From Arthrobacter jiangjiafuii (GTDB lineage Bacteria; Actinomycetota; Actinomycetes; Actinomycetales; Micrococcaceae), in contig NZ_CP076022.1 in the NCBI RefSeq assembly GCF_018622995.1, forward strand, positions 2,914,001 through 2,978,000: a stretch of DNA of 64,000 nucleotides. Direction: 5' to 3'. The position numbers and the translations under genes are program-made. Each line of letters opens with the position of its first letter. The stretch's first letter is position 1. The notes beneath the pieces were generated by a model, which did no database searches, was not told the origin of the DNA, and saw only the letters and a program-made list of their open reading frames with translations. Below, piece by piece: positions 1 through 64,000 of this stretch.

Positions 1-1
1 C

Positions 2-244
2 ATCGAGACCCGCGCCACGGTCCTGGGACATATCCAGCGCGGCGGCGTACCCAGTGCCTTTGACCGCGTGCTGGCCACCCGGCTCGGCATGGCAGCCATT
101 GATTCGGTCCTCAACGGGCTGTGGGGCAGCATGGTGGCGCTGCACGGCACCGACATTGTGCACGTGGGGTTCGAAAAGGCGCTGGACAACCTGAAAACCG
201 TTCCGCAGCACCGCTACGACGAAGCGGCCATCCTGTTCGGCTAG
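2..244 (+). CDS. pfkA: 6-phosphofructokinase, C-terminal end (partial)
   Basis: The window opens inside this gene, so only the last 80 residues are visible, read from base 2 to a TAG at 242-244. The fragment begins IETRATVLGHIQRGG and continues with VPSAFDRVLATRLG, the conserved C-terminal substrate-binding stretch of PfkA-type phosphofructokinases, whose His and Arg contact the sugar phosphate. The enzyme phosphorylates fructose 6-phosphate in glycolysis in the cytosol. ATP versus pyrophosphate use cannot be decided, because the N-terminal nucleotide-binding region lies outside the window. Confidence 0.88.
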   Translation: METRATVLGHIQRGGVPSAFDRVLATRLGMAAIDSVLNGLWGSMVALHGTDIVHVGFEKALDNLKTVPQHRYDEAAILFG

Positions 245-288
245 TGCCCCCGGGCACCGGCAGGCGGCGGGCGTCGTCCCTGCCGGTG

Positions 289-294
289 TAGTTT
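289..294 (+). promoter_or_regulatory. -10 element of a probable leaderless promoter
   Basis: TAGTTT lies 7 bases before the ATG at 302 and no ribosome binding site is present. This is the spacing expected if transcription starts at the A of the ATG. It supports 302 rather than the in-frame TTG at 293 as the start of the next gene. Confidence 0.45.
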
Positions 295-301
295 GAAAAG
301 T

Positions 302-1021
302 ATGAACTTGGATCCGGGAACGATCGCGATCATCCAGCTCGCCTGGTCCCGCCGCCTCGGCCTGGCTGACGATGCCCTGTCCGGTGCGCCGGAGGGCAGG
401 CGCATTTACAGCCTCCAGGAGAGGACCGGACGGGTCTCCTTTGTGAAGCTCTTCGGGCGCGAGGTGTTCTGCGGCCCCGAGTGGGCTGCCGACCGTGCGC
501 GCGGCAAAAGCGCCGACGAGCTGAGCCGCCACAGCGCACTGGCCAGTCTGGCCGTGGAGTACGGCGGCCGCACGGTTGGCTCCGAGCACCTGTGTTTCGC
601 TGACTCCTTCCCCGGGCCGGTGGAGCCGGACGAGGACGTTGCCGTGGCCGAGGACCATGACCTGGCCGTTGCGTTGGAGCGTTTGTGCCCGCCCGACGAC
701 GTCGCCGAGGCCAGCCTGGCCGGCAAGGAGACGCTGTTCATCGTGGTGGATGACAGCTTGGCGGAGCCGGTTCCGCTGGCCGGAGCCGGGTTCAGCGTGC
801 GCGACGGAATCCTCGCGGACCTCTCCACCCTGACCGCTCCCACCGCCCGGATGCGCGGACTGGGCCGCTATGTCACCTCGATTGCGGTAGAGGAAGCCAT
901 GGCAGCGGGCCTGATTCCGCAGTTCCGCGCGCCGCTGGACAACATCGGGGCCGCCCGCACCGCTGCCGGAGCCGGCTTTGTCGCCGTCGGCGTGCGCTCC
1001 GAGGTCCAGCTGGCCGGCTAG
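302..1021 (+). CDS. GNAT-like acetyltransferase family protein
   Basis: This 239-residue protein looks like a two-part GNAT-fold protein. A moderately conserved N-terminal half contains FGREVFCGPEW near residue 51. The C-terminal part contains MRGLGRYVTSIAVEEA near residue 184, which resembles the acetyl-CoA pyrophosphate-binding loop (R/Q-x-x-G-x-G/A), and ends with DNIGAARTAAGAGFVAVG, typical of the last GNAT strands. The acceptor substrate is unknown. A TTG start at 293 is in frame, but the ATG at 302 fits a leaderless promoter. It is a stand-alone gene between pfkA and a convergent operon. Confidence 0.6.
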   Translation: MNLDPGTIAIIQLAWSRRLGLADDALSGAPEGRRIYSLQERTGRVSFVKLFGREVFCGPEWAADRARGKSADELSRHSALASLAVEYGGRTVGSEHLCFADSFPGPVEPDEDVAVAEDHDLAVALERLCPPDDVAEASLAGKETLFIVVDDSLAEPVPLAGAGFSVRDGILADLSTLTAPTARMRGLGRYVTSIAVEEAMAAGLIPQFRAPLDNIGAARTAAGAGFVAVGVRSEVQLAG

Positions 1022-1040
1022 GGCAGCTGAACGGTATTTC

Positions 1041-1493
1041 CTACAGCAGTTCCAGGAGCTCCGGCCGGGCGAAGTACTGCGCCGTGGCCCGGGCTGACGG
1101 ATTGCCGCTGTCCGCATCGGCGCCCGCGGCCACCAGCACGCGCACCACATCGGCGTAACCCTTGAACACGGCGCCGGCCAGCGGCGACTGACCCCGGTCA
1201 TTGAGCGTATTCACATCGGCACCGCGCTCCACCAGGAGAGCGGCCAGGCCCGCATGCCCGTGATAGGCAGCCAGCATCAGCAGGCTGTCTCCGGCCGCGT
1301 TGGTAAGCGACACCGGCACCCCGGCATCCAAATAACTCCGCAGCAGCTCAATGTCGCCGGAGCGGGCGGCTTCGAACAGGCTCTCCGCCAGCTCAAGCAT
1401 CCGCGGGTCTGCAGCTTCGGCGGTCGCCGCGGCGTCCGGTACATCCGGGCTGGGATCTGCGGCGGAACCGGCGGGGCGGGCGGGATCAGTCAT
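1041..1493 (-). CDS. ankyrin-repeat protein
   Basis: This 150-residue cytosolic protein has a disordered Ala/Pro/Asp-rich N-terminus of about 35 residues followed by three to four ankyrin repeats, visible as G-D-SLLMLAAYHGHAGLAALLV, G-A-DVNTLNDRGQSPLAGAV and F-KGYADVVRVLVAAGADAD. Such proteins act as small protein-binding scaffolds and the partner is not known. The ATG at 1493 was chosen over an upstream in-frame start because AAGGAGA lies at the right distance and the longer form would overlap ygfZ. It is the last gene of a three-gene minus-strand operon (nitrobindin, ygfZ, ankyrin). Confidence 0.8.
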   Translation of the reverse strand: MTDPARPAGSAADPSPDVPDAAATAEAADPRMLELAESLFEAARSGDIELLRSYLDAGVPVSLTNAAGDSLLMLAAYHGHAGLAALLVERGADVNTLNDRGQSPLAGAVFKGYADVVRVLVAAGADADSGNPSARATAQYFARPELLELL

Positions 1494-1530
1494 GTTCGGG
1501 AGTTCTCCTTGGAAAAGTGGTGGAGGAGGG

Positions 1531-2619
1531 TCAGCGGGGCGGACGGAGGAAACCGCCGGCGCGGCCAACAACCTGCCCGGCGTCCGGCGCAACGATGATT
1601 TCCTGGGCTGCGGCGTAGGGCTCGCCGTCGTCGTTCACCACCAGGGTGGCGGACGGGTCAACCGAGCGCTTCACCACGGCAAGGGCAACAGCGCCCATCT
1701 CGTAGTGCTGGGCCACGGAGGTCACCGTCCCGACCTTCCGCTCCCCCAGCAGCACCTCGCTGCCCGGGGCCGGCAGTGTGTGCTGCGAGCCGTCCAGCTG
1801 CAGGAACACCAGCCGGCGCGGCGGGTGGCCCAGATTGTGGACCCGGGCCACAGTTTCCTGGCCCTTGTAGCAACCCTTGGCCAGATGTACGGCGGTACGG
1901 ATCAGGTCCAGTTCGTGCGGAATGGTCTTGTCGTCGGTCTCGGCCCCCAGCCGTGGGCGCCAGGCGGCAATCCGCAGCGCCTCCGATGCCATGGTTCCGG
2001 CCAGGGAGCGGCCGGACGCCTCTATGGCCTGGGCGAATTTAGCGGCAGGAATCAGGTACTCGTGCCAGGGCCGGTCACGGCCGGGATGCGAGTCTTCAGG
2101 CACCCCGGTGTAGGCAAAGCCGCCGGGCCCGATGTTGGGCCAGGGATCGGTCCAGCACTGGTACTGTGCCCAGGCCGGCACCGGAGTCACGCTGCCTGCC
2201 ACCGCCCAGTCGCTGCTGACGTCTGCGACCTCGACCCGGAGCATGAACTTCATCCGGTCCAGCCACTGCGCCAGCACCGGTGCCTCGGCAGCTTCCACCA
2301 GCAGCCAGGCCGTCTCGCCGTCGTCGATGATCCGTGCGTCGTGCTCAATCCGGCCCTGGACGCTGAGCAGCAGCAGTTCCGAGCTCGCACCGGGCTGCAG
2401 GCTGGCCACCTGCTGGGAGGAAAGCGTGTTCAGCCAGCTCAGACGGTCGGGTCCGCTGACAGTGACGACGCCGCGGTAGGACAGGTCCACCACGGCCGTG
2501 CCACGGGCGAGGTCGCGCTGCTCGCGCAGCGGATCGCCGTAGTGGGACGCAACGCCGGCATCGGGGCCGCCGGCTTCAACCGCACCGTGGCGGGACAAAA
2601 GGGGGCTCACATAAGTCAT
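1531..2619 (-). CDS. ygfZ: folate-binding protein YgfZ/GcvT family
   Basis: This 362-residue protein carries the YgfZ signature K-G-C-Y-x-G-Q-E (KGCYKGQETVARVHNLGH, about residue 239), in which the cysteine is the family's hallmark. The N-terminal half is a GcvT-like aminomethyltransferase fold. Known family members bind tetrahydrofolate and support maintenance of some iron-sulfur enzymes rather than glycine cleavage. The ATG at 2619 is the first plausible start. It lies 61 bases downstream of the nitrobindin-like gene and 37 bases upstream of the ankyrin gene, all in one direction. Confidence 0.88.
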   Translation of the reverse strand: MTYVSPLLSRHGAVEAGGPDAGVASHYGDPLREQRDLARGTAVVDLSYRGVVTVSGPDRLSWLNTLSSQQVASLQPGASSELLLLSVQGRIEHDARIIDDGETAWLLVEAAEAPVLAQWLDRMKFMLRVEVADVSSDWAVAGSVTPVPAWAQYQCWTDPWPNIGPGGFAYTGVPEDSHPGRDRPWHEYLIPAAKFAQAIEASGRSLAGTMASEALRIAAWRPRLGAETDDKTIPHELDLIRTAVHLAKGCYKGQETVARVHNLGHPPRRLVFLQLDGSQHTLPAPGSEVLLGERKVGTVTSVAQHYEMGAVALAVVKRSVDPSATLVVNDDGEPYAAAQEIIVAPDAGQVVGRAGGFLRPPR

Positions 2620-2680
2620 AGCTGGTGCAACGTCCTTGCCGGGGGCGCTATTCCGCCCGGTTGTGGAGCAGGGACAGGGA

Positions 2681-3280
2681 TCAGGAGGTTTTCTTGAGAA
2701 TGGCCGAGGCGTGGGCCTGCAGCGGGCTGCCGCCGGCGGCGACGTCCCAGCGCCAGTACAGGTCTCCGTTGACCAGGCCGAAGATCCGGGTGGCGGCGGT
2801 GTATTCCTTGGAATTCACGCCGCGCATCACCACGTCGGTGCTCAGCGAGATCTGCGGGCCCTTGATCGTCCCGTAGTAGAGCTCGGCGATGCCGCCGGGG
2901 TGCACGATGGTGGCGGTGATGTCGAAGCCGCCCGTGTCGTTGCGGAGCTTTTCGACCTCGTCGGCGCTGCGCAGGGCCGGCACGATGTCGGCGGGCATCA
3001 GGCCGGGGCCGCCGTCGGCGTCGTTCAGGGGGCGGTCAAGCGCCCAGAATCCGGTCTCGACGGCGAGCGGGCGCAGGACTGTGCCTTCCTCGTCCGTGAG
3101 CCAGCTTTCCGCTGAATACTGCAGGTAAGGCAGCCCGTTCTCGCTGAAGGTGACGCGCTGGGTGAAGTACTCGGAGTCGGCTTCGCCCTCGCCCAGGCGG
3201 CCGGAGCCTTCCCAGACACCCAGCAGCCACGACAGCGGCACCAGTTCAGGGGTCAGATCGGTGGGGATCTCCATGGGCAT
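2681..3280 (-). CDS. FABP-like / nitrobindin heme-binding beta-barrel protein
   Basis: This 199-residue protein begins with a short leader followed by LSWLLGVWEGSGRLGEG, matching the conserved G-x-W-x-G-x-G start of the nitrobindin/THAP4-type barrel family. Further along is LYYGTIKGPQISLSTDVV, and the end has VNGDLYWRWDVAAGG. Family members bind heme and react with NO or peroxynitrite, and many actinobacterial copies are annotated FABP-like. AAGG lies 8 bases before the ATG at 3280. It is the promoter-proximal gene of the operon with ygfZ and the ankyrin protein, a common actinobacterial arrangement. Confidence 0.78.
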   Translation of the reverse strand: MPMEIPTDLTPELVPLSWLLGVWEGSGRLGEGEADSEYFTQRVTFSENGLPYLQYSAESWLTDEEGTVLRPLAVETGFWALDRPLNDADGGPGLMPADIVPALRSADEVEKLRNDTGGFDITATIVHPGGIAELYYGTIKGPQISLSTDVVMRGVNSKEYTAATRIFGLVNGDLYWRWDVAAGGSPLQAHASAILKKTS

Positions 3281-3316
3281 GGCGCTGACCTTATTCCTTC
3301 CGGGAACTGCGGTGGG

Positions 3317-3433
3317 TTACTTCTGCCCTTTGTACAGGCGGGTGATGACAAGGCCGGCAAAGGCCGCCATACCGACACCGGTGATGCCAAGCAGAACGAT
3401 GAAGAAGATTTCAAGAGCTACAAGCGGGTCCAT
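3317..3433 (-). CDS. small single-pass membrane protein (38 aa)
   Basis: A 38-residue open frame starting at the ATG at 3433 encodes MDPLVALEIFFIVLLGITG, continuing into a hydrophobic helix of about 25 residues and ending in RLYKGQK, so the positive end is probably cytosolic. AGGAT precedes the start at suitable spacing. The gene sits alone between the nitrobindin gene and a larger membrane-protein gene on the same strand. The composition (a clean hydrophobic helix, a basic tail and a ribosome binding site) argues for a real gene. The function is unknown. Confidence 0.6.
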   Translation of the reverse strand: MDPLVALEIFFIVLLGITGVGMAAFAGLVITRLYKGQK

Positions 3434-3492
3434 AGCTACATCCTAACCCGCAGTCGGCGGCGTTTCCTTCCGTGACATTCCGCCGGTGCGCG

Positions 3493-4242
3493 TCAGGGAA
3501 CGAGCAGGGTGGCCAGGAAGTAGACCACGGAGCCCATCGCCAGGATCGGAGCGACGGCCAGGGAGAGAAGCCCCCGGCGGCTGGGAATGTCGCCCCGGGA
3601 CAGAATCAGGCGGCGTGCGGCAACGACAACGGCGGCTGTGACGGCACCCATGAGCGCGGCGGACAGCACTGCCACGCCGGCCTCGGGGTGAAGGGCGCCC
3701 GCCAGTGCTCCGGCCAATGCGCCGGCTGCTACGCCCAGCGGCGCGACGATCCGGTCCGGGAGCGGGATGAGACTGACCGCCAGTGCGGTCAGGATGCCGG
3801 CGGAGGCGATGGTCACTCCGGCGGGACTCCCATCGGCACCGGCCAGCCGGTCAGCCGCGACCCAGCCCGAACCCAGCACGGTCAGCAGCACACCTGCGAT
3901 GTTGCCGATGGTGGATTCCAGCCGGTGGGCCTGCCCGGTGCCGCGCAGCAGCTGGATCAGGAAGATTGCTCCCACCCCGACGGCGACGACGGCGGGCAGC
4001 CAGGTCAGCAGGGCGGTGGCCGGCGCGGCATAGGCGGCGGCGCAGGCGGCCACGCCGGCGAGCGCCAGCACTGCACCCTGCGTTTTCTTGGCCGGCACGT
4101 CCAGCAGATGCGGCCATCCGACCCCCGTGATGACCGCAAGCACAGCGGTAACTACCGCAACTGCCGCCACTGACCAGTACGAAGCACCTACGATGCCAAT
4201 AAGGGCCACTGCCGCCAGCACCGCTACGCTCCAAAGTTTCAC
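3493..4242 (-). CDS. multi-pass membrane protein of unknown function
   Basis: This 249-residue protein is almost wholly hydrophobic, with about seven or eight helices rich in Ala, Val, Leu and Gly. The first two run directly from the N-terminus ([20 protein letters not shown]). A short polar loop with [10 protein letters not shown] precedes the third helix, and [14 protein letters not shown] forms another. No transporter signature was recognised. The start is the ATG at 4242, divergent from glnR, so the roughly 145-base gap holds promoters for both. Its function and substrate are unknown. Confidence 0.7.
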
Positions 4243-4306
4243 TTAAGCCATCCTGCCTTATTACGCGGGCGAGATGAAAGCTACAGGTCGGGCGGCCCTC
4301 CGTGCG

Positions 4307-4312
4307 TATACT
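4307..4312 (+). promoter_or_regulatory. -10 element of the glnR promoter
   Basis: TATACT stands in the gap between the divergent membrane-protein gene and glnR, about 75 bases before the glnR ATG, giving a leader of roughly 68 bases. No convincing -35 element is visible at 17 bases. Confidence 0.45.
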
Positions 4313-4386
4313 TTCAACCACCTTCGCGTCCTATGGATGCGCCTAGGCCTGTGCCCAATGATGTGCGCCCAACTTTCGGAGGAATC

Positions 4387-5097
4387 ATGTCGCACATTTT
4401 GCTACTGACCAACAGTTTGGGTCCCTCGGCGGATGTGCTTCCGGCGCTGGGATTACTGAACCACAAGGTCCAGGTTGTCCCCGCGGAGCCCACTGCCCTG
4501 CTGGAGACCGACCCCAGTGACGTCGTCCTGGTCGATGCCCGCCGGGACCTCGTGGGTGCGCGGTCCCTGACCCAGCTGCTGAAGGCCACCGGGCTGGGCA
4601 CACCCCTGGTGCTGATCCTGACCGAGGGCGGGATGGCGGCAGTGGCCGCCAACTGGCTCGCCGACGACGTCATCCTCGACTCCGCCGGCCCCGCAGAGCT
4701 CGAGGCCCGGCTGCGCCTGATGGCTGCGCGGGCCAACGCCTCAGCAGCGGATTCCAGCACCGAAATCCGGGCCTCCGGTGTCGTGATTGACGAAGCCAGC
4801 TACACCGCCCGCGTCAACGGCACGGCACTGAACCTGACCTACAAGGAATTCGAACTCCTGAAGTACCTGGCACAGCATCCGGGCCGGGTGTTTACCCGGG
4901 ACCAGCTGCTGCACGAGGTCTGGGGCTACGACTATTACGGCGGCACCCGCACGGTGGACGTCCACGTGCGCCGGCTGCGGGCGAAGCTGGGCGCCGACCA
5001 CGAGAATCTGATCGGGACCGTCCGCAATGTGGGCTACCGCTTCACCCGTGCCCGCCTGGCCGAGGACCCCGCGGCCGCGGCCAGCCAAGAGGCCTGA
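4387..5097 (+). CDS. glnR: GlnR-type orphan OmpR-family response regulator
   Basis: This 236-residue regulator combines a degenerate receiver domain ([20 protein letters not shown] and [10 protein letters not shown], with Asp50 kept) and an OmpR-type winged helix (about residues 130-225, with [31 protein letters not shown] and VRNVGYRF). The receiver closely follows actinobacterial GlnR, an unphosphorylated homodimeric master regulator of nitrogen assimilation genes such as glnA, amt and nir. No sensor kinase gene is adjacent, consistent with the orphan type. GGAGGAATC precedes the ATG at 4387. It is followed by mshD. Assignment as GlnR rather than another OmpR regulator is likely but not proven. 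Confidence 0.82.
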
Positions 5098-5139
5098 ACG
5101 CCCGCCGACAGGGATGTTTGCCCCCTGCGTTCCCGGCGC

Positions 5140-5145
5140 TAGGCT
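5140..5145 (+). promoter_or_regulatory. -10 element of a probable leaderless mshD promoter
   Basis: TAGGCT ends 6 bases before the mshD ATG, with a weak -35 TTTGCC at 5117-5122 (17-base spacer). There is no ribosome binding site, so the transcript probably begins at the ATG. Confidence 0.5.
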
Positions 5146-5151
5146 TCTTCA

Positions 5152-6129
5152 ATGAGAGACGAACGCGTAATGCCCTGGCCCGTAGCGCTCAGCAAGGGAA
5201 CACCGGAGCCCGAACTGCTGGCCTCCATCCGCGAATTGGCAGCTGCCGCCAATGACGCCGACGGCAACCCGCCGCTCTCGGAGCAGACCCTGGTGGACCT
5301 GCGCTCCCCCGAAACCGACCCGGACACCCTGCTGGTTTTCGCCACCTACGCCAACGACGATTCTTCCGATCCCTCCGCCACCCAGGCCCTGGCCGGCGTC
5401 GCAGTGCTCGTCCGGGATGCGGTCGGCGGTCCCGGGGTGCTGGAACTGGTGGTGCATCCGGCTTTCCGGAGCAAGGGCGTGGGCAGTGCGCTGGCCTCCG
5501 CCATTCGCGATTACCTGCAGACCTCAGCTGCCCCGGCACCCCAGGCCTGGTCGCACGGGAACCATGAGGCCGCCGTCGAACTCGCTGCGCGCTTTGGCTA
5601 CCGGCCGGTCCGTGAGCTCCTGCGCCTGCGCCTGACCCGCGGCGATGACAACCTGCCCGACACCACGCTGCCGGACGGGGTCTCGGTCCGCGCGTTCCGG
5701 CCCGGGGCGGACGAGGACGCCTGGCTCGCCGCAAACGCTGCCGCCTTTGCCCACCATCCCGAGCAGGGCGGCATGACCCGAGCCGACCTGCAGGCGCGCA
5801 TGGCCGAGGACTGGTTTGATCCCGAGGGGTTCCTGCTGGCCGTCCGGGATGACGACGGCGCGATCCTGGGCTTCCACTGGACCAAGGTGCATGCCGGCGC
5901 CGGCGGCCACCCGCCCATGGGCGAGGTGTATGTGGTGGGGGTCGTCCCCGAAGCGCAGGGCCTGGGACTGGGCAAGACGCTGACCGTGGCCGGCATCCGG
6001 CATCTGCAGGACGCCGGGCTGCGGGCGATCATGCTTTACGTCGACGCCGACAACGAGCCGGCCATGGCGCTGTACCGGCGGCTGGGCTTTGTCCGCTGGG
6101 ACACCGACGTGATGTACGCGGCCGGTTGA
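5152..6129 (+). CDS. mshD: mycothiol synthase
   Basis: MshD transfers an acetyl group from acetyl-CoA to the cysteine amine of Cys-GlcN-Ins, the last step in making mycothiol, the thiol buffer of Actinobacteria. The 325-residue protein has the expected tandem GNAT architecture. The N-terminal domain contains LELVVHPAFRSKGVGSALA and the C-terminal domain EVYVVGVVPEAQGLGLGKTL followed by LYVDADNEPAMALYRRLGF, the usual active GNAT end. It lies downstream of glnR and about 90 bases before ppk1. Start ATG 5152 lacks a ribosome binding site and fits a leaderless promoter. Confidence 0.92.
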   Translation: MRDERVMPWPVALSKGTPEPELLASIRELAAAANDADGNPPLSEQTLVDLRSPETDPDTLLVFATYANDDSSDPSATQALAGVAVLVRDAVGGPGVLELVVHPAFRSKGVGSALASAIRDYLQTSAAPAPQAWSHGNHEAAVELAARFGYRPVRELLRLRLTRGDDNLPDTTLPDGVSVRAFRPGADEDAWLAANAAAFAHHPEQGGMTRADLQARMAEDWFDPEGFLLAVRDDDGAILGFHWTKVHAGAGGHPPMGEVYVVGVVPEAQGLGLGKTLTVAGIRHLQDAGLRAIMLYVDADNEPAMALYRRLGFVRWDTDVMYAAG

Positions 6130-6222
6130 GCGCCAACAGCTTGTAATGTTGAATTGACGGCTGTGTCCGCCGGCACGCCCGGTACACAGACCGAACCGCC
6201 GCAAGTACTGCAGGGAGAGAAC

Positions 6223-8448
6223 ATGGGATCCGATACCGCCGCCGAACCGCATTACACTTTCGGGTCGGCAGAGTCCCTGTCTGCGCCCCGGGCCACCGAG
6301 GACCGGATCGACATTCCGGATTTCGGGCCGGCGCTGGTCCCCGAAGGAGACATCAGCCCCGAACGCTTCCTGGACCGGGAAATCAGCTGGCTGCACTTTA
6401 ATGCCCGGGTACTTGAACTTGCCGAAGATCCGGACCTGTACCTGCTGGAGCGGGTCAGCTTCCTGTCCATCTTCGCGTCCAACCTGGACGAGTTCTTCAT
6501 GGTCCGCGTGGCCGGGCTCAAGCGGCGGATCGCCACCGGCCTGGCCGTGCCTTCCGCTGCCGGGCTGAGCCCGATCGAGCAGCTGGAGCACATTGTCGAA
6601 GCCGGCTACCGGCTGCAGCAACGCCACGCCGAGGTCTTCGCCCGGCAGATCCGGCCCGCCCTGGCCGAGGAGCAGATCCATCTGGTGAGCTGGAACGAGC
6701 TCGACGACGCCGCCAAGGCCTACCTCCACCGCCAGTTCGCGTCCAAGGTCTTTCCGATCCTCACCCCGCTGGCCGTGGACCCGGCGCATCCGTTCCCGTA
6801 CATATCCGGCCTCTCGCTGAACCTGGCCGTGGTGGTCCGCAATCCGGTCAGCGGCAAGGAGTTCTTTGCCCGCGTGAAAGTCCCGGACCAGCTGCCGCGG
6901 CTGATCTCCGTGGACGGTCCCCGCGCCGGGAACGTCGCCGGCCGGGTGGCCCGCTTCATCCCGCTGGAGGACGTCATCGCCGAGCATCTGGACCAGCTGT
7001 TCCCGGGCATGGACGTCATGGAGCACCACACCTTCCGGGTGACCCGCAACGAGGACCTGGAAGTAGAAGAGGACGACGCCGAGAACCTGCTCCAGGCGCT
7101 GGAAAAGGAACTGCTGCGCCGCCGCTTCGGTCCGCCCGTCCGCCTCGAAGTCACCACCGACATCAACCCCAGCATCCGCGAACTGCTGGTGCGCGAACTC
7201 GGGGTGGAAGAGGACGAGGTCTACGCCCTGCCCGCCCCGCTGGACCTGCGCGGCCTGGCACCGATCAGCCGGATCGACCGCGCGGACCTGCACTATCCCA
7301 AGCAGGTCCCGCACACCAGCACGCACCTGAAGGAGTCTGAGACCTCCAAGCCGGCCGACGTGTTTGCCGCCATGCGCCGCCGCGACATCCTGCTGCACCA
7401 CCCCTACGATTCCTTCTCCACCTCGGTCCAGGCGTTCCTGGAGCAGGCCGCGGCGGACCCGCGGGTCCAGGCCATCAAGCAGACGCTGTACCGCACGTCG
7501 GGGGACTCCCCCATTGTCGACGCCCTGATTGACGCCGCCGAGTCCGGCAAGCAGGTGCTGGCGCTCGTGGAGATCAAGGCACGCTTCGATGAGCAGGCCA
7601 ACATTTCCTGGGCCCGCAAGCTGGAGCAGGCCGGGGTGCACGTGGTGTACGGCATCGTGGGCCTGAAAACCCATTGCAAGCTGTCCCTGGTAGTCCGGCA
7701 GGAAGTGGACGGGCTGCGCCGCTACTGCCATATCGGCACGGGCAACTACCATCCGCGCACCGCCCGCTACTACGAGGACTTCGGGCTGCTGACAGCCAAC
7801 GAGCAGGTTGGCGAGGACCTCACCAAGCTCTTCAACCAGCTCTCCGGCTACGCGCCGAAGTCCACGTTCAAGCGCCTGCTCGTGGCGCCCCGCTCCGTCC
7901 GTTCGGGCCTGATTGACCGCATCGAGCGGGAGATCGCCAACAAGAAGGCCGGCCTGGACGCGCGCGTGATCATCAAGGTCAACTCCATGGTGGATGAGGC
8001 GATCATCGATTCCCTGTACCGTGCCTCGCAGGCCGGTGTGCGCGTTGACGTGATCGTGCGCGGCATCTGCTCGGTGCGCCCCGGAGTTCCCGGGCTCAGC
8101 GAGAACATCACCGTCCGGTCCATCCTGGGCCGGTTCCTGGAGCACTCCCGCGTCTTCGCCTTTGCCAATGCCGGCGATCCGGTGGTGTTCATCGGCTCGG
8201 CCGACATGATGCACCGCAACCTGGACCGCCGGGTGGAGGCCCTGGTGCAGCTGGCGTCCCGTGAGGACATCGCCTACCTGATCTCCCTGATGGACCGCTA
8301 TATCGATCCGGCCACGGCGAGCTGGCATCTGGAAAAGGACGGCATCTGGACCCGGCACCACAAGGACGAGGAGGGGGAACCGCTGCAGGACGTGCAGTCG
8401 ATGCTGCTGGCCTCCCGCTCCCGCCAGCGCGCCGCCGTCCGCCGCTGA
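6223..8448 (+). CDS. ppk1: polyphosphate kinase 1
   Basis: Ppk1 reversibly transfers the gamma-phosphate of ATP onto polyphosphate. The 741-residue protein shows the PPK1 order of domains: an N-terminal helical domain starting [17 protein letters not shown], a middle head domain, and two phospholipase-D-like catalytic domains. The expected autophosphorylated histidine lies in [12 protein letters not shown] at about residue 484, followed by [20 protein letters not shown]. The ATG at 6223 was preferred over one at 6154 because GGGAGAGA precedes it and the N-terminus then fits the family. Its stop overlaps the mutT1 start by the ATGA arrangement. Confidence 0.95.
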
Positions 8449-9512
8449 TGACCATGCCTGCCGAATCAGGGACACCGATGGAGGAGCAGACGCAGCGCCC
8501 CGACGCGCCGGCACCGGCGTCAGCACCAGCGCCGGCGTCGGCGTCGGCGTCTCAGAACGAGGTTGCCGTTCCGGACCGGGGAGCGGAGGAGACCATCAAG
8601 GTGGTTGCCGCCGGAGCCTTGTGCTGGCGGGTCCGTGAGGGAGAGCTCGAGGTCCTCATGATCCACCGCCCGCGCTACGACGACTGGTCCTGGCCCAAGG
8701 GAAAGCTCGACGCCGGTGAGACCACGCCCGAGTGTGCGGTCCGGGAGGTCTTCGAGGAAGCCGGCGTGCGGATCCGCCTCGGCATCCCGCTTCCGGCCCC
8801 GGTGTATCCGGTGGCCTCGGGCCTGAAGATCGTCCATTACTGGGCTGCCCGCATCCAGGACGGCAAGCCGCAGCCGGACGGCAAGGAAGCGGATGAAATC
8901 CGCTGGTGCACTCCGTCGCAGGCCCATGCGGCGCTGACCAACCCCTCGGACCGGTTGCCGCTGCGCTCGCTTGAAGAGGCGTATGCCGAGGGCCGGCTCC
9001 GGACCTGGCCCCTGATTGTGGTCCGGCATGCCAAGGCCAAGCCGCGGTCCTCCTGGACGCGGGCCGAGGGTGAGCGCACCCTCGCTGCGACCGGACTGCG
9101 CCAGGCTCAGGCCGTGTCCCGGCTGCTGGCCGCCTGGCAGCCGGACCGGGTGGTGTCCAGCCCCTGGGTGCGGTGTGTACAGACCGTGCGCCCGTATGTG
9201 AAAACCCGGAGCGTGAAGTTCAAGACCGTTGATGCCCTGACCGAGCACAGCGCCAAGCGCAAGCCGGGAAAGGCCCGCAAGGCGGTGGAATCGCTCTTCG
9301 ACAAGGGCAAGCCGGTGGTGCTGTGCACGCACCGGCCGGTGCTGCCGCTGATGTTCGAGGTCCTGGCACGGCACATGCCCGCCGGCCTGTCCGTCGGGCT
9401 GCCCGGCAAGGACCCCTACCTCGCCCCCGGTGAGGCCGTCATCTGCCAGGTCAGTTCTGCCGGCGAGGGGCGGATCGTGTCGCTGGAGCGGTTCCGGGCC
9501 TTCGACGACTGA
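8448..9512 (+). CDS. mutT1: two-domain Nudix hydrolase / histidine phosphatase (MutT1-like)
   Basis: The N-terminal domain has a complete Nudix box, G-K-L-D-A-G-E through REVFEEAG (about residues 85-107), which coordinates metal for hydrolysis of oxidised or dinucleoside polyphosphate nucleotides. The C-terminal half starts with LIVVRHAKAKPRSSW, the RHG-type histidine phosphatase motif. The same pairing is known from mycobacterial MutT1, which removes 8-oxo-dGTP and Ap4A. An Ala/Pro-rich linker of about 40 residues precedes the Nudix domain. The start overlaps the ppk1 stop (ATGA), so the pair is translationally coupled. ATG 8454 is an alternative start. Confidence 0.88.
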   Translation: MTMPAESGTPMEEQTQRPDAPAPASAPAPASASASQNEVAVPDRGAEETIKVVAAGALCWRVREGELEVLMIHRPRYDDWSWPKGKLDAGETTPECAVREVFEEAGVRIRLGIPLPAPVYPVASGLKIVHYWAARIQDGKPQPDGKEADEIRWCTPSQAHAALTNPSDRLPLRSLEEAYAEGRLRTWPLIVVRHAKAKPRSSWTRAEGERTLAATGLRQAQAVSRLLAAWQPDRVVSSPWVRCVQTVRPYVKTRSVKFKTVDALTEHSAKRKPGKARKAVESLFDKGKPVVLCTHRPVLPLMFEVLARHMPAGLSVGLPGKDPYLAPGEAVICQVSSAGEGRIVSLERFRAFDD

Positions 9513-9544
9513 CGCAGTGAGGCCGCCGCGTGCCGGCATCGAGG

Positions 9545-9711
9545 GCCGAGTGTTGTGATCGCGCCCTTTCCCTGCGGCCGAGTGTTGTGATCGCGCCCTT
9601 CCCCCACATCGACTGTTGGCGTCGTGCCGGGATCCAGCAGCGATACGGGCATCACCTCGACAATGGGCGGGCGGCCCAGAGTCATGAGGGCATCATCTCG
9701 ACACTCAGCGG
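9545..9711 (+). repeat. cluster of about 21-nt dispersed intergenic repeats, direct then inverted
   Basis: Between mutT1 and ferritin three direct copies of a motif like GCCGAGTGTTGTGATCGCGC start at 9545, 9577 and 9608 (the last degenerate), spaced 31-32 bases. Two copies follow on the other strand at 9648-9669 and 9688-9711, 40 bases apart, reading GAGTGTCGAGATGATGCCC on the minus strand. The same family occurs around the DUF559 gene near 25-26 kb. No open frame is supported here. Function unknown. Confidence 0.75.
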
Positions 9712-9735
9712 GACGGCAGCGCGTTCAGACCCAGG

Positions 9736-9752
9736 AAAGCTAAGCCTTACCG
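9736..9752 (+). promoter_or_regulatory. IdeR/DtxR-like iron box upstream of ferritin
   Basis: The minus-strand sequence CGGTAAGGCTTAGCTTT matches the core of the DtxR/IdeR consensus (AGGTWAGSCTWACCTWA) at 14 of 17 positions. It lies just upstream of the region where a -35 element would be, with a -10 TAGGGT at 9779-9784. This is the place for activation rather than repression, as known for IdeR on mycobacterial bfrB. Confidence 0.6.
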
Positions 9753-9778
9753 TGCTTTTTTCGGAGCAGGCCCCGGCC

Positions 9779-9784
9779 TAGGGT
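9779..9784 (+). promoter_or_regulatory. -10 element of the ferritin promoter
   Basis: TAGGGT ends 7 bases before the ferritin ATG at 9792. A T-run at 9756-9761 stands at -35 spacing. No ribosome binding site is seen, so the mRNA is probably leaderless. Confidence 0.45.
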
Positions 9785-9791
9785 GGGGCCT

Positions 9792-10319
9792 ATGACCACT
9801 TTCACAAAGCTCCTTGAAGCCCAGATCGGCAACGAATTCAATGCCTCACAGCAGTACATTGCGATGGCGGTGTACTTCGACGGCGAAGACCTGCCACAGC
9901 TGGCCCGGCACTTTTACGCTCAGTCGGTCGAGGAACGCAACCACGCCATGATGCTTGTCCAGTACATGCTGGACCGGGACCTGCCCGTGCAGATCCCCGG
10001 CATTGCCGCGGTCCGCAACGACTTCTCCAGCGTGGTGGAGCCGATCACCCTGGCCCTGGAACAGGAACAGCAGGTCACGCGCCAGATCGAGGCGCTTTTT
10101 GCTGCCGCCCGCGCCGAGGGAGACGCGCTGGGCGAGCAGTTCATGCTGTGGTTCCTGAAGGAGCAGGTGGAGGAGGTCGCCTCCATGTCCACCCTGCTGA
10201 CCGTGGCCAAGCGCGCCGAGAACCTCTTCGATCTGGAGAACTTCATGGCGCGTGAGCGGGTAGGCGACGGCGGCGAGCACGACGCCGGGGCGCCCGAGGC
10301 CGCCGGCGGAGCCCTCTGA
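9792..10319 (+). CDS. bacterial non-heme ferritin
   Basis: This 175-residue four-helix protein has the ferritin di-iron pattern: E in NEFNASQQYIAMA (helix A), E-x-x-H in SVEERNHAM (helix B), E in LALEQEQQVTRQI (helix C) and Q-x-x-E in LKEQVEEVASM. It oxidises and stores iron in a 24-subunit shell. The ATG at 9792 was chosen over 9783 because it lies 7 bases after a -10 element and gives the standard MTTFTKLLEAQIG start. The C-terminus is a short acidic tail. An IdeR-like box upstream suggests iron-dependent activation. Confidence 0.92.
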   Translation: MTTFTKLLEAQIGNEFNASQQYIAMAVYFDGEDLPQLARHFYAQSVEERNHAMMLVQYMLDRDLPVQIPGIAAVRNDFSSVVEPITLALEQEQQVTRQIEALFAAARAEGDALGEQFMLWFLKEQVEEVASMSTLLTVAKRAENLFDLENFMARERVGDGGEHDAGAPEAAGGAL

Positions 10320-10330
10320 CACCGATAAGC

Positions 10331-10846
10331 ATGGCCGTACCCGGCGTCCACCGCGGCTGGTATTTCGCCGCCGGGCTGGTCGTGGCGCTGGTGGCAGCGG
10401 TGGGAGCAGCCGCTTGGCCCACGCTCCCCGAGCGCGTGCCGGTGCATTGGGACGGTTCCGGCACTGCTGACGGCTATGAGGACAAGTCTGTCGGGAGTGT
10501 GTTCTTCGGCCCGCTGGTGTCGGCCGGGCTGGTCCTGTTCCTTTACCTGACGGCTCTGGTTTGCCGGCGGCTTCCGCTCAACAACGCTGCGCCGGCGGGC
10601 GTGGATGAGCAGGTGCACCAACTGGCCGGCATGGACGCCACGTTGTATTTCCTGGCCCTGACGGCTGTGGAGCTATCCATGCTGATGGCCTGGATCAGCC
10701 TGCGCGGCTGGTTCCTTCCGCCTGACGGATCGGTCCTGCTGTTTGCGCTGCCGACGCTGGCCTTCCTGGCGGCGATGGGCGGGGCCGGCGTCCTGGCCCT
10801 GCGCCGCTACCGCCGCCTGGTGTCCGCGCTCTCCGGCCCTGCGTGA
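10331..10846 (+). CDS. DUF1648 membrane protein
   Basis: This 171-residue protein has four predicted membrane helices. After the first comes the DUF1648 signature around WPTLPERVPVHWDGSGTADGY (residues 26-46), a short conserved loop found in SdpI-like and YwiC-like bacterial membrane proteins. Family members include immunity proteins against toxin SdpC, but most are uncharacterised, so no specific role is claimed. It begins 12 bases after the ferritin stop on the same strand and may be cotranscribed with it. No other iron-related feature is visible. Confidence 0.7.
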   Translation: MAVPGVHRGWYFAAGLVVALVAAVGAAAWPTLPERVPVHWDGSGTADGYEDKSVGSVFFGPLVSAGLVLFLYLTALVCRRLPLNNAAPAGVDEQVHQLAGMDATLYFLALTAVELSMLMAWISLRGWFLPPDGSVLLFALPTLAFLAAMGGAGVLALRRYRRLVSALSGPA

Positions 10847-10870
10847 GCGGCAGCAGCAGGCGGAGGGTTC

Positions 10871-10876
10871 TATAGA
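10871..10876 (+). promoter_or_regulatory. -10 element of a probable leaderless thyA promoter
   Basis: TATAGA lies 8 bases before the GTG start of thyA, and no ribosome binding site is present between them. The transcript probably begins at or next to the start codon. Confidence 0.5.
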
Positions 10877-10884
10877 CTGGTCCG

Positions 10885-11688
10885 GTGACTATTCCTACCC
10901 CGTATGAAGACCTGCTCCGCGATGTCATGGCCAACGGAACGCAGAAGTCCGACCGGACCGGCACCGGCACGCGCAGCGTCTTCGGCCGCCAGATGCGCTT
11001 TGACCTGAGCGGATCCTTTCCGCTGATCACCACCAAGCGGGTGCACTTCAAGTCGGTCGCCCTGGAGCTGCTGTGGTTCCTGCGCGGGGATTCGAACGTG
11101 CGCTGGCTGCAGGAGCGCGGCGTGAGCATCTGGAATGAATGGGCGGACGACGACGGCGAACTCGGCCCGGTCTACGGCGTCCAGTGGCGCTCCTGGCCGG
11201 CCCCGGACGGCGGACAGATCGACCAGATCGCCAAGGTGGTCGAGAGCATCCGGACCAATCCCGATTCCCGCCGCCACGTCGTCACCGCCTGGAACCCGGC
11301 CGAGGTGGACAATATGGCCCTGCCGCCGTGCCATGCCCTGTTCCAGTTCTACGTGGCCGACGGCAAGCTCTCCTGCCAGCTCTACCAGCGCTCCGCCGAC
11401 CTTTTCCTCGGGGTCCCGTTCAACATTGCCTCCTACGCCCTGCTGACCCTGATGGTCGCACAGCAGACCGGACTGGAGCCGGGAGAGTTCGTCTGGACCG
11501 GCGGCGACGTCCACATCTACGACAATCATGTGGACCAGGTCCGTGAACAACTCAGCCGCGAGCCCTTCCCGTACCCGCAGCTGCGCCTGGCCAGGAAGCC
11601 GGACTCGATTTTCGACTACGCGCTGGAGGACTTCGAGGTCCTGGACTACCGGCACCACCCCGGCATCAAGGCACCCATTGCAGTCTGA
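10885..11688 (+). CDS. thyA: thymidylate synthase
   Basis: ThyA methylates dUMP to dTMP with methylene-tetrahydrofolate. The 267-residue length equals the E. coli-type enzyme. The catalytic cysteine is Cys149 in [13 protein letters not shown], followed by the phosphate-binding [18 protein letters not shown] and the [12 protein letters not shown] block. The N-terminus [21 protein letters not shown] is the standard dUMP-loop region with its conserved arginine. A GTG start at 10885 sits directly after a leaderless-type -10 element. It is followed after 10 bases by dihydrofolate reductase, the enzyme that recycles the dihydrofolate it makes. Confidence 0.97.
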
Positions 11689-11698
11689 GAGGCCCGCC

Positions 11699-12382
11699 AT
11701 GACCACCCCAGGCAGCATCCGTTACTACCCAGTCACCGGCACGGATGACGCCGGCGACGGCCGGGACCTGGAAGCCGCGCTGGCCGCAGGCAGCCCAAAC
11801 GGGGTGCCGCAGCCGCTGGTGGGCATGATCTGGGCCCAGACCGTGGACGGCGTGATCGGCCGCGACGGCGGCATGCCCTGGCACCTGCCCGAAGACCTGG
11901 CACACTTCAAGAACACCACCGCCGGACACCCGGTCATCATGGGCCGGCGCACCTGGGAATCCTTCCCGGCCGCCTATCGGCCGCTGCCCGGGCGCACCAA
12001 TATCGTGGTGAGCTCCAGCGACACCCTGGCCGCCGAACTGGAGCCGGCCGGCGCCGTCGTCGTCCCCTCCCTGGAGCAGGCGCTGGACACTGCCCGCCGC
12101 AGCCCGGGCGCCGAGCAGGTCTGGATCGTGGGCGGCGCACAGCTGTATGAGGCAGCCGCTCCCCTGGCCGACGCCGCTGTGGTGACGGTCATCGGGACCA
12201 GCATCGCCGGTGACACCTACGCTCCGCGGCTCGGGCCGGAATGGACGTTCGCCGCGGTAAGTCCGGCCGAGGGCTGGCACACCGCCGCCAACGGCACCGA
12301 GTACCGGATCGCACTGTGGGCGCGGACCGGAGAAACGGATTCCCGGGTAACCAATCAGGACGGCCACGGCGTCCTGCCCTAA
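11699..12382 (+). CDS. folA: dihydrofolate reductase
   Basis: DHFR reduces dihydrofolate with NADPH. The core begins at QPLVGMIWAQTVDGVIGRDG, followed by MPWHLPEDLAHFKNTTAGHPV and IMGRRTWESFP, the standard substrate and NADPH-binding segments. Later elements include LPGRTNIVVSSS and VWIVGGAQLYEAA. At 227 residues it carries an N-terminal extension of about 38 residues not found in short DHFRs. GAGG precedes the ATG at 11699, so this start is likely, though a later start near GVPQPLVGM cannot be excluded. It forms an operon with thyA. Confidence 0.93.
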   Translation: MTTPGSIRYYPVTGTDDAGDGRDLEAALAAGSPNGVPQPLVGMIWAQTVDGVIGRDGGMPWHLPEDLAHFKNTTAGHPVIMGRRTWESFPAAYRPLPGRTNIVVSSSDTLAAELEPAGAVVVPSLEQALDTARRSPGAEQVWIVGGAQLYEAAAPLADAAVVTVIGTSIAGDTYAPRLGPEWTFAAVSPAEGWHTAANGTEYRIALWARTGETDSRVTNQDGHGVLP

Positions 12383-12385
12383 ACT
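12380..12385 (+). promoter_or_regulatory. -10 element of a probable leaderless asd promoter
   Basis: TAAACT overlaps the folA stop codon and ends 6 bases before the asd ATG. Asd may therefore have its own leaderless transcript in addition to read-through from thyA-folA. Confidence 0.5.
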
Positions 12386-12391
12386 GGGACC

Positions 12392-13531
12392 ATGACTTTC
12401 GCAGCTACCCCCGTACCCACCGCTGGCTTCATCGGCTGGCGGGGCATGGTCGGTTCGGTCCTCATGCAGCGCATGCAGGATGAGGGCGACTTTGACCTGA
12501 TCAACCCCGTGTTCTTCTCCACCTCCAATGCCGGCGGCGCCGCGCCGTCCTTCGCGGAGGGAGCAGGTCCCCTGCAGGACGCGTACGACGTTGAGACGCT
12601 GGCCAAGCTGCCGATCATCGTCACCGCGCAGGGCGGGGACTACACCGCCGAGGTGTATCCCAAACTGCGCGACGCCGGCTGGGACGGACTGTGGATCGAC
12701 GCGGCGTCGACCCTGCGGATGGAGCAGGATTCGATCATTGTCCTGGATCCGGTGAACCGCGACGTCATCGACGCCGGGCTGGCGCGCGGCGTGAAGAACT
12801 TCGTGGGCGGCAACTGCACGGTTTCCTGCATGTTGATGGGTTTGGGCGGACTGTTCCGCAACGGGCTTGTCGAGTGGGGCACCTCCATGACTTACCAGGC
12901 TGCCTCCGGCGGCGGTGCGCGGCACATGCGCGAGCTGCTGAACCAGTTCGGCTCCCTCAATTCCGTGGTGGCCGACAAGCTGGCCGACCCGTCCTCCGCC
13001 ATCTTGGAGATCGACCGCGCTGTCCTGGCGCAGCAGCGGAATCCGGAAATGGATGCGTCCCGGTTCGGCGTGCCGCTGGCCGGTTCGGTGATTCCGTGGA
13101 TTGATGCGGATCTGGGCAACGGACAGTCCAAGGAAGAGTGGAAGGCCGGCGCAGAGACCAACAAGATCCTGGGCCTGGATGCTGACGGCCGGATCCCCTT
13201 TGACGGGCTGTGTGTCCGGATCGGCGCCATGCGCTCGCATTCCCAGGCCCTGACGCTGAAGCTCACCGAGGACCTGTCGGTGGCCGAGATTGAACGCATT
13301 ATCGACGCCGACAATGAATGGGCCACGGTGGTCCCCAACACCAAGGAAGCCACCATGGCGGCGCTGACGCCGGTGGCTGTCAGCGGCACCTTGGACATTC
13401 CGGTGGGCCGGATCCGCAAGCTGGAAATGGGTCCGAAGTACATCAGCGCCTTCACCATTGGCGACCAGCTGCTCTGGGGCGCTGCCGAGCCGCTGCGACG
13501 CATGCTGAAGATCGCTACCGGCACGCTGTAG
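12392..13531 (+). CDS. asd: aspartate-semialdehyde dehydrogenase
   Basis: Asd reduces aspartyl phosphate to the semialdehyde, the branch point to lysine/diaminopimelate, threonine and methionine. The 379-residue protein starts with the nucleotide loop [17 protein letters not shown], has the catalytic cysteine at residue 142 in [14 protein letters not shown], and the active-site histidine region [15 protein letters not shown]. These features match the longer E. coli-type subgroup rather than the shorter form often found in actinobacterial lysC-asd operons. No lysC is nearby. A -10 element directly before the ATG indicates a separate leaderless transcript. Confidence 0.95.
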
Positions 13532-13565
13532 GCCGGCTTCACTCGCCCTGCCCCACGCTTTCTCC

Positions 13566-13760
13566 CTACCCCGCCCTCCGTTTCCGCCCGCTCCGGAAGC
13601 GGAGCAGCAGGAGAACCAGCACGACGCCGGTCGCGAGCATCAGTGCCGCGGCCGGCCAGGGCGCTCCTCCATCGATCATCCGGAACGCCATTCGCAGGGC
13701 TCCCAAGGCCAGGAGGACACCTGCCAGATAGGCGGTCGCCGGCCGCAGCCATCGATTCAT
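13566..13760 (-). CDS. small two-helix membrane protein
   Basis: A 64-residue frame starting at the ATG at 13760 encodes MNRWLRPATAYLAGVLLALG, then a second hydrophobic stretch (PAAALMLATGVVLVLLLL) and a basic tail RFRSGRKRRAG. This is the layout of a two-pass membrane protein with a cytosolic positive tail. Longer in-frame starts exist, but they would run into the divergent gene at 13816. The ribosome binding site is weak. No family was recognised and the function is unknown. Confidence 0.55.
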   Translation of the reverse strand: MNRWLRPATAYLAGVLLALGALRMAFRMIDGGAPWPAAALMLATGVVLVLLLLRFRSGRKRRAG

Positions 13761-13815
13761 GGTCTTGAGGATACCTGGCCGGCCGATTGTCAGTGGCGGG
13801 TGGCAGGGTGTGCCC

Positions 13816-14277
13816 ATGGAGCACAAACCCGCAGAGCCGCAGCCCATCCAGGCCATTCTCGACAGCTTCTTTATCATGAGCAGCGTCGGCAAGCAGAGCG
13901 CCACCGCCGCCAGATACGGGCGTGTAGAGGCCCGGCTGCGGCAGTATCTGGAAACGGAGGGATGGCGGTACCTGGCTCAGGACGATAGGGATTTGCTCGG
14001 TCTGGAATGCGCCTTCAACCCGCACAATGCCTTTGCCCGGCTCTTCGGCGCCGAGGACCTGCTGTATACGCTGGGCGGGTTCCTGGAACCGGACTGGCTG
14101 CTGCCGGGCCTCCAGGACCGCCGGACCCAGATAAGCCTGATACCGCGCCTGGTCCAGTGGCTGTGCAACTGCCATTTCCTGGATCCGCGCCGGGACCGCA
14201 TTGCCATTCACAGCACACGGGCGGCGGCAGCCCGGGCGCGCAAAGGCCCGGCGCTCGGCGGCTGGAACGGAGCATGA
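13816..14277 (+). CDS. conserved hypothetical cytosolic protein
   Basis: This 153-residue protein has no signal peptide or membrane helix. It begins MEHKPAEPQPIQAILDSFF and continues with FIMSSVGKQSATAARYGRVEARLRQYLETEG. The middle carries LECAFNPHNAFARLFGAEDLLYTLGGFLEPDWLL (in segments), with a high content of aromatic residues, and the tail is basic. The codon usage and third-position GC match those of neighbouring genes, so it is probably real. The predicted structure is largely helical. No functional motif was recognised. The ATG at 13816 is preferred over 13759, which would overlap the divergent small membrane gene. Confidence 0.6.
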   Translation: MEHKPAEPQPIQAILDSFFIMSSVGKQSATAARYGRVEARLRQYLETEGWRYLAQDDRDLLGLECAFNPHNAFARLFGAEDLLYTLGGFLEPDWLLPGLQDRRTQISLIPRLVQWLCNCHFLDPRRDRIAIHSTRAAAARARKGPALGGWNGA

Positions 14278-14319
14278 GGGCCGGCTGCAGGCCTCGGTTG
14301 GGCCGTCAGCTCACGCTTA

Positions 14320-15405
14320 TCAGAGGCTGCAGTTGATCAGCAGCGGTTCCGGGTGCAGCCGGATGCCGAAGGCGTCTTCCACCCCGTCGGCCACGGCCCG
14401 GGCAATCGCGAGCAGGTCCTCGGCGGTGGCAGTGCCGCGGTTGGTCACGGCCAGTGTGTGCTTGGTGGACAGTGAGGCGCGTCCGCCCGCCAGTTCGGTG
14501 CCCTGCCCGGTGGAGGGCAGACCGAAGCCCTTGGGGAACCCGGAGCGGTCAATCAGCCAGGCGGCGCTGAGCTTCACCATGCCGGGCTGGGCCACCGGAT
14601 AGCGCGGGGCCTCCGGCGGCAGGTGGGCAATCGCGGCCTCGGGCACAACGGGGTTGGTGAAGAAGGAGCCGGTACTGAAGGTGTCCGGATCGGACGGGTC
14701 GAGCACCATGCCCTTGCCGGCGCGCAGCCGGAGCACCTCGCGGCGGACATCCTCGGCGGCTGCCCGCTCCCCCACTTCCACGCCCAGGGCCCGGGCCAGT
14801 TCGGCATACCGGACCGGTGCACTGTCCAAACCCCGGGTCAGGCCAAAGTCGACCGTGAGGACCACGTAGCGGGGCGAACCGTTGACCGTGCTGCGCTTGA
14901 GAAGCGAGTCGCGGTAGCCAAACGCCAGCTCGGCGTTGGTGAAGGAGACGATGGTGCGCTCCTGCCGGTCCCAGGCCCGGACGCCGGTGATGCTGTGTGA
15001 AACATCGGCACCGTAGGCACCAACGTTCTGCACCGGCGTCGCACCGGCGAGGCCGGGGATGCCGGAGAGCGCCTCAAGGCCGGAGTGGCCCTCGCGCAGG
15101 GTCTGCGCTACCAGCTCGTCCCATGGATGGCCGGCCTGCGCGCGGACGGTGACCGACCCGTCGCCGGCGTGTTCCATCTCGAGCCCCCGGGTGGCGACGT
15201 GGACAACGGCGCCGTCAAAACCGGCGTCGGAAATCAGCAGGTTCGAGCCGCCGCCCACAATCAGCAGCGGTTCCCTGGCTTCATCGGCCGCGCGGACGGC
15301 ACCGATCAGCTCGTCTTCGGTTTCCGCGTTGATGTAGCGGCGGGCCGGACCGCCGACTCGGGAAGTGGTCAGTGATGCCAGGGGCACAGAGGTCAGGGCG
15401 CTCAC
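14320..15405 (-). CDS. murB: UDP-N-acetylmuramate dehydrogenase
   Basis: MurB uses FAD and NADPH to reduce UDP-GlcNAc-enolpyruvate to UDP-MurNAc for peptidoglycan. The 361-residue protein shows the FAD-binding LLIVGGGSNLLISDAGFDG near residue 47, then LSGIPGLAGATPVQNVGAYG, and the catalytic serine in STGSFFTNPVV. This is the type I (E. coli-like) order. The start overlaps the stop of the upstream MaoC gene by four bases (ATGA), placing murB as the last gene of a minus-strand operon with two hot-dog-fold proteins. Confidence 0.95.
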   Translation of the reverse strand: MSALTSVPLASLTTSRVGGPARRYINAETEDELIGAVRAADEAREPLLIVGGGSNLLISDAGFDGAVVHVATRGLEMEHAGDGSVTVRAQAGHPWDELVAQTLREGHSGLEALSGIPGLAGATPVQNVGAYGADVSHSITGVRAWDRQERTIVSFTNAELAFGYRDSLLKRSTVNGSPRYVVLTVDFGLTRGLDSAPVRYAELARALGVEVGERAAAEDVRREVLRLRAGKGMVLDPSDPDTFSTGSFFTNPVVPEAAIAHLPPEAPRYPVAQPGMVKLSAAWLIDRSGFPKGFGLPSTGQGTELAGGRASLSTKHTLAVTNRGTATAEDLLAIARAVADGVEDAFGIRLHPEPLLINCSL

Positions 15406-15836
15406 CAGATCCGTACAACCGCCTGTGCCTTGACCAGGACCTTCTGGCCGTTGAACGTAACGGTGAGGTCCACGCGGGCCGTGGAGTTATCAGCGTCGAT
15501 GGCGCCGATGGCACCTGACACCTCGACGACGGCGCCGGCGGCGTCGCCGTCCATGTCCTCCACGGGTACGGGGCGGGTGAAGCGGGTCTGGTAGTCGATG
15601 ATGGCGCCGGGATCGCCGATCCAGTCCGTCACCAGCTGCACGGCGGCACCCATGGTGAACATGCCGTGCGCGATGACGCCGGGCAGCTCGACGCTGCGGG
15701 CGAACCGTTCATTCCAGTGGATGGGGTTGAAGTCGCCGGACGCGCCGGCGTACCGGACCAGGTCCGCGCGGGTGATCTCCAGCGACGCGGATCCGATGTC
15801 CCGTCCCGGGGCGAGCTCGCTCAATGCAATCGACAT
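15402..15836 (-). CDS. MaoC-family (R)-hydratase-like protein, HadB-type
   Basis: This 144-residue single hot-dog protein carries the hydratase 2 motif in YAGASGDFNPIHWNERFA (about residue 30), with the catalytic Asp and His of MaoC/HadB proteins, and LPGVIAHGMFTMGAAVQLV. It probably hydrates or dehydrates 2-enoyl thioesters. In mycobacteria the related HadAB pair dehydrates long acyl-ACP. The start was placed at the ATG at 15836, because the longer frame overlaps the next gene. It lies 5 bases after the HadA-like gene and overlaps murB by 4 bases. Confidence 0.85.
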   Translation of the reverse strand: MSIALSELAPGRDIGSASLEITRADLVRYAGASGDFNPIHWNERFARSVELPGVIAHGMFTMGAAVQLVTDWIGDPGAIIDYQTRFTRPVPVEDMDGDAAGAVVEVSGAIGAIDADNSTARVDLTVTFNGQKVLVKAQAVVRIW

Positions 15837-15840
15837 GGCG

Positions 15841-16290
15841 TTACTGCCCTTCTCCGCGGACGAGGATGGATGAGATGGCGGTGGCAATCTTTTCGCCCTC
15901 CGTGGTGGAAATCTCCGACCGGGTGGTGAGCAGGGCGCCGCCGCCCATGGCCCGCACCGAGTCCACGTGAAGTTCGGTGACGAGTTCGTCGCCGGCCACG
16001 ATGGGGCGGTGGTGGGTGAAGCGCTGGTCCGCGTGGACCACGCGGGTGAAGTCGATTCCGGCGTCGGGGTCGCCAATCAGCTGCGCGTCGGCGCGCTGGG
16101 CGACGATGACGGCGAAGGTGGGCGGAGCGACCAGGTCCGCGTAGCCGAGGCGTTCGGCCTCGGCGACGTCGAAGTGGGCGGGGTGGGTGGCCTTGACTCC
16201 GCGGGCGAACTCGCGGATCTTCTCGCGGCCTACCTGGTAGGGCTCGCCCGCGGGATAGCTGCGTCCCTGCAGATCGGGGTTGATGCTCAT
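15841..16290 (-). CDS. MaoC N-terminal hot-dog protein, HadA-type
   Basis: This 149-residue hot-dog protein has the family N-terminus DLQGRSYPAGEPYQVGREKI and later VAPPTFAVIVAQRAD and VVHADQRFTHHRPIVAGDELV. It lacks the catalytic D-x-x-x-x-H motif present in the partner downstream, as HadA does relative to HadB, so the two probably form a heterodimer. GAAGGGA precedes the ATG at 16290. The start overlaps the stop of a small membrane gene by four bases and the stop is 5 bases before the HadB-like gene. Confidence 0.85.
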   Translation of the reverse strand: MSINPDLQGRSYPAGEPYQVGREKIREFARGVKATHPAHFDVAEAERLGYADLVAPPTFAVIVAQRADAQLIGDPDAGIDFTRVVHADQRFTHHRPIVAGDELVTELHVDSVRAMGGGALLTTRSEISTTEGEKIATAISSILVRGEGQ

Positions 16291-16517
16291 TTGCTTCCCT
16301 TCATCCGGCGCCGGGCGTCCCGGGCTCGTACCACCATGCCGGCGAGGTGCAGGCACATGCCCACCACGATCACCGGGGCGGCAATGTACATCAGCAACGG
16401 GGAATCACTGATGGCACCGAAGAGAACCATCAGCACTCCGGCTCCGGAGACCACCAACGCGGAGACCACCAGCTTCCGGTACAGGGCAGAGCCGGTTTCC
16501 CACGGGGTGTTTAGCAT
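16287..16517 (-). CDS. small two-helix membrane protein
   Basis: This 76-residue protein starts MLNTPWETGSALYRKLVVSA and has two hydrophobic helices (VSALVVSGAGVLMVLFGAI and LLMYIAAPVIVVGMCLHLAG), followed by a basic tail RARDARRRMKGSK. It is the first gene of the murB operon, and its stop overlaps the HadA-like start (ATGA). An in-frame ATG at 16538 would add seven residues. The function is unknown; the position suggests an envelope-related role, but this is inference only. Confidence 0.6.
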   Translation of the reverse strand: MLNTPWETGSALYRKLVVSALVVSGAGVLMVLFGAISDSPLLMYIAAPVIVVGMCLHLAGMVVRARDARRRMKGSK

Positions 16518-16631
16518 GCCCCCAGAATACAGGGGCACTCCCGCCCTCCGCGAAACGCCGGTCGGCCGCCGGGCGTTCCCCTGCGGTGCCGACTGCGATG
16601 GCGGAGGACGGCGGTGCCCTGCGGCCGCGCC

Positions 16632-17576
16632 CTAGAAGAGGGCCGGCTGCAGGGCAGGGAGCGCGCTGCGGTAGGCGCCGGTCTGCAGGCGCCTGCCTTT
16701 GAGCCGGGCCAGATCAGCGACAAAGGGAGTCTCGGCGTCCTCCACCCGCACCAGGGCCGATGCGCCCAGCATCGCTTCGATGACCAGGCCGTGCTCGCCG
16801 CTGCCCGGGTCCAGCGGATAGGGCTCCGCTCCCGGGGCACCCAGTACCGCTAGGGCCTGCTCCGGGCGCCGCCAGGTCTCATCGGTCACGGTGAAGCCTT
16901 CCAGGCCGGAGGCGGCCAGCTGCGTCCGCACTGCCGCCGCATGCCGGGCATTGATGCGCTCCAGGATGTCCGGGGCCAGCGGGCGGGCCAGGGCAGCGGC
17001 TTTGGTTCCCGAGCGCACGGCCTGGACCAGTCCGGCGTCGGCGGTGACCAGGTCTTCCAGGATGCGCACCACGCGCCCGTCCCGGGCGGCGGCGACGTAC
17101 CGGGCGTGCACGGCCCCCTGTTCGGTCAGGCGCAGCGCCTTGCGGCCGTCGGCGGCGGTGCCGACCTTCGTGGTGCCGTCCGCGAAGGTGGCGATGTAGA
17201 GCCAGTGCGGCTGGGCAAGGTAGAGCAACAGGCCCGGAGGCGCGATTCCCGACCGGTGGCTGTTATGGACGAAGCGCCAGTCGTCGCGGGCGAAGCAGGG
17301 TCCGCACTGGTAGCCGCGTTCCGCGGCGGAGTGTCCGGGGCAGGGCTCGGAGATGCGGGTGTGCCGGTCCTGCACCTTGACGGAGCCAAGGCAGTAGCGC
17401 GGGGCCGCGCTCTGCGCATCATCCGTGCCGGAACCGGACAAGACACGGTAGGACAGCACGGTTCCGGCGTCGAGCCGCTGCTGGCTGGCGGCGCCGTCGG
17501 GAGTGCGCAGCGCCAGGAAGGGACCGGCGTCGTCCCAGGACACCCCGGTGCACAGGTACCGGTCGGCAATGCTCAT
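16632..17576 (-). CDS. DUF2797 domain protein
   Basis: This 314-residue protein shows the DUF2797 hallmarks. These are a cysteine cluster in the first half (ISEPCPGHSAAERGYQCGPCFARD, about residues 96-119, a possible zinc site) and the block QPHWLYIATFADGTTKVG, which recalls a GIY-YIG-like strand pair, followed by R-rich helices with YVAAARDGRVVRILEDLV. The biochemical activity of this family is not established. The start ATG at 17576 is preceded by GGAGAG. It is a monocistronic minus-strand gene. Confidence 0.75.
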   Translation of the reverse strand: MSIADRYLCTGVSWDDAGPFLALRTPDGAASQQRLDAGTVLSYRVLSGSGTDDAQSAAPRYCLGSVKVQDRHTRISEPCPGHSAAERGYQCGPCFARDDWRFVHNSHRSGIAPPGLLLYLAQPHWLYIATFADGTTKVGTAADGRKALRLTEQGAVHARYVAAARDGRVVRILEDLVTADAGLVQAVRSGTKAAALARPLAPDILERINARHAAAVRTQLAASGLEGFTVTDETWRRPEQALAVLGAPGAEPYPLDPGSGEHGLVIEAMLGASALVRVEDAETPFVADLARLKGRRLQTGAYRSALPALQPALF

Positions 17577-17685
17577 GTGCGGCTCTCCAGGCAGTTCGGG
17601 CGGACAAAAAATGGGGCGGAGACGCCTGTCCCCACCCCATTATCCGACCCGGCCGGACCTAACCTGCGCTGATCCGGGCGGAGGC

Positions 17686-18252
17686 TTAGGCGTGTTGGCC
17701 CTCGTGCTCGCCTTCTGCGATTTCCTCGACCAGCTTGTCGTTGAACGCGGGCAGGTCGCCGGGGTTGCGGCTGGTGACCAGGCCCTGGTCCACCACCACT
17801 TCCTCGTCGCTCCAGTTCGCTCCGGCGTTCTTCAGGTCAGTGGCGAGCGAGGGGTAGGAGGTCATGTCCCGGCCCTTGACCACGCCTGCCTCAATCAGCA
17901 GCCAGGGTCCGTGGCAGATCGAGGCGACGGGCTTGTGTGCTTCGAAGAAAGCACGGGCGAAGCCCTGCGCGTCCTTGTCGACCCGCAGGAAATCGGCGTT
18001 GACCACTCCCCCGGGCAGCACCAGGGCGTCGTAGTCGCCGGCATTGGCATCGGCCACGGCCAGGTCGACGGTGAAGGTCTCGCCCTTGTCGATCCCGTCA
18101 AACCCCTGCACCGTTCCAGTGGAGAGGGAGACCAGGGTCGGCACGCCGCCGGCGTCCTTCACTGCCTCCCAAGGACTGGTGAGCTCCACCTGCTCCACGC
18201 CGTCGGTCAGGAGAAATGCGACCTTCTTGCCGGAAATATCATGCTTGGACAT
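17686..18252 (-). CDS. DJ-1/PfpI family protein
   Basis: This 188-residue protein has the PfpI/YhbO layout: VAFLLTDGVEQVELTSPWEAV at the start with the conserved acidic residue, and the nucleophile elbow SICHGPWLLIEAGV with the reactive cysteine followed by histidine. Members act as proteases, glyoxalases or deglycases, so the precise activity here is open. GGAGG lies before the ATG at 18252, and the longer frame beginning at 18327 lacks such support. It is 113 bases downstream of the ParA-like gene on the same strand. Confidence 0.85.
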   Translation of the reverse strand: MSKHDISGKKVAFLLTDGVEQVELTSPWEAVKDAGGVPTLVSLSTGTVQGFDGIDKGETFTVDLAVADANAGDYDALVLPGGVVNADFLRVDKDAQGFARAFFEAHKPVASICHGPWLLIEAGVVKGRDMTSYPSLATDLKNAGANWSDEEVVVDQGLVTSRNPGDLPAFNDKLVEEIAEGEHEGQHA

Positions 18253-18365
18253 GTTGCCTCCACTTTCTGGTAAATCCGTGGGTGCAGCCGGCTGGACTGC
18301 TCCGGAACCGCTTTGATCCCGCTGCACCCCACCCTAGAAAACGACGACGACAATAAGCAAGCTGA

Positions 18366-19682
18366 CTAACTGGTACGCGCCGGTTCCGTCAGACCCTGCG
18401 CCACCGCGGCAGCCGCGGCCAGCCAGGCCCGCTGGGTTGCCGGGCGCAGGGAGCCGAAGCGGATCTGGCCCTTGCGCAGCGCGGCGTCGTACGGGATGGT
18501 GGCGACGGCACGGGCCAGGGGCGCAAACCCGCGGGCCACCGAGCGCACCTGCGCCTGGGTACCGTTGCGGTCGGACTGGCTGACGATGACCACGGCGTCG
18601 GCGGCCAGCCGGGCAAACATGCCGCCGCGTTCCTGCAGTGCCTCAAGCAGCAGCGCTCCGGCCTCGGCATGTTCTTCGACGGTGGTCGTGGCAATCACCA
18701 GCTGGTCCGTGTGGTGAATCATCCGCAGCCAGCGTTCGGCGCTTTCATCGTTCCCGGAGTCGATCAGGTTCAACCGGAAGTACTTCGAGGCCACCTCGTG
18801 CAGGGCGTCAAAATCCGCCATGGTGATCTTCTGCTCCGAAGCCAGGACGTCAGGCTTGGAGCGCAGGACGTCAAACTTGTCCTCGGTCTGATGATGCACA
18901 AAGCGGGCCAGGAGAGCGGACTGGGCCGACGGCGAGAGCAGGCTGGAAGTGTTGGGAAGCAGGTCCATGACGGTGGCGTCATGCGGCCCCTGCTCCGTGC
19001 GCCAGCCCAGGGTTCCCCGGGTTTCGTTGTTGTCCCAGGCCAGCACGGGACCGCCGCCATTGCGGGCGAAAACAGCGGCAAGCATCACCGTGGTTGGCGT
19101 CTTGTTGGCTCCACCCTTGCCATTGACCACGGAGATAGTCCGCGGGCCGGGCCAGTGCTGGCTGACCGCGCGGATGTCTCGGCGTTCCGCGAGCTCCGCT
19201 GCGGACGGCGACATCCGCAGGCCCACGCTGCTCAGCAGTCCCCGGACTCCGCGGGCTGCGGGGATCCGTGCGGTCTGGGTGTCCAGGAAGGAAGCCCGGC
19301 GGCGGGAGGTGCCGCGGTCCCGCACCTCGGCGCGGGAGAGGGGCTGCCCTGCATAGTCCGGCAGGGCGGGCGCTTCAGCGTTCCATTCATCCTCGCGCGG
19401 GTCCCAGTCCCGGCCCGGTGCGCCAGCCCAGTTGCCGGCGTCCTGCTCCAAGGGTTGTTCCCATGCGGCGGCATCCGGCTGGAAATCCGGCTCCGGCGGC
19501 AGGACAGCCGGGGCCTCGGCGGCAAAGCCGGGCTGCAGGACCCAGGAATCATCATTTCCGGGCAGCTCCCGGGCGGCCGTTCCGCCGTCGTCGGCCCACT
19601 GCCGGGTGTGCTCCCGCAACCCCCGCCTGGTGGTCGGATTCTCCGCGGAATCGGTATGGGTGTCGGGGGTGTACTCAGTCAT
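18366..19682 (-). CDS. ParA/MinD-like ATPase with a divergent P-loop
   Basis: This 438-residue protein has a disordered Pro/Ala/Glu/Trp-rich N-terminal region of about 190 residues and a C-terminal ParA-like domain. The deviant Walker motif reads VVNGKGGANKTPTTVMLA, where canonical proteins have KGGVGKTT. A later segment is FRLNLIDSGNDESAERWL and DQLVIATTTVEEHAEAG. The architecture recalls mycobacterial EspI-like ATPases, which also have a long disordered N-terminus, but no type VII secretion gene is nearby. The function (positioning, secretion control or other) is not established. Confidence 0.7.
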   Translation of the reverse strand: MTEYTPDTHTDSAENPTTRRGLREHTRQWADDGGTAARELPGNDDSWVLQPGFAAEAPAVLPPEPDFQPDAAAWEQPLEQDAGNWAGAPGRDWDPREDEWNAEAPALPDYAGQPLSRAEVRDRGTSRRRASFLDTQTARIPAARGVRGLLSSVGLRMSPSAAELAERRDIRAVSQHWPGPRTISVVNGKGGANKTPTTVMLAAVFARNGGGPVLAWDNNETRGTLGWRTEQGPHDATVMDLLPNTSSLLSPSAQSALLARFVHHQTEDKFDVLRSKPDVLASEQKITMADFDALHEVASKYFRLNLIDSGNDESAERWLRMIHHTDQLVIATTTVEEHAEAGALLLEALQERGGMFARLAADAVVIVSQSDRNGTQAQVRSVARGFAPLARAVATIPYDAALRKGQIRFGSLRPATQRAWLAAAAAVAQGLTEPARTS

Positions 19683-19878
19683 GGGGTCTGCGTCTTTCGT
19701 TCCGTAAGGGGCGATTGATCTGGACGATGGTGTTGGTGCTTAGCCGGCGGCTGCAGGCGTCCGCGTAGCGATCATTCAACATGCTCCGGCCCCCGCCGGT
19801 TTCGATTTCTACACAGGGCTGTCCCACCAGCCCGTGCCGGACGCGCAGCGGCGTTCCCGCCGTTGCAGATCCGGACAC
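19675..19878 (-). CDS. possible small protein upstream of the ParA-like gene
   Basis: A 67-residue frame starting at a GTG at 19878 ends 8 bases inside the start of the ParA-like gene, the layout of a translationally coupled leader gene. It includes LRVRHGLVGQPCVEIETGGG and a basic C-terminus. No clear ribosome binding site or family was recognised. It also begins immediately below the tRNA operon terminator, so it could simply be untranslated leader. Low confidence. Confidence 0.25.
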   Translation of the reverse strand: MSGSATAGTPLRVRHGLVGQPCVEIETGGGRSMLNDRYADACSRRLSTNTIVQINRPLRNERRRPHD

Positions 19879-19885
19879 AGAAAAA

Positions 19886-19911
19886 CCCCCGGAATCCTGG
19901 GATTCCGGGGG
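19886..19911 (-). terminator. rho-independent terminator of the tRNA-Thr/tRNA-Met operon
   Basis: An 11-bp perfect stem (CCCCCGGAATC with GATTCCGGGGG) and a 4-base loop are followed on the minus strand by TTTTT. It lies 9 bases downstream of the tRNA-Met 3' end. Confidence 0.85.
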
Positions 19912-19919
19912 TCCGGCTG

Positions 19920-19993
19920 TAGCGGTGGGGAGGCTCGATCTCCCGACCTCACGATTATGAGTCGTGCGCTCTAACCAACTGAGCTACACCGCC
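19920..19993 (-). tRNA. tRNA-Met (CAT anticodon)
   Basis: The minus strand reads GGCGGTGTAGCTCAGTTGG at the 5' end, has an anticodon stem CACGA/TCGTG around loop CTCATAA (anticodon CAT) and a T arm with GATCGAGCC, and ends CACCGCT plus discriminator A. CCA is not encoded. The acceptor stem and variable loop fit elongator methionine tRNA; a tRNA-Ile with modified CAT is less likely. It follows tRNA-Thr by about 80 bases and both share one promoter and one terminator. Confidence 0.93.
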
Positions 19994-20072
19994 AAAAAAT
20001 GAGTGAAGCCCGCGTCCCTAAATTGGCCTCTGCAAAACAAACAGCCTTAGCAACACGGGCCCTCCCATTGAG

Positions 20073-20144
20073 AGCCCCGACCGGGAATCGATCCCGGGAC
20101 CTCCATCTTACCAAGATGGCGCTCTACCACTGAGCTATCGGGGC
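20073..20144 (-). tRNA. tRNA-Thr (GGT anticodon)
   Basis: The minus strand folds as a standard 72-nt tRNA: acceptor GCCCCGA/TCGGGGC, D arm with TAGCTCAGTGGTAGAGC, anticodon stem CCATC/GATGG with loop TTGGTAA (anticodon GGT), and T arm CCGGGATCGATTCCCGG. The discriminator is T and CCA is not encoded. It is the first tRNA of the Thr-Met pair. Confidence 0.95.
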
Positions 20145-20155
20145 AACGAGTAAAT

Positions 20156-20184
20156 ACTTTACCAGTACTTTTGGAGAACGTGAA
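20156..20184 (-). promoter_or_regulatory. promoter of the tRNA-Thr/Met operon
   Basis: On the minus strand, -35 TTCACG (20184-20179) and -10 TAAAGT (20161-20156) are separated by 17 bases, with the tRNA-Thr 5' end 12 bases after the -10. Confidence 0.65.
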
Positions 20185-20380
20185 ATCGGCCAAAATCCGC
20201 GCAGATAAAGTGATCCAGGCCACTTCGCCAGCGGGTGGAAATCAGCCCCGGGAAGACGCTCAGGAACCTGCATCGCGCACCCTCGCCGGCCAGCGCCGGG
20301 GCCGGCCGCGCGCCCGCGGACGGTAAACCGCACAGAGATTCATCAGTATGCTTATGGCAGGCACAAGAAAGTAGGTACAG

Positions 20381-21754
20381 GTGACCGATTCACCACGGCG
20401 TTCCGCAGGGATTCTCCTGGGCTCGCGCTACCGCCTGATCGAAAAGATCGGCTCCGGAGCCATGGGCACCGTCTACCGGGCACGGGACGAGTTCCTCGAC
20501 CGCGAGGTTGCCGTGAAGCTGGCCCGCTCCGCCGCCTCGACTCCCGACGAACAGCGGGAGACGGACGCCGAGGCCAAGATCCTGGCCCGGCTGAACCATC
20601 ACAGCCTGGTCACCCTGCTGGATGCCGGAACGCACCTCAGTGACACCGGAACCCAGCAGGTCTACCTGGTCATGGAACTGGTGGCCGGGCCCGACCTGCG
20701 GGAGCGCCTGCAGGACGGCCCGCTGGGCGCACGCCCGGTAGCCCAGCTGGGCTACGACCTGGCCGTGGGCCTTGACTACATGCACGGCGCCGACGTCGTG
20801 CACCGGGACGTAAAGCCGGCCAACATCATGCTGTTTGACTACCGCGGAGACGACACCCGGCTGCGCGCGAAGCTCACCGACTTCGGAGTGGCCCTGATCG
20901 CCCGCGGACCGCAGCCGCAGAGCGGGACCTTCACCGGAACGGCTGCTTACATGAGCCCGGAGCAGGCCCGCGGCGAAACGGTGGGCACGGCTTCGGACAT
21001 CTATTCGCTCGGACTAGTGCTGCTCCAGTGCCTCACGGGGGTGCCCGCCTACCCCGGGCCCGCGCTGGAGAGTGCCGTGGCACGCCTCCTGGAGCCCCCT
21101 GCCATCCCCGCGACCCTGGAAGAGGGGTTCCGGGTGCTGCTGCGCGAAATGACGGCGCTGGAGCCGCAGCAGCGGCCTTCCGCCCATGACGTCTCCCTCG
21201 CGCTGTATGAGCTGGCTGTGGCCCCGCGTGCCCGGCACCGGCAAAGCCCGCCGCTGATTCCTGAAGATGAAGCCGAACGAATGGCGGCAGTGCGGCGGTA
21301 CAACCTGCTGGATACTCCCCCGGACGGCGCCTTTGACCGGATCACGGCCCTGGCCGCGCGGCTGTTCTCCGTGCCCGTCGCGATCGTGAGCGTGGTGGAC
21401 ACGGACCGGATCTGGTTCAAGTCCCACCACGGCACCGACGTCGAGCAGATCGACAGGGATCCGGGGCTCTGCGCCTCGGCCATCCTGCAGGACGACGCCT
21501 GGGTTGTTTCCGATGCCCGCGCCGACCCACGGACGCTGGCCAATCCCCTGGTCGCCGGCAAATTCGGCCTGCAGTTCTACGCCGGGGTCCCGCTCCACAC
21601 CAGGGACGGCCACAACCTGGGCACGCTGTGCATCCTCGACCGCGAACCCCGGGACTTCACCGACGCCGACGTCCGCACCCTGGAGGACCTGGCCGCCATC
21701 GTCATGAACGACCTTGAGCTGCGGCTCGAAGGCCAGCAGGCGCTCAGCGCCTGA
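20381..21754 (+). CDS. soluble Ser/Thr protein kinase with C-terminal GAF domain
   Basis: This 457-residue protein has a complete Hanks-type kinase domain: glycine loop IGSGAMGTVY (residues 23-32), VAVKLA with Lys46, HRDVKPANIM catalytic loop, DFGVA, and TGTAAYMSPEQARG. After about residue 300 comes a GAF domain beginning LLDTPPDGAFDRITALAARLF and including LQFYAGVPLHTRDGHNLGTLCI. There is no membrane helix or PASTA repeat, unlike PknA/PknB. GAF domains bind small ligands, nucleotides or heme, so the kinase may be gated by a cytosolic signal. GTG start 20381 follows AGGTACAG. It is a monocistronic gene. Confidence 0.9.
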   Translation: MTDSPRRSAGILLGSRYRLIEKIGSGAMGTVYRARDEFLDREVAVKLARSAASTPDEQRETDAEAKILARLNHHSLVTLLDAGTHLSDTGTQQVYLVMELVAGPDLRERLQDGPLGARPVAQLGYDLAVGLDYMHGADVVHRDVKPANIMLFDYRGDDTRLRAKLTDFGVALIARGPQPQSGTFTGTAAYMSPEQARGETVGTASDIYSLGLVLLQCLTGVPAYPGPALESAVARLLEPPAIPATLEEGFRVLLREMTALEPQQRPSAHDVSLALYELAVAPRARHRQSPPLIPEDEAERMAAVRRYNLLDTPPDGAFDRITALAARLFSVPVAIVSVVDTDRIWFKSHHGTDVEQIDRDPGLCASAILQDDAWVVSDARADPRTLANPLVAGKFGLQFYAGVPLHTRDGHNLGTLCILDREPRDFTDADVRTLEDLAAIVMNDLELRLEGQQALSA

Positions 21755-21821
21755 CCCGGGCGGCGACGCCGTCCGCCCTCGGCATCAGGGCCGGGCAGGG
21801 CGGGGCGGGCGCATGAGGACA

Positions 21822-21869
21822 AACAGGAAGGGCGCCTTTCGGAATTATCCGAAAGGCGCCCTTCCTGTT
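21822..21869 (+). terminator. bidirectional hairpin terminator
   Basis: A perfect 21-bp inverted repeat with a 6-base loop (AATTAT) lies between the convergent kinase and helicase genes. The left arm starts AACAGGAAGGGCGCC and the right arm ends in CTTCCTGTT. It can serve both genes. Confidence 0.88.
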
Positions 21870-21921
21870 ACCGGTGGCGCCGCGCCCGGGTTTCCCGGGT
21901 GCGGTGCGCTACCAGTGGTGC

Positions 21922-23850
21922 TTAGTCGCGGAAGCGGGGCTTGCGTGCGCCGCCGGCGGTGCCTGCGGGCTTGAAGCCGCCACGGTCGCCTTCGCGCTTC
22001 TTGAAGCCGCCACGGTCGCTGCCGCGGTCGCTGGCACTGCGGTCACCGAAGGAACGCTCGCCGTCGCGCTTCTTGAAATCCTTCTTGAAGCCGCCGCGGT
22101 CGCCGCGGTCATTGAAGCCGCCGCTTTCGCGTTCGCGGGCCGGCTTGCGGCCGTTGTCCAGCTCGAGGTGGATCAGCTCGCCGCCGATCCGGGTGCGGGA
22201 CAGGGCGCGCAGCTGGTCCTGGCTGAGGTCAGCCGGGAGTTCAACCAGCGTGTGGTCGGCGCGGATGTCGATGCCGCCGATCTGTGCGGAGGAGAGTCCG
22301 CCTTCGTTGGCAATGGCGCCAACGATGGAGCCGGGCATGACGCGCTGGCGGCGGCCGACGGCGATGCGGTACGTTGCATTGCCTTCGGTCAGCGGGCGTG
22401 TCGGGCCGCGGGATCCGGTCGCGTCGCCGCGGCCTTCGGAGCGCTCGCGCTGGCGGGCCGGTGCCTGCGGAATTTCTTCCATCAGCAGCGGGCGGCCGCC
22501 CTGGGCCATGACGGCCAGTGCTGCGGCGACTTCCTCGGCGGTGACGTCGTGGTCGGCCAGGTAGGTCGTGACCAGGTCGCGGAAGACCGAGACATCCTCG
22601 GATGCCAGGGTTTCGGTGATCTGCTCGGAGAACTTCGCCAGGCGCTTGTTGTTCACGATGTCGATGCTCGGAAGCTGCATGTGCTCAACCGGCTGGCGGG
22701 TGGCCTTTTCGATGGCCCGCAGCAGGTACTTCTCACGCGGGGTCATGAAGAGGATCGCGTCGCCGGTGCGTCCTGCGCGGCCGGTGCGGCCGATGCGGTG
22801 GACGTAGGACTCCGTGTCGTGCGGGATGTCGTAGTTGATGACGTGGCTGATGCGCTCAACGTCAAGACCGCGGGCGGCGACATCGGTGGCAACCAGGATG
22901 TCGATCTTGCCGCTGCGCAGGGCCTCGACGGTGCGCTCGCGCTGCTGCTGCGGGATGTCACCGTTGATTGCTGCTGCCAGGTAGCCGCGGGCCTTGAGCT
23001 TGTCAGCCAGGTCCTCGGTAGCCATCTTGGTGCGGACGAAGGCGATAACGCCGTCGTAATCTTCGCTTTCCAGGATGCGGGTCATCGCGTCCAGCTTGTG
23101 CGGGCCCATGACCTGCACGTAGCGCTGGCGGGTGTTCGCACCGGTGGTCGTCTTGGACTTGACCGTGATTTCCGCCGGGTTGTTCAGGTACTTCTTGGCG
23201 ATCTTGCGGATTGCGCCGGGCATGGTGGCGGAGAACAGTGCCACCTGCTTGTCGGCGGGCGTGGTCGACAGGATCTGCTCAACGTCTTCGGCGAAGCCCA
23301 TGCGGAGCATTTCGTCGGCCTCGTCCAGAACCAGGTACTGCAGGTTCGACAGGTCCAGGGAACCCTTGGAGATGTGGTCGATGACGCGGCCGGGGGTACC
23401 GACAACAACCTGGGCGCCGCGGCGCAGGCCGGCCAGCTGGGGGCCGTAAGCGGATCCGCCGTAAACGGGCAGGACGGTGAAGTTGTCCATGTGCTTGGCG
23501 TAGGAAGCGAAGGCTTCAGCGGACTGGAGGGCCAGTTCGCGGGTCGGTGCCAGTACCAGGATCTGGGTGTCCTTGGTGGCGGGCAGGCCGGCCATCAGGG
23601 ACAGGGCGGGCACGGCGAACGCGGCGGTCTTGCCGGTACCGGTCTGCGCCAGGCCGACGACGTCGCGGCCTTCGAGCAGGAGAGGGATGGTGGCTGCCTG
23701 GATCGGAGACGGCTTTTCGTAGCCTACGTCTACCAGGGCCTGCAGAACGCGCGGGTCCAGACCGAAGTCGCTGAAGAGAACCTGGTTCTCTTCGACTGCT
23801 TCGGGAGCGGCGGTTTCTGCGGTTTCGGTGTTTTCTACAGAGTCAAGCAA
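21922..23850 (-). CDS. deaD: DEAD-box ATP-dependent RNA helicase
   Basis: This 642-residue protein has the full DEAD-box set: Q motif FSDFGLDPRVLQAL, AQTGTGKT (residues 69-76), PTRELALQ, VLDEADEM, SATMPG, and HRIGRTGRAGRTG. It is followed by a DbpA-like RNA-binding domain (VGAIANEGGLSSAQIGGIDI) and a low-complexity tail with repeated DRGGFKK/RGD blocks. Such helicases remodel rRNA and mRNA and are often cold-induced. The start is a TTG at 23850, 9 bases after AGGA; no ATG fits better. It is preceded by a long gap that may be a regulatory 5' leader. Confidence 0.93.
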   Translation of the reverse strand: MLDSVENTETAETAAPEAVEENQVLFSDFGLDPRVLQALVDVGYEKPSPIQAATIPLLLEGRDVVGLAQTGTGKTAAFAVPALSLMAGLPATKDTQILVLAPTRELALQSAEAFASYAKHMDNFTVLPVYGGSAYGPQLAGLRRGAQVVVGTPGRVIDHISKGSLDLSNLQYLVLDEADEMLRMGFAEDVEQILSTTPADKQVALFSATMPGAIRKIAKKYLNNPAEITVKSKTTTGANTRQRYVQVMGPHKLDAMTRILESEDYDGVIAFVRTKMATEDLADKLKARGYLAAAINGDIPQQQRERTVEALRSGKIDILVATDVAARGLDVERISHVINYDIPHDTESYVHRIGRTGRAGRTGDAILFMTPREKYLLRAIEKATRQPVEHMQLPSIDIVNNKRLAKFSEQITETLASEDVSVFRDLVTTYLADHDVTAEEVAAALAVMAQGGRPLLMEEIPQAPARQRERSEGRGDATGSRGPTRPLTEGNATYRIAVGRRQRVMPGSIVGAIANEGGLSSAQIGGIDIRADHTLVELPADLSQDQLRALSRTRIGGELIHLELDNGRKPARERESGGFNDRGDRGGFKKDFKKRDGERSFGDRSASDRGSDRGGFKKREGDRGGFKPAGTAGGARKPRFRD

Positions 23851-24212
23851 AAGAAATAATCCTCATTCATTGGGACCGCGCGGCCAATACGGCCGCAGGA
23901 CGTAAGTCCGGCGCTATTGCAATCCCATGGCAGGACTTTCCGTCACAGCTGTAGGCCAATTTCACTGGATTGTGACGTGGGCCGGTGTGACGATTTCTTT
24001 GCCGGCGCTCCCAAAAGATGAATCTGCCCGCATTCGAAAACGCGAGCCCCAACACAACGTACCAAACGGTCAGAAACCGCAGGAAAATAAGGGAATACCG
24101 GAGTGGGGGATGTTTCAAGTGTACGGCATGCCGGGGGCGGCCCGTCCATAACGGGCGGTGAGCTTGGGCACAGGCGGGTCAAATCCGTTGATATGTGCGG
24201 TTTTAGGAGGCC
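23851..24212. other. 362-base gap, probable leader region of the helicase
   Basis: No gene is supported here. An 83-codon minus-strand frame exists but has no family features. The half nearer 23,930-24,070 is more AT-rich than the surroundings and contains a GTCACA...TGTGAC inverted pair near 23,941-23,975. DEAD-box helicases of cold-shock type often have long structured leaders, so this is the most likely use. No rho-independent terminator was recognised. Confidence 0.4.
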
Positions 24213-24899
24213 CTAGGTGCTCGGGCGTCCGGAGGTGCTCAGGCGTCCGGCAGCTTCCCGGGCCTGCAGGGTCCGCAGCGTCTTCTGTATTTCAGGGGAC
24301 AACTGCACTTCACCGCCCGCGGCTGCCCGGGCCAGCAGTTCTGCCCGTTCCAGTGACAGTCCGCGGAAGGCTTCTCCGACTGTCACACCGTGACTCGGCC
24401 GGTCAAGGACGGTAACGGTGTCGCCGGCGCTGATGCTGCCGGTGCGGATCACCCTCAAATAGGTACCCACCCGTCCGGCTTCCGCGAACCGGATGACCCA
24501 CCGGGGCTGCTGCATCCGGGCCGCGAAATTCCGGCACGGTGTCCGCGGGCAGGTGACTTCCAGGATTGTCTTCTCCCCGATCTGCCAGCGTTCGCCGATC
24601 ACGGCCTCGGAGACGGGAATGCCGGTGACGCGCAGGTTTTCCCCGAACAGGCCCGGCGGAATCCCGGTGCCCAGCTCGGTGGACCAGTAGTCGGCGTCCT
24701 CTTGGGAATAGGCGTAGACCGCCTTGGATTCCCCGCCGTGGTGCTTGCGGCTGGCCTGCAGATCACCGCTGAGGCCCAGGCTATGAACCTTCACCGGACC
24801 TTCGACGGCCCGCTTGTCGATGGCCGTCACACCGGTGGAGTCCTTGGTGGGCAGCAGTTCGTGGACGCGGCAGACGGCCAGCAGGGTTCCGGAGCTCAT
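24213..24899 (-). CDS. MOSC-domain protein (YiiM-like)
   Basis: This 228-residue protein has the MOSC core: GLSGDLQASRKHHGGESKAVYAYSQED with the conserved histidine-glycine pair, LFGENLRVTGIPVSEAVIGE, and the conserved cysteine in VTCPRTPCRNFAARM. MOSC domains bind molybdenum cofactor, and the YiiM subgroup reduces N-hydroxylated compounds. The C-terminus has DTVTVLDRPSHGVTVGEAF, typical of YiiM. Starts at 24899 and 24908 are equally well spaced from AGGA or GGAG; 24899 is reported. Longer frames run into the repeat array and are not supported. Confidence 0.85.
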   Translation of the reverse strand: MSSGTLLAVCRVHELLPTKDSTGVTAIDKRAVEGPVKVHSLGLSGDLQASRKHHGGESKAVYAYSQEDADYWSTELGTGIPPGLFGENLRVTGIPVSEAVIGERWQIGEKTILEVTCPRTPCRNFAARMQQPRWVIRFAEAGRVGTYLRVIRTGSISAGDTVTVLDRPSHGVTVGEAFRGLSLERAELLARAAAGGEVQLSPEIQKTLRTLQAREAAGRLSTSGRPST

Positions 24900-24954
24900 G
24901 CGCACCATCCTACGATCTCCGGTTTTGAGTCGCGGCCGCTGCCGTCGCCTGCGC

Positions 24955-25066
24955 GCCGAGTGTCGGGATCGTGCCTCATCCCTTTGCCGAGTGTCGGGAT
25001 CACGCCCACCCCTTCGCCGAGTGTCGGGATCACGCCTCACCCCTTCGCCGAGTGTCGGGATCGTGC
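24955..25066 (+). repeat. four tandem copies of the 21-nt dispersed repeat
   Basis: GCCGAGTGTCGGGATC starts at 24955, 24986, 25016 and 25047, a period of 30-31 bases. The next five bases alternate between GTGCC and ACGCC and each unit is followed by a pyrimidine-rich spacer such as CATCCCTTT. CCGA and TCGG within the motif can pair around GTG. The array lies between the MOSC gene and the DUF559 gene, in a gap of 317 bases that otherwise shows no gene. The same motif occurs near 9.6 kb and, inverted, after the DUF559 gene. Confidence 0.85.
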
Positions 25067-25216
25067 GCGAAAATCCGCTCAGAAACGGCATTTGCTCCAC
25101 AGTCGGCGTCGCCATCTGCCCTGCACTGGCCGCCTGAAACGGGGAAGCTGGCACACCCGTCCACATCACGACGACGACGACCCGTTCCACGTGGGCCGCC
25201 ACGGGATCCTCGGGGA

Positions 25217-26146
25217 ATGCGCCGCGCAACTGAACTTCCTGGCCCGTTGTCCCGACAATCCTTCGCGCTGCCGGAGTCCGATGCTCGGGGCGTATCCCGC
25301 GCAAGGACCCGTGCCCGTGATCTGAGGACCGAAGGCCGTGGGATCAGGTCACCGGTTGGAGTGGAGCAGTCCCTGGTGCAGCGGGTCCGTCCATATCTTG
25401 TCCTGCTGCCGGATGCTGTCATCAGTGATGTGACTGCAGCAAAGATCCATGGGATGCCGTTGCCTTCCCGGGTGAAATCCGATGACCTGCTGCATCTCAC
25501 CCGGCCACCAGGCAGCCCCGCTTCCGAAAGGGCAGGGGTCCACGGCCATCGACGCAAACTCCTGGACGCTGACGTCGTCCAGCTCGAAGATGTCCCCCTC
25601 ACCAGTGTTGCCCGAACGTGGATCGATCTGGCCGGGCGGCTCGACGTCGACAGCATGGTGGCTGCCGCCGACTGGATCGTGAGCCAGCATCATCGGGACT
25701 ATGGCGAGCCACGCTTGGCCCGGCTGCCCCTGGGCAACCTTCAAAGCTATGTAGGTTCGCTTCGGGGAACCCGGTTTCTGCGCCGGATGGAAGAAGCGCT
25801 GGAGCTGACACGGGTGGGGGTGGATTCGCCGCCCGAAACGGCACTCAGGCTCCTGATGCTCCGGGCTGGATTGCCGGAATTTACCGTGAATTGCCGGATT
25901 GAATCGCCCCGCACACATCGCCCTGTCTGGGCTGATCTGGGCAACGGCGACTATCGGGTCTGTGTTGAATACGACGGCCTGCACCATCTGACGCCAGAAC
26001 AACAGGCATCAGATAATGAAAGAGATGCGCTGACGGCGTTGGCCGGCTGGCGGCAGATCAAAGTCAATCGGCTGCAGATGCGGCAGCCGGCAACCGTTCT
26101 GTTTCCGATCCGCACGGCGCTCCGGGACAACGGCTGGCGTGGCTGA
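25217..26146 (+). CDS. DUF559 / PD-(D/E)XK-like endonuclease-domain protein
   Basis: This 309-residue protein resembles a family common in Micrococcales. It has an N-terminal AbiEi-like segment (LPGPLSRQSFALPESDARGV and VISDVTAAKIHGMPLP) and a C-terminal Vsr/DUF559-like nuclease fold. The latter shows the pattern E...D...E-x-D: SPPETALRLLMLRAGLP, PVWADLGNGDYRVCVEYDGLHH, and WRQIKVNRLQM. DNA cleavage is expected from the fold but unproven. The start at ATG 25217 gives the usual N-terminus; a longer open frame runs back through the repeat array. No ribosome binding site is strong. It is flanked on both sides by the same short repeat family. Confidence 0.7.
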   Translation: MRRATELPGPLSRQSFALPESDARGVSRARTRARDLRTEGRGIRSPVGVEQSLVQRVRPYLVLLPDAVISDVTAAKIHGMPLPSRVKSDDLLHLTRPPGSPASERAGVHGHRRKLLDADVVQLEDVPLTSVARTWIDLAGRLDVDSMVAAADWIVSQHHRDYGEPRLARLPLGNLQSYVGSLRGTRFLRRMEEALELTRVGVDSPPETALRLLMLRAGLPEFTVNCRIESPRTHRPVWADLGNGDYRVCVEYDGLHHLTPEQQASDNERDALTALAGWRQIKVNRLQMRQPATVLFPIRTALRDNGWRG

Positions 26147-26169
26147 GGGGTGGCCGGCTGGAGCAGGTG

Positions 26170-26263
26170 ATCGAGTGCTGGGTCCGTGCTGGAATAAATA
26201 CTCCGGTGTCGGGGACGCGCGGGAATTCGGCGCTCCGAGGCGCATCTTCCCGACACTCGGCGG
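26170..26263 (-). repeat. degenerate and inverted copies of the 21-nt repeat after the DUF559 gene
   Basis: Just after the DUF559 stop, two weakened direct copies lie at 26170-26189 and 26202-26220 (32 bases apart, each matching about 14-15 of 20 positions). One good copy on the minus strand follows at 26242-26263, reading CCGCCGAGTGTCGGGAAGATGC. With the array upstream, this brackets the gene. Confidence 0.6.
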
Positions 26264-26282
26264 AAGACTGTGGACGTCAGGC

Positions 26283-27593
26283 CTAGGGCTGGACGTTCGG
26301 CTCCACGTTCTTCAGGCGGACAGGCTGCGGCTCAGGCAGGGCAGCCTGCTTCCACCAGCCAGACGGACGGCCGGTCCACAGCACGGTTACCCACCAGGCC
26401 ATCAGCGCCACACCCCAGAAGACGCCGATGCTCGAGGCCATAAGCCACAGGGTCGGCAGCTGGGAATCGAGGTTCTCGGCACCCAGGAGCTCGCCGATGG
26501 ATTTCGGCGAGAACACGAACACCACGACGGAGGCAGCCAACAGGACGATGCCCGCAGCCCGCAGCCCGGTGCCCTTCCGCGTGTAATCGGCAATGTTGCG
26601 TCCCAGCAGCGGGATGAACAGTGCCACCCAGACCCAGTGGTGGGACCAGGAGACCGGAGAGATGAGCAGCATCAGCAACGCCGTGGCACCCGCAGCCGTC
26701 AGGAGGTCGCCACGGTTGCCCGCCAGGCGGATGATCAGGGCGGCGGCGCCCACGGCCAGCAGCGACAGCAACAGCCAGGGCAGGTCCACCGGGAAGTCGG
26801 GTCCGCCGAAATGCAGGATCGCACCCTTGAGGCCCAGGTTGTCCACGTAGCCGGCCCCGCCGATGCGGGACGTGTCCGGCAGCAGGTCCAGCCAGTAGGT
26901 GCGGGATTCCCGGGGCAGGATCAGGAAGCCCAGCCCGAACGTGGCCAGGAAGCCGAAGGTCATGTTTTTCAACCCACGCCAGTCGCCGCGGGCCAGGAAA
27001 TACAGTCCGAAGACCAGCGGGGTCAGCTTCAGCCCGGCGGCGACGCCGGTGAGCAGGCCCCGCGGCCAGCTGTCCCGCTTCACCAGGAAGTCGGCCATGA
27101 TCAGCCCGAACAGCAGGATGTTGATCTGCCCGAAAGCCAGCGTTTCGCGCCACGGTCCGAGCAGCACCACGAAGCCCGCCCCGGCCACGGCCAGCGGACG
27201 CAGCCATGGATGCCTCAGCACCGCTGCGACGCTGGGCAGGGCAAACGCGTGGCGCACGCCCAGGACGGCAGCGGCGGCCGCGATCAGCAGCGAGACACCG
27301 GTGAAGATGTTCAGCCCCAGGCTCTGCCCGAAGGGTGCCAGCACGGCAAACATCAGCGCGGAGAAGGGCGGATAGGTGAAGAGCAGGCTGCTGCCCTCGC
27401 GGTACTCCAGTTCCTTGGTGTACAGCTGTCCGCCGGCGTCGAGCACGCTCTGCCCGCCGCTGAGATACACACTGAAATCCAGGCCGTGCCGGGGAGACCA
27501 GGTGAAGGCCGCAACCACCATGACGGCTGCCGCGACGAGCGCCGCCAGGGTAACTGCAAGCCGGGCCATTCCGGATCGGGTCTTCAGGCCCAT
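26283..27593 (-). CDS. GT87-family mannosyltransferase (DUF2029)
   Basis: This 436-residue polytopic protein of about ten to eleven helices has the GT87 pattern. An early periplasmic Asp follows the first helix (WSPRHGLDFSVYLSGG), then YPPFSALMFAVLAPFG, FGQINILLFGLIMAD and AAGLKLTPLVFGLYFLARG, and a late SPVSWSHHWVW. Known members (PimE and relatives) use polyprenyl-phosphate mannose to extend lipoglycans on the outer face of the membrane. The acceptor here is not known. The ATG at 27593 follows GGGAGA; an upstream GTG at 27731 lacks support. It is divergent from the amidohydrolase gene. Confidence 0.82.
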   Translation of the reverse strand: MGLKTRSGMARLAVTLAALVAAAVMVVAAFTWSPRHGLDFSVYLSGGQSVLDAGGQLYTKELEYREGSSLLFTYPPFSALMFAVLAPFGQSLGLNIFTGVSLLIAAAAAVLGVRHAFALPSVAAVLRHPWLRPLAVAGAGFVVLLGPWRETLAFGQINILLFGLIMADFLVKRDSWPRGLLTGVAAGLKLTPLVFGLYFLARGDWRGLKNMTFGFLATFGLGFLILPRESRTYWLDLLPDTSRIGGAGYVDNLGLKGAILHFGGPDFPVDLPWLLLSLLAVGAAALIIRLAGNRGDLLTAAGATALLMLLISPVSWSHHWVWVALFIPLLGRNIADYTRKGTGLRAAGIVLLAASVVVFVFSPKSIGELLGAENLDSQLPTLWLMASSIGVFWGVALMAWWVTVLWTGRPSGWWKQAALPEPQPVRLKNVEPNVQP

Positions 27594-27721
27594 GATTCTC
27601 CCTGCACTTGCGCCAGCTGTGAATATAACGTTGGCAAGTCTACCGGCGGGGTGCCCTGCGCGGGCTTTCTGCGCCGCAGGATAGGCTGGGCGCACGCGAT
27701 CCGATCTCGGAAGGTTGCCCC

Positions 27722-28906
27722 ATGCCCGCACCGGTTCTGGCCATCACCAACGCCCATGTTATTCCCGTCACAGCACCGCCGTTCGACGGCACGGTGCTGT
27801 TGGAGAACGGCAGGATCCGCGCCCTCGGCTCCGACATTTCTGTTCCGGAGGGCGCGCAGGTGATCGACGCCGCCGGCCGGTGGCTGCTGCCCGGCCTGGT
27901 TGATGCGCATACGCACCTGGGCGTGCATGAGGAGGGTGAGGGCTGGGCGGGCAGTGACTCCAATGAAATGACCGATCCGATGATGGCCGGGGTCCGCGCC
28001 ATCGACGCGGTGAACCCGCACGATCTCGGGTTCGACGACGCCCTGGCCGGCGGGGTGACCGCCGTGAACGTCAATCCCGGTTCCGGCAATCCCATCGGCG
28101 GACTGACCGTGGCCCTGCATACCCACGGGCGCTACGTCGAGGAAATGGTGCTGCGTTCCCCCAGCGGCCTGAAATCCGCGCTCGGCGAGAACCCGAAACG
28201 GATCTACAGCGAGAAGAAGCAGACGCCCTCCACGCGGCTGGGCACGGCGCTGGTGATCCGCAAGGCGTTCATGGATGCGCAGAACCACATGGGGCAGGAC
28301 GACGACGACCGCGACCGGGACCCCCAGCTGGAGGCCCTGGCCATGGTGCTGCGCCGGGAAATCCCGTGGCGCCAGCACGCCCACCGTGCCGATGACATCG
28401 GCACCGCGCTGCGGCTGGCCGACGAGTTTGGTTACGACCTGGTCCTGGACCACGGCACCGAGGCCCATGTGCTGGCAGATGTGCTCGCCGACCGCGGCAT
28501 TCCGGTCCTGATTGGACCGCTGCTCACCAGCCGGTCCAAGGTGGAGCTGCGCCGGCGGAGCATGGAAAACCCCGGCAAACTGGCCGCCGCCGGCGTCAAA
28601 ATCTCCATCATCACCGACCATCCCGTGGTGCCGATCAATTTCCTCATCTACCAGGCAGCCCTGGCCGTGAAGGAAGGCCTGGACCGCGAAGCGGCCCTGC
28701 GCGCGGTCACCATCAACCCGGCCAAGGTCATGGGCGTGGCCGACCGCATCGGTTCGCTGGAGCCGGGCAAGGACGCCGACGTCGTGCTGTGGAGCGGTGA
28801 TCCGCTGGACGTGATGCAGCGGGCGCTCACGGTCTGGATCGGCGGCCGCGAGGTCTACCGCTATGACACCGAAACCCGCACCCAAGTGGTGGCGGACCGA
28901 GAATGA
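27722..28906 (+). CDS. amidohydrolase family protein (imidazolonepropionase-like)
   Basis: This 394-residue metal-dependent hydrolase starts with the composite beta-domain ITNAHVIPVTAPPFDGTVLL and has the metal-binding H-x-H at His63 and His65 (LPGLVDAHTHLG). A further histidine motif is in LVLDHGTEAHVLAD, and the final metal Asp is in IITDHPVVPINF. The C-terminus GSLEPGKDADVVLWSGDPLD is the standard family end. The substrate is not defined; related proteins hydrolyse cyclic amides or act as imidazolonepropionase-like enzymes. GGAAGG precedes ATG 27722. The stop overlaps the next membrane gene by four bases. Confidence 0.85.
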   Translation: MPAPVLAITNAHVIPVTAPPFDGTVLLENGRIRALGSDISVPEGAQVIDAAGRWLLPGLVDAHTHLGVHEEGEGWAGSDSNEMTDPMMAGVRAIDAVNPHDLGFDDALAGGVTAVNVNPGSGNPIGGLTVALHTHGRYVEEMVLRSPSGLKSALGENPKRIYSEKKQTPSTRLGTALVIRKAFMDAQNHMGQDDDDRDRDPQLEALAMVLRREIPWRQHAHRADDIGTALRLADEFGYDLVLDHGTEAHVLADVLADRGIPVLIGPLLTSRSKVELRRRSMENPGKLAAAGVKISIITDHPVVPINFLIYQAALAVKEGLDREAALRAVTINPAKVMGVADRIGSLEPGKDADVVLWSGDPLDVMQRALTVWIGGREVYRYDTETRTQVVADRE

Positions 28907-29391
28907 ACCGCAAGGAAATCCATGAACCCGCACCACCCAGGACCGTCCCCGGCATGACCGAACCCCGTTCTCCCAAGCCGCGTTCCCCCAAGCCCCGCTC
29001 CCCGCTGCCCGGCATCATCAAGGCAGCAGCAGCCGCCTGGCTGGCCGCCGCCGTACTGGTGGCCGTGGCAGGGGGCTCCTTCATCGTTTCCGCCCGCACC
29101 CAGCACCGCGACGGCGCCGCCCTGACCGGGCTGGGCCTCGTGGTCCTCGCCGTGGCGTTCGTGATCGGCTTCTACGTGTTCCGGCTCCGCGCCGGCAAAC
29201 GCAGCGCCCGCGAAACGCTCACCACGGTGGGCCTGATCGTCGGCGTGCCGCTGCTGTTCCGCGGCCCGGCGCTGATCGCCGTCGGCGCCCTGCTGCTGCT
29301 GTGCGTGGTGCTGCTGTGGCTGCCGCAGAGCAGCCGCTTCTTCCAGGAACGCGATCCCAGGGCCCGACGCCGGTTCCTCGGCCGCCGCTAG
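28903..29391 (+). CDS. three-helix membrane protein
   Basis: This 162-residue protein has a proline-rich cytosolic N-terminus of about 45 residues containing a short repeat (SPKPRSPKPRSPL), then three hydrophobic helices (AAAAAWLAAAVLVAVAGGSF, GLGLVVLAVAFVIGFYVF and LIAVGALLLLCVVLLWL) and a basic tail. The start overlaps the amidohydrolase stop by ATGA, so the two are translationally coupled. No family was recognised. It is convergent with the cystathionine synthase gene, 12 bases apart. Confidence 0.65.
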   Translation: MNRKEIHEPAPPRTVPGMTEPRSPKPRSPKPRSPLPGIIKAAAAAWLAAAVLVAVAGGSFIVSARTQHRDGAALTGLGLVVLAVAFVIGFYVFRLRAGKRSARETLTTVGLIVGVPLLFRGPALIAVGALLLLCVVLLWLPQSSRFFQERDPRARRRFLGRR

Positions 29392-29403
29392 GGCCGGCCG
29401 AGG

Positions 29404-30552
29404 TCAGAGCCGCCCCAGCGCCTGCTCCAGATCCGCAATCAGGTCCTCGAGGTCCTCGATGCCCACTGAGAGCCGCAGCAGGTTCTCCGGCACTGCCAGC
29501 TCCGTGCCCTTCACCGAGGCGTGCGTCATCTCCGACGGATAGTTCATCAGGGACTCCACCCCGCCCAGCGACTCGGCGAGCGTGAACACCTGCGTGGATT
29601 CGGCCACCGTGCGGGCCGCCGCCTCGCCGCCCCGGAAGGACACCGAGACCATGCCGCCGAAGTCCTTCATCTGCGCCTTGGCCAGGTCATGCCCGGGATG
29701 GTCCTCCAGGCCCGGGTAGAACACTCTCTCCACGGCCGGCTGCTCCTGCAGCCACGTGGCCACGGCCATCGCGTTGGCGGAGTGCCGGTCCATCCGCACG
29801 CCCAGGGTCTTCAGCCCGCGGGTGGTCAGCCAGGCTTCCATCGGGGCCGAGACGGCTCCCACGGCGAACTGGATGAAACCGATCTTCTCTGCGGCGTCGT
29901 CGTCATTCAGGATCACGGCGCCCCCGACTGCGTCGGAGTGCCCGCCGATGTACTTGGTGGTGGAATGCACCACGATGTCGGCGCCCAGGGCCAGCGGCTG
30001 CTGCAGGTAGGGCGAGGCGAAGGTGTTGTCCACGACCAGCCAGGCACCGGCGTCGTGCGCTGCCTGCGCAACGGCGGCGATGTCGGAGATCTTCATCATC
30101 GGGTTCGACGGCGTTTCCAGCCACACCATATTCGTGTTGCCTGCGGCGATGGCCGCGGTGAGGGCGCCGACGTCGGACATATCCACCGCGGCGTTGGTGA
30201 TCCCCCAGGCCGAGAGCACCTTGTTGATCAGCCGGTAGGTGCCGCCGTACGCGTCATTGCCGAGCACGATGTGATCCCCCGGCGCCAGGAGCGCGCGGAT
30301 CAGCGAGTCCTCGGCGGCCAGGCCGGAACTGAAGGAGTAGGCATGCGCCCCGCCTTCAAGCGCGGCCAGCTGCTCCTGCAGGGCATCGCGGGTGGGGTTG
30401 GTGCCGCGGCCGTATTCGTAGCCGTTGCGCAGCCCGCCGATCCCGTCCTGCGCATAGGTGGTGCTCTGGTACAGCGGCGGAATGACAGCACCGGTGGTGG
30501 GATCCGGGGTCTGGCCCGCATGGATGGCGCGGGTGTTGAAGCCTGTCGTCAT
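29404..30552 (-). CDS. metB: cystathionine gamma-synthase / gamma-lyase family enzyme
   Basis: This 382-residue PLP enzyme belongs to the Cys/Met metabolism family: STTYAQDGIGGLRNGYEYGR near the start, YSFSSGLAAEDSLIRALL, the PLP-binding lysine in VHSTTKYIGGHSDAVGG, and SLGGVESLMNYPSEMTHAS near the end. Members either join O-acyl-homoserine to cysteine or cleave cystathionine, and sequence alone does not decide. The ATG at 30552 follows AAGGAG. It lies 52 bases downstream of cbs, and together they form a transsulfuration operon converting homocysteine to cysteine or the reverse. Confidence 0.9.
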   Translation of the reverse strand: MTTGFNTRAIHAGQTPDPTTGAVIPPLYQSTTYAQDGIGGLRNGYEYGRGTNPTRDALQEQLAALEGGAHAYSFSSGLAAEDSLIRALLAPGDHIVLGNDAYGGTYRLINKVLSAWGITNAAVDMSDVGALTAAIAAGNTNMVWLETPSNPMMKISDIAAVAQAAHDAGAWLVVDNTFASPYLQQPLALGADIVVHSTTKYIGGHSDAVGGAVILNDDDAAEKIGFIQFAVGAVSAPMEAWLTTRGLKTLGVRMDRHSANAMAVATWLQEQPAVERVFYPGLEDHPGHDLAKAQMKDFGGMVSVSFRGGEAAARTVAESTQVFTLAESLGGVESLMNYPSEMTHASVKGTELAVPENLLRLSVGIEDLEDLIADLEQALGRL

Positions 30553-30604
30553 GGTCTGCTCCTTGCTCAAAACTGGGGGATGCTGCTCGATGCGGGGCAA
30601 GCGC

Positions 30605-31984
30605 TTAGATACTCATGTAGGACAGCAGGTCGTGCCGGGTGAGGATTCCCACCGGCGCGCCCTCGGAGGTGACCATGACGGCGTCGTGCTCCTGGAGCTT
30701 CTGCTTCGCCGCTGCCACTGAATCCCCCGCCCCGACCATCGCCGGTTGCGGTCCCATGTGCTCGCGGATGCTGTCCGTGGGCTTGGCCTCCCCGCGGAAC
30801 AGCTTCTCCGTCAGCGAGCGCTCATTCGCAGAGCCCACTACCTCGCCGATCCGCACCGGCGGTTCCTGGGACAGCACCGGGATGGTGGAGACGCCGTATT
30901 CGTTGAGGATGTTGATGACATCCAGGACGGTCTCGTTCGGGTGGGTGTGCACCAGATCCGGCAGCGAGCCGTCCTTGGTGGCCAGCACATCGCGCACGGA
31001 GGCCTCCTGTTCCGCGCCGGCCAGGAAGCCGTAGGACCGCATCCACTCGTCGTTGAAGATCTTGCCCATGTAGCCGCGCCCGCTGTCCGGCAACAGGACC
31101 ACGACGACGTCGTCCGACCCCAGGTCCCGCGCCGCCCGCAGCGCGGCCACCACTGCCATGCCGGACGATCCGCCCACGAGCAGTCCCTCCTCGCGGGCCA
31201 GCCGGCGGGTCATGGCGAAGGATTCGGCGTCGTCGACCGCAATCACCTCGTCCGGGACCGAGGGGTCATAGTTGCCCGGCCACATGTCCTCGCCCACGCC
31301 CTCGACGAAGTACGGGCGGCCGGTGCCGCCGGAGTAGACGGAGCCTTCCGGGTCCGCGGCAATGATGCGCACCGGACCGGTGGCACGGCCGGCGGAGACT
31401 TCCTTGAGGTACCGTCCGGTTCCGGTGACGGTGCCTCCGGTCCCGGCGCCCGCCACGAAATGGGTCACCTGGCCCTCGGTGTCGCGCCAGATCTCCGGGC
31501 CGGTGCTCTCATAGTGGCTGGCCGGTGCGGCCGGGTTGGAGAATTGGTCCGGCTTGTACGCTCCGGGGATTTCCCGGACCAGCCGGTCGGAGACACCGTA
31601 ATAGGAGTCGGGGCTTTCGGGGGCGACGGCGGTGGGCGTCACCACCACCTCGGCGCCGTACGCCCGCAGCACATCGCGCTTCTCCACCCCCACCTTGTCC
31701 GGGGTGACAAAGATGCAGCGGTACCCCTTCTGCTGGGCCACCAGCGCCAGCCCGACGCCGGTGTTGCCGGAAGTCGGTTCAACAATGGTCCCGCCGGGCT
31801 GCAGTTTGCCCTCCCGTTCAGCGGCTTCGATCATGCGGACCGCGATGCGGTCCTTGATGGAGCCGCCCGGGTTCAGGTACTCCAGCTTCACCAGCACCGT
31901 GGCCGCCAGGCCATCGGTCACGTGGTGCAGCTTCACCAGCGGGGTGTTGCCGATCAGGTCCAGGACAGTATCTGCATACTTCAT
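30605..31984 (-). CDS. cbs: cystathionine beta-synthase
   Basis: This 459-residue enzyme has an N-terminal PLP fold-type II domain with the cofactor lysine Lys44 in NPGGSIKDRIAVRM and the phosphate loop TSGNTGVGLALVAQQKG, then TGGTVTGTGRYLKEV. Two C-terminal CBS domains follow (about residues 330-459, with TKDGSLPDLVHTHPNETV and MVTSEGAPVGILTRHDLL). It joins homocysteine and serine or O-acetylserine; the CBS pair suggests adenosyl control. The ATG at 31984 directly follows a -10 element, so the mRNA is probably leaderless. The frame extends far upstream, but this is not supported. metB follows. Confidence 0.94.
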   Translation of the reverse strand: MKYADTVLDLIGNTPLVKLHHVTDGLAATVLVKLEYLNPGGSIKDRIAVRMIEAAEREGKLQPGGTIVEPTSGNTGVGLALVAQQKGYRCIFVTPDKVGVEKRDVLRAYGAEVVVTPTAVAPESPDSYYGVSDRLVREIPGAYKPDQFSNPAAPASHYESTGPEIWRDTEGQVTHFVAGAGTGGTVTGTGRYLKEVSAGRATGPVRIIAADPEGSVYSGGTGRPYFVEGVGEDMWPGNYDPSVPDEVIAVDDAESFAMTRRLAREEGLLVGGSSGMAVVAALRAARDLGSDDVVVVLLPDSGRGYMGKIFNDEWMRSYGFLAGAEQEASVRDVLATKDGSLPDLVHTHPNETVLDVINILNEYGVSTIPVLSQEPPVRIGEVVGSANERSLTEKLFRGEAKPTDSIREHMGPQPAMVGAGDSVAAAKQKLQEHDAVMVTSEGAPVGILTRHDLLSYMSI

Positions 31985-31991
31985 GTGCAAC

Positions 31992-31997
31992 ACGTTA
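31992..31997 (-). promoter_or_regulatory. -10 element of a probable leaderless cbs promoter
   Basis: On the minus strand TAACGT ends 7 bases before the cbs ATG. No ribosome binding site is present. Confidence 0.45.
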
Positions 31998-32110
31998 CTG
32001 GTTAGCTCCGGACGGTCCAGCTTCGTTCGGAACCCGGCGTAGCAAAAGCCACACACCCGCGGCCCCGGGACCGGCCCCGGCGTGTCAGACCTGCGTGCGA
32101 CGATGGTGTT

Positions 32111-33088
32111 ATGTCGATGTCCGTGCCGGTCTCCGCAGCTTATGGAGCCGGATCCCTCTCCCTGCTGTGGGAGTCCGACCGGCCGTTTTCCCTGGCCGTA
32201 TCCCTGGGCATCCTGGCGCACGGCAGCAAGGATCCGTCAGTGCGGATCGGCCCGGGAGTCGCCTGGCTCGCCTTCTCCACCCCCGGGGGCGACGCCACCC
32301 TCGCGCTCTCCGAGCAGCCTGCCCCCGCTCCGGGGTCCCGCGTGCTGGTGCGTGCCTGGGGGCCGGGGGCCGATTACGCGTTGGACGGCGTCCCGGCGCT
32401 GCTCGGCGGCTGTGATGACTGGTCCGCCTTCGACGATCCGGAATTCGCTGCCACGCTGCCCGGCGCCGTGTCCCGGACCCGCCGCCGCAACCCGGGCCTG
32501 CGCCTGCCCAGCACGGGCCGGATGCTGGACAGCATTGTCCCGGTGGTGCTGGAACAGAAGGTCACCGCCATGGAGGCCTATTACTCCTGGCGGTATCTGG
32601 TGGCCAAATACGGCGCTGACGCACCGGGTCCCGCTCCGGCCGGGCTGAAGGTTCCACCCGGTGCCGGCCAATGGCGCCGGGTGCCGAGCTGGGAATGGCA
32701 CCGCGCCGGCGTGGACTCGCACCGCTCCGGAACCATCCTGCGGGCCTGCGCCGCCGCCTCGGGACTGGAACGGCTGGCTGCGCTTCCCCTCGGGGAAGAG
32801 CTGACCCGGCGGCTGTGCTCGATCCCCGGAATCGGACCGTGGAGCGCCGCAGAAATCACCCAGCGCACACACGGGGCACCGGACTCCGTTTCGGTGGGTG
32901 ACTATCATCTGGCCGCATTCGTGGGCGCGGCCCTGACCGGACGCCGGACCGACGACGCCGGGATGCTCGCCCTGCTGCAGCCCTGGCTCGGGCACCGGCA
33001 GCGGGTGGTCCGGCTGCTGGTCCTGAGCGGATTCCGCAAACAGGCCTACGGTCCGCGGCTGGCCCCGGAAGACCACCGGCGCCGCTAG
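32111..33088 (+). CDS. AlkA-like DNA glycosylase (HhH-GPD)
   Basis: This 325-residue protein has the helix-hairpin-helix motif LCSIPGIGPWSAAEITQ near residue 236 followed by the catalytic aspartate region APDSVSVGDYHLAAFVG. An earlier conserved part is LDSIVPVVLEQKVTAMEAYYSWR. This is the order in 3-methyladenine-type glycosylases that remove alkylated bases. The N-terminal 120 residues form an AlkA-like extra domain. ATG at 32111 gives the reported start; a second ATG lies two codons downstream. It is divergent from cbs. Confidence 0.82.
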   Translation: MSMSVPVSAAYGAGSLSLLWESDRPFSLAVSLGILAHGSKDPSVRIGPGVAWLAFSTPGGDATLALSEQPAPAPGSRVLVRAWGPGADYALDGVPALLGGCDDWSAFDDPEFAATLPGAVSRTRRRNPGLRLPSTGRMLDSIVPVVLEQKVTAMEAYYSWRYLVAKYGADAPGPAPAGLKVPPGAGQWRRVPSWEWHRAGVDSHRSGTILRACAAASGLERLAALPLGEELTRRLCSIPGIGPWSAAEITQRTHGAPDSVSVGDYHLAAFVGAALTGRRTDDAGMLALLQPWLGHRQRVVRLLVLSGFRKQAYGPRLAPEDHRRR

Positions 33089-33100
33089 TACTGCGTGCCG

Positions 33101-34702
33101 CTAGTACTGCGTAACCGCCAGCCGGTAGATGGACCCAGGTTCGGCTCCAAACCGTTTCAAGACCGCCACCACTGCCTCTTCGTGGTCGCTGTCCACCCCC
33201 GCTTGAACGCGCAGCCGGTCCTCGAAATCGAGTTTGCGCGCCTCTCCCCGGAACACCTCGGTGTGCACCGTTCCGGTGTAGACGGAGGCGTCGGCCAGTT
33301 CCAGGGATCTCGCGCCGGCCATCAGCAGCGCATCGCGCAGCCCGTCGATCCGGTGGGTGTTCACCACCGCGCTGATCAGATACTCCGGCGGGTCCAGCCG
33401 CCCGTCGGTGCTTCGCGAGGTGAAGAGTCCGTCCTCGGAGGAGCGGGCGCTGGACGTGGCCCGGGCGGTGGTGCCACTCAGCGCGTATCCGGCAGCGCCC
33501 TGCTGGTCACGGTCCAGATCCTCCTGTTCCGGGCCGGGTTCGCGCAGCCCCATGGTGCGGTCGATGATCATGGCGATCACCCAGCTCAGGACGAAGGAGA
33601 ACAACACCACGCAGAGCAGCGCAACAATCTGGTGCCAGAGCAGCAGGCCTCCCCCGCCGGTGAACACCCCGTCTTCACTCAGCGCGTTCACGGAACTGTC
33701 AGCGAAAAACCCCAGCAGGAGCGAGCCCAGGATCCCGCCGACAAAATGGACCGCAATAACGTCCAGGGCGTCGTCGTAGTGCAGCATGTGTTTGATCCCG
33801 ACCGCGAAGCAGCACGCACAGCCGGCGATCAGCCCGATCAGCAGTGCGGCGCCGGTACCGACAAACCCGGCGCAGGGCGTGATGGTGGCCAGCCCGGCAA
33901 TGGCACCGGAGGCGGCACCCACCAGGGTGGAATGGCCGCTGCGCAGCCGCTCCACGAGCAGCCAGGTCAACATGGCTGCCCCGCCGGCAACATGGGTGTT
34001 GATCATGGCCTGGGCCGCGACGGCGTTGGCCTGCAGCCCGTCCCCGGCGTTGAAGCCAAACCAGCCGAACCAGAGGATACCGGCCCCGGCCAGCATCAGC
34101 GGCAGGTTGTTCGGCGAGGTCTTGGGGGTCGGCCAGCCGCGGCGCCGCCCCACCACGAGGAGCACCGCGATGGCCGCCGCCCCGGCAGAGGCATGCACCA
34201 CCATTCCGCCGGCCCAGTCCTGGGCGCCGAGCTGCACCAGCCAGCCTTTGGGGTGCCACAGCCACCGGGCGACCTGCGGATACACGATGAGGGACCAGGC
34301 TGCGAGGAAAACGGTCCAGCCGGCAAATTTCAGGCGGCCGGCCGTGGCCCCGGTCAGCAGCGCCGGGGTGATGATGGCAAACATCATCTGATAGGCGACA
34401 AAAGCCAGCGCCGGGATGGTCACGCCCGCGGCCACCGTATGGAACTGCGGGGTGTCGACGTCGATGAGGGCAGCGGCGTCGAACTCACCGACCAGGGAAT
34501 TGCCGTTGTTGCTGAACGCCAGGGTGTAACCGGCCAAGACCCAGGTAAGGGTGATGATGCCCAGCGGGATGGTGTTCTGCAGCATCATGGTCAGGACATT
34601 CCGCGCCGGGACCATGCCGCCGTAGAACATGGCCAGCCCGGGGACCATGAAGAGGACCAGGGCGGCGCAGACCAGCACCCATGCGGTGTCCGCCGCGTTC
34701 AC
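33101..34702 (-). CDS. amtB: ammonium transporter with C-terminal PII-like domain
   Basis: The first 400 residues are an Amt/MEP channel with eleven helices: FMVPGLAMFYGGMVPARNVL, GWTVFLAAWSLIVYPQVARW, LGAQDWAGGMVVHASAGAAA (with the conserved D and H), WFGWFGFNAGD and DALDVIAVHFVGG. A linker of about 40 residues leads to a PII-like domain (residues 441-533) with VHTEVFRGEARKLDFEDRL matching the GlnB/GlnK T-loop base. The usual modified tyrosine is replaced, and the ATP-binding B-loop (T-G-x-x-G-D-G-K-I) is reduced to FGAEPGSIY. GTG start 34702 has GGAGG 7 bases upstream. No separate glnK or glnD is adjacent. Confidence 0.9.
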   Translation of the reverse strand: MNAADTAWVLVCAALVLFMVPGLAMFYGGMVPARNVLTMMLQNTIPLGIITLTWVLAGYTLAFSNNGNSLVGEFDAAALIDVDTPQFHTVAAGVTIPALAFVAYQMMFAIITPALLTGATAGRLKFAGWTVFLAAWSLIVYPQVARWLWHPKGWLVQLGAQDWAGGMVVHASAGAAAIAVLLVVGRRRGWPTPKTSPNNLPLMLAGAGILWFGWFGFNAGDGLQANAVAAQAMINTHVAGGAAMLTWLLVERLRSGHSTLVGAASGAIAGLATITPCAGFVGTGAALLIGLIAGCACCFAVGIKHMLHYDDALDVIAVHFVGGILGSLLLGFFADSSVNALSEDGVFTGGGGLLLWHQIVALLCVVLFSFVLSWVIAMIIDRTMGLREPGPEQEDLDRDQQGAAGYALSGTTARATSSARSSEDGLFTSRSTDGRLDPPEYLISAVVNTHRIDGLRDALLMAGARSLELADASVYTGTVHTEVFRGEARKLDFEDRLRVQAGVDSDHEEAVVAVLKRFGAEPGSIYRLAVTQY

Positions 34703-34923
34703 GGGGTGCCTCCAGGAAAGCGGGCTGCAGCCGGGGTCCGAAATCCGGTTCCGGCTGACATGGGTGTGGTTGACGTGCAGGCGCGCATGGGATCCCCGTT
34801 CCAGCTCCTGGAATATGAGTGGCGAGTGCAGCCGGGAGCCGTGGAACCGGCGGGGTTTCCCCGGACTTTTCGAGTTTATCGCCGGGATGCCGGGCGCAGA
34901 AGACAAGGATGCTGCCAGCACGG
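34703..34923. other. upstream region of amtB
   Basis: This gap between the amtB start and the terminator of the formaldehyde dehydrogenase gene holds the amtB promoter, but no clear -10/-35 pair or GlnR box (GTnAC half-sites) was recognised by eye. No gene is supported. Confidence 0.3.
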
Positions 34924-34962
34924 CGAAAGGGCCGAAACCGTGTTGCGGTTCCGGCCCTTTCG
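34924..34962 (-). terminator. hairpin terminator after the formaldehyde dehydrogenase gene
   Basis: A 17-bp stem with one mismatch (CGAAAGGGCCG...CGGCCCTTTCG) and a 5-base loop lies 33 bases after the dehydrogenase stop. It is not followed by a long T-run, so efficiency is uncertain. Confidence 0.6.
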
Positions 34963-34995
34963 CTGCCTTCTGGTGTCAGCTCGAACGCGCCCGGG

Positions 34996-36213
34996 TTAGG
35001 CGGGGACCATCCCATTCGGATCAATGACGTACTTGCGGGCCACCCCGGAATCAAACTCCCGGTAGGACTCCGGCGCCTGGTCCAGGCTGATGGTGGTGGC
35101 ATTCACCGCCTTGGCGATCTGCACCTTGTCGTGCAGGATCGCCATCATCAGGTCGCGGTGGTACTTCATCACCGGACACTGGCCGGTGGTGAAGGACAGC
35201 GATTTGGCCCAGCCGGTCCCCAGGTTCAGGGACAGCGAGCCGACCTTGGCTGCCTCATCAATGCCGCCGGGGTCGCCGGTGACATACAGACCCGGGATGC
35301 CCAGGGCGCCGCCGGCTGCGGTGATGTCCATCAGCGAATTGAGCACCGTTGCCGGCGCCTCCGTGCCCGACCCGTGACCGTGGCCCCGCGCCTCAAAGCC
35401 CACGGCGTCCACCGCGCAGTCCACCTCGGGCACTCCGAGCAGCTGTTCGATCTGGTCCTTGGGGTCGCCCAGGGAGACATCCACTGTTTCACAGCCGAAG
35501 CTGCGGGCCTGAGCCAGCCGATCCTGGTTCAAGTCACCGACAATCACGACGGCGGCACCCAGCAGTTGCGCGCTGGCGGCGGCTGCCAGCCCCACGGGAC
35601 CGGCACCGGCGATGTAGACAGTGGATCCCACCCGGGTGCCGGCCGTGATGGCCCCGTGGTAGCCGGTGGGGAAGATGTCCGAGAGCATGGTCAGGTCCAG
35701 GATTTTCTCCATTGCCTGGTCCTTGTCCGGGAACCGGAGCAGATTCCAGTCCGCGTAGGGCACCATCACGTACTCGGCCTGGCCTCCCACCCAGCCGCCC
35801 ATGTCCACGTACCCGTATGCGGCGCCCGGCCGGGCCGGGTTAACGTTCAGGCAGATGCCGGTCTTGCGTTCCTTGCAGTTCTTGCAGCGCCCGCAGGAAA
35901 TGTTGAAGGGAACCGAGACCAGGTCCCCCACGGAATGAAACTCCACATCAGGGCCGGTTTCCACGATTTCGCCGGTGATTTCATGGCCGAGGACCAGATT
36001 GGGCGGTGCCGTGGTCCGGCCGCGGACCATGTGCTGGTCCGAGCCGCAGATATTGGTGGTCACCACTTTCAGGATCGCACCGTGGGGCAGTTTGCGTCCC
36101 ACGTTGGCCGGATTGACTCCGGGGCCGTCCCGCAGCTCGAACGTTGGATAGTCGATGTCCTGGACTTCCACGACACCGGGTTCCATATAGGCAACTCCAC
36201 GGTTTCCATTCAT
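34996..36213 (-). CDS. fdhA: zinc-dependent formaldehyde dehydrogenase, glutathione-independent type
   Basis: This 405-residue medium-chain dehydrogenase has catalytic zinc ligands in TTNICGSDQHMV and LVLGHEITGEIV, the four-cysteine structural zinc lobe SCGRCKNCKERKTGIC, and the NAD-binding [19 protein letters not shown]. The N-terminus GNRGVAYMEPGVVEVQDIDY is the mark of the Pseudomonas putida-type formaldehyde dismutase/dehydrogenase family. It oxidises formaldehyde, and mycothiol-dependent enzymes are a different branch. The ATG at 36213 was chosen because the longer frame to 36372 overlaps low-complexity sequence. A hairpin follows. Confidence 0.87.
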   Translation of the reverse strand: MNGNRGVAYMEPGVVEVQDIDYPTFELRDGPGVNPANVGRKLPHGAILKVVTTNICGSDQHMVRGRTTAPPNLVLGHEITGEIVETGPDVEFHSVGDLVSVPFNISCGRCKNCKERKTGICLNVNPARPGAAYGYVDMGGWVGGQAEYVMVPYADWNLLRFPDKDQAMEKILDLTMLSDIFPTGYHGAITAGTRVGSTVYIAGAGPVGLAAAASAQLLGAAVVIVGDLNQDRLAQARSFGCETVDVSLGDPKDQIEQLLGVPEVDCAVDAVGFEARGHGHGSGTEAPATVLNSLMDITAAGGALGIPGLYVTGDPGGIDEAAKVGSLSLNLGTGWAKSLSFTTGQCPVMKYHRDLMMAILHDKVQIAKAVNATTISLDQAPESYREFDSGVARKYVIDPNGMVPA

Positions 36214-36385
36214 AGGTCTTCGCCCTCGCCTTATCGTCGTCGTTGACAGTAATCCCTGCGGACACCGCGGAGCGCCGTTGCTGCCGGTGCCGGGGCGGGA
36301 ATCCGCTAAAGGTGCCTCAGAGACTACCGCCGCGGCGAAGCCCGGGACAGGGCTGCCGGAAAGATTAAACACCCGTTAAACGAAG

Positions 36386-36420
36386 ACCGCGGAGACTCCC
36401 TGTCCGGGTGTCTCCGCGGT
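36386..36420 (-). terminator. hairpin terminator after thioredoxin
   Basis: A perfect 11-bp stem (ACCGCGGAGAC/GTCTCCGCGGT) with a 13-base loop lies 25 bases after the trxA stop and is followed on the minus strand by TTCGTTTAACGGG. Confidence 0.6.
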
Positions 36421-36445
36421 GCGGAAAGCTGTGGGATGCCTGCGG

Positions 36446-36844
36446 CTAGTTGACCTGGCCGTCGGAACCGGCTGCAGCCTGCCCGTTCTCCTGTGCGGCG
36501 ATCTGCTCGTGGACGGCCTTCATGTCCAGGCCCTTTACCGCGTCCACCAGTTCGCTGAACTGCGAGGCGTTCAGTGCGCCGGGCTGCGAGAAGACCAGGA
36601 CCTTCTCGCGGAAGGCCATGAGGGTGGGGATGGAGGTGATGCCGGCGGCAGCAGCCAGGCCCTGCTCCGCTTCCGTGTCCACCTTCGCGAAGGTGATGTC
36701 GTCGTGCTTCTGGGATACGGCGTCGTACACCGGCGCGAACTGCTTGCACGGGCCGCACCAGTCCGCCCAGAAGTCAACGAACACAATGTCGTTTTCCTCA
36801 ATGGTCTCGGGGAAGGTTGCCTCGGTGATGTCGATAGTTGCCAT
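36446..36844 (-). CDS. trxA: thioredoxin
   Basis: This 132-residue protein has the redox motif WCGPC (residues 29-33), cis-proline in SIPTLMAFRE and the buried Asp in VDFWADWC. The thioredoxin fold ends near residue 107 and is followed by a polar tail (HEQIAAQENGQAAAGSDGQVN) longer than in E. coli thioredoxin. It reduces disulfides in cytosolic proteins with thioredoxin reductase, which is not in the window. It is a monocistronic gene downstream of tRNA-Tyr. Confidence 0.95.
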   Translation of the reverse strand: MATIDITEATFPETIEENDIVFVDFWADWCGPCKQFAPVYDAVSQKHDDITFAKVDTEAEQGLAAAAGITSIPTLMAFREKVLVFSQPGALNASQFSELVDAVKGLDMKAVHEQIAAQENGQAAAGSDGQVN

Positions 36845-36924
36845 CCACCAACGCTATCCGGCGGGTGGGGGGATGTCTCTAGCTGTTCGCTCAGCGGTGA
36901 AGGCACCGGCTTTCCGGGCACGAA

Positions 36925-36963
36925 AAAACCCGCCCCGGCCAGTTTCCTGGTGGAGCGGGTTTT
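36925..36963 (-). terminator. terminator of tRNA-Tyr
   Basis: On the minus strand AAAACCCGCTCC pairs with the later GGGGCGGGTTTT, followed by more T residues. It begins 11 bases after the tRNA-Tyr 3' end. Confidence 0.85.
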
Positions 36964-36973
36964 CCCTGTTCGG

Positions 36974-37055
36974 TGGCAGATACTGGATTCGAACCAGTGA
37001 AGGCGTTGCCAGCTGATTTACAGTCAGCCCCCTTTGGCCGCTCGGGTAATCTGCC
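36974..37055 (-). tRNA. tRNA-Tyr (GTA anticodon)
   Basis: This 82-nt class II tRNA on the minus strand has acceptor GGCAGAT/ATCTGCC with discriminator A, D arm TACCCGAGCGGCCAAAGGG, anticodon stem CTGAC/ATCAG-type with loop TGTAA (anticodon GTA), an extended variable arm (GCTGGCAACGCC) and T arm CACTGGTTCGAATCCAGT. A long variable arm and GTA fit tyrosine. CCA is not encoded. Confidence 0.94.
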
Positions 37056-37191
37056 GAACATCTTCATAAAGAAGATCTGCCGCAAGCGACTGCGGCCTAA
37101 ACAACTTTACAGAACTTTTGCCCAAGATACGAATCGGCCGCCCTGGCCCGCTTCCCGGCGCCTCCCGGGGCGCCTGCCGGCCCGCCCGGCC

Positions 37192-37542
37192 CTAGAGTCC
37201 GCGGGCAATCCTGGACTGCATCCGGGCATAAAAACCGTCGGCCTGCGCCTGCGTCACATGGCCCCAGGCAACAGCGTTGGCCAGATCGGCACGGATACCC
37301 AGCAGCCGTTCCTGAACGGAGGCACCGGCGTCGGGTTCTGCGCCTGCTATCGACGCGGGCAGTGCCAGCGGCAACCGCAGGGACCGTGGTTCCGCCGCCT
37401 GCGCCAGAGCGGGCGCCACGCCTGCCCCGGTGATCGAGACGGCCGCCAGCACTGATCCCGCCGCCACGGCGCGCAGCCGCATCAGCTGGGTGCGGCGGGG
37501 GCGTGCATCTTCCGGTGTCGTTCCTGGCTTCATCACCTCCAT
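37192..37542 (-). CDS. small secreted or membrane-anchored protein
   Basis: This protein of about 116 residues has a signal-peptide-like segment: basic RPRRTQLMRLR, a hydrophobic AVAAGSVLAAVSITGAG and an A-x-A-type cleavage region (PALAQAAEP). The mature part contains SVQERLLGIRADLANAVAWG and TQAQADGFYARMQSRI, a short helical motif seen in small secreted actinobacterial proteins that contain H-x-x-x-A-D-repeat helices. The start is unsettled: ATG 37542 has no ribosome binding site and ATG 37533 has GGAGG too close. The function is unknown. Confidence 0.5.
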   Translation of the reverse strand: MEVMKPGTTPEDARPRRTQLMRLRAVAAGSVLAAVSITGAGVAPALAQAAEPRSLRLPLALPASIAGAEPDAGASVQERLLGIRADLANAVAWGHVTQAQADGFYARMQSRIARGL

Positions 37543-37665
37543 ACTGTTGCTGCGGAAGATGGGACCAGTCCCGGCGTTGCCTGAGTGGAACCTGTGAGGG
37601 CTGCCACCGATGCCCGGAGCTACTAGGCTGGGAGCAGGAGAGAACAACTACTGCAAGGAGCGCCC

Positions 37666-38157
37666 ATGGCCAGCGAGTCATCATTTGATGTTGTGTCCAA
37701 GATCGACAAACAGGAAGTTGCCAACGCCCTGAACCAGGCGCAGAAGGAACTGTCCCAGCGCTACGACTTCAAGGGTGTCGGCGCCGAGGTGGATTTCAGC
37801 GGGGAGAAAATCCTCATGAAGGCCAACTCCGAGGAGCGCGTCATGGCCGTCCTGGACGTCCTGCAGTCCAAGCTGGTCAGGCGCGGCATTTCCCTGAAAT
37901 CCCTGGACGCCGGCGAGCCCTTTGCCTCCGGCAAGGAATACCGGATCGAGGCCTCCATGAAGGAAGGCATCGCCCAGGACCAGGCGAAGAAGATCAACAA
38001 GATCATCCGTGACGAAGGCCCCAAGGGCGTGAACTCCCGGATCCAGGGCGACGAGCTGCGCGTGACGTCCAAGTCCCGCGACGACCTGCAGGCCACCATG
38101 GCCCTGCTCAAGGGTGCGGACGTGGACGTGGACCTGCAGTTCATCAACTTCCGCTAG
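37666..38157 (+). CDS. yajQ: YajQ-family nucleotide-binding protein
   Basis: This 163-residue cytosolic protein matches YajQ along its length: [53 protein letters not shown] and [20 protein letters not shown]. Family members bind tRNA, rRNA or cyclic di-GMP, and the actinobacterial role is not settled. AAGGAG precedes the ATG at 37666, and a -10 TAGGCT lies at 37624-37629. A strong hairpin follows the stop. Confidence 0.92.
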
Positions 38158-38205
38158 GCCTGTTACCGCTGCTGCCTTCCGGCGGCGGGTGTTGAGCAGA
38201 TGTAC

Positions 38206-38248
38206 GACGACGGCGCCGCTCCCCTTGCGTGGGAGCGGCGCCGTCGTC
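38206..38248 (+). terminator. bidirectional hairpin terminator
   Basis: A perfect 18-bp stem (GACGACGGCGCCGCTCCC and its complement) with a 7-base loop lies between the convergent yajQ and histidine phosphatase genes. ATTTAATGG follows on the plus strand. Confidence 0.85.
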
Positions 38249-38281
38249 ATTTAATGGAGGCCGTCGTTTACTCAGTTACAG

Positions 38282-38959
38282 CTAGAGCACCACGTCCTCG
38301 CCGGCCGGACCATCCTCGCCGTAGTCACGCAGGGTCCGGCCACCCACTGCCTCGCCCATCCAGCTCAGCAGCCGCCATGACTCCGGCGCCCCGTCTTCGC
38401 CCGGCACGGATTCCATCACTGCCATGCCGGTGTTGCTGAGCGCGTTTTCCACGATGAAGTCCGGTTCCACGTTCTCGGCCCGGGCGGTGCACCAGACCCG
38501 GATCATGGCGCCATGACTGAAGATCACGGGCATGGACAGTCCGCTGGCCTGCAGCTCGGCGATGACGGCGTCGAACCGGGCGAAGGTTTCCCGGCCGTCG
38601 GGACCGCCCGGCATCCGGGTGTCCAAGTCGCCTTCCACCCAACGGAAAACCGTCTTCAGGTAGCTGACGATGGCGTCGCGGTCGTTGCGCATTTCCAGGC
38701 TGCCGGCCGAGATCTCACGCAGGCCGTCCCTGGCCTGGACCGGCAGGCCCAGTGCCGCGGCCAGCGGATCGGCGGTGAGCTGGGTGCGCACCAGGTTCGA
38801 CGCGAAAACGCCGTCGATCGGCTCCCCGGCCAGGGCATCCGGCAGGGCAGCCGCCTGGGCCAGTCCCAGCTCGGTCAGTCCCGGCCCGGGGACAGCCGTG
38901 TCGAGGAAGTGTTCAACATTGGACGGAGTCTGTCCGTGCCGGATGAGTATGAGACGCAT
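38282..38959 (-). CDS. histidine phosphatase superfamily protein
   Basis: This 225-residue protein starts with the phosphate-binding RHG motif in MRLILIRHGQTPSNVEHFLD. The second catalytic histidine lies in PVIFSHGAMIRVWCTARAE and a conserved arginine block in VFASNLVRTQLTADPLA. Members are phosphoglycerate-mutase-like phosphatases acting on small phosphates; the substrate is not known. The ATG at 38959 follows a leaderless-type -10 element. It is 32 bases downstream of htpX, which runs in the same direction. Confidence 0.87.
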   Translation of the reverse strand: MRLILIRHGQTPSNVEHFLDTAVPGPGLTELGLAQAAALPDALAGEPIDGVFASNLVRTQLTADPLAAALGLPVQARDGLREISAGSLEMRNDRDAIVSYLKTVFRWVEGDLDTRMPGGPDGRETFARFDAVIAELQASGLSMPVIFSHGAMIRVWCTARAENVEPDFIVENALSNTGMAVMESVPGEDGAPESWRLLSWMGEAVGGRTLRDYGEDGPAGEDVVL

Positions 38960-38965
38960 GGGCAG

Positions 38966-38971
38966 AGCCTA
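38966..38971 (-). promoter_or_regulatory. -10 element of a probable leaderless promoter
   Basis: On the minus strand TAGGCT ends 6 bases before the ATG at 38959, with no ribosome binding site. Confidence 0.45.
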
Positions 38972-38991
38972 CGGCAGGACCGTAGACGCGG

Positions 38992-39870
38992 TCAGGAACC
39001 GGAGCCGAGCGGACGGCCGGCCATGTTCTCCAGCCGGCGGATGCGGTCAGGCATCGGCGGGTGGGTGGACAGCAGCCCGCGGACGCCCTGCTTGAACGGG
39101 TTGGCGATCATCAGGTGGGCCGTGTTGGCCAGTTTCTGGTCGTTATTGGGCAGCGGGGCGCGCTGGGTGCCGGTCTCAAGCTTGCGCAGCGCCGAAGCGA
39201 GGGCCAGCGGGTCATCCGTGAGCTTGGCGCCGTCTTCATCGGCGTCGTATTCCCGGGTCCGGCCGATGGCCATCTGGATCAGCGACGCGGCAAAGGGCGC
39301 CAGGATCGCGAGCGCAATGGTGGCCAGCGGGTTGGCGTTCCGGCGGTCCCCGCCGCCGAAGAACAGCAGGAACTGACCCAGCGAAGTGATCACGCCGGCA
39401 ATGGCGGCAGCAACCGAGGACGTGAGGATGTCACGGTTGTAGACATGCATGAGTTCGTGCCCCAGCACCCCGCGCAGCTCCCGCTCGTTGAGTAGGGCCA
39501 GGATCCCCTGGGTGCAGCAGACCGCGGCGTGCTGCGGGTTCCGGCCGGTGGCAAAGGCGTTCGGCGCCATGGTGGGGGAAATGTAGAGCCTGGGCATGGG
39601 CTGGTTGGCGCGGGCGGAGAGTTCCCGGACAATCCGGTACATTTCCGGTGCCTGGGCCTCCGTGACCGGGACCGCGCGCATGGCACGGATGGCCAGTTTG
39701 TCGCTGTTCCAGTAGCTGTATGCGGTGGTAGCCAGGCCGATGAACAGGAACACCCAGATGAACGTCGGGCTGCCGGTTCCACTCGAGAGCAGGGCGCCAA
39801 TGCCCAGCAGTACGGCGAAGAGCACCCCGAACAGTGCAGCGGTCTTCAAGCCGTTGAAATGTTGATGCAC
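38992..39870 (-). CDS. htpX: membrane zinc metalloprotease HtpX
   Basis: This 292-residue protein has two N-terminal helices ([19 protein letters not shown] and [18 protein letters not shown]), then the zinc motif H-E-x-x-H ([11 protein letters not shown], His138, Glu139, His142), two more helices, and the downstream glutamate in [33 protein letters not shown] is conserved in HtpX. It degrades damaged membrane proteins with its active site facing the cytosol. The start is a GTG at 39870 with AAGGA upstream. Length and order fit the family. Confidence 0.93.
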
Positions 39871-40003
39871 GTGTGTGGTCCTTCCTGAGCGGATCTGCGC
39901 CGGACCCCCGGTGGTTCCCGGAGATGACCGGATCCGCGAAACGTCAGTCTATCCACCGATATCAACGCTCCATAGAGTCCGCTTGTTCCGCGCCGTCCCG
40001 GGG

Positions 40004-41275
40004 CTACGGCTCCGGGTGGCGGGCGTCGTATTGGGCGAAGCGGGGCTGCCGCTTCGCCAGGACGGCCACCAGCGCCACGCAGACCAGGCCCCCGATGACC
40101 GCGGCCCAGCCTTCGCCCAGGAAGGAGGCGTCAACGCCTGCCACCAGGTCTCCCAGCCGCGGCCCGCCGGCCACCACCACTACAAAGACACCCTGCAGCC
40201 GCCCGCGCATGGCATCGGGAGTCGCGGCCTGCAGGATGGTGGAGCGGAAGACGCCGCTGACCGAATCGGCGATCCCCGCACAGCCCATGGCAATGGCCGC
40301 CGGGATCAGCCAGGCGGTGGGCTCGGCGCCGTCGTTCCTTCCGGCCATCACCACCACCACTCCGAACGCCGAAACGGACAGCCCCCAGGCCACCACCGAC
40401 CAGAGCACGGCCAGGCCCTGCCGGCGCACGGCGCCAAGCGGGCCGGAGAACAGGCCGGCCAGGAACGCGCCCACCGCGGTGGCCGCCAGCAGCACCCCGA
40501 CGGTTGTGGCTCCCCCGCCCAGCAGCACCGCTCCGATCGCCGGGAGCAGGGCCCGGGGCTGGGCCATGACCATCGCGGCCAGGTCCACCAGGAAGGTCAT
40601 GCGGATATTCGGGCGGGTGGCCAGGAACCGGAAGCCCTCCAACACCGATTTCAGGCCTGCCTTCTGCACTTCACCCACCGGCGGCATCGGCTTCAGCCGG
40701 TAGACCGCCCACATGGCGGCGGTGAAAGTGACGACGTCGATCGTGTAGGTCCAGCCGTAGCCCACCCGGGCGACCAGCACCCCGGCCAGCAGCGGCCCGA
40801 TGGTCATCGCCAGGCCGAACGTGATCATGCTCAGCGCGTTGGCCGCCGGCAACAGTTCCGGCCGGACCAGCCGGGGAATGATCGCGCTGCGCGCCGGATG
40901 GTTCAGCCCGCCGGCGCCGGCGTTCACGGCGACCAGGGCGTAGAGCAGCCATACGTTGCCCACGCCCGCCCACGCCTGGGCGGCGATCCCGATGGTGGAG
41001 ACCCACAGCAGCACCGAGGAGAAGAGGGCGACCTTGCGCCGGTCGTATGCGTCCACGATGGAGCCGCCGTACAGCCCGGCCAGGACCAGTGGCACCAGCC
41101 CGACCAGGCCCAGCAGCCCGACGTAAAAGCTGGACTGCGTCAGGGAATAGACCTCCAGGCTGACCGCCACCAGGGTGAGCTGGGTGCCGACGGCGGAGAG
41201 CGCCGTTCCGGTCCACAGGCGGCGGAATTCGGGGCTTTCGCGCAGCGGAGAGAGGTCGGCGAGGAGTCTGGGCAT
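40004..41275 (-). CDS. major facilitator superfamily transporter (MFS_3 type)
   Basis: This 423-residue protein of about twelve helices begins LSPLRESPEFRRLWTGTALS. The MFS A-like loop GGSIVDAYDRRKVALFSSVL lies between helices 2 and 3, and NHPARSAIIPRLVRPELLPAANAL is typical of the EntS/MFS_3 branch of exporters. The substrate is not known. The start at 41275 directly follows a TAGACT -10 element. The C-terminus is a short polar tail. The gene is monocistronic and divergent from the metallo-hydrolase gene. Confidence 0.85.
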   Translation of the reverse strand: MPRLLADLSPLRESPEFRRLWTGTALSAVGTQLTLVAVSLEVYSLTQSSFYVGLLGLVGLVPLVLAGLYGGSIVDAYDRRKVALFSSVLLWVSTIGIAAQAWAGVGNVWLLYALVAVNAGAGGLNHPARSAIIPRLVRPELLPAANALSMITFGLAMTIGPLLAGVLVARVGYGWTYTIDVVTFTAAMWAVYRLKPMPPVGEVQKAGLKSVLEGFRFLATRPNIRMTFLVDLAAMVMAQPRALLPAIGAVLLGGGATTVGVLLAATAVGAFLAGLFSGPLGAVRRQGLAVLWSVVAWGLSVSAFGVVVVMAGRNDGAEPTAWLIPAAIAMGCAGIADSVSGVFRSTILQAATPDAMRGRLQGVFVVVVAGGPRLGDLVAGVDASFLGEGWAAVIGGLVCVALVAVLAKRQPRFAQYDARHPEP

Positions 41276-41281
41276 TCGAGC

Positions 41282-41287
41282 AGTCTA
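41282..41287 (-). promoter_or_regulatory. -10 element of a probable leaderless promoter
   Basis: On the minus strand TAGACT ends 6 bases before the MFS transporter ATG, with no ribosome binding site. Confidence 0.45.
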
Positions 41288-41394
41288 AGCGGGATATCAG
41301 CGGCTCTCGTTCCCGGGGCTCCCGGCCCGTCACACGGTAATCGACAGCATGCTTACGATGGAGGCGAGTTGCCGCAGCCAGCCTGGGAGGAAAG

Positions 41395-42138
41395 ATGTTC
41401 ACTCGAAACGTCGCTGACGGAATCCACCGGATCGAACATGCCTACGTCAACACCTACCTGGTGGAGGACGACGACGGCCTGGCCATCATCGACGCCGGGC
41501 TGCCGGGTATGTGGCCGCAGCTGTCGCGGGTGGTGCGGGAGCTGGGGTACGGGCCGGGGTCGGTGAAGGCCCTGGTGCTGACCCACGCCCACTTTGACCA
41601 CGTGGGTACCGCGGCCCGGATCCGCCGGGAGTTCCGGGCCCCCATCCTGGTGCACGACGGCGACCGGTACATCGCCGCGCACCCCGACCGGTACGGGCAC
41701 GAAAACAATCGGTTCCTGTATCCGGTCCGGTATCCCAAGTCCATCCCGTACCTGGGCGCGATGACATTGGCCGGTGCCCTGAACGTCCGCGGTGTCACCG
41801 ATGTGCACAGCCTGGGCGGGGACAGCGGCGCCGTCCTGCCCGGCCGGCCGCAGGTCATCTTCACTCCCGGGCACACCGCCGGGCACGTGGCCCTGCACTA
41901 TCCGGAGCGGGACGTGCTGATCTGCGGAGATTCCCTCGTCACCCTCAATCCCTACACCGGTTCCAAGGGGCCACAGATCGTGTCCGGAGCCGCCACGGCC
42001 AACAGCGCGGAGGCGCTGGCCTCCCTGGGCCGGCTGGCCGCGACGAACGCTCCGCTGCTGTTGACCGGCCACGGCGAGCCGTGGACCGGCGGAGCCGGCG
42101 CCGCCGTCGAACAGGCCCTGGCCCGCGGCGCATCCTAG
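41395..42138 (+). CDS. MBL-fold metallo-hydrolase
   Basis: This 247-residue protein has the metallo-beta-lactamase zinc motif H-x-H-x-D-H at residues 64-69 (VLTHAHFDHVGTAARIRREF), then the later metal histidine in FTPGHTAGHVALHYPERD and the aspartate in LICGDSLVTLNPYTG, and ends with LLLTGHGEPW. This is the glyoxalase II-like branch with two metals. The natural ester or lactone substrate is not known. GGGAGGAAAG precedes the ATG. It overlaps the end of the convergent hydrolase gene by 4 bases. Confidence 0.88.
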   Translation: MFTRNVADGIHRIEHAYVNTYLVEDDDGLAIIDAGLPGMWPQLSRVVRELGYGPGSVKALVLTHAHFDHVGTAARIRREFRAPILVHDGDRYIAAHPDRYGHENNRFLYPVRYPKSIPYLGAMTLAGALNVRGVTDVHSLGGDSGAVLPGRPQVIFTPGHTAGHVALHYPERDVLICGDSLVTLNPYTGSKGPQIVSGAATANSAEALASLGRLAATNAPLLLTGHGEPWTGGAGAAVEQALARGAS

Positions 42139-42917
42139 GGCCCGTCCAGCTCCTGCTCCACCACCGCCAGCAGCCGGCGGTCGCCGATCGGGCGGAAGTG
42201 GCCCATGGTTTCCAGCTGGATATTCCGGGCACCGGGCAGATAGCTGCCGCCCGGAATGTGCGGATCGAAGCGGCTGTACACCGAGGTGATGCGGGCGTTG
42301 ACGTCGCTGCTGCGCTGCAGCCGGCGCAGGAACCTGTTTCGCGGCGCAAAAGCGCGGATGGAGGGCAGCACAAAGAAGTTCGCATAGACGGAGCCGGAAA
42401 AGGGCGTATTGACCGCCACCATCTTCTCCACCCGGCGGCTGCCTTCGGGCAGGAGCATAAGCTGCTTGCCGATCAGCCCGCCCTTGCTGTGCGCCACCAC
42501 CACGGCACCGGCCAGGTCCTGCTGCATCAGGTACTGCTCCACCAGCGCTGCCATCTTCTCGATCCGGCCGCGGTTGTAGCCCAGCGGCGCCACCGTGTGC
42601 ACGGGATGGCCGCGGGCCGAGAGCGCCTCGGCCAGCGGGCGCAGGAACTGCCAGTTCTCGTAGACACCGGGGATCAGGATCACCGGCGCGCGGCCGGCAT
42701 CGCCGGAGGACCCATCTCCGGTCGACCCATCTCCGGTTGACGCACCGCCGGACGGAGCCAGGTAAGCGGAGGGATCCTTGCGGAAGAGGAAACCGTGCAC
42801 CTGCCAGTAGCCCACATACGCATAGTCGGCGGCCCACGCGCGGGCCTGGGTCAGCCACCGTCGCCCTCGGCCGGACAGCCGCCCCGGCGTGGACTGCCGT
42901 GTGCGCAGAAGCTTCAC
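42135..42917 (-). CDS. alpha/beta hydrolase, lipase-like
   Basis: This 260-residue protein starts with a basic segment then LIPGVYENWQFLRPLAEALS, the oxyanion loop, and has the nucleophile elbow A-H-S-K-G-G (VVVAHSKGGLIGKQ). The later catalytic histidine is in METMGHFRPIG. A short Asp/Gly/Ser/Thr repeat lies at 42705-42750 (GDGSTGDGSSGD in translation). No signal peptide is clear, although a hydrophobic stretch follows the basic N-terminus. The start overlaps the stop of the next hydrolase by 4 bases, so the two are cotranslated. The ester substrate is unknown. Confidence 0.8.
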   Translation of the reverse strand: MKLLRTRQSTPGRLSGRGRRWLTQARAWAADYAYVGYWQVHGFLFRKDPSAYLAPSGGASTGDGSTGDGSSGDAGRAPVILIPGVYENWQFLRPLAEALSARGHPVHTVAPLGYNRGRIEKMAALVEQYLMQQDLAGAVVVAHSKGGLIGKQLMLLPEGSRRVEKMVAVNTPFSGSVYANFFVLPSIRAFAPRNRFLRRLQRSSDVNARITSVYSRFDPHIPGGSYLPGARNIQLETMGHFRPIGDRRLLAVVEQELDGP

Positions 42918-43666
42918 CTCCCGGATGCTGCTTCCTCCAGCAGGGCAGCTGTCTCCACCGGCCGGGTGAACATGCAGACATGCGGCTGCCCCGGCAGTTC
43001 AACCGCCACCGCGCCGGGCCGGGCGGCGGCCAGTTCCTGCACCCAGCGGGCAGGCACAATCGGATCCCGGCCGCCGCGCACCAGGGTTACCGGTGGCGTG
43101 ACCCGCCCGATGCGCTCCTCCAGCCGGTGCCCGACCATCTTGGGCATGGTACGCAGATACCAGCGCGGACCGGCGCGCAGGTAGTCGGTAAGGAGCATCC
43201 AGTTCACAACCGGCGGTTCCCGCAGGCAGTCCTGCGCCAGGCGCAGTCCCTGCAGCGCTGCATGGCGCTCGCCGCGGTTGATGGTGGGCCCCAGCAGCAC
43301 CACCGAGGTGGCCAGCTCCGGTGCCTGCACGGCCATTTCGGTCACCACCTGGCAGCCCATGGAATGGCCGACCCACTGCGCCGGACCGATGCCTGCAGCG
43401 CGCAGGGCGGCGATGTTGATGGCGGCAAAGTCGTCCATCTCCAGGCTTTGGGAGGGCTTCGGCACGGAGGCGAAGCCCGGCATCTCCAGCGTGTGGACGG
43501 TGGCGGTCTGCGCCAGGACCTCCACCAGCCGGGAGAAATAGCGCCCGGAGGCCCCGATGCCGTGCACCAAAACCACCTGCCGGGATCCGGATCCGTAGGT
43601 GCGGATATCGACGTCGTACTCCCGCACCTTCACGCGCTGGTGAACCGGCTCTGCCCTGCTGCTCAA
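42914..43666 (-). CDS. alpha/beta hydrolase
   Basis: This 250-residue protein has a full alpha/beta-hydrolase pattern: VVLVHGIGASGRYFSRLVEV, the elbow G-H-S-M-G in VGHSMGCQVVTEMAVQ, an Asp in LVRGGRDPIVPARW and the terminal histidine in LPGQPHVCMFTRP. The length and lack of an N-terminal signal suggest a cytosolic enzyme. A TTG at 43666 with GGGAG upstream is the best start. It is the first gene of a two-gene operon with the lipase-like gene and is divergent from furA. Confidence 0.82.
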   Translation of the reverse strand: MSSRAEPVHQRVKVREYDVDIRTYGSGSRQVVLVHGIGASGRYFSRLVEVLAQTATVHTLEMPGFASVPKPSQSLEMDDFAAINIAALRAAGIGPAQWVGHSMGCQVVTEMAVQAPELATSVVLLGPTINRGERHAALQGLRLAQDCLREPPVVNWMLLTDYLRAGPRWYLRTMPKMVGHRLEERIGRVTPPVTLVRGGRDPIVPARWVQELAAARPGAVAVELPGQPHVCMFTRPVETAALLEEAASGR

Positions 43667-43725
43667 TGGATCTCCCTTGTCGTATGGCGGCTCCGCCCAG
43701 CCTAGTGTGCCATCCAGGGGTCTTA

Positions 43726-43742
43726 TTATGAATTATTCATAA
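43726..43742 (+). promoter_or_regulatory. Fur/PerR-like box upstream of furA-katA
   Basis: TTATGAATTATTCATAA is a perfect inverted repeat around the central T. It lies 21 bases before the regulator ATG, within an otherwise very GC-rich region. The layout fits autorepression by the Fur-family protein encoded next. Confidence 0.7.
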
Positions 43743-43762
43743 CTAGTGGTTAGCTGGTGGGC

Positions 43763-44212
43763 ATGACATCGACAGCAGCCACCACCGAGGCCACCGAAAA
43801 GTGGTCCGGGCAGCTGCGCGCCAACGGCCGTCGGGTCACCAAGCAGCGGCTGGCGGTCCTCACCGCCGTCGAACACCTGCCGCACGCTGTGGCCGACGAC
43901 GTCGCCGCCGCAGTACGCGGCGACCTTCCCGACATCAGCCTCCAGTCGGTCTACGTGGTCCTGGCGGACCTGACCGAAATCGGGCTGCTGCGGAAGATCG
44001 AGCCGCCGCACTCCCCCGCCCGCTACGAGACCCGCGTGGACGACAACCATCACCACGCGATCTGCACATCCTGCGGACGGATTGAGGATGTCGACTGCGC
44101 CGTAGGGCACGCACCCTGCCTGACGCCGGAAAACACCCACGGCATGACCATCGAGATTGCCGATGTGCTCTACCGGGGAACCTGCGCCGACTGCGCCGCA
44201 CAAGCTTCCTGA
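43763..44212 (+). CDS. furA: Fur-family regulator (FurA/CatR-like)
   Basis: This 149-residue protein has an N-terminal winged helix (KWSGQLRANGRRVTKQRLAVL and ISLQSVYVVLADLTEIGLL), a histidine-rich metal site YETRVDDNHHHAICTSCGRIEDVD and structural-zinc cysteines CTSC and CADC. It is close to actinobacterial FurA/CatR regulators that sense peroxide by metal-catalysed histidine oxidation and control catalase. The ATG at 43763 is preferred over a GTG six bases earlier. The start of katA follows 27 bases after the stop. Confidence 0.9.
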   Translation: MTSTAATTEATEKWSGQLRANGRRVTKQRLAVLTAVEHLPHAVADDVAAAVRGDLPDISLQSVYVVLADLTEIGLLRKIEPPHSPARYETRVDDNHHHAICTSCGRIEDVDCAVGHAPCLTPENTHGMTIEIADVLYRGTCADCAAQAS

Positions 44213-44239
44213 CTTCACCACCCTTAAGAAAGAGAGAGT

Positions 44240-45730
44240 ATGTCGAATTTCACCACCACCCAGACCGGTACTCCGGTTGGCAGCGACGACCAGTCGCTGA
44301 GCGCCGGAGCCAACGGCGCGATTGCGCTGCACGACCGGTACCTGGTCGAGAAGCTGGCCCAGTTCAACCGGGAGCGCATCCCGGAGCGCATCGTGCACGC
44401 CAAGGGCGGCGGCGCGTTCGGCGAGTTCGTTGTCACCGAAGACGTCTCCAAGTACACGCGTGCGGCTGTCTTCCAGCCGGGCACCGTGACGGAGACCGTG
44501 CAGCGCTTCTCCTCGGTGGCCGGCGAGCAGGGCTCCCCCGACACCTGGCGCGACGTCCGCGGCTTCGCGCTGCGGTTCTACACATCCGAGGGCAACTACG
44601 ACATCGTCGGCAACAACACCCCGGTGTTCTTCATCCGCGACGGCATCAAGTTCCCGGACTTCATCCACTCGCAGAAGCGCCTCCCGGGCTCCGGCCTGCG
44701 CGATGCAGACATGCAGTGGGACTTCTGGACCAACTCCCCCGAGTCCGCACACCAGGTCACGTACCTGATGGGTGACCGCGGCATCCCGACGTCGTGGCGC
44801 GAAATGCCCGGCTTCGGCTCGCACACCTACCAGTGGATCAACGCCGCCGGCGAGCGTTTCTGGGTGAAGTACCACTTCACGTCCAACCAGGGCAACCACG
44901 AGATCAACGGTGCCGAGGCAGAGAAGATTGCCGGCGCCGACGCCGACTTCTACCGCCGCGACCTGTACGAGGCCATCGCCGAAGGCAACTTCCCGTCCTG
45001 GGACCTGCACGTTCAGGTCATGCCGTACGAAGATGCCAAGACGTACCGGTTCAACCCGTTCGACCTGACCAAGGTCTGGCCGCACGCGGACTACCCGCTG
45101 ATCAAGGTGGGTACCCACACCCTGAACCGCAACCCGGAGAACTTCTTCGCGCAGATCGAGCAGGTTGCCCTGTCTCCCGCGAACCTGGTCCCCGGCATCG
45201 ACGCCAGCCCGGACAAGATGCTGATGGCCCGCATCTTCTCCTACCCGGATGCACAGCGGTACCGCATCGGCGCCAACTACAACCAGCTGCCGGTGAACGC
45301 ACCCAAGGCACCGGTGAACAACTACTCGCAGGATGGCGCCCAGCGCCACTTCTTCAACTCCCCCGAGACCCCGGTCTACGCGCCCAACACCCTGGGCGGC
45401 CCCGTAGCCGATGCCGCACGTGCCGGCGAGGGCTCCTGGGAAAGCGACGGCTCGCTGGTCCGCGCCGCCGCTACCCTGCACTCCGAGGACAGTGACTTCG
45501 GCCAGGCCGGAACGCTGTACCGCGAGGTGTTCGACGACGCCGCCAAGGAGCGTTTCCTCGAAACGATCACCGGTGCCGTCTCCGGCGTCCAGCGCCCGCA
45601 CATCCGCGAAGCTGCGATCCAGTACTGGACCAACGTTGACGCGACCCTGGGCGAGAAGCTGCGCCTGAACCTTGCGACCGGCAACACCACGCCGATCGAG
45701 AAGGCCGAATTCGTAGGCGTTTCCGAGTAA
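44240..45730 (+). CDS. katA: monofunctional heme catalase
   Basis: This 496-residue catalase (small-subunit, clade 3 type) converts hydrogen peroxide to water and oxygen. The distal His is in [16 protein letters not shown], Asn in [20 protein letters not shown], and the proximal heme Tyr in [20 protein letters not shown]. The length and lack of a flavodoxin-like tail indicate the small form. It lies directly downstream of furA with a weak ribosome site (AAGAAAGAGAGAGT). Peroxide induction through FurA is expected. Confidence 0.96.
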
Positions 45731-45764
45731 TTTCGGTTCCCCTGCAGTTCTGAAATAAGCACCA

Positions 45765-45792
45765 GCGGCCGGTCCCTTCGGGGGCCGGCCGT
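45765..45792 (+). terminator. terminator of katA
   Basis: A 12-bp stem GCGGCCGGTCCC/GGGGCCGGCCGT (two G-T pairs) and tetraloop TTCG, followed by TGTTGTGTTTG, lies 34 bases after the katA stop. Confidence 0.75.
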
Positions 45793-45835
45793 TGTTGTGT
45801 TTGCGGAGGGGTTCTGCTGCGTTGAATCCCGGCGT

Positions 45836-45916
45836 TTTGGGAAATCCCTCCGGTTTGTGCAAATCCCTCCGCTGCGCAGCGGAGGGATTTCCCAAACCGG
45901 TCGAATTTGCACAAAC
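45836..45916. repeat. palindromic intergenic element
   Basis: This short gap contains a perfect 30-nt palindrome at 45861-45890 (AAATCCCTCCGCTGC and its complement) flanked by an additional paired segment CCGGTTTG/CAAACCGG (45850-45857 and 45893-45900). AAATCCCTCCG occurs twice as a direct repeat (45842-45852 and 45861-45871), and GGTTTGTGCAAAT at 45852-45864 has an inverted partner at 45904-45916. No gene is supported between 45,793 and 45,952. It may be an extra terminator for the carotenoid operon or a REP-like element. Confidence 0.65.
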
Positions 45917-45952
45917 CGGAGCGAAACCGTCGAGGGGCAGCAGGGAAACGGG

Positions 45953-46840
45953 TCAGCGCGAGGGCCAGTACCAGATGATCAGCATGGTCACGAGGAAACC
46001 GGTGAGGAAGTTCAGCTTGAGGAACCGCTTCCAACCGGCGTTGGCCTGTTCCGAATCGGCGTCGGAAATGTTCAGGAAGGGCAGCAGGTTCAGGATGTAC
46101 GGCACCGCCAGCAGGCACCCGAGGGTGGCCGGCCACGGCGTGAAGAGCATCAGCAGGCCGCCGGCCAAATACGCGGCGGCAGCAATCCGCACCACTGCCC
46201 GCGCCCCGAGCACTGTGGCAATGGAGGAAATGCCGCCCTCCCGGTCCGGGACCACATCCTGCACCGCCCCGAAGGCCTGGCTGGCCATGCCCCAGAGGAA
46301 GAACGCGCCGAGCACCGCCCACAGCCCCGGAGTGAAGACGGCGCCGGCCAGCACCAGCCCGTACACCGCCGGGGAAACAAAGTGCGTGCTGGAGGTGATC
46401 GAGTCCAGGAAGGGCCGTTCCTTGAACCGCAGTCCGGGCGCGCTGTAGGCAATCACCGCAAACACGCTGACCGCCAGCACCAGCCAGGACAACGGGCTGC
46501 CCAGCAGGACCAGCGCGATCAGGAAGGGAACATTGGTGGCGGCGGCGGCCCACAGCGTGACCCGGTGGAAGCCGCGGTCCAGGACGGCACCCTCCATCCC
46601 GCCCTTGCGCGGGTTGTGCAGGTCGGATTCGTAGTCGAACACGTCGTTGATGCCGTACATCGCCAGGTTGTACGGGATCAGGAAGTACAGCGTGCCCAGC
46701 ACCCAGGCCAGGTCGATCCCGCCGGTGGAGATCAGATACGCCGCCGCAAACGGATACGCCGTGTTCACCCACGACAACGGCCGGGACGAGACCAGCAGCA
46801 TCCGCAGGGTGGAGGCCGGGGTGCGGGTGGACGTGCTCAT
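45953..46840 (-). CDS. crtEb: lycopene elongase, UbiA prenyltransferase family
   Basis: This 295-residue membrane protein of about eight helices has the first UbiA Asp-rich motif NDVFDYESDLHNPRKGG and a second D-x-x-x-D-like motif VQDVVPDREGG. In Corynebacterium and Arthrobacter, CrtEb adds two C5 units to lycopene to give the linear C50 flavuxanthin, the precursor of decaprenoxanthin. GAGGAGAAG precedes the ATG at 46840. The start overlaps the crtYf stop by 4 bases. It is the last gene of the carotenoid operon. Confidence 0.92.
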   Translation of the reverse strand: MSTSTRTPASTLRMLLVSSRPLSWVNTAYPFAAAYLISTGGIDLAWVLGTLYFLIPYNLAMYGINDVFDYESDLHNPRKGGMEGAVLDRGFHRVTLWAAAATNVPFLIALVLLGSPLSWLVLAVSVFAVIAYSAPGLRFKERPFLDSITSSTHFVSPAVYGLVLAGAVFTPGLWAVLGAFFLWGMASQAFGAVQDVVPDREGGISSIATVLGARAVVRIAAAAYLAGGLLMLFTPWPATLGCLLAVPYILNLLPFLNISDADSEQANAGWKRFLKLNFLTGFLVTMLIIWYWPSR

Positions 46841-47208
46841 GGCTTCTCCTCGGGTTCTGCGGGGTGGTGATCGTGCCGGGCCGGGTCCGGCTGCTCGGCC
46901 CGGCCGGTTCCGGCCGGCTTGCCCAGCAGCATCCACAGCCCTGGCAGCAGCAGTACGGCCGCCAGGGCGTAGGCGAAGTCCTCCAGCGGAGCGCTGCCGA
47001 TGAAGGCACCGGAAATCCGGTCCGGGTTGTAGCTGAACAGTCCCGCCGCGATCATCACGTTGTCGAACACGGCGGTCAGGACCAGGAGCACGACGGCGGT
47101 GACCGCCAGGGCGGCCGGCGCACCCTTGGCGCGGTGGCGCAGCAGGGCCAGGGCCAGCACGGCGGCTGCGGGCACGAGGAACACGGCGTTGAGCGCCCAG
47201 TACGTCAC
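46837..47208 (-). CDS. crtYf: C50 carotenoid epsilon-cyclase subunit
   Basis: This 123-residue protein has three membrane helices (LNAVFLVPAAAVLALALL, LAVTAVVLLVLTAVFDNVM, and a third), the conserved DNVMIAAGLFSYNPDRISG motif and a polar His/Glu tail. It is one half of a heterodimeric lycopene-type cyclase. It overlaps crtEb downstream and crtYe upstream by 4 bases each. CrtYe/CrtYf together close both rings of flavuxanthin to make decaprenoxanthin; the ring type (epsilon) is inferred from the family. Confidence 0.88.
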   Translation of the reverse strand: MTYWALNAVFLVPAAAVLALALLRHRAKGAPAALAVTAVVLLVLTAVFDNVMIAAGLFSYNPDRISGAFIGSAPLEDFAYALAAVLLLPGLWMLLGKPAGTGRAEQPDPARHDHHPAEPEEKP

Positions 47209-47555
47209 CGGTTCGTCTCCTGTCGTGCCGTCTTCTGCCCCGTGGCACGCCGCAGCACCAGCGACACCAGGCCGAAGAGCACCATGGTCAGGTAGCAGAG
47301 GAAGGCCAGGAAGAAGACCTCCTCGACGGGCAGGTGCGGGGCAAGGACCAGGCCGAGCATGATCGGGGTTTCGCCGCGGTAGAAAATATCCAGGCCTATC
47401 CCGCCCAGGTCCCAGAGCAGGAAAAAGACCAGGCCGATGATGCTCACCAGGGTGGCACGGCGGGCGTCGGCGAAGAAGAAGAGCTTGAACCGGTGATCCA
47501 GCAGCGCCATGCAGCCGATCGACGCCAGGAGCAGGGACAGGTAGAGGAAACCCAC
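47205..47555 (-). CDS. crtYe: C50 carotenoid epsilon-cyclase subunit
   Basis: This 116-residue protein is a small three-helix membrane protein: FLYLSLLLASIGCMALLDHR, SIIGLVFFLLWDLGGIGLD and LPVEEVFFLAFLCYLTMV, with the conserved P-x-E (LPVEE). It is the partner of CrtYf. The GTG at 47555 overlaps the crtI stop by one base, and GGAGCGGAG within the end of crtI serves as ribosome site. A longer open frame to 47882 is inside crtI and is rejected. Confidence 0.87.
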   Translation of the reverse strand: MGFLYLSLLLASIGCMALLDHRFKLFFFADARRATLVSIIGLVFFLLWDLGGIGLDIFYRGETPIMLGLVLAPHLPVEEVFFLAFLCYLTMVLFGLVSLVLRRATGQKTARQETNR

Positions 47556-49195
47556 TAGGCTCCGCTCCCGCGGCCCGGAACCGCGTTCCCCGGAACCGGC
47601 AGCTCTTCGGTGCTGGTGTCGCCGCGGAGCCGTTTGAGTACCAGTTCGGCGCTGATCAGGCACATCGGCAGGCCGATGCCGGGCAGTGTGGAGCCCCCGG
47701 CGTAGAGCAGCCCGTCCACTTTGCGGCTGGCGTTGGAGCCGCGGAAGAACGCGCTCTGCTTGAGCACGTGGGCCGGGCCCAGGAGGGTCCCGCGCCAGGA
47801 GTTGAGATCCTGCACGAAGTCCTGCGGTCCCACCGTTTTCCGGACAGTGATCCGCTCGGCCAGGTCGGGGATATCCGCCCACGCGGAAATCTGCGCGATC
47901 ACGGCGTCAGCCATGGCCTCGATGCGAGGGTCTCCACCGCCGTCGACTCCGCCGGAGCCCAGCGTGGGATCCGAGGGCACCGGGACCAGGACAAAGATGT
48001 TCTCGTGACCGGCGGGCGCGGCTTCGGGGTCGGTGGCGCTGGGCCGGCAGACATAGAGCGACGCCGGATCCGGCACCGAGGGGTGCTTGCCGAAGATCTT
48101 CTCGAAGTTCTCTTTCCAGTCCCGGGTGAACAGCAGCGTGTGGTGTGCCAGGGACGGCAGCTCGCCGCGGACGCCCAGATGCAGCAGCAGGCCGCCGGGG
48201 CCGGGGACGCGGTGCTTCCAGTAACGCTCGGGATAGGTCTGCAGTTCGCGGGGCAGCAGCGCCGTTTCGGTGTGGTGCAGGTCGGCGGCGGAGACCACCA
48301 GGTCGGCGTCCAGAGACAGCGGATGCCCGGACGCATCGGTGTAGTCCACGCCGGTGGCCCGCGGGCGCCGTCGGGACGACGAGCCGGTGCGGGATGGGGA
48401 AGCGGTGGTGCGGATCCTGGTGACGGTGGAGCCGGTGAGGATCTTCACGCCGTCGTCCTCCGCCAGCGAGGCGATGACGCTGATGATCCGGGTGAAGCCG
48501 CCCATCGGATAAAGCACCCCGTCAGCCAGGTCGAGCCGGCTCATCAGGTGGTACATGCTGGGCGTGGTGAACGGGGAGGACCCGAGGAACACGGCCGGGT
48601 AGCCCAGGATCTGGCGGATCCTCGGATCGGTGAACTTCCCTGCCACAAACGAGCTCAGCGGCTGGAGCAGCAGCTGGGCCAGCCGCGGGCCGCGCTTGAG
48701 CACGTCGGGGCGCAGCAGCGGCAGGAAGGATGCGAAGGTGGAGTAGAGGAAGCGTTTCTTGGCCATGTCGTAAACGTCGACGGCGGAGTCCAGATACTTC
48801 TCGAGCCTGGCTCCGGCGCCGGGTTCGAGGGACTCGAACAGTGCCACGTTTTCGCTGCGGGTGGCCGCGATGTCTACTGGATCCGGGGAGCCTTCGAACA
48901 GTACCCGGTACCCCGGATCCAGCTTCACCAGGTCCAGCTGCTCGGCCGCGGAGGTGCCCAGCAGCCGGAAGAAATGATCAAACACCTCCGGCATGAGGTA
49001 CCAGGACGGTCCGGTGTCGAAGCTGAACCCCGCGCTCTGCCAGGACCCGGTCCGGCCGCCGGCCACCGGCTGCTTTTCCAGGACCGTCACCTCGAGGCCC
49101 TCCCGTGCCAGCAGGGCTGCAGTGGCCAGGCCGGTGATCCCGCCGCCAATGACGACGGCGGTGCGCGGTGGTGCGGATGCTCTCCTGCGGGTCAT
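47555..49195 (-). CDS. crtI: phytoene desaturase
   Basis: This 546-residue flavoenzyme has the N-terminal FAD-binding motif VIGGGITGLATAALLAREGL, followed by GGRTGSWQSAGFSFDTGPSW. The carotenoid-desaturase end signature is LLYAGGSTLPGIGLPMCLISAELV. It makes four desaturations converting phytoene to lycopene. The start at 49195 overlaps the crtB stop by 4 bases and crtYe follows. A Ser/Arg-rich insert lies near residue 270 (SPSRTGSSSRRRPRATG). Confidence 0.94.
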   Translation of the reverse strand: MTRRRASAPPRTAVVIGGGITGLATAALLAREGLEVTVLEKQPVAGGRTGSWQSAGFSFDTGPSWYLMPEVFDHFFRLLGTSAAEQLDLVKLDPGYRVLFEGSPDPVDIAATRSENVALFESLEPGAGARLEKYLDSAVDVYDMAKKRFLYSTFASFLPLLRPDVLKRGPRLAQLLLQPLSSFVAGKFTDPRIRQILGYPAVFLGSSPFTTPSMYHLMSRLDLADGVLYPMGGFTRIISVIASLAEDDGVKILTGSTVTRIRTTASPSRTGSSSRRRPRATGVDYTDASGHPLSLDADLVVSAADLHHTETALLPRELQTYPERYWKHRVPGPGGLLLHLGVRGELPSLAHHTLLFTRDWKENFEKIFGKHPSVPDPASLYVCRPSATDPEAAPAGHENIFVLVPVPSDPTLGSGGVDGGGDPRIEAMADAVIAQISAWADIPDLAERITVRKTVGPQDFVQDLNSWRGTLLGPAHVLKQSAFFRGSNASRKVDGLLYAGGSTLPGIGLPMCLISAELVLKRLRGDTSTEELPVPGNAVPGRGSGA

Positions 49196-50103
49196 TGCTG
49201 CCTTCCGGCGGTGGGGCTTCCCGGCGCCGGACGGCGGAAGCGGTGGGTATAGAGGGTTCCGGCGGCGATGCGCAGCTTCACCGGGTTAGGCACGCGGATG
49301 CGGGTGCTGCGCAGCTGCTCGGCCCCGGTGGCACGCAGCCGGCGGGACAGCTCGGAGAACAGTTCCTGTGCCAGGGCGACAGCCGGCCGGGCATGCGGCG
49401 GCAGCTCGGTGATGGAGGCGCCGGAGACCTGCAGGTCTGTGTCGATGTCATCCAGCAGCCGGTGCTTGTCCGCCTCGGAAAACGCCGCGACGGTGATGCC
49501 GGGGAAGTAGCTGCGGCCCAGGGTGTCGAAATCATCGGCCAGGTCGCGGAGGAAATTGACCTTTTGGAAGGCCGCTCCCAGCCGTTGCGCACCTTCCCTC
49601 AGGCGCTTGGCGCGGTCGTCGTCGATCTCGCTGCCCTGCAGGAAGCAGAGCAGGCACATCAGCCCGATCACCTCGGCTGACCCGTAGACGTAGTCGTTGA
49701 AGGATTCCGGCGTGTGTTCGGTCCGTTCCAGGTCTGCGCGCATGGACCGGAAGAAGGGGGTCGTCAGGTCCTCGGTGATGCCGGTGCTGCGGGCCGTCAG
49801 GGCGAAGGCGTGGACCACCAAATTCACGCTGTACCCGGTGCGCAGGGCCTGCGCGGTGTCTGCCTCCAGCGCATCGAGGTGGCGCGCGACCTCGGCCGGG
49901 GCCAGCCCTGCCTCGGCGGCCACCCCATCGACTATTTCATCGGCCAGCCGCACCAGCGCATAAATGGTCTCGATCTGCAGCCTGGTGCGCGGCTGCAGCA
50001 GGCGGGACGCCAGCCCGAAGGATGTGGAATAGGAGCGGATCACCACGGAGGACGTTTGGACCGCGACCTTGTTGTAGAGCGCCAGGCCTGCTTCCCGGGC
50101 CAT
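49192..50103 (-). CDS. crtB: phytoene synthase
   Basis: This 303-residue squalene/phytoene synthase joins two GGPP. The first Asp-rich motif is LVRLADEIVDG, the second LRDLADDFDTLGRSYFPG, and the N-terminal SYSTSFGLASRLLQPRTR is typical. It overlaps crtI by 4 bases and begins 3 bases after the crtE stop. The length fits bacterial CrtB. Confidence 0.94.
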   Translation of the reverse strand: MAREAGLALYNKVAVQTSSVVIRSYSTSFGLASRLLQPRTRLQIETIYALVRLADEIVDGVAAEAGLAPAEVARHLDALEADTAQALRTGYSVNLVVHAFALTARSTGITEDLTTPFFRSMRADLERTEHTPESFNDYVYGSAEVIGLMCLLCFLQGSEIDDDRAKRLREGAQRLGAAFQKVNFLRDLADDFDTLGRSYFPGITVAAFSEADKHRLLDDIDTDLQVSGASITELPPHARPAVALAQELFSELSRRLRATGAEQLRSTRIRVPNPVKLRIAAGTLYTHRFRRPAPGSPTAGRQQ

Positions 50104-50106
50104 CGC

Positions 50107-51174
50107 CTACCGTCCCCGGTTCACGGCGCCGTCGAGAATGTGCTCCAGGACCTGGCGCAGCGCCGGGGGAACCGCCGGACAGTCAAGGTGGGTCCGGGCC
50201 CGGGCCGCGTGCTCGTCGGCCAGGGTTCGGGCGAAGTCGCGGGCACCGGAGAGGACCAGCAGTTCGCGGGCACGGTCGGCCTCGGCCGGCGTCAGCTCCG
50301 GGCACCCAATCAAGTGTGACAGCTCGTCCCAGTGCGGGCCTTGGGCGGCATGGGAAATCAGGACCGTCCGTTTACCCTCGCGCAGGTCGCTCAGGTTCGA
50401 TTTTCCGGTGGCGCTCTCCTGCCCAAAGACTCCCAGCAGGTCATCCACCAGCTGGTAGGCGATTCCGGTGTCCCGGCCAAAGCGCCCCAGGGCGGCGGCG
50501 ACGTCGTCGTCCGCTCCGGCGAGCACCGCCCCGGCGCGCAGCGGCGCTTCGAAGGAGTACACGGCTGTTTTGAGCCGTTCCATGTCCAGGATTTCGGCCA
50601 CCGGCGGCGCCCCCGGGGAGACGGAGAAGTCGACGTCGATCAGCTCGCCGGCAGCGGAGGCGAATACTGCCTCGTCCAGGATCTCCGCCAGCCGGAGCCG
50701 GGTGGCGGGATCCGTGTCAACGGTGTCCAGCATCCGGAAGGCGCCGGAGAGCACCAGGTCACCGGCAATGATTCCGGCCGACATGCCGCGGTGCCGGGCT
50801 GCCTCGGGCGTCTGTCCGGCCTCCTCGGCACGGGCCCGGTACACCCCGGACACGTTGTCATGGCCGCGGCGCACAAAGTCCAGGTCAATCACGTCGTCGT
50901 GGATGATCAGCGCCGTGTGCAGCAGCTCAAAGGCCGCGCCCGCCCGGGCGGCGGCCTCGAGGCTGGTGCCGCCCAGATGCTGGTAGGCGGTCATCAGGAT
51001 TCCGGGCCGGACCCGCTTGCCGCCGGCCGTAGACGCCTCCAGTGTTTCCCAGAGGCTAAGGTAGCTGGGACTGACTTTGGCTGCGCGAAGCTTCGCCTGG
51101 CCAAAATATGCCTGCAGGACACTCTCGACCTGCTCGTGTCCGATGGCTGGGTCGAGCAGGGGTTCAGTCTCCAT
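50107..51174 (-). CDS. crtE: geranylgeranyl diphosphate synthase
   Basis: This 355-residue trans-prenyl synthase has a first Asp-rich motif HTALIIHDDVIDLDFVRRGH and second YQLVDDLLGVFGQESATGKS. KRVRPGILMTAYQHLGG is the conserved isopentenyl diphosphate-binding region. It supplies C20 substrate to CrtB. As first gene of the operon, it is divergent from idi with a 36-base gap that must hold both promoters; on the minus strand TTTACT stands 7 bases before the ATG. No CrtR (MarR) regulator gene is adjacent, unlike in Corynebacterium. Confidence 0.93.
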   Translation of the reverse strand: METEPLLDPAIGHEQVESVLQAYFGQAKLRAAKVSPSYLSLWETLEASTAGGKRVRPGILMTAYQHLGGTSLEAAARAGAAFELLHTALIIHDDVIDLDFVRRGHDNVSGVYRARAEEAGQTPEAARHRGMSAGIIAGDLVLSGAFRMLDTVDTDPATRLRLAEILDEAVFASAAGELIDVDFSVSPGAPPVAEILDMERLKTAVYSFEAPLRAGAVLAGADDDVAAALGRFGRDTGIAYQLVDDLLGVFGQESATGKSNLSDLREGKRTVLISHAAQGPHWDELSHLIGCPELTPAEADRARELLVLSGARDFARTLADEHAARARTHLDCPAVPPALRQVLEHILDGAVNRGR

Positions 51175-51210
51175 AGGGTCAAGTAAACACGGTGACTATG
51201 AGGAGGAGAA

Positions 51211-51747
51211 ATGGCGCAACGCGGGGAACTGGTGGTACTTGTGGATCCGGACGGGCAGCCCGTCGGAACGCAGCAAAAATCCACGGTGCACACCACTGAT
51301 ACCCCCCTGCATCTGGCGTTTTCCACTCATGTGTTCAACCGGGCCGGCCAGCTGCTGGTCACGCGGCGCGCCCTGGGCAAGCTGACCTGGCCCGGAGTGT
51401 GGACCAATTCCTTCTGCGGGCATCCCGGCCCCGGCGAAGCCACCGCCGACGCCGTCCTGCGCCGGGCGGACCGGGAGCTGGGTCTGGCCCTGCGCGTTGA
51501 GGACCTGACCCTGCGGGTTCCGGAATTCCGCTACCGTGCCGTGGATGCCTCGGGCATTGTGGAAAATGAAATCTGTCCGGTGTACACCGCCGTCACCGAC
51601 GCCGATCCGGTGCCGGCAGCCGATGAGGTGATGGACTGGAACTGGGTCGATCCGCTCCAGCTGGCCGAATCCGTGCGCCTGGCACCGTGGGCCTTCAGTC
51701 CGTGGCTGGTGCTGCAGCTGCCCCTGCTGTATCCCCCGGAGCGGTAG
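51211..51747 (+). CDS. idi: isopentenyl-diphosphate delta-isomerase (type 1)
   Basis: This 178-residue Nudix-related enzyme interconverts IPP and DMAPP. The catalytic cysteine lies in WTNSFCGHPGPGE and the catalytic glutamate in IVENEICPVYTAV. HLAFSTHVFNRAGQLLVTRR is the standard N-terminal block. AGGAGGAG precedes the ATG at 51211. Placed divergently from crtE, it feeds the carotenoid pathway. Its last 53 bases overlap the end of the convergent glycosyltransferase gene. Confidence 0.95.
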   Translation: MAQRGELVVLVDPDGQPVGTQQKSTVHTTDTPLHLAFSTHVFNRAGQLLVTRRALGKLTWPGVWTNSFCGHPGPGEATADAVLRRADRELGLALRVEDLTLRVPEFRYRAVDASGIVENEICPVYTAVTDADPVPAADEVMDWNWVDPLQLAESVRLAPWAFSPWLVLQLPLLYPPER

Positions 51748-52522
51748 GTTCAGCAGGCCTGTTCTTCCCGTGCCCGGTCTCCCCGTGCCCGGTGAAGCGG
51801 CGGGGCCAGCGCACCCACGGAGCCTCCCCGGGCCAATGCGCCCACAGGGTGTGGAAGGCGCGGCGGAAACGGCGGACCAGGTTGGCGCCGCCGATCACTG
51901 CCCGTGGCGCCATTCCGACCACCAGCGTCGGCTCGAAGCGACAGCGGTACTCCTGGCCCAGATGCAGGCTCAGGCACACGTCGTCGTGCTGCTCGGGATC
52001 CTCCCGGTGCACCTTCCCGCGGATTTTGTGCCACACCGAGGTACGCAGCGCGAGGTTCGAGCCGAACAGCGGCAGGTGGCCCAGGGCCAGGCCCATGGCC
52101 AGGTAGTAGGACCCGAGGTAGAGCACGCTGAGCAGCCCTCCCAGCGGACGGGGAAAACCGTAAAACCGGCCCGGCCCGGAGAGCGCAGCCAGGGACGGAT
52201 CGGCGGCGAAGGTTTCAGCTATTCTCGCAATCCAATCCGCGGGCAGCACGCAGTCGGCGTCGCAGCGCGCAATGATCTGGCCGCGGGCGGCGTCGTATCC
52301 GGCGGCTGCGGCGGCCGGGATGCCGGGCACCGGCTCAAACACCACGCGGGCTCCGCGCCGGCGGGCCACGGCGGCACTGTCATCGGTGCTGTTGTTGTCC
52401 ACCACCACGATCTCGAAGGGCTGCACCGTCTGTCCAGCGAGGGAGGCCAGACAGGCGGCCAGCGCCGGGGCGTCGTTGAGGCAGGGAATCACCACGCTGA
52501 CAGCGGGCAGGAGGGCAGGCAT
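51695..52522 (-). CDS. family 2 glycosyltransferase
   Basis: This 275-residue GT-A enzyme starts VSVVIPCLNDAPALAACLASL, has EIVVVDNNSTDDSAAVARR and the metal-binding D-x-D-like ARCDADCVLPADWI, and a hydrophobic segment GGLLSVLYLGSYYLAMGLA in the second half. It probably transfers a sugar to a lipid or carotenoid. Because it sits next to the C50 cluster it may glucosylate decaprenoxanthin, which is inference from position only. The start follows a TACACT -10 element by 6 bases. The 3' end overlaps idi. Confidence 0.75.
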   Translation of the reverse strand: MPALLPAVSVVIPCLNDAPALAACLASLAGQTVQPFEIVVVDNNSTDDSAAVARRRGARVVFEPVPGIPAAAAAGYDAARGQIIARCDADCVLPADWIARIAETFAADPSLAALSGPGRFYGFPRPLGGLLSVLYLGSYYLAMGLALGHLPLFGSNLALRTSVWHKIRGKVHREDPEQHDDVCLSLHLGQEYRCRFEPTLVVGMAPRAVIGGANLVRRFRRAFHTLWAHWPGEAPWVRWPRRFTGHGETGHGKNRPAEPTAPGDTAGAAAAPATD

Positions 52523-52528
52523 GGAGGA

Positions 52529-52553
52529 AGTGTAGCCCGGGCTGCGATACCGT
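52529..52553. promoter_or_regulatory. paired -10 elements of two divergent leaderless promoters
   Basis: Minus-strand TACACT (52534-52529) is 6 bases from the glycosyltransferase ATG, and plus-strand TACCGT (52548-52553) is 6 bases from the next gene's ATG. The 37-base gap has no room for leaders. Confidence 0.4.
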
Positions 52554-52559
52554 GATTGC

Positions 52560-53282
52560 ATGATCGACACACTCCTCCGCCGGCCCGCCGGTGCCGGAGA
52601 GTACTTTGCCGACGCCGTGCGGGCTGCCTGCCTGCTCAGCCTCACGGCAGCCGCCCTCTGGCACGGTCCCGTGGATGTGGCCCTGTTCCTGCTGGTCCTG
52701 ATGGGCACCCTGGTGTCCCGGTCCCTGGAGATCCCCCGGGTCTTTGACGGGCTGTACGGGCTGACGCTGCTCGGTGCGGCCTGGAGCAGTGTCCTGGACC
52801 TCTACGCGAGGGTGGGCTGGTGGGACCTTCCGGTGCACTTCACTGCCACAGCTGTCATTGCCGCCATGGTCTACCTTCTGCTGTCCCGGCTTGGCGCGGT
52901 TCCGATGCCGGCCCGCCGGGCTGCGCCGCCGGCCGGGGCCATTCCTGTCCTGGTGTTCTGCCTGGGGCTGGCCGTGAGCGTTCTGTGGGAGCTGGGCGAG
53001 TGGTGGGGTTACACCTTCGTGGACCAGAGCATCAACGTGGGTTATCAGGACACGATGGGCGACCTGGCCGCCGGCGGGCTCGGTGCACTGTCCGCCGGGG
53101 CCTGGCTGGGCCGGGCGGCCCGCCGGTCCGCCCGGGAGGCCGACGCAATCCGGCCCGCCGACGCGGCACAACCTGCGCTAGGCGGGCGGGCCGGCCCGGC
53201 CTCTGCCCTAACCCGCGTGCCTGTTCAGCGCCGTCCGGAGACCGGTGGGATCCCAAAGGAGCGGAACTCTTCAGGGCGGTAA
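52560..53282 (+). CDS. DUF2238-like (YjdF-type) membrane protein
   Basis: This 240-residue protein has about six helices. The conserved YjdF/DUF2238-like pattern appears as LPVHFTATAVIAAMVYLLLS, SVLWELGEWWGYTF and VGYQDTMGDLAAGGLGALSAG. The function of the family is unknown. The last 50 or so residues are polar, low-complexity and read into the antisense end of the dioxygenase gene, a 58-base convergent overlap. The original C-terminus may have been altered at the junction with the catabolic region. Confidence 0.65.
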   Translation: MIDTLLRRPAGAGEYFADAVRAACLLSLTAAALWHGPVDVALFLLVLMGTLVSRSLEIPRVFDGLYGLTLLGAAWSSVLDLYARVGWWDLPVHFTATAVIAAMVYLLLSRLGAVPMPARRAAPPAGAIPVLVFCLGLAVSVLWELGEWWGYTFVDQSINVGYQDTMGDLAAGGLGALSAGAWLGRAARRSAREADAIRPADAAQPALGGRAGPASALTRVPVQRRPETGGIPKERNSSGR

Positions 53283-54100
53283 GAGCCCCACATGTTCCAC
53301 CAGTTATCCTGAGCCCCCCACTTAACGGGTGGACGGGCGTCATCGTAGATTTGTTCCAGATCCGTGTAGAGTTCCACGACCGCACCCGAAGACTCTACGT
53401 AATAGGCGGCAATATTGTGTCCTGCGCCGTGACGCACGGGGCCCCAGATCAGCTCCCGCCCAACCCTGTTGAGCCGGTCCCCCAACTTCCCGAGGTCCGC
53501 GATGGACTGGGTCTGCCAGGCATGGTGATGGAAAGTTCCCTTCCCTTGGATGAGCGCGATGCCATGATGGTCCGGATTACACCGCATAAAGTACGCGTAA
53601 TCGTCTCCGATGACGTCGGAGAGGCGGAAATCCAGCACTCGCGCCAGGAACTCCATCATGGCCCGGACGTTGCGGGGGTGGAAGTTGATGTGGCCGTAGC
53701 GGTCCGGCCCGAAGGACAGCGCTCCAACCTCATTGGCCTGCAAATCGGTGTAGATGTCGAATACCCAGTCTTCCGGGCCGACAAAACTGAAACCGTCCTG
53801 CACGCCGGCGGACACAGGTTTTTCGCTGATGATGGGCAGGTTCTCAGCTTCCACCCGGCGTCGGATTTCCCGCAGGGCGTCACCGTCCCGGGCCACCAGG
53901 CCCAGCGAGTGTATGCCGTTGGTATCCGATTCGACGTACACCAGTTCATGGTGAACTGCCGATGCCGCCAGGTACGTCTCACGTCCTGCTACCTCGGTGA
54001 CCCGCAGGCCAAGCAGCCCGGTCGCGTCGGACACCGCTGCGTCAACATCAGTGGTCTGGATGGACACATGGCCCATTTCCCTGATCAAGCCCCATGACAT
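53225..54100 (-). CDS. type I extradiol (VOC-fold) ring-cleavage dioxygenase
   Basis: This 291-residue protein has two VOC modules. The first starts REMGHVSIQTTDVDAAVSDA. The second carries the 2-His-1-carboxylate iron site: YGHINFHPRNVRAMMEF, NPDHHGIALIQ and GAVVELYTDLEQIYDD. This is the pattern of catechol 2,3-dioxygenase and BphC-type enzymes that cleave aromatic diols next to the hydroxyls (meta cleavage). The true diol is not known. It is the last gene of the operon with a FAH hydrolase and a flavin hydroxylase. ATG 54100 is followed by MSWGLIREMGHVSI. Confidence 0.85.
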   Translation of the reverse strand: MSWGLIREMGHVSIQTTDVDAAVSDATGLLGLRVTEVAGRETYLAASAVHHELVYVESDTNGIHSLGLVARDGDALREIRRRVEAENLPIISEKPVSAGVQDGFSFVGPEDWVFDIYTDLQANEVGALSFGPDRYGHINFHPRNVRAMMEFLARVLDFRLSDVIGDDYAYFMRCNPDHHGIALIQGKGTFHHHAWQTQSIADLGKLGDRLNRVGRELIWGPVRHGAGHNIAAYYVESSGAVVELYTDLEQIYDDARPPVKWGAQDNWWNMWGSYRPEEFRSFGIPPVSGRR

Positions 54101-54142
54101 GTGTGTAGCTCCTTAGATAGGTTGATACGCCCGTTGATTGCG

Positions 54143-55711
54143 CTAAACATTCCTGTCGGCTCCATGGGTCGCCCTGCGCAGCCCCGGGACCAGCACGGCC
54201 AGCTTTTCCAGTGCTGTGTGCTCACTGCCGGACCTGCAGGCCGCTGCCACGTAGCGGTCGGGGCGGACAATAAGTGATGTACCCGCAGGCAGCGTGCTGA
54301 AAGCGCCTCCGACGTCGGTGACCTGTCCCGGACGGCGCCCTGCATCGCCGGTTCCGATGGGCGCAATGCCGATCCGGTTCCCGCCGTAAAAGTCCAGCCG
54401 CGTCCAGCCTCGTCCGAGCACCGCGTCAAGAAGGTTTTCCTCGCCGTTCTCATCCCGGACCAGTGGCTGAGCAAGTGCTGTGCCCACGGTGGCTGCCGCC
54501 GCTTTAGGAACTTCTGTTCCCGGCGGGACGAGGCACCCCGTGCTGTAATGCGGTTGCTTGAGGAACCGCATCTGAGTGATCCAGCGGTTCAGCGGCGGCA
54601 GCAACGAGGTGGCAGCAATCAGCTGATCCCGGAGCGCGGCGGCCGCCGGGTTTGTTGCCATCACCACCCTGCCGATGAGATGGGAAAGCCTGACCATCTC
54701 CGCGGTGTGCGGCCTGCGTTCCTGGGCGTAACTGTCGAGCAGAGCCTCCGGCGCACCGTCTACTACGCTCGCAGCGATTTTCCAGGCCAGATTGGCCGCG
54801 TCCCGGATGCCTGCATTGAGCGCCTGCCCGGCAAACGGCGGCATGAGGTGCGCCGCGTCGCCGGCGAGGATCACCCGCCCTTTGCGGTACGCGCCGGCAA
54901 TGCGCTGGTGGGCCACATATACGGCGGCCCGGCGAATATTCTGCGGTTCGACGGCTTCGAAGGGTGCCACCAGCCCCGCAATAAAGGCCGGGGCAGTAAC
55001 TTCCTCGGCACTCTCGCCGGGCAGGAGCATAAATTCGTACCGCCGCCGGCTTTTCGCTCCGGGGACCTGAACAACCGGGCGCTTGCCGTTGCAGTGGAAC
55101 TCGGCAAATTTCTCGGTCTTCACTTTCGAGCCGGCAATGTCGACCACAATCCACTGCTGTGCCTGGGTACTGCCCTGCAGCGGGATTCCCAGCTGGGTGC
55201 GGACGGGGCTCTTGCCGCCGTCGCAGGCTAGAACCCACTGAGATCGAACCGTTCTGACTCCGGAGGCATCCTTGATGACCGATTCGGCGTAGCTCCCACG
55301 GTCCCTCACCTCGAGAACCTCGGATTCAAAGCGCAGGTCAATCCGATCGCGGCCTCTGACGGCTTCCAGAAGGAGGGATTCCATGACCGGCTGATCGAAC
55401 TGGGATTTGCCCGGTTGTCCGAGGCGCGGCCGGCCGGGGCGCACCTCGGCCAGGAGCTGCCCTTTGCGGCCGAAATACCGCGCCCCGGTGTCCGTCAGCA
55501 TTTCGGGAAGAAGCTGGTCCAGCACACCGATCTCCGCCAAGACGCGCAGTGTCTCGTCCGTCGCACTGATGGCCCGTGGCGCGTCACTGGTGGTGGCCTG
55601 CTTCTCGGCCAGCACCACGTTCACGCCGTAGTCAGCCAGCAGGGCAGCCACCGTCATGCCGATCGGACCGGCCCCGACTACCAGGACATCTGTTTCGCTG
55701 TGCTGATCCAT
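54143..55711 (-). CDS. FAD-dependent aromatic hydroxylase (class A, MhpA/PheA-like)
   Basis: This 522-residue flavoprotein has the FAD-binding VLVVGAGPIGMTVAALLADY at the N-terminus, the DG-like WVLACDGGKSPVRTQLGI, and the GD motif VILAGDAAHLMPPFAGQALN. Class A monooxygenases hydroxylate phenols next to an existing hydroxyl with NAD(P)H and oxygen, giving the diol for ring cleavage. The C-terminal thioredoxin-like region, seen in phenol hydroxylase and MhpA, is present (about residues 400-522). It lies 42 bases upstream of the dioxygenase and 25 bases downstream of the FAH gene. Confidence 0.87.
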   Translation of the reverse strand: MDQHSETDVLVVGAGPIGMTVAALLADYGVNVVLAEKQATTSDAPRAISATDETLRVLAEIGVLDQLLPEMLTDTGARYFGRKGQLLAEVRPGRPRLGQPGKSQFDQPVMESLLLEAVRGRDRIDLRFESEVLEVRDRGSYAESVIKDASGVRTVRSQWVLACDGGKSPVRTQLGIPLQGSTQAQQWIVVDIAGSKVKTEKFAEFHCNGKRPVVQVPGAKSRRRYEFMLLPGESAEEVTAPAFIAGLVAPFEAVEPQNIRRAAVYVAHQRIAGAYRKGRVILAGDAAHLMPPFAGQALNAGIRDAANLAWKIAASVVDGAPEALLDSYAQERRPHTAEMVRLSHLIGRVVMATNPAAAALRDQLIAATSLLPPLNRWITQMRFLKQPHYSTGCLVPPGTEVPKAAAATVGTALAQPLVRDENGEENLLDAVLGRGWTRLDFYGGNRIGIAPIGTGDAGRRPGQVTDVGGAFSTLPAGTSLIVRPDRYVAAACRSGSEHTALEKLAVLVPGLRRATHGADRNV

Positions 55712-55736
55712 GTCGCTCCTCCCTTATGCCTGCCGG

Positions 55737-56591
55737 TTATTCGCTGCGCTGGACCGTGTTGCGGAGGACACCTAGTCCGGTGATTTCAACCTCCACGACG
55801 TCGCCCTCGCTGAGCAGGCCCTGAGGCTCCATAAAGAGACCGACTCCTCCGGGGGTTCCAGTCACAATGACGTCGCCGGCCGAGAGCTTGGTGAAGCCCG
55901 TGACGTATTCGATGAGTTCGGGGATGGAGAAGTAGAGATCACCGAGAGCAGCTTGCTGTCGGACCTCACCGTTGACCCGGGTCTGCAGGACCATGGAGTC
56001 GAGGTCTTCGATATCGGAGGCGGGAACCAGATAGGGTCCGAATGCTCCGGTCCCCGGGAAGTTCTTGCCCGGAATCCACTGTGAGGCGTTGCGCTGCCAG
56101 TCCCGCACGGAGAAGTCGTTGTAGGCACCGTAACCGGCGACGTAGTCGAATGCCTCTTCCTTGGGCACCTGCCAGGCGTCATGGGAAATGACCAGGGCCA
56201 TTTCACCCTCGTAGTCGAACTGGGTAGTGGAGGCAGGCATGAGGGCCGGAGCAAGGTGGCCCATCTGTGTATCGGCGAAACGCGTGAAGACTGTGGGTGC
56301 CTTCTGTTCCACCTTGCCGGTTTCTTCCTGATGACTGCGGTAGTTCACACCGATGCAGATGATCTTTTCCGGTTTCGTAACCGGTGGGAGGAACCGGACA
56401 TCCGCCTCGTCGACAGCGGGGGCGGCAGCGAACTGGTCGCGTGAGACAGTTCCGAAAATGCCTTCCCGTACCGCGTCGGAAAGCGTCGGGGCGAGGTCCA
56501 GGCCGCCGGGGCCCAGGTCGTAGACCTTGGCATCCTCGACGATGCCCCAGGAAGGGGTTCCTTCCGGCGAAACGAAACTTGCGTAGTGCAT
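55737..56591 (-). CDS. fumarylacetoacetate hydrolase-family protein
   Basis: This 284-residue FAH-fold enzyme has IICIGVNYRSHQEETGK, the metal site FDYEGEMALVIS (E-x-E), GYGAYNDFSVRDWQRNASQW and GKNFPGTGAFGPYLV, and ends VIVTGTPGGVGLFMEPQ. The family includes 2-hydroxyhepta-2,4-diene-1,7-dioate isomerases and acylpyruvate hydrolases, which act after meta ring cleavage. ATG 56591 (M-H-Y-A-S) has AAAGGA at good spacing; an ATG at 56597 is also in frame. It is the first gene of the operon, and the promoter lies about 85 bases upstream. Confidence 0.88.
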   Translation of the reverse strand: MHYASFVSPEGTPSWGIVEDAKVYDLGPGGLDLAPTLSDAVREGIFGTVSRDQFAAAPAVDEADVRFLPPVTKPEKIICIGVNYRSHQEETGKVEQKAPTVFTRFADTQMGHLAPALMPASTTQFDYEGEMALVISHDAWQVPKEEAFDYVAGYGAYNDFSVRDWQRNASQWIPGKNFPGTGAFGPYLVPASDIEDLDSMVLQTRVNGEVRQQAALGDLYFSIPELIEYVTGFTKLSAGDVIVTGTPGGVGLFMEPQGLLSEGDVVEVEITGLGVLRNTVQRSE

Positions 56592-56673
56592 GGCCATCCT
56601 TTGGCTTGGGGGGCTGGAGCAGGGCCCTGTATCGGGCGGGCCCTACAGGTGCCGTGTGGGACTGATCACAACC

Positions 56674-56703
56674 ACACTAGGCAGCAAATAACCTACTCGT
56701 CAA
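56674..56703 (-). promoter_or_regulatory. sigma-70-type promoter of the FAH-hydroxylase-dioxygenase operon
   Basis: On the minus strand -35 TTGACG (56703-56698) and -10 TAGTGT (56679-56674) are separated by 18 bases. The transcript would have a leader of about 75 bases before the FAH gene. Confidence 0.65.
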
Positions 56704-56712
56704 GAAAAATAT

Positions 56713-56729
56713 ATTATCTGTCTAATAAT
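56713..56729. promoter_or_regulatory. candidate operator in the FAH/gntR divergent gap
   Basis: ATTATCTGTCTAATAAT has 5-base perfect inverted arms (ATTAT/ATAAT) around a 7-base spacer, in a markedly AT-rich stretch. It sits just upstream of the -35 of the FAH promoter and about 50 bases before the GntR gene, so the divergent regulator could bind it. Confidence 0.45.
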
Positions 56730-56781
56730 CCGACAAAGCCCTCAGTATGGGGCAGAATCGTTTGGAAAGAGGGAGGAAGTC

Positions 56782-57456
56782 ATGGCACAAGCAGGACCCC
56801 AGGCAATCGAATGGATACGGGAAGAAATCCTGAGGGGTGAGTGGGGTCCGGGCACGAGGCTGCAGCCGGCGGCGCTGGCCGAACGGCTGGGCGCGAGCAG
56901 CACCGTGGTCCGGGAGGCCCTGGCCAGGCTGGCCGGTGACGGTTTGGTGACATCCCTGCCGAACCGGGGGTTCTTCGTCCGTGAACTGGACATCCAGGAG
57001 TTGGAGGACCTGACCGAACTGCGCTGCGTGACTGAGGCGCTCGCCGCACGGCTGGCCGTGGCCCGCGGAGACGTGGTGTGGGAATCGGAGGTGATGGCGG
57101 TCCACCACCAGCTGGCACGCATTCCCCGGCGTGCGGCCGAGGACCCTTCCCATGTTGATCCGGCGTGGCAGAAGGCCCACAAAGCCTTCCATCTCAAGTT
57201 GCTCGAAGCCTGCGCCTGCCAGCCGATGCTGAAACTGGCCTCTGACCTTTCCGACGCCACCGAGCTCTACCGCTGCTGGGCCGCCCCCCATGTGGAACCG
57301 GGCAGACGGGATGTTGAGAAAGAGCACCGGGATATCCTGGCGGCGGCGCTGGCGCGGGACGCTGAGGAGCTGACGCGACTCCTGCGCTCACATTACGAAG
57401 CGACAGTCCGCGTCGTGCTGGATTCGGGCATAGCCGTGCCGCGTCCGGCAGGCTGA
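56782..57456 (+). CDS. GntR-family regulator (FCD/FadR type)
   Basis: This 224-residue regulator has an N-terminal winged helix (IREEILRGEWGPGTRLQPAAL and ASSTVVREALARLAGDGLV) and a C-terminal FCD ligand domain: DLTELRCVTEALAARLAVAR, then metal-type histidines (AHKAFHLKLLEACACQPML and EPGRRDVEKEHRDIL). FCD regulators usually sense acidic metabolites. Its divergent position from the FAH operon makes it the likely regulator of ring cleavage. It is convergent with the SDR gene. Confidence 0.87.
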   Translation: MAQAGPQAIEWIREEILRGEWGPGTRLQPAALAERLGASSTVVREALARLAGDGLVTSLPNRGFFVRELDIQELEDLTELRCVTEALAARLAVARGDVVWESEVMAVHHQLARIPRRAAEDPSHVDPAWQKAHKAFHLKLLEACACQPMLKLASDLSDATELYRCWAAPHVEPGRRDVEKEHRDILAAALARDAEELTRLLRSHYEATVRVVLDSGIAVPRPAG

Positions 57457-57484
57457 TGAGCTGCCCGGCAGGAGGCCGGCAGCC

Positions 57485-58198
57485 TTAGACCGACCGCGCT
57501 GATCCGCCGTCGACCCGGATGTTTTGACCGGTCATGTAGCTGGCGTCCTCCCCGGCCAGGAACCTGACCACCCGGGCCACCTCGCTGGTTGCGGCTGCCC
57601 GGCGAAGCGGGATGCGCTGGGTCCACTCCGGCGCCACTGTTTCCGGGTTCTCCTTGGTGAACCCGGGAAGCACGTTATTCATGCGGATACCGAGGGGACC
57701 GTACTCATCGGTGTAGAGCTTGGTGAAGGCTGCCAGTGCGGCGCGGAACGTTGCCGAGACCGGGTAACGCGGATTGGGTTCCAGCGGCGAACTCGTGGAG
57801 ATGTTCACAATTGACCCGCTGCCGGCGGCTTCGAAGTGCGGCGTGATGATCCGGGCCATCCTGACCACATTCATCAGGAACGCATTCATGCCGTCTTCCC
57901 AGTCAGCATCCGTCAGTTCCAGCACGGGGCCTGAGGCTCCGTGTCCGGATCCGTTAATGACGGTGTCGATACGGCCGTATTGCGCCAGTGCCAGGTTCAC
58001 AATGGACCGCAGGTCCTCCTCCGAGCGGTTGGAGCCCGCCATTCCGACGCCGCCGAGACTCTCCGCCAGGGCTTTGGCACTGCCTGACGGCGACAGCGCC
58101 GCTATCCGGTATCCGTGGTCCGAGAGTTCGCGGACCACGGCGGCGCCGATGCCTGAACCGCCGGCGATGACGACCGCTACCTTACTGTTCGGATCCAC
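57485..58198 (-). CDS. atypical SDR oxidoreductase
   Basis: This 237-residue protein has a Rossmann start VAVVIAGGSGIGAAVVREL and the Ser region SIVNISTSSPLEP. The usual Tyr-x-x-x-Lys is replaced: PRYPVSATFRAALAAFTKLY has the tyrosine but Ala, not Lys, four residues later. Similar SDRs end in GIRMNNVLPGF and lack the Lys, so catalysis is uncertain. NAD(P)H binding is likely. Start ATG 58198; 17 bases overlap the end of the TetR gene upstream. Confidence 0.75.
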   Translation of the reverse strand: MDPNSKVAVVIAGGSGIGAAVVRELSDHGYRIAALSPSGSAKALAESLGGVGMAGSNRSEEDLRSIVNLALAQYGRIDTVINGSGHGASGPVLELTDADWEDGMNAFLMNVVRMARIITPHFEAAGSGSIVNISTSSPLEPNPRYPVSATFRAALAAFTKLYTDEYGPLGIRMNNVLPGFTKENPETVAPEWTQRIPLRRAAATSEVARVVRFLAGEDASYMTGQNIRVDGGSARSV

Positions 58199-58832
58199 CG
58201 ATCTTCCTTTCTATTTCAGCAGCACGCCGCTGGATAAGTGCCTCGACGGCTGATGCTGACAGGTCGGCAAACTCGTGGAAATCGATCTCGTCACCCGACG
58301 AGGCAGCGATGTAGAACCCATCCGTCAGTGCACGTCCGAGTACCACCATCTTTCGTCCAAACGACGGGTCCTCCTTCAGGACCGAGGCCGGTACCTGCGG
58401 TTCCACCCGTTCAACCATCAGCTCAAACATCTGCTTGCGGACCTGAAGGTACTTTTCCCGCGCCAGGTTTCCGGCAAGCCTCTTTTCCAGCGCAAACAGC
58501 AGGGCCAGGACCCAAAACGCTTCAGCCCTGTTCTCGGGATCGACCGATCCTCCGGCGGAACCTGCAATACTCCGCCTCAGGAGGTCCCGGTTCGTCGGAC
58601 CCGTATGGTCCACTTTCCACTGCTTAAAGCAATACTCAATAAGCTCGGAGAACAGCTGCTCCTTGTTGTTGAAGTGCCAGTAAACCGATCCAACGGGCAG
58701 GCCGGAAAGCCGAGCCACTTCGGCCATGGTTGTGCCTTCATATCCGGCTGTGACCGCAAGGGTCAGGGCCGCGTCAAGGATCGCTTTCTCGTTGCCCGGG
58801 GTGCTTTGATGGGCGTGGCTCCTACGTGTCAC
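58182..58832 (-). CDS. TetR-family regulator
   Basis: This 216-residue regulator has an N-terminal helix-turn-helix typical of TetR (LDAALTLAVTAGYEGTTMAEV and SGLPVGSVYWHFNNKEQLFS) and a variable helical C-terminal ligand domain. It is cotranscribed with the BVMO/ABC operon (86 bases after the BVMO stop) and overlaps the SDR gene. The ligand is unknown; it is likely to control its own operon. Confidence 0.88.
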   Translation of the reverse strand: MTRRSHAHQSTPGNEKAILDAALTLAVTAGYEGTTMAEVARLSGLPVGSVYWHFNNKEQLFSELIEYCFKQWKVDHTGPTNRDLLRRSIAGSAGGSVDPENRAEAFWVLALLFALEKRLAGNLAREKYLQVRKQMFELMVERVEPQVPASVLKEDPSFGRKMVVLGRALTDGFYIAASSGDEIDFHEFADLSASAVEALIQRRAAEIERKIGGSEQ

Positions 58833-58918
58833 CGTTATCCCTTCCCACTGAGTCTTCTGCCTTCGGTCGGTTGGACGGGGCCAGGGCGGACTTCCTCCGA
58901 CGCGTCCAGCGGTGATGC

Positions 58919-60898
58919 CTAAGCGAGGAAATCATAGTCTTCCGGGTCAAGCGACTCGGTCGCCTCCCAGTACTCCACGTTGGTGAAGGGCCAAATCTGC
59001 GAGACCCGGCCGCGGCTGTTCTGGTACCAGGTGCGCACGTAAGGCTGCCCCCACGCCATCTGCCGGTTTTCTGTGTCCACCCATTCGACGAACCTATCCA
59101 GGGCCTCCGGCCGGACGTCCACTGCCTTGATGCCCCGTTCCAGGACTTCCCGTATGGCCTTGAGGGCGTATTCTCCCGCGCGTTCGAGCATGAAGTGGAG
59201 GCTTCCCGCCACGACGCCGCCAACGTTGGGGCCGTAAACCATGAAGAAGTTCGGAAAGCCTGGTACCGTCACGCCGTTGTAGGCGCGGGCGTCACCGTCC
59301 CAGGCATCATGGATTTCAATGCCTTCCTTCCCCTTGATCTCGATTCCTTCGAGGTATTCGGAGGGACGGAAACCGGTTGCATAAACAATGACGTCCACCT
59401 CGTGGTGGGTTCCGTCTGCGGTCACGATTCCGGTGGGAGTGATTTCCCGGATCGGGGAGGTTTCCAGCGTGACGTTTTTCGAGGTGAGGGCCTTGGCCCA
59501 CACGCCGTTGTCACGCAGCATCCTTTTGGCACCCGGCGGATAGTCGGGTACGGCATGCTTGAGCAGTTCGGGATGTCCACTGAACTGCTCGCCGAGGATG
59601 CGCGTCAGTTCATCCCGCACTTGCTGGTTCCTGGGTGAGACGCTCAGAGGAGCCCCCGGCCAGTCCTTCTCCGCCCTGACTGTGTGGAAACGTCCGGGGA
59701 TGCCAAGGACTGTCACCCATAGCCGGTACCACTGTGCGTAGTGCGGCACTTTCCTGCTGAGCCACGAGAAGACCTCGGTCATCGGCTTGTGGTAGGCGGG
59801 GGCGGGCAGCATCCACGGTGCACTGCGCTGGAAGACAACCATCCTCTCAACACCGGCGCAGATCGCAGGAACAATCTGGTAGGCACTGGCGCCGGTGCCG
59901 ATGACAGCCACACGCTTTCCCTGCCAGTCGGTTCTTTCGTCCCACTCCTGGGAGTGTACTGCCGTCCCCGTGAAGGAGGCCTGCCCGGGAAAGTCCGGGA
60001 TGTTGGGGATATCCAGCTGACCGGTGGCGGTGATGACGGCGTTGAATTGGCGAACCTGCCGCGTTCCGGCGGCGGTTTCCGTGGTTACCGACCAGGCGCC
60101 GGCGTCGCCGTCCCACTCAGCGCTGATCAGGGCGCTGCCGTACTCGATAAGTGAGGCTACACCGGACCGCTCGGCTACGGTTTCCAGGTATTCCCTGATC
60201 TCGTGCCCCTCGGCAAACTGCTGAGGCCAGTCCGTGCGCTGGGCGAAGGAGTATGTGTAGCCGAAAGTCGGTGTATCAAGCCGGACACCGGGATAACGGT
60301 TCTTCTGCCAGGTGCCCCCGAGCCGGTCCGTTGCCTCAATAATGGCGAACGGGACCCCGGCTTGCCGGAAGCGGTGCGCGGCGGCCAGCCCGGCGACTCC
60401 GGACCCGACAATCAGCGCAGTAAAGTCCCGGCCCGCAGCAACATCTTCGAATCTCCAGTCGGGCGCACCGTTCTTGTCCGGCGCCAGATCCAGTTCGTGG
60501 CGGAGCATCCCTGCCCACTCAGTGTGCCCATTGCCCAGATACTCCAGGATGGTGTCTGTTTCGGCTTCGCTGAGCATCCGGGCACGGGTGATTCCCTCGT
60601 CGCGAAGCCTCTTCAGTGCGGCGAAGGCGACTTTCCTCCCGCGTTCCTGCTGCAGGGGGGTCATGCCTCCGTGCGGGTGGCCGACGGTGTCAACCGGTGT
60701 CAGCGGGGGACGCAGGTCACCGCTGAGGAAGGAGGTGTCGGCGGTTGCCGCGGCCAGTGCTGCGAGCAGCGCTGGGAGGTCGGCGCTGCCGACGATTCGG
60801 AGCAGCTCTTCGTCAGACTCAGTGATGGATTCCGAATGTTCCTGCCAAAACAGATCGTCAGGCGTGGTGAGCAGGTCTCCGGTGCTTGCGGCCGTCAT
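58919..60898 (-). CDS. Baeyer-Villiger monooxygenase, HAPMO-like
   Basis: This 659-residue flavoprotein has an FAD-binding GSGVAG motif (residues 165-170), the type I BVMO fingerprint F-x-G-x-x-x-H-x-x-x-W (FTGTAVHSQEWD) and a second Rossmann motif IGTGASAYQIVPAI for NADPH. The first 155 residues form an N-terminal extension, as in 4-hydroxyacetophenone monooxygenase. Type I BVMOs insert oxygen next to a ketone carbonyl to give an ester. The substrate is not established. It overlaps the ABC ATPase gene by 4 bases, so enzyme and importer are translationally coupled. Confidence 0.88.
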   Translation of the reverse strand: MTAASTGDLLTTPDDLFWQEHSESITESDEELLRIVGSADLPALLAALAAATADTSFLSGDLRPPLTPVDTVGHPHGGMTPLQQERGRKVAFAALKRLRDEGITRARMLSEAETDTILEYLGNGHTEWAGMLRHELDLAPDKNGAPDWRFEDVAAGRDFTALIVGSGVAGLAAAHRFRQAGVPFAIIEATDRLGGTWQKNRYPGVRLDTPTFGYTYSFAQRTDWPQQFAEGHEIREYLETVAERSGVASLIEYGSALISAEWDGDAGAWSVTTETAAGTRQVRQFNAVITATGQLDIPNIPDFPGQASFTGTAVHSQEWDERTDWQGKRVAVIGTGASAYQIVPAICAGVERMVVFQRSAPWMLPAPAYHKPMTEVFSWLSRKVPHYAQWYRLWVTVLGIPGRFHTVRAEKDWPGAPLSVSPRNQQVRDELTRILGEQFSGHPELLKHAVPDYPPGAKRMLRDNGVWAKALTSKNVTLETSPIREITPTGIVTADGTHHEVDVIVYATGFRPSEYLEGIEIKGKEGIEIHDAWDGDARAYNGVTVPGFPNFFMVYGPNVGGVVAGSLHFMLERAGEYALKAIREVLERGIKAVDVRPEALDRFVEWVDTENRQMAWGQPYVRTWYQNSRGRVSQIWPFTNVEYWEATESLDPEDYDFLA

Positions 60899-61731
60899 GC
60901 CGAAGCCTCTTCCAGCCGCGCCGGTTCACTTTGACCGGTCACATTGGTCTTCGCGAACTGCACACGTTCGTAGACCTCGGCGCGCAGTTCCCCGAAACGG
61001 GCGTCGGACCGGGTCACAAGCTGGTCGCGTACCTGGGGCAGATCGATGGTGATGTCGTTCTGGATGACCGTCGGCGAGCTTGAAAGCACCAGCACGCGCT
61101 CAGCCAAGTACACAGACTCATCGATGTCGTGGGTGACGAACAGGATGGTCATGTTGTGTTCCTTCCAGATCCGCCGCACCAGGTCTTCGAGGTCTGCACG
61201 GGTCTGGGCATCAACGGCGGCAAACGGTTCGTCCATGAGCAGCACGCTCGGCCGGGAGGCTACCGCGCGGGCAATGGCAACGCGCTGCTGCATACCTCCG
61301 GAGAGCTGCCACGGGTACTTGGCGCCGGCAGCCTCAAGTCCAACCGATTCCAGCGCCTCGGCCACACGGCGGCTGCGTTCAGCCTTCGGGACCCCGGCGC
61401 TCTTCAGTGGCAGATTCACGTTTGCTTCAACAGTCATCCACGGGAACAGGCTTCGGCCATACTCTTGGAACACCACCGCCATGCCTTTGGCCGGACCGTT
61501 GACGGACTGCCCGTCCAGGACAACACGGCCGGCGGTGGCCCGCATCAGGCCGGCAATGCACTTCAGCAGCGTGGTCTTGCCGCTGCCGGATGGACCGACG
61601 AGACAAGCAAATTCACCGTCGTGCAGGTTGAAGGTCAGGGACCGCACCGCCTCGAACTCCGTGGCGTTGGTTTGGTAGATTTTTTGCAGCTGGTCAACTT
61701 CGAGGCGGACCTTTTTGGTTGCGTTAGTCAT
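60895..61731 (-). CDS. ABC transporter ATP-binding protein, SsuB/TauB-type
   Basis: This 278-residue ATPase has Walker A GPSGSGKTTLLKCI, the Q loop VVFQEYGRSLFPWMTVEANV, the signature LSGGMQQRVAIARAVA and Walker B VLLMDEPFAAVDAQTR with the H loop FVTHDIDESVYLAERV. SsuB/TauB proteins drive uptake of sulfonates, nitrate or aromatic compounds. The start overlaps the permease gene upstream by 8 bases, and the BVMO start overlaps its end by 4. The substrate is not known. Confidence 0.92.
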   Translation of the reverse strand: MTNATKKVRLEVDQLQKIYQTNATEFEAVRSLTFNLHDGEFACLVGPSGSGKTTLLKCIAGLMRATAGRVVLDGQSVNGPAKGMAVVFQEYGRSLFPWMTVEANVNLPLKSAGVPKAERSRRVAEALESVGLEAAGAKYPWQLSGGMQQRVAIARAVASRPSVLLMDEPFAAVDAQTRADLEDLVRRIWKEHNMTILFVTHDIDESVYLAERVLVLSSSPTVIQNDITIDLPQVRDQLVTRSDARFGELRAEVYERVQFAKTNVTGQSEPARLEEASA

Positions 61732-62497
61732 TTTGGTTCTCCTTCAATCCTTCGTACCAGGCGAGTGTCCGCTTCTGGATCATTTGGAAGACTGCAGACA
61801 GCGCGACGCCGATGATGCCCAGGAGGAGTACGCCGCTCCACATTTCCGGGATGGCTACGCGGTTTTGGAAGTTAATGGTCCAGTGTCCGATGCCGTCCGT
61901 TGAGGCGAACATTTCGGATACGACCATCAGGATGAGCGCGACAGCCAGGCTCTGGCGGATGCCGGCCATGATCTGTGGCGAGGCCGCAGGCAGGACCAGG
62001 TAGCGCATCCGTTCGAATCCCTTCAGCCCGATCACCCTGGCGGTGTTTTGCTGCACCTCGTCGATGGAAGTGACTCCAGCGACCGTGTTGAGCAGGATCG
62101 GCCAGACACAGCTGAAGACGATCAGGGTGATCTTCATGGCGTCGTTGATACCGATGAGCAGCAGCAGCACCGGGATCAGGATGGTGGACGGGACCGCCCG
62201 GATGAATTCGAACAACGGCTCGAAGAGCCAGCGGATCCACCGAACGTACCCGATCACCACACCGACGCTCACGCCGATCACGATGGAGAGCACCAGCCCG
62301 GCCAGCAGCCGGACCACACTGGGCACGACGTCTGAAAGGAAACGTTCCGCGAACCAGATACTGAAGAACCGCTCAACGAGGGTTGCCGGTTCCGGAATGA
62401 AGAAGTTCGTGGTTACGGAGGTGTAGATGACCCAGAAAGCAATGAGGATCAGTGGCAGCCCGAGTAAATAGCCGGTCTTTTTCAGGACGTTGATCAT
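61724..62497 (-). CDS. ABC transporter permease, SsuC-type
   Basis: This 257-residue membrane protein has six helices, with the EAA-like loop TARVIGLKGFERMRYLVLPAA before the last part and LVLSIVIGVSVGVVIGYVRW in the middle. It starts MINVLKKTGYLLGLPLILIA. It forms a dimer with the other permease. It overlaps that gene by 4 bases upstream and the ATPase gene by 8 bases downstream. Confidence 0.9.
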   Translation of the reverse strand: MINVLKKTGYLLGLPLILIAFWVIYTSVTTNFFIPEPATLVERFFSIWFAERFLSDVVPSVVRLLAGLVLSIVIGVSVGVVIGYVRWIRWLFEPLFEFIRAVPSTILIPVLLLLIGINDAMKITLIVFSCVWPILLNTVAGVTSIDEVQQNTARVIGLKGFERMRYLVLPAASPQIMAGIRQSLAVALILMVVSEMFASTDGIGHWTINFQNRVAIPEMWSGVLLLGIIGVALSAVFQMIQKRTLAWYEGLKENQND

Positions 62498-63315
62498 GCC
62501 GTTTTTCCTCCGCGTACCGATTCGTGCCAGAACAGGGTCTTTCGCTCCACGAACCGCATCAGGGTATTGATGATGATTCCCAGCAGGCCGCTGGTAATGA
62601 TCAGCGAGAAGATTGCCGGCGCTGATCCGTTAATCTGTGCCAGAGCGACTTCTTGGCCCAGGCCGGGCGTTCCCACAATGAGTTCCACGCTGATGGCCAG
62701 CACAAGGGCCACCGTGGCTGCCAGCCGCAGCCCGGTCATGAAGAACGGCAGCAGTGTCGGGAAGATGAGGTAGCGGACCCGTTCGGTAAATGTCAGGCCG
62801 AGGGTATTAGCGGTATCCATGGCAACCTGGTCCAGGTCAGCTATGCCGTAAAAGACCTGAATCAGCACGATCCACAAGCAGGCGTAAATGATGATCATGA
62901 GTTCCGAACCGAGCCTCGGCCCGAACAACAGCGCTGCAATCGGGATTAGCGCCACGGCGGGGATGGGGCGCAGGAACTCGATTGTCGAATGGGTGGCCTT
63001 CACCAGGAACCCGTTTGAACCAATTGCCACGCCCAGTACGAGTCCTGCTGCTGCAGAGATCAGCAGGCCCAGAAGCCAGGCGCGGAGGGTGTGACCGGTG
63101 GCAACCCAGAACTGGGAGTAGGCCAGGTTTGCAACGAACCGCTCCAGGACTTCCGTGGCAGGAGGCAGGTGTCGGGAATCCACCAGTCCGGACACGGCTG
63201 CCACCTGCCAGACGAGCAGGAACCCGAGGATGCCGCAGGTCCCTAGCAGCACCGGTCCAAAGCGGAGCCAGCGTGCGGACCTGCGCGCGGCAATTGATAT
63301 AGCTGGGTTGGTCAT
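62494..63315 (-). CDS. ABC transporter permease, SsuC-type
   Basis: This 273-residue membrane protein has six helices. The EAA loop is ANTLGLTFTERVRYLIFPTL. The start MTNPAISIAARRSARWLRFG is followed by LLGTCGILGFLLVWQVAAVS. It differs from the next permease, so the transporter is a permease heterodimer, less usual for SsuABC systems, which often use one permease. The gene follows the substrate-binding protein after 81 bases and overlaps the second permease by 4. Confidence 0.9.
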   Translation of the reverse strand: MTNPAISIAARRSARWLRFGPVLLGTCGILGFLLVWQVAAVSGLVDSRHLPPATEVLERFVANLAYSQFWVATGHTLRAWLLGLLISAAAGLVLGVAIGSNGFLVKATHSTIEFLRPIPAVALIPIAALLFGPRLGSELMIIIYACLWIVLIQVFYGIADLDQVAMDTANTLGLTFTERVRYLIFPTLLPFFMTGLRLAATVALVLAISVELIVGTPGLGQEVALAQINGSAPAIFSLIITSGLLGIIINTLMRFVERKTLFWHESVRGGKTA

Positions 63316-63396
63316 GACAACCAGCCCCCTTTCGGATTTCAGGATTGGCCTGGCGGAGAAGGTCAGACCTTCTCCGCCAGAAGCAGGAGCTCGGCG

Positions 63397-64000
63397 CTAT
63401 TTGCTCCAAACCGTGGATTCAACATCGGGCAGGTTCTCCACGACGCCGTGCTTCTCCATGAGGATCGCGAACTGTTCGAGAGCATCCACATCCAGTTCTG
63501 CATCCCAGGCAATGAAGTCAGTCTTCTCCGCGGCCTCCGGGGAGGTGCCAAGGACTTCGGGGAGCAGGGCCCGGACCTCGTCCTGGTGCTCTTCGGCGTA
63601 GGTGAGGGTCTGTTCCAGCGCGGCCACGAAGCTGGCGATCAGCTCCGGATCATCGCGGGTGAGTGCTCCGCTGGACGCGATGACCAGCTCGGCCCCGCCG
63701 AGTTCGGCTTCCTGTATGAAGTCGCTGATAACGCTGCCGCCGTCAGCGACAATCTGCTGCAGGAATGGAGGACCGGCCATGCCGGCGTCGATCTGCCCGC
63801 TCTCAAGTTGGGCGCCTACCTCGTTGAAGCCCAGCTGCACGAAGGTCACCGCGCTGGAATCACCGCCGTCGAGCTCTACCGCTTCCTTGATGCCGATCTC
63901 GCCGATGCTGCCGAGCGCGTTGATGGAGACGGTTTTGCCTTCCAGGTCCCGGGCTGACTTGATGCCGGAGTCCGGGCCCACCATCACTGCTACAGAATCC
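63397..64000 (-). CDS. ABC transporter substrate-binding protein, NMT1/SsuA-like (partial)
   Basis: The gene runs off the right edge, so about 200 C-terminal residues are visible and the N-terminus, including any lipoprotein signal, is missing. VGPDSGIKSARDLEGKTVSI is the hallmark sequence of SsuA/TauA/NMT1 proteins, followed by VQLGFNEVGAQLESGQIDAG. The bound ligand is unknown; candidates are sulfonate, aromatic acid or ketone. It belongs to the same operon as the permeases. Confidence 0.87.
   Translation of the reverse strand, partial: DSVAVMVGPDSGIKSARDLEGKTVSINALGSIGEIGIKEAVELDGGDSSAVTFVQLGFNEVGAQLESGQIDAGMAGPPFLQQIVADGGSVISDFIQEAELGGAELVIASSGALTRDDPELIASFVAALEQTLTYAEEHQDEVRALLPEVLGTSPEAAEKTDFIAWDAELDVDALEQFAILMEKHGVVENLPDVESTVWSK

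Follow-up and report, generated by a model that had tools for sequence, protein, structure and literature searches.

A predicted AbiEi-nuclease gene and its private palindromic elements in Arthrobacter jiangjiafuii and other Micrococcales

A nuclease gene of Arthrobacter jiangjiafuii and its private palindromes look like a new type of gene-repeat partnership. Such a gene is often bracketed by two elements. The families checked have tens of additional copies between genes, usually shortly after a stop codon. The number of elements largely follows the presence of the gene. We favour, with moderate confidence, the explanation that a fixed AbiEi-nuclease gene coexists with short mirrored elements that form its private population and would be maintained or spread through binding by the protein and through its nuclease. 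No description of an AbiEi-nuclease paired with its own palindrome was found in the titles and abstract openings of the open-licence papers that were listed.

Gene and elements of the window

The window, the whole stretch of 64,000 nucleotides analysed here, corresponds to positions 2914001–2978000 of the 3.59-Mb genome (G000). The four direct copies at 30–31 base spacing that the first-pass annotation had reported before the gene are real: CCGAGTGTCGGGA occurred in four exact plus-strand copies at 24956, 24987, 25017, and 25048 (spacing 31, 30, and 31). Its single inverted copy, at 26248, is the one good inverted copy reported behind the gene. The pattern GAGTGTCGGGA, with at most one mismatch, gave eight matches in the window against 1.74 ± 1.26 in shuffled sequence, and eight matches were reached by 0 of 100 shuffles. 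In the whole G000 genome, the 13-mer with at most one mismatch gave 41 matches, against 5 with the reversed pattern.

A 21-nt profile was built from window-type copies; in 30 kb of the window, read on both strands, it gave no score of 10 bits or more. The window gene stands between two elements, one before it at 24955–25107 and a weaker one behind it at 26170–26261. The plus arm of the upstream element (24955–25067) consists of four direct units at 24955–24975, 24986–25006, 25016–25036, and 25047–25067, with profile scores of 31.3, 30.5, 30.5, and 27.6 bits. It is followed by a hinge of 19 nt (25068–25086) and by a degenerate inverted unit on the minus strand (25087–25107, 16.8 bits), which forms the minus arm. 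This inverted unit, exactly 19 nt after the fourth copy, had been overlooked in the earlier annotation, and its position means that a mirrored element stands on each flank of the gene. In the downstream element, the plus arm is a weak direct unit at 26170–26190 (12.2 bits) with a very weak inner unit at 26201–26221 (3.1 bits); these are the degenerate direct copies noticed earlier behind the stop codon. The inner unit mates with the inverted unit at 26241–26261 (minus strand, 25.5 bits), and the unit positions leave a hinge of 19 nt at 26222–26240. A dispersed copy of the same family, also overlooked before, was located by the profile at 9545–9709, between genes for a NUDIX/phosphatase and a ferritin. 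It has three plus units, a 19-nt hinge at 9629–9647, and two minus units.

The general anatomy of window-type elements was investigated in G000, Arthrobacter sp. ATA002 (G014), and Arthrobacter sp. APC 3897 (G021). Units of about 21 nt lie on a 31-bp grid, followed by a 19-nt hinge and then by mirrored units; by the 21-nt profile, the spacer between neighbouring units is mostly 10 nt. The gap from the last plus unit to the first minus unit is most commonly 19 nt in these three genomes, otherwise 50 or 81 nt (19 + 31k), and in a few cases 20 or 22 nt. The 18 matched regions of G000 outside the window comprise 14 arrays and four single matches (L040, L043, L046, and L047). A facing plus/minus pair was present at 13 of these 14 array loci and at both loci inside the window. 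Only 1 of the 16 arrays examined in G000 lies beside the gene, because the remaining copies are dispersed.

Some details of the arrays in G014 were also recorded. Unit subtypes with differing middle blocks occur there (L088–L100 and L157–L183) and are uniform inside each array; window-type arrays look as if they grow by local duplication. Some units are spaced 41 nt apart instead of 31 nt, that is, by one extra helical turn. At the NUDIX-ferritin site of G014, an open reading frame with integrase-core and HTH_38 domains (L390:7810–9021), which we take to be IS30-like, lies between two window-type units.

The gene itself (25217–26146, plus strand) encodes a protein of 309 aa. Residues 2–199 are predicted to form a complete AbiEi-type fold, including an N-terminal winged helix, and residues 202–309 a Vsr/I-Bth0305I-like nuclease fold with conserved catalytic-type residues. 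Vsr and I-Bth0305I-type nucleases are of the EDxHD type. In an alignment of 18 sequences, E207, D240, H257, and D266 were invariant, and the PADLOC AbiEi model matched all 18 aligned homologs. The Pfam DUF559 model scored 13.7–14.2 bits for the window protein, below its cut-off of 20.6, and MTES_1575 scored 13.5 bits, below its cut-off of 38.2. The earlier description of the protein as DUF559-like is only partly right, but the C-terminal fold is Vsr-like by prediction. The gene product is best described as a predicted AbiEi-nuclease fusion. G000 encodes further homologs at C1:1084216 and 1132618 (45% and 30% identity), with no window-type units detected around them. The 1084216 homolog is a member of a genus-wide paralog group, a few members of which (e.g., L071) are bracketed by units of their own.

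Bracketing of homologs and distribution of the elements

To score the bracketing of homologs, the sequences preceding and following each gene were compared, and their best match without gaps gave the score. A locus was counted as bracketed at a score of at least 20, a threshold fixed after the scores of the first set were known. The first set held 40 high-scoring homolog loci, 34 from other genera and 6 from the same genus. The second set held 80 named loci, of which 77 were usable after L245, L282, and L297 had been dropped for short flanks; the two sets overlap in at least one gene (L213 is L322). In the first set, the median score of own pairs was 26 and 26 of 40 loci were bracketed, against 0 of 288 mismatched pairs (0/88 from the same genome, maximum 16; 0/200 from other genomes, maximum 18). 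In the second set, 45 of 77 loci were bracketed against 6 of 308 mismatched pairs, and four of these six were long matches (98–135), taken to be shared genomic DNA. When the windows were shifted within the second-set loci, 1 of 300 reached the threshold. The first-pass annotation had let its link between gene and repeat hang on enrichment of the motif near such genes, and enrichment was found, at 26/40 and 45/77 against overall control rates of 0–2%.

The 45 bracketed loci represent 25 protein clusters at 70% identity, with largely different element sequences. Many of the matched flank segments form palindromes some 60 nt long. In 32 of the 45 loci, the upstream segment ends at a distance of 45–100 nt from the start codon (range 45–271, with start codons chosen by rule). 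The downstream segment starts near the stop codon, between −52 and +149. Alike elements were shared by 71% of 55 protein pairs with at least 70% identity, by 3% of 65 pairs at 50–70%, and by 0.00 of 402 and 0.00 of 468 pairs below 50%. The element sequence follows ortholog identity, and ortholog groups have their own palindromes. At L219, in another genus, the flanking elements were detectable with the window-type profile. The loci below the threshold numbered 14 of 40 in the first set and 32 of 77 in the second, and at least 10 of the latter are members of the genus-wide paralog group. The ortholog of the window gene in G014 scored 11, unbracketed by score, yet the profile shows its elements.

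The distribution of the window family was investigated in 29 genomes of the genus. With at most three mismatches, GCCGAGTGTCGGGWTNNYGCC gave 87 matches in G000, 72 in G014, and 17 in G021, against 8, 2, and 8 with controls. The other 26 genomes gave 3–15 matches against 3–16 with controls; among them, the gene-lacking G003, G004, and G019 gave 13, 15, and 12 against 5, 7, and 4, which is 2–3-fold. The exact 13-mer occurred 12 times in G000, 22 times in G014, and 0 or 1 times elsewhere in the genus. Orthologs of the window gene (69–71% identity) were present only in G014 and G021, with the same neighbours as in G000, although the G021 contig stops short of the GT87 gene. Equal motif frequency in genomes without the gene, which had been named as grounds against the link, was not observed: only carriers of the gene have the window motif in abundance. 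G021 carries the gene and has few recognisable element copies.

In G000, the immediate neighbours of the gene encode MOSC and GT87 proteins. A match to the MOSC protein was missing in 3 of the 29 genomes, and 14-kb regions were obtained from 20 of the 25 others. No homolog lay in the MOSC-GT87 interval of the 18 gene-lacking genomes whose site was read. A tree of six proteins from the locus, in which G021 has about half the columns, grouped G000 with G004 (support 1.000) and G021 with G001 (0.975), and placed G014 beside G003, G001, and G021 (0.933). By this tree, the three carriers do not form a single clade. The empty site of G001 retains an 11-nt match to the window unit. The element site at 9545–9709 has a unit in G014 and none in G004, G011, G007, and G003. 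Since 3 of the 8 element sites examined in G014 coincide with array sites of G000, these shared copies are probably old.

Two further families were followed in sets of 21 genomes each. For the P type, GAGTTTTTGTCCA with at most one mismatch gave 29–129 arm matches in ten carriers of the ortholog, against 0–5 with controls. Full-length P orthologs (71–100%) were found by protein search in eleven carriers of the same 21 genomes. The eleventh, G085, has the ortholog and 3 matches, and its flanks read GAGTTTTTGG. Among the remaining genomes, G091 (A. ipis) gave 62 matches, G090 13, and the other eight 1–3. A. ipis has a truncated P gene at C1:350755–351153 (75% identity over 133 of 284 residues). 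The protein search returned no P ortholog in G090, though it has 13 P matches, and the best homologs in the remaining genomes of the P set reached 39–50% identity. For the C type, CGAACTGGCAGCTAAT with at most two mismatches gave 33–39 matches in all five listed carriers. Of the 16 others, 13 gave 0–7 matches, and G084, G088, and G099, which are not listed carriers, gave 10, 14, and 16. All 16 matches of G099 belong to one variant, and three of them bracket a homolog of its own. The moderate counts in G090 for the P type and in G084 and G088 for the C type are possibly relics of lost genes. P-type copies largely follow the flanked gene, and the C type is consistent with this. The truncated P-type gene of A. 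ipis remains bracketed by P elements.

The earlier proposal that a PD-(D/E)XK-like gene is paired with its own flanking motif, as in REP/REPIN-RAYT pairs but with another protein family, is supported by this bracketing and co-distribution, the protein being a predicted AbiEi-nuclease fusion.

Arm matching, folding, and genomic position

Arms were compared at the first listed dispersed sites of the P type, 24 in P. aurescens TC1 and 26 in A. ipis, with gene-adjacent sites excluded and one genome for each species. In P. aurescens TC1, which has an intact gene, both arms were present in 22 of the 24 listed copies with a mean of 2.00 mismatches of 23, and the inner arms covaried over these sites (186 matches against 166.5 ± 4.4, p ≤ 0.0001). 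In A. ipis, whose gene is truncated, both arms were present in 19 of the 26 listed copies with a mean of 4.79 mismatches, and no covariation was detected over these sites (116 matches against 110.8 ± 7.6, p = 0.27). The arm mismatches of these two single genomes differ (Mann-Whitney, p = 0.0008), and their share of copies with both arms does not differ significantly (Fisher, p = 0.14). The pooled window-type arms showed no covariation either (478 matches against 482 ± 8 shuffled, p = 0.72). Two copies of P. aurescens form near-perfect hairpins (z −13.8 and −17.5), and the folding of window elements is weak or absent (z −0.6, +0.75, and −2.9, the first folded stretch being shifted by 1 nt). The lack of covariation in window-type arms, together with their weak folding, indicates that keeping of a hairpin is not general.

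Genomic position was classified with a home-made gene caller. The 20 copies of P. aurescens comprised 7 convergent, 10 tandem, 0 divergent, and 3 unclear cases, and 14 of the 17 classified copies had a called stop codon no more than 15 nt away. The 15 element sites of G000 comprised 8 convergent, 7 tandem, and 0 divergent cases. By the same caller, the gaps of the window longer than 60 nt comprised 4 convergent, 18 tandem, and 8 divergent cases. Placement beside stop codons fits either spread into tolerated sites or a function at 3′ ends.

Comparison with known systems and possible explanations

REPIN-RAYT systems are described as mirrored pairs of short repeats with a spacer, present in many extragenic copies, and the RAYT gene as single-copy, itself immobile, and adjoined by its own repeat type (PMC3116915). 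The present system may work in a similar way, with private repeats, a fixed gene flanked by them, and dispersed intergenic doublets of steady spacing. It differs in that the protein is a predicted AbiEi-Vsr-like nuclease fusion instead of a Y1/HUH tyrosine transposase, and in that the arms of the window family do not covary. The Y1 transposase (PF01797) was found in 0 of 29 genus genomes and in 5 of 14 control genomes, including E. coli.

AbiEi of Streptococcus agalactiae was reported to bind, with positive cooperativity, a pair of 23-bp inverted repeats separated by 3 bp and to bend the DNA, and Rv2827c to bind two pairs of repeats with 13-bp gaps (PMC7319586). The window protein is predicted to share with them the AbiEi-type fold with its N-terminal winged helix. 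It differs by its predicted Vsr-like nuclease domain, and the operators differ from its elements, which have a 19-nt hinge, a downstream copy, and dispersed copies. Compared with other Vsr and I-Bth0305I-type nucleases, the nuclease part is here predicted to be fused to AbiEi, next to MOSC and GT87 genes. CGTC-tagged REPs are palindromic repeats, reportedly without a dedicated transposase, and TIRtrons are transposase genes flanked by inverted repeats that use tyrosine transposases (PMC3733652); the present system resembles them in its palindromic repeats and its bracketed gene.

The inverted units of about 21 nt at a steady distance upstream of the gene, together with the AbiEi-type fold, fit AbiEi-like recognition, and the element geometry appears compatible with an AbiEi-type operator. 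We infer that the elements are bound, cut, and moved. Like AbiEi and Rv2827c at their operators, the AbiEi part would bind both inverted units of an element together, and the upstream element would be the operator at which the protein represses its own gene. In the paired protein, two Vsr-like nuclease domains would come to lie at the hinge, where they would cut or nick the DNA. The repair or copying that follows would spread the element and preserve the match between its arms. The gene would be immobile, like RAYT genes.

The strongest alternative, still an unlikely one, is that the dispersed elements are immobile sites kept by the host, either hairpins resembling terminators at 3′ ends or chromosome-organising sites, for an AbiEi-type regulator with a nuclease, and that the flanking pair is an operator plus an ordinary site. 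AbiEi proteins are described as autoregulators at inverted repeats (PMC7319586), and the elements lie behind genes, with no divergent case among the classified copies of P. aurescens and G000. However, an operator needs no downstream copy, the sequence varies by ortholog group, and the copy number is mostly at background without the gene. This group-specific sequence and the drop in copies suit enzyme-dependent repeats better than host sites.

The gene and its flanking palindromes could instead be a small transposon with palindromic ends, the nuclease acting as transposase and the dispersed copies being MITE-like or solo ends. The similar ends on both sides of one gene, at steady positions, and the many gene-free copies would suit a transposon, but the P gene occupies a single syntenic site in 11 species, and the window gene likewise one site in G000, G014, and G021. 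Moreover, dispersed copies are complete mirrored elements and not pairs of distant ends, and no target-site duplication was seen at the one site compared. We regard this reading as improbable.

Still less probable is a defence or addiction device, in which the AbiEi-nuclease cuts DNA conditionally and the palindromes serve as restraining decoys or self-marks. The PADLOC matches point that way, and many private sites would be compatible with titration of a nuclease, whereas close relatives lack the gene and no AbiEii toxin gene stands among the immediate neighbours of the window gene (MOSC and GT87). Least probable, and disfavoured, is movement of the repeats by an unrelated enzyme with the gene in a hot spot by chance: 15 of the 16 arrays in G000 lie away from the gene, with seven more multi-match sites there, and an integrase-core gene lies between two units in G014, but bracketing was seen in 25 protein clusters, whose sequences mostly differ, and gene and element occur together in three families.

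We give somewhat better than an even chance to a broader reading of the enzyme-maintained elements, in which they form a second, independently evolved class of bacterial mini-elements: AbiEi operators turned into small mobile or self-maintaining palindromes, each with its own AbiEi-Vsr-like nuclease, in many private pairs across Micrococcales and often several per genome. If so, the way of life of REPIN-RAYT systems, a tame enzyme with its own repeat population, would have arisen again with an unrelated enzyme that cuts DNA. It would also account for a class of palindromes found in these genomes, and poorly annotated AbiEi-nuclease genes would gain a testable role. A path is suggested by which the operator of a toxin-antitoxin system became a dispersed element. 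Since ortholog groups have their own sequences, they provide a natural set of protein-DNA specificity pairs.

The DNA behind the P nuclease gene also varies. In some P-group species extra DNA lies there, in L250, L272, and L280, and in L264 at 4961–6469, where it holds a dicarboxylate symporter gene. In P. aurescens, one P arm directly follows the nuclease gene, and the opposite arm stands 1.7 kb beyond it. Genes may have been removed or trapped at this place through recombination between elements.
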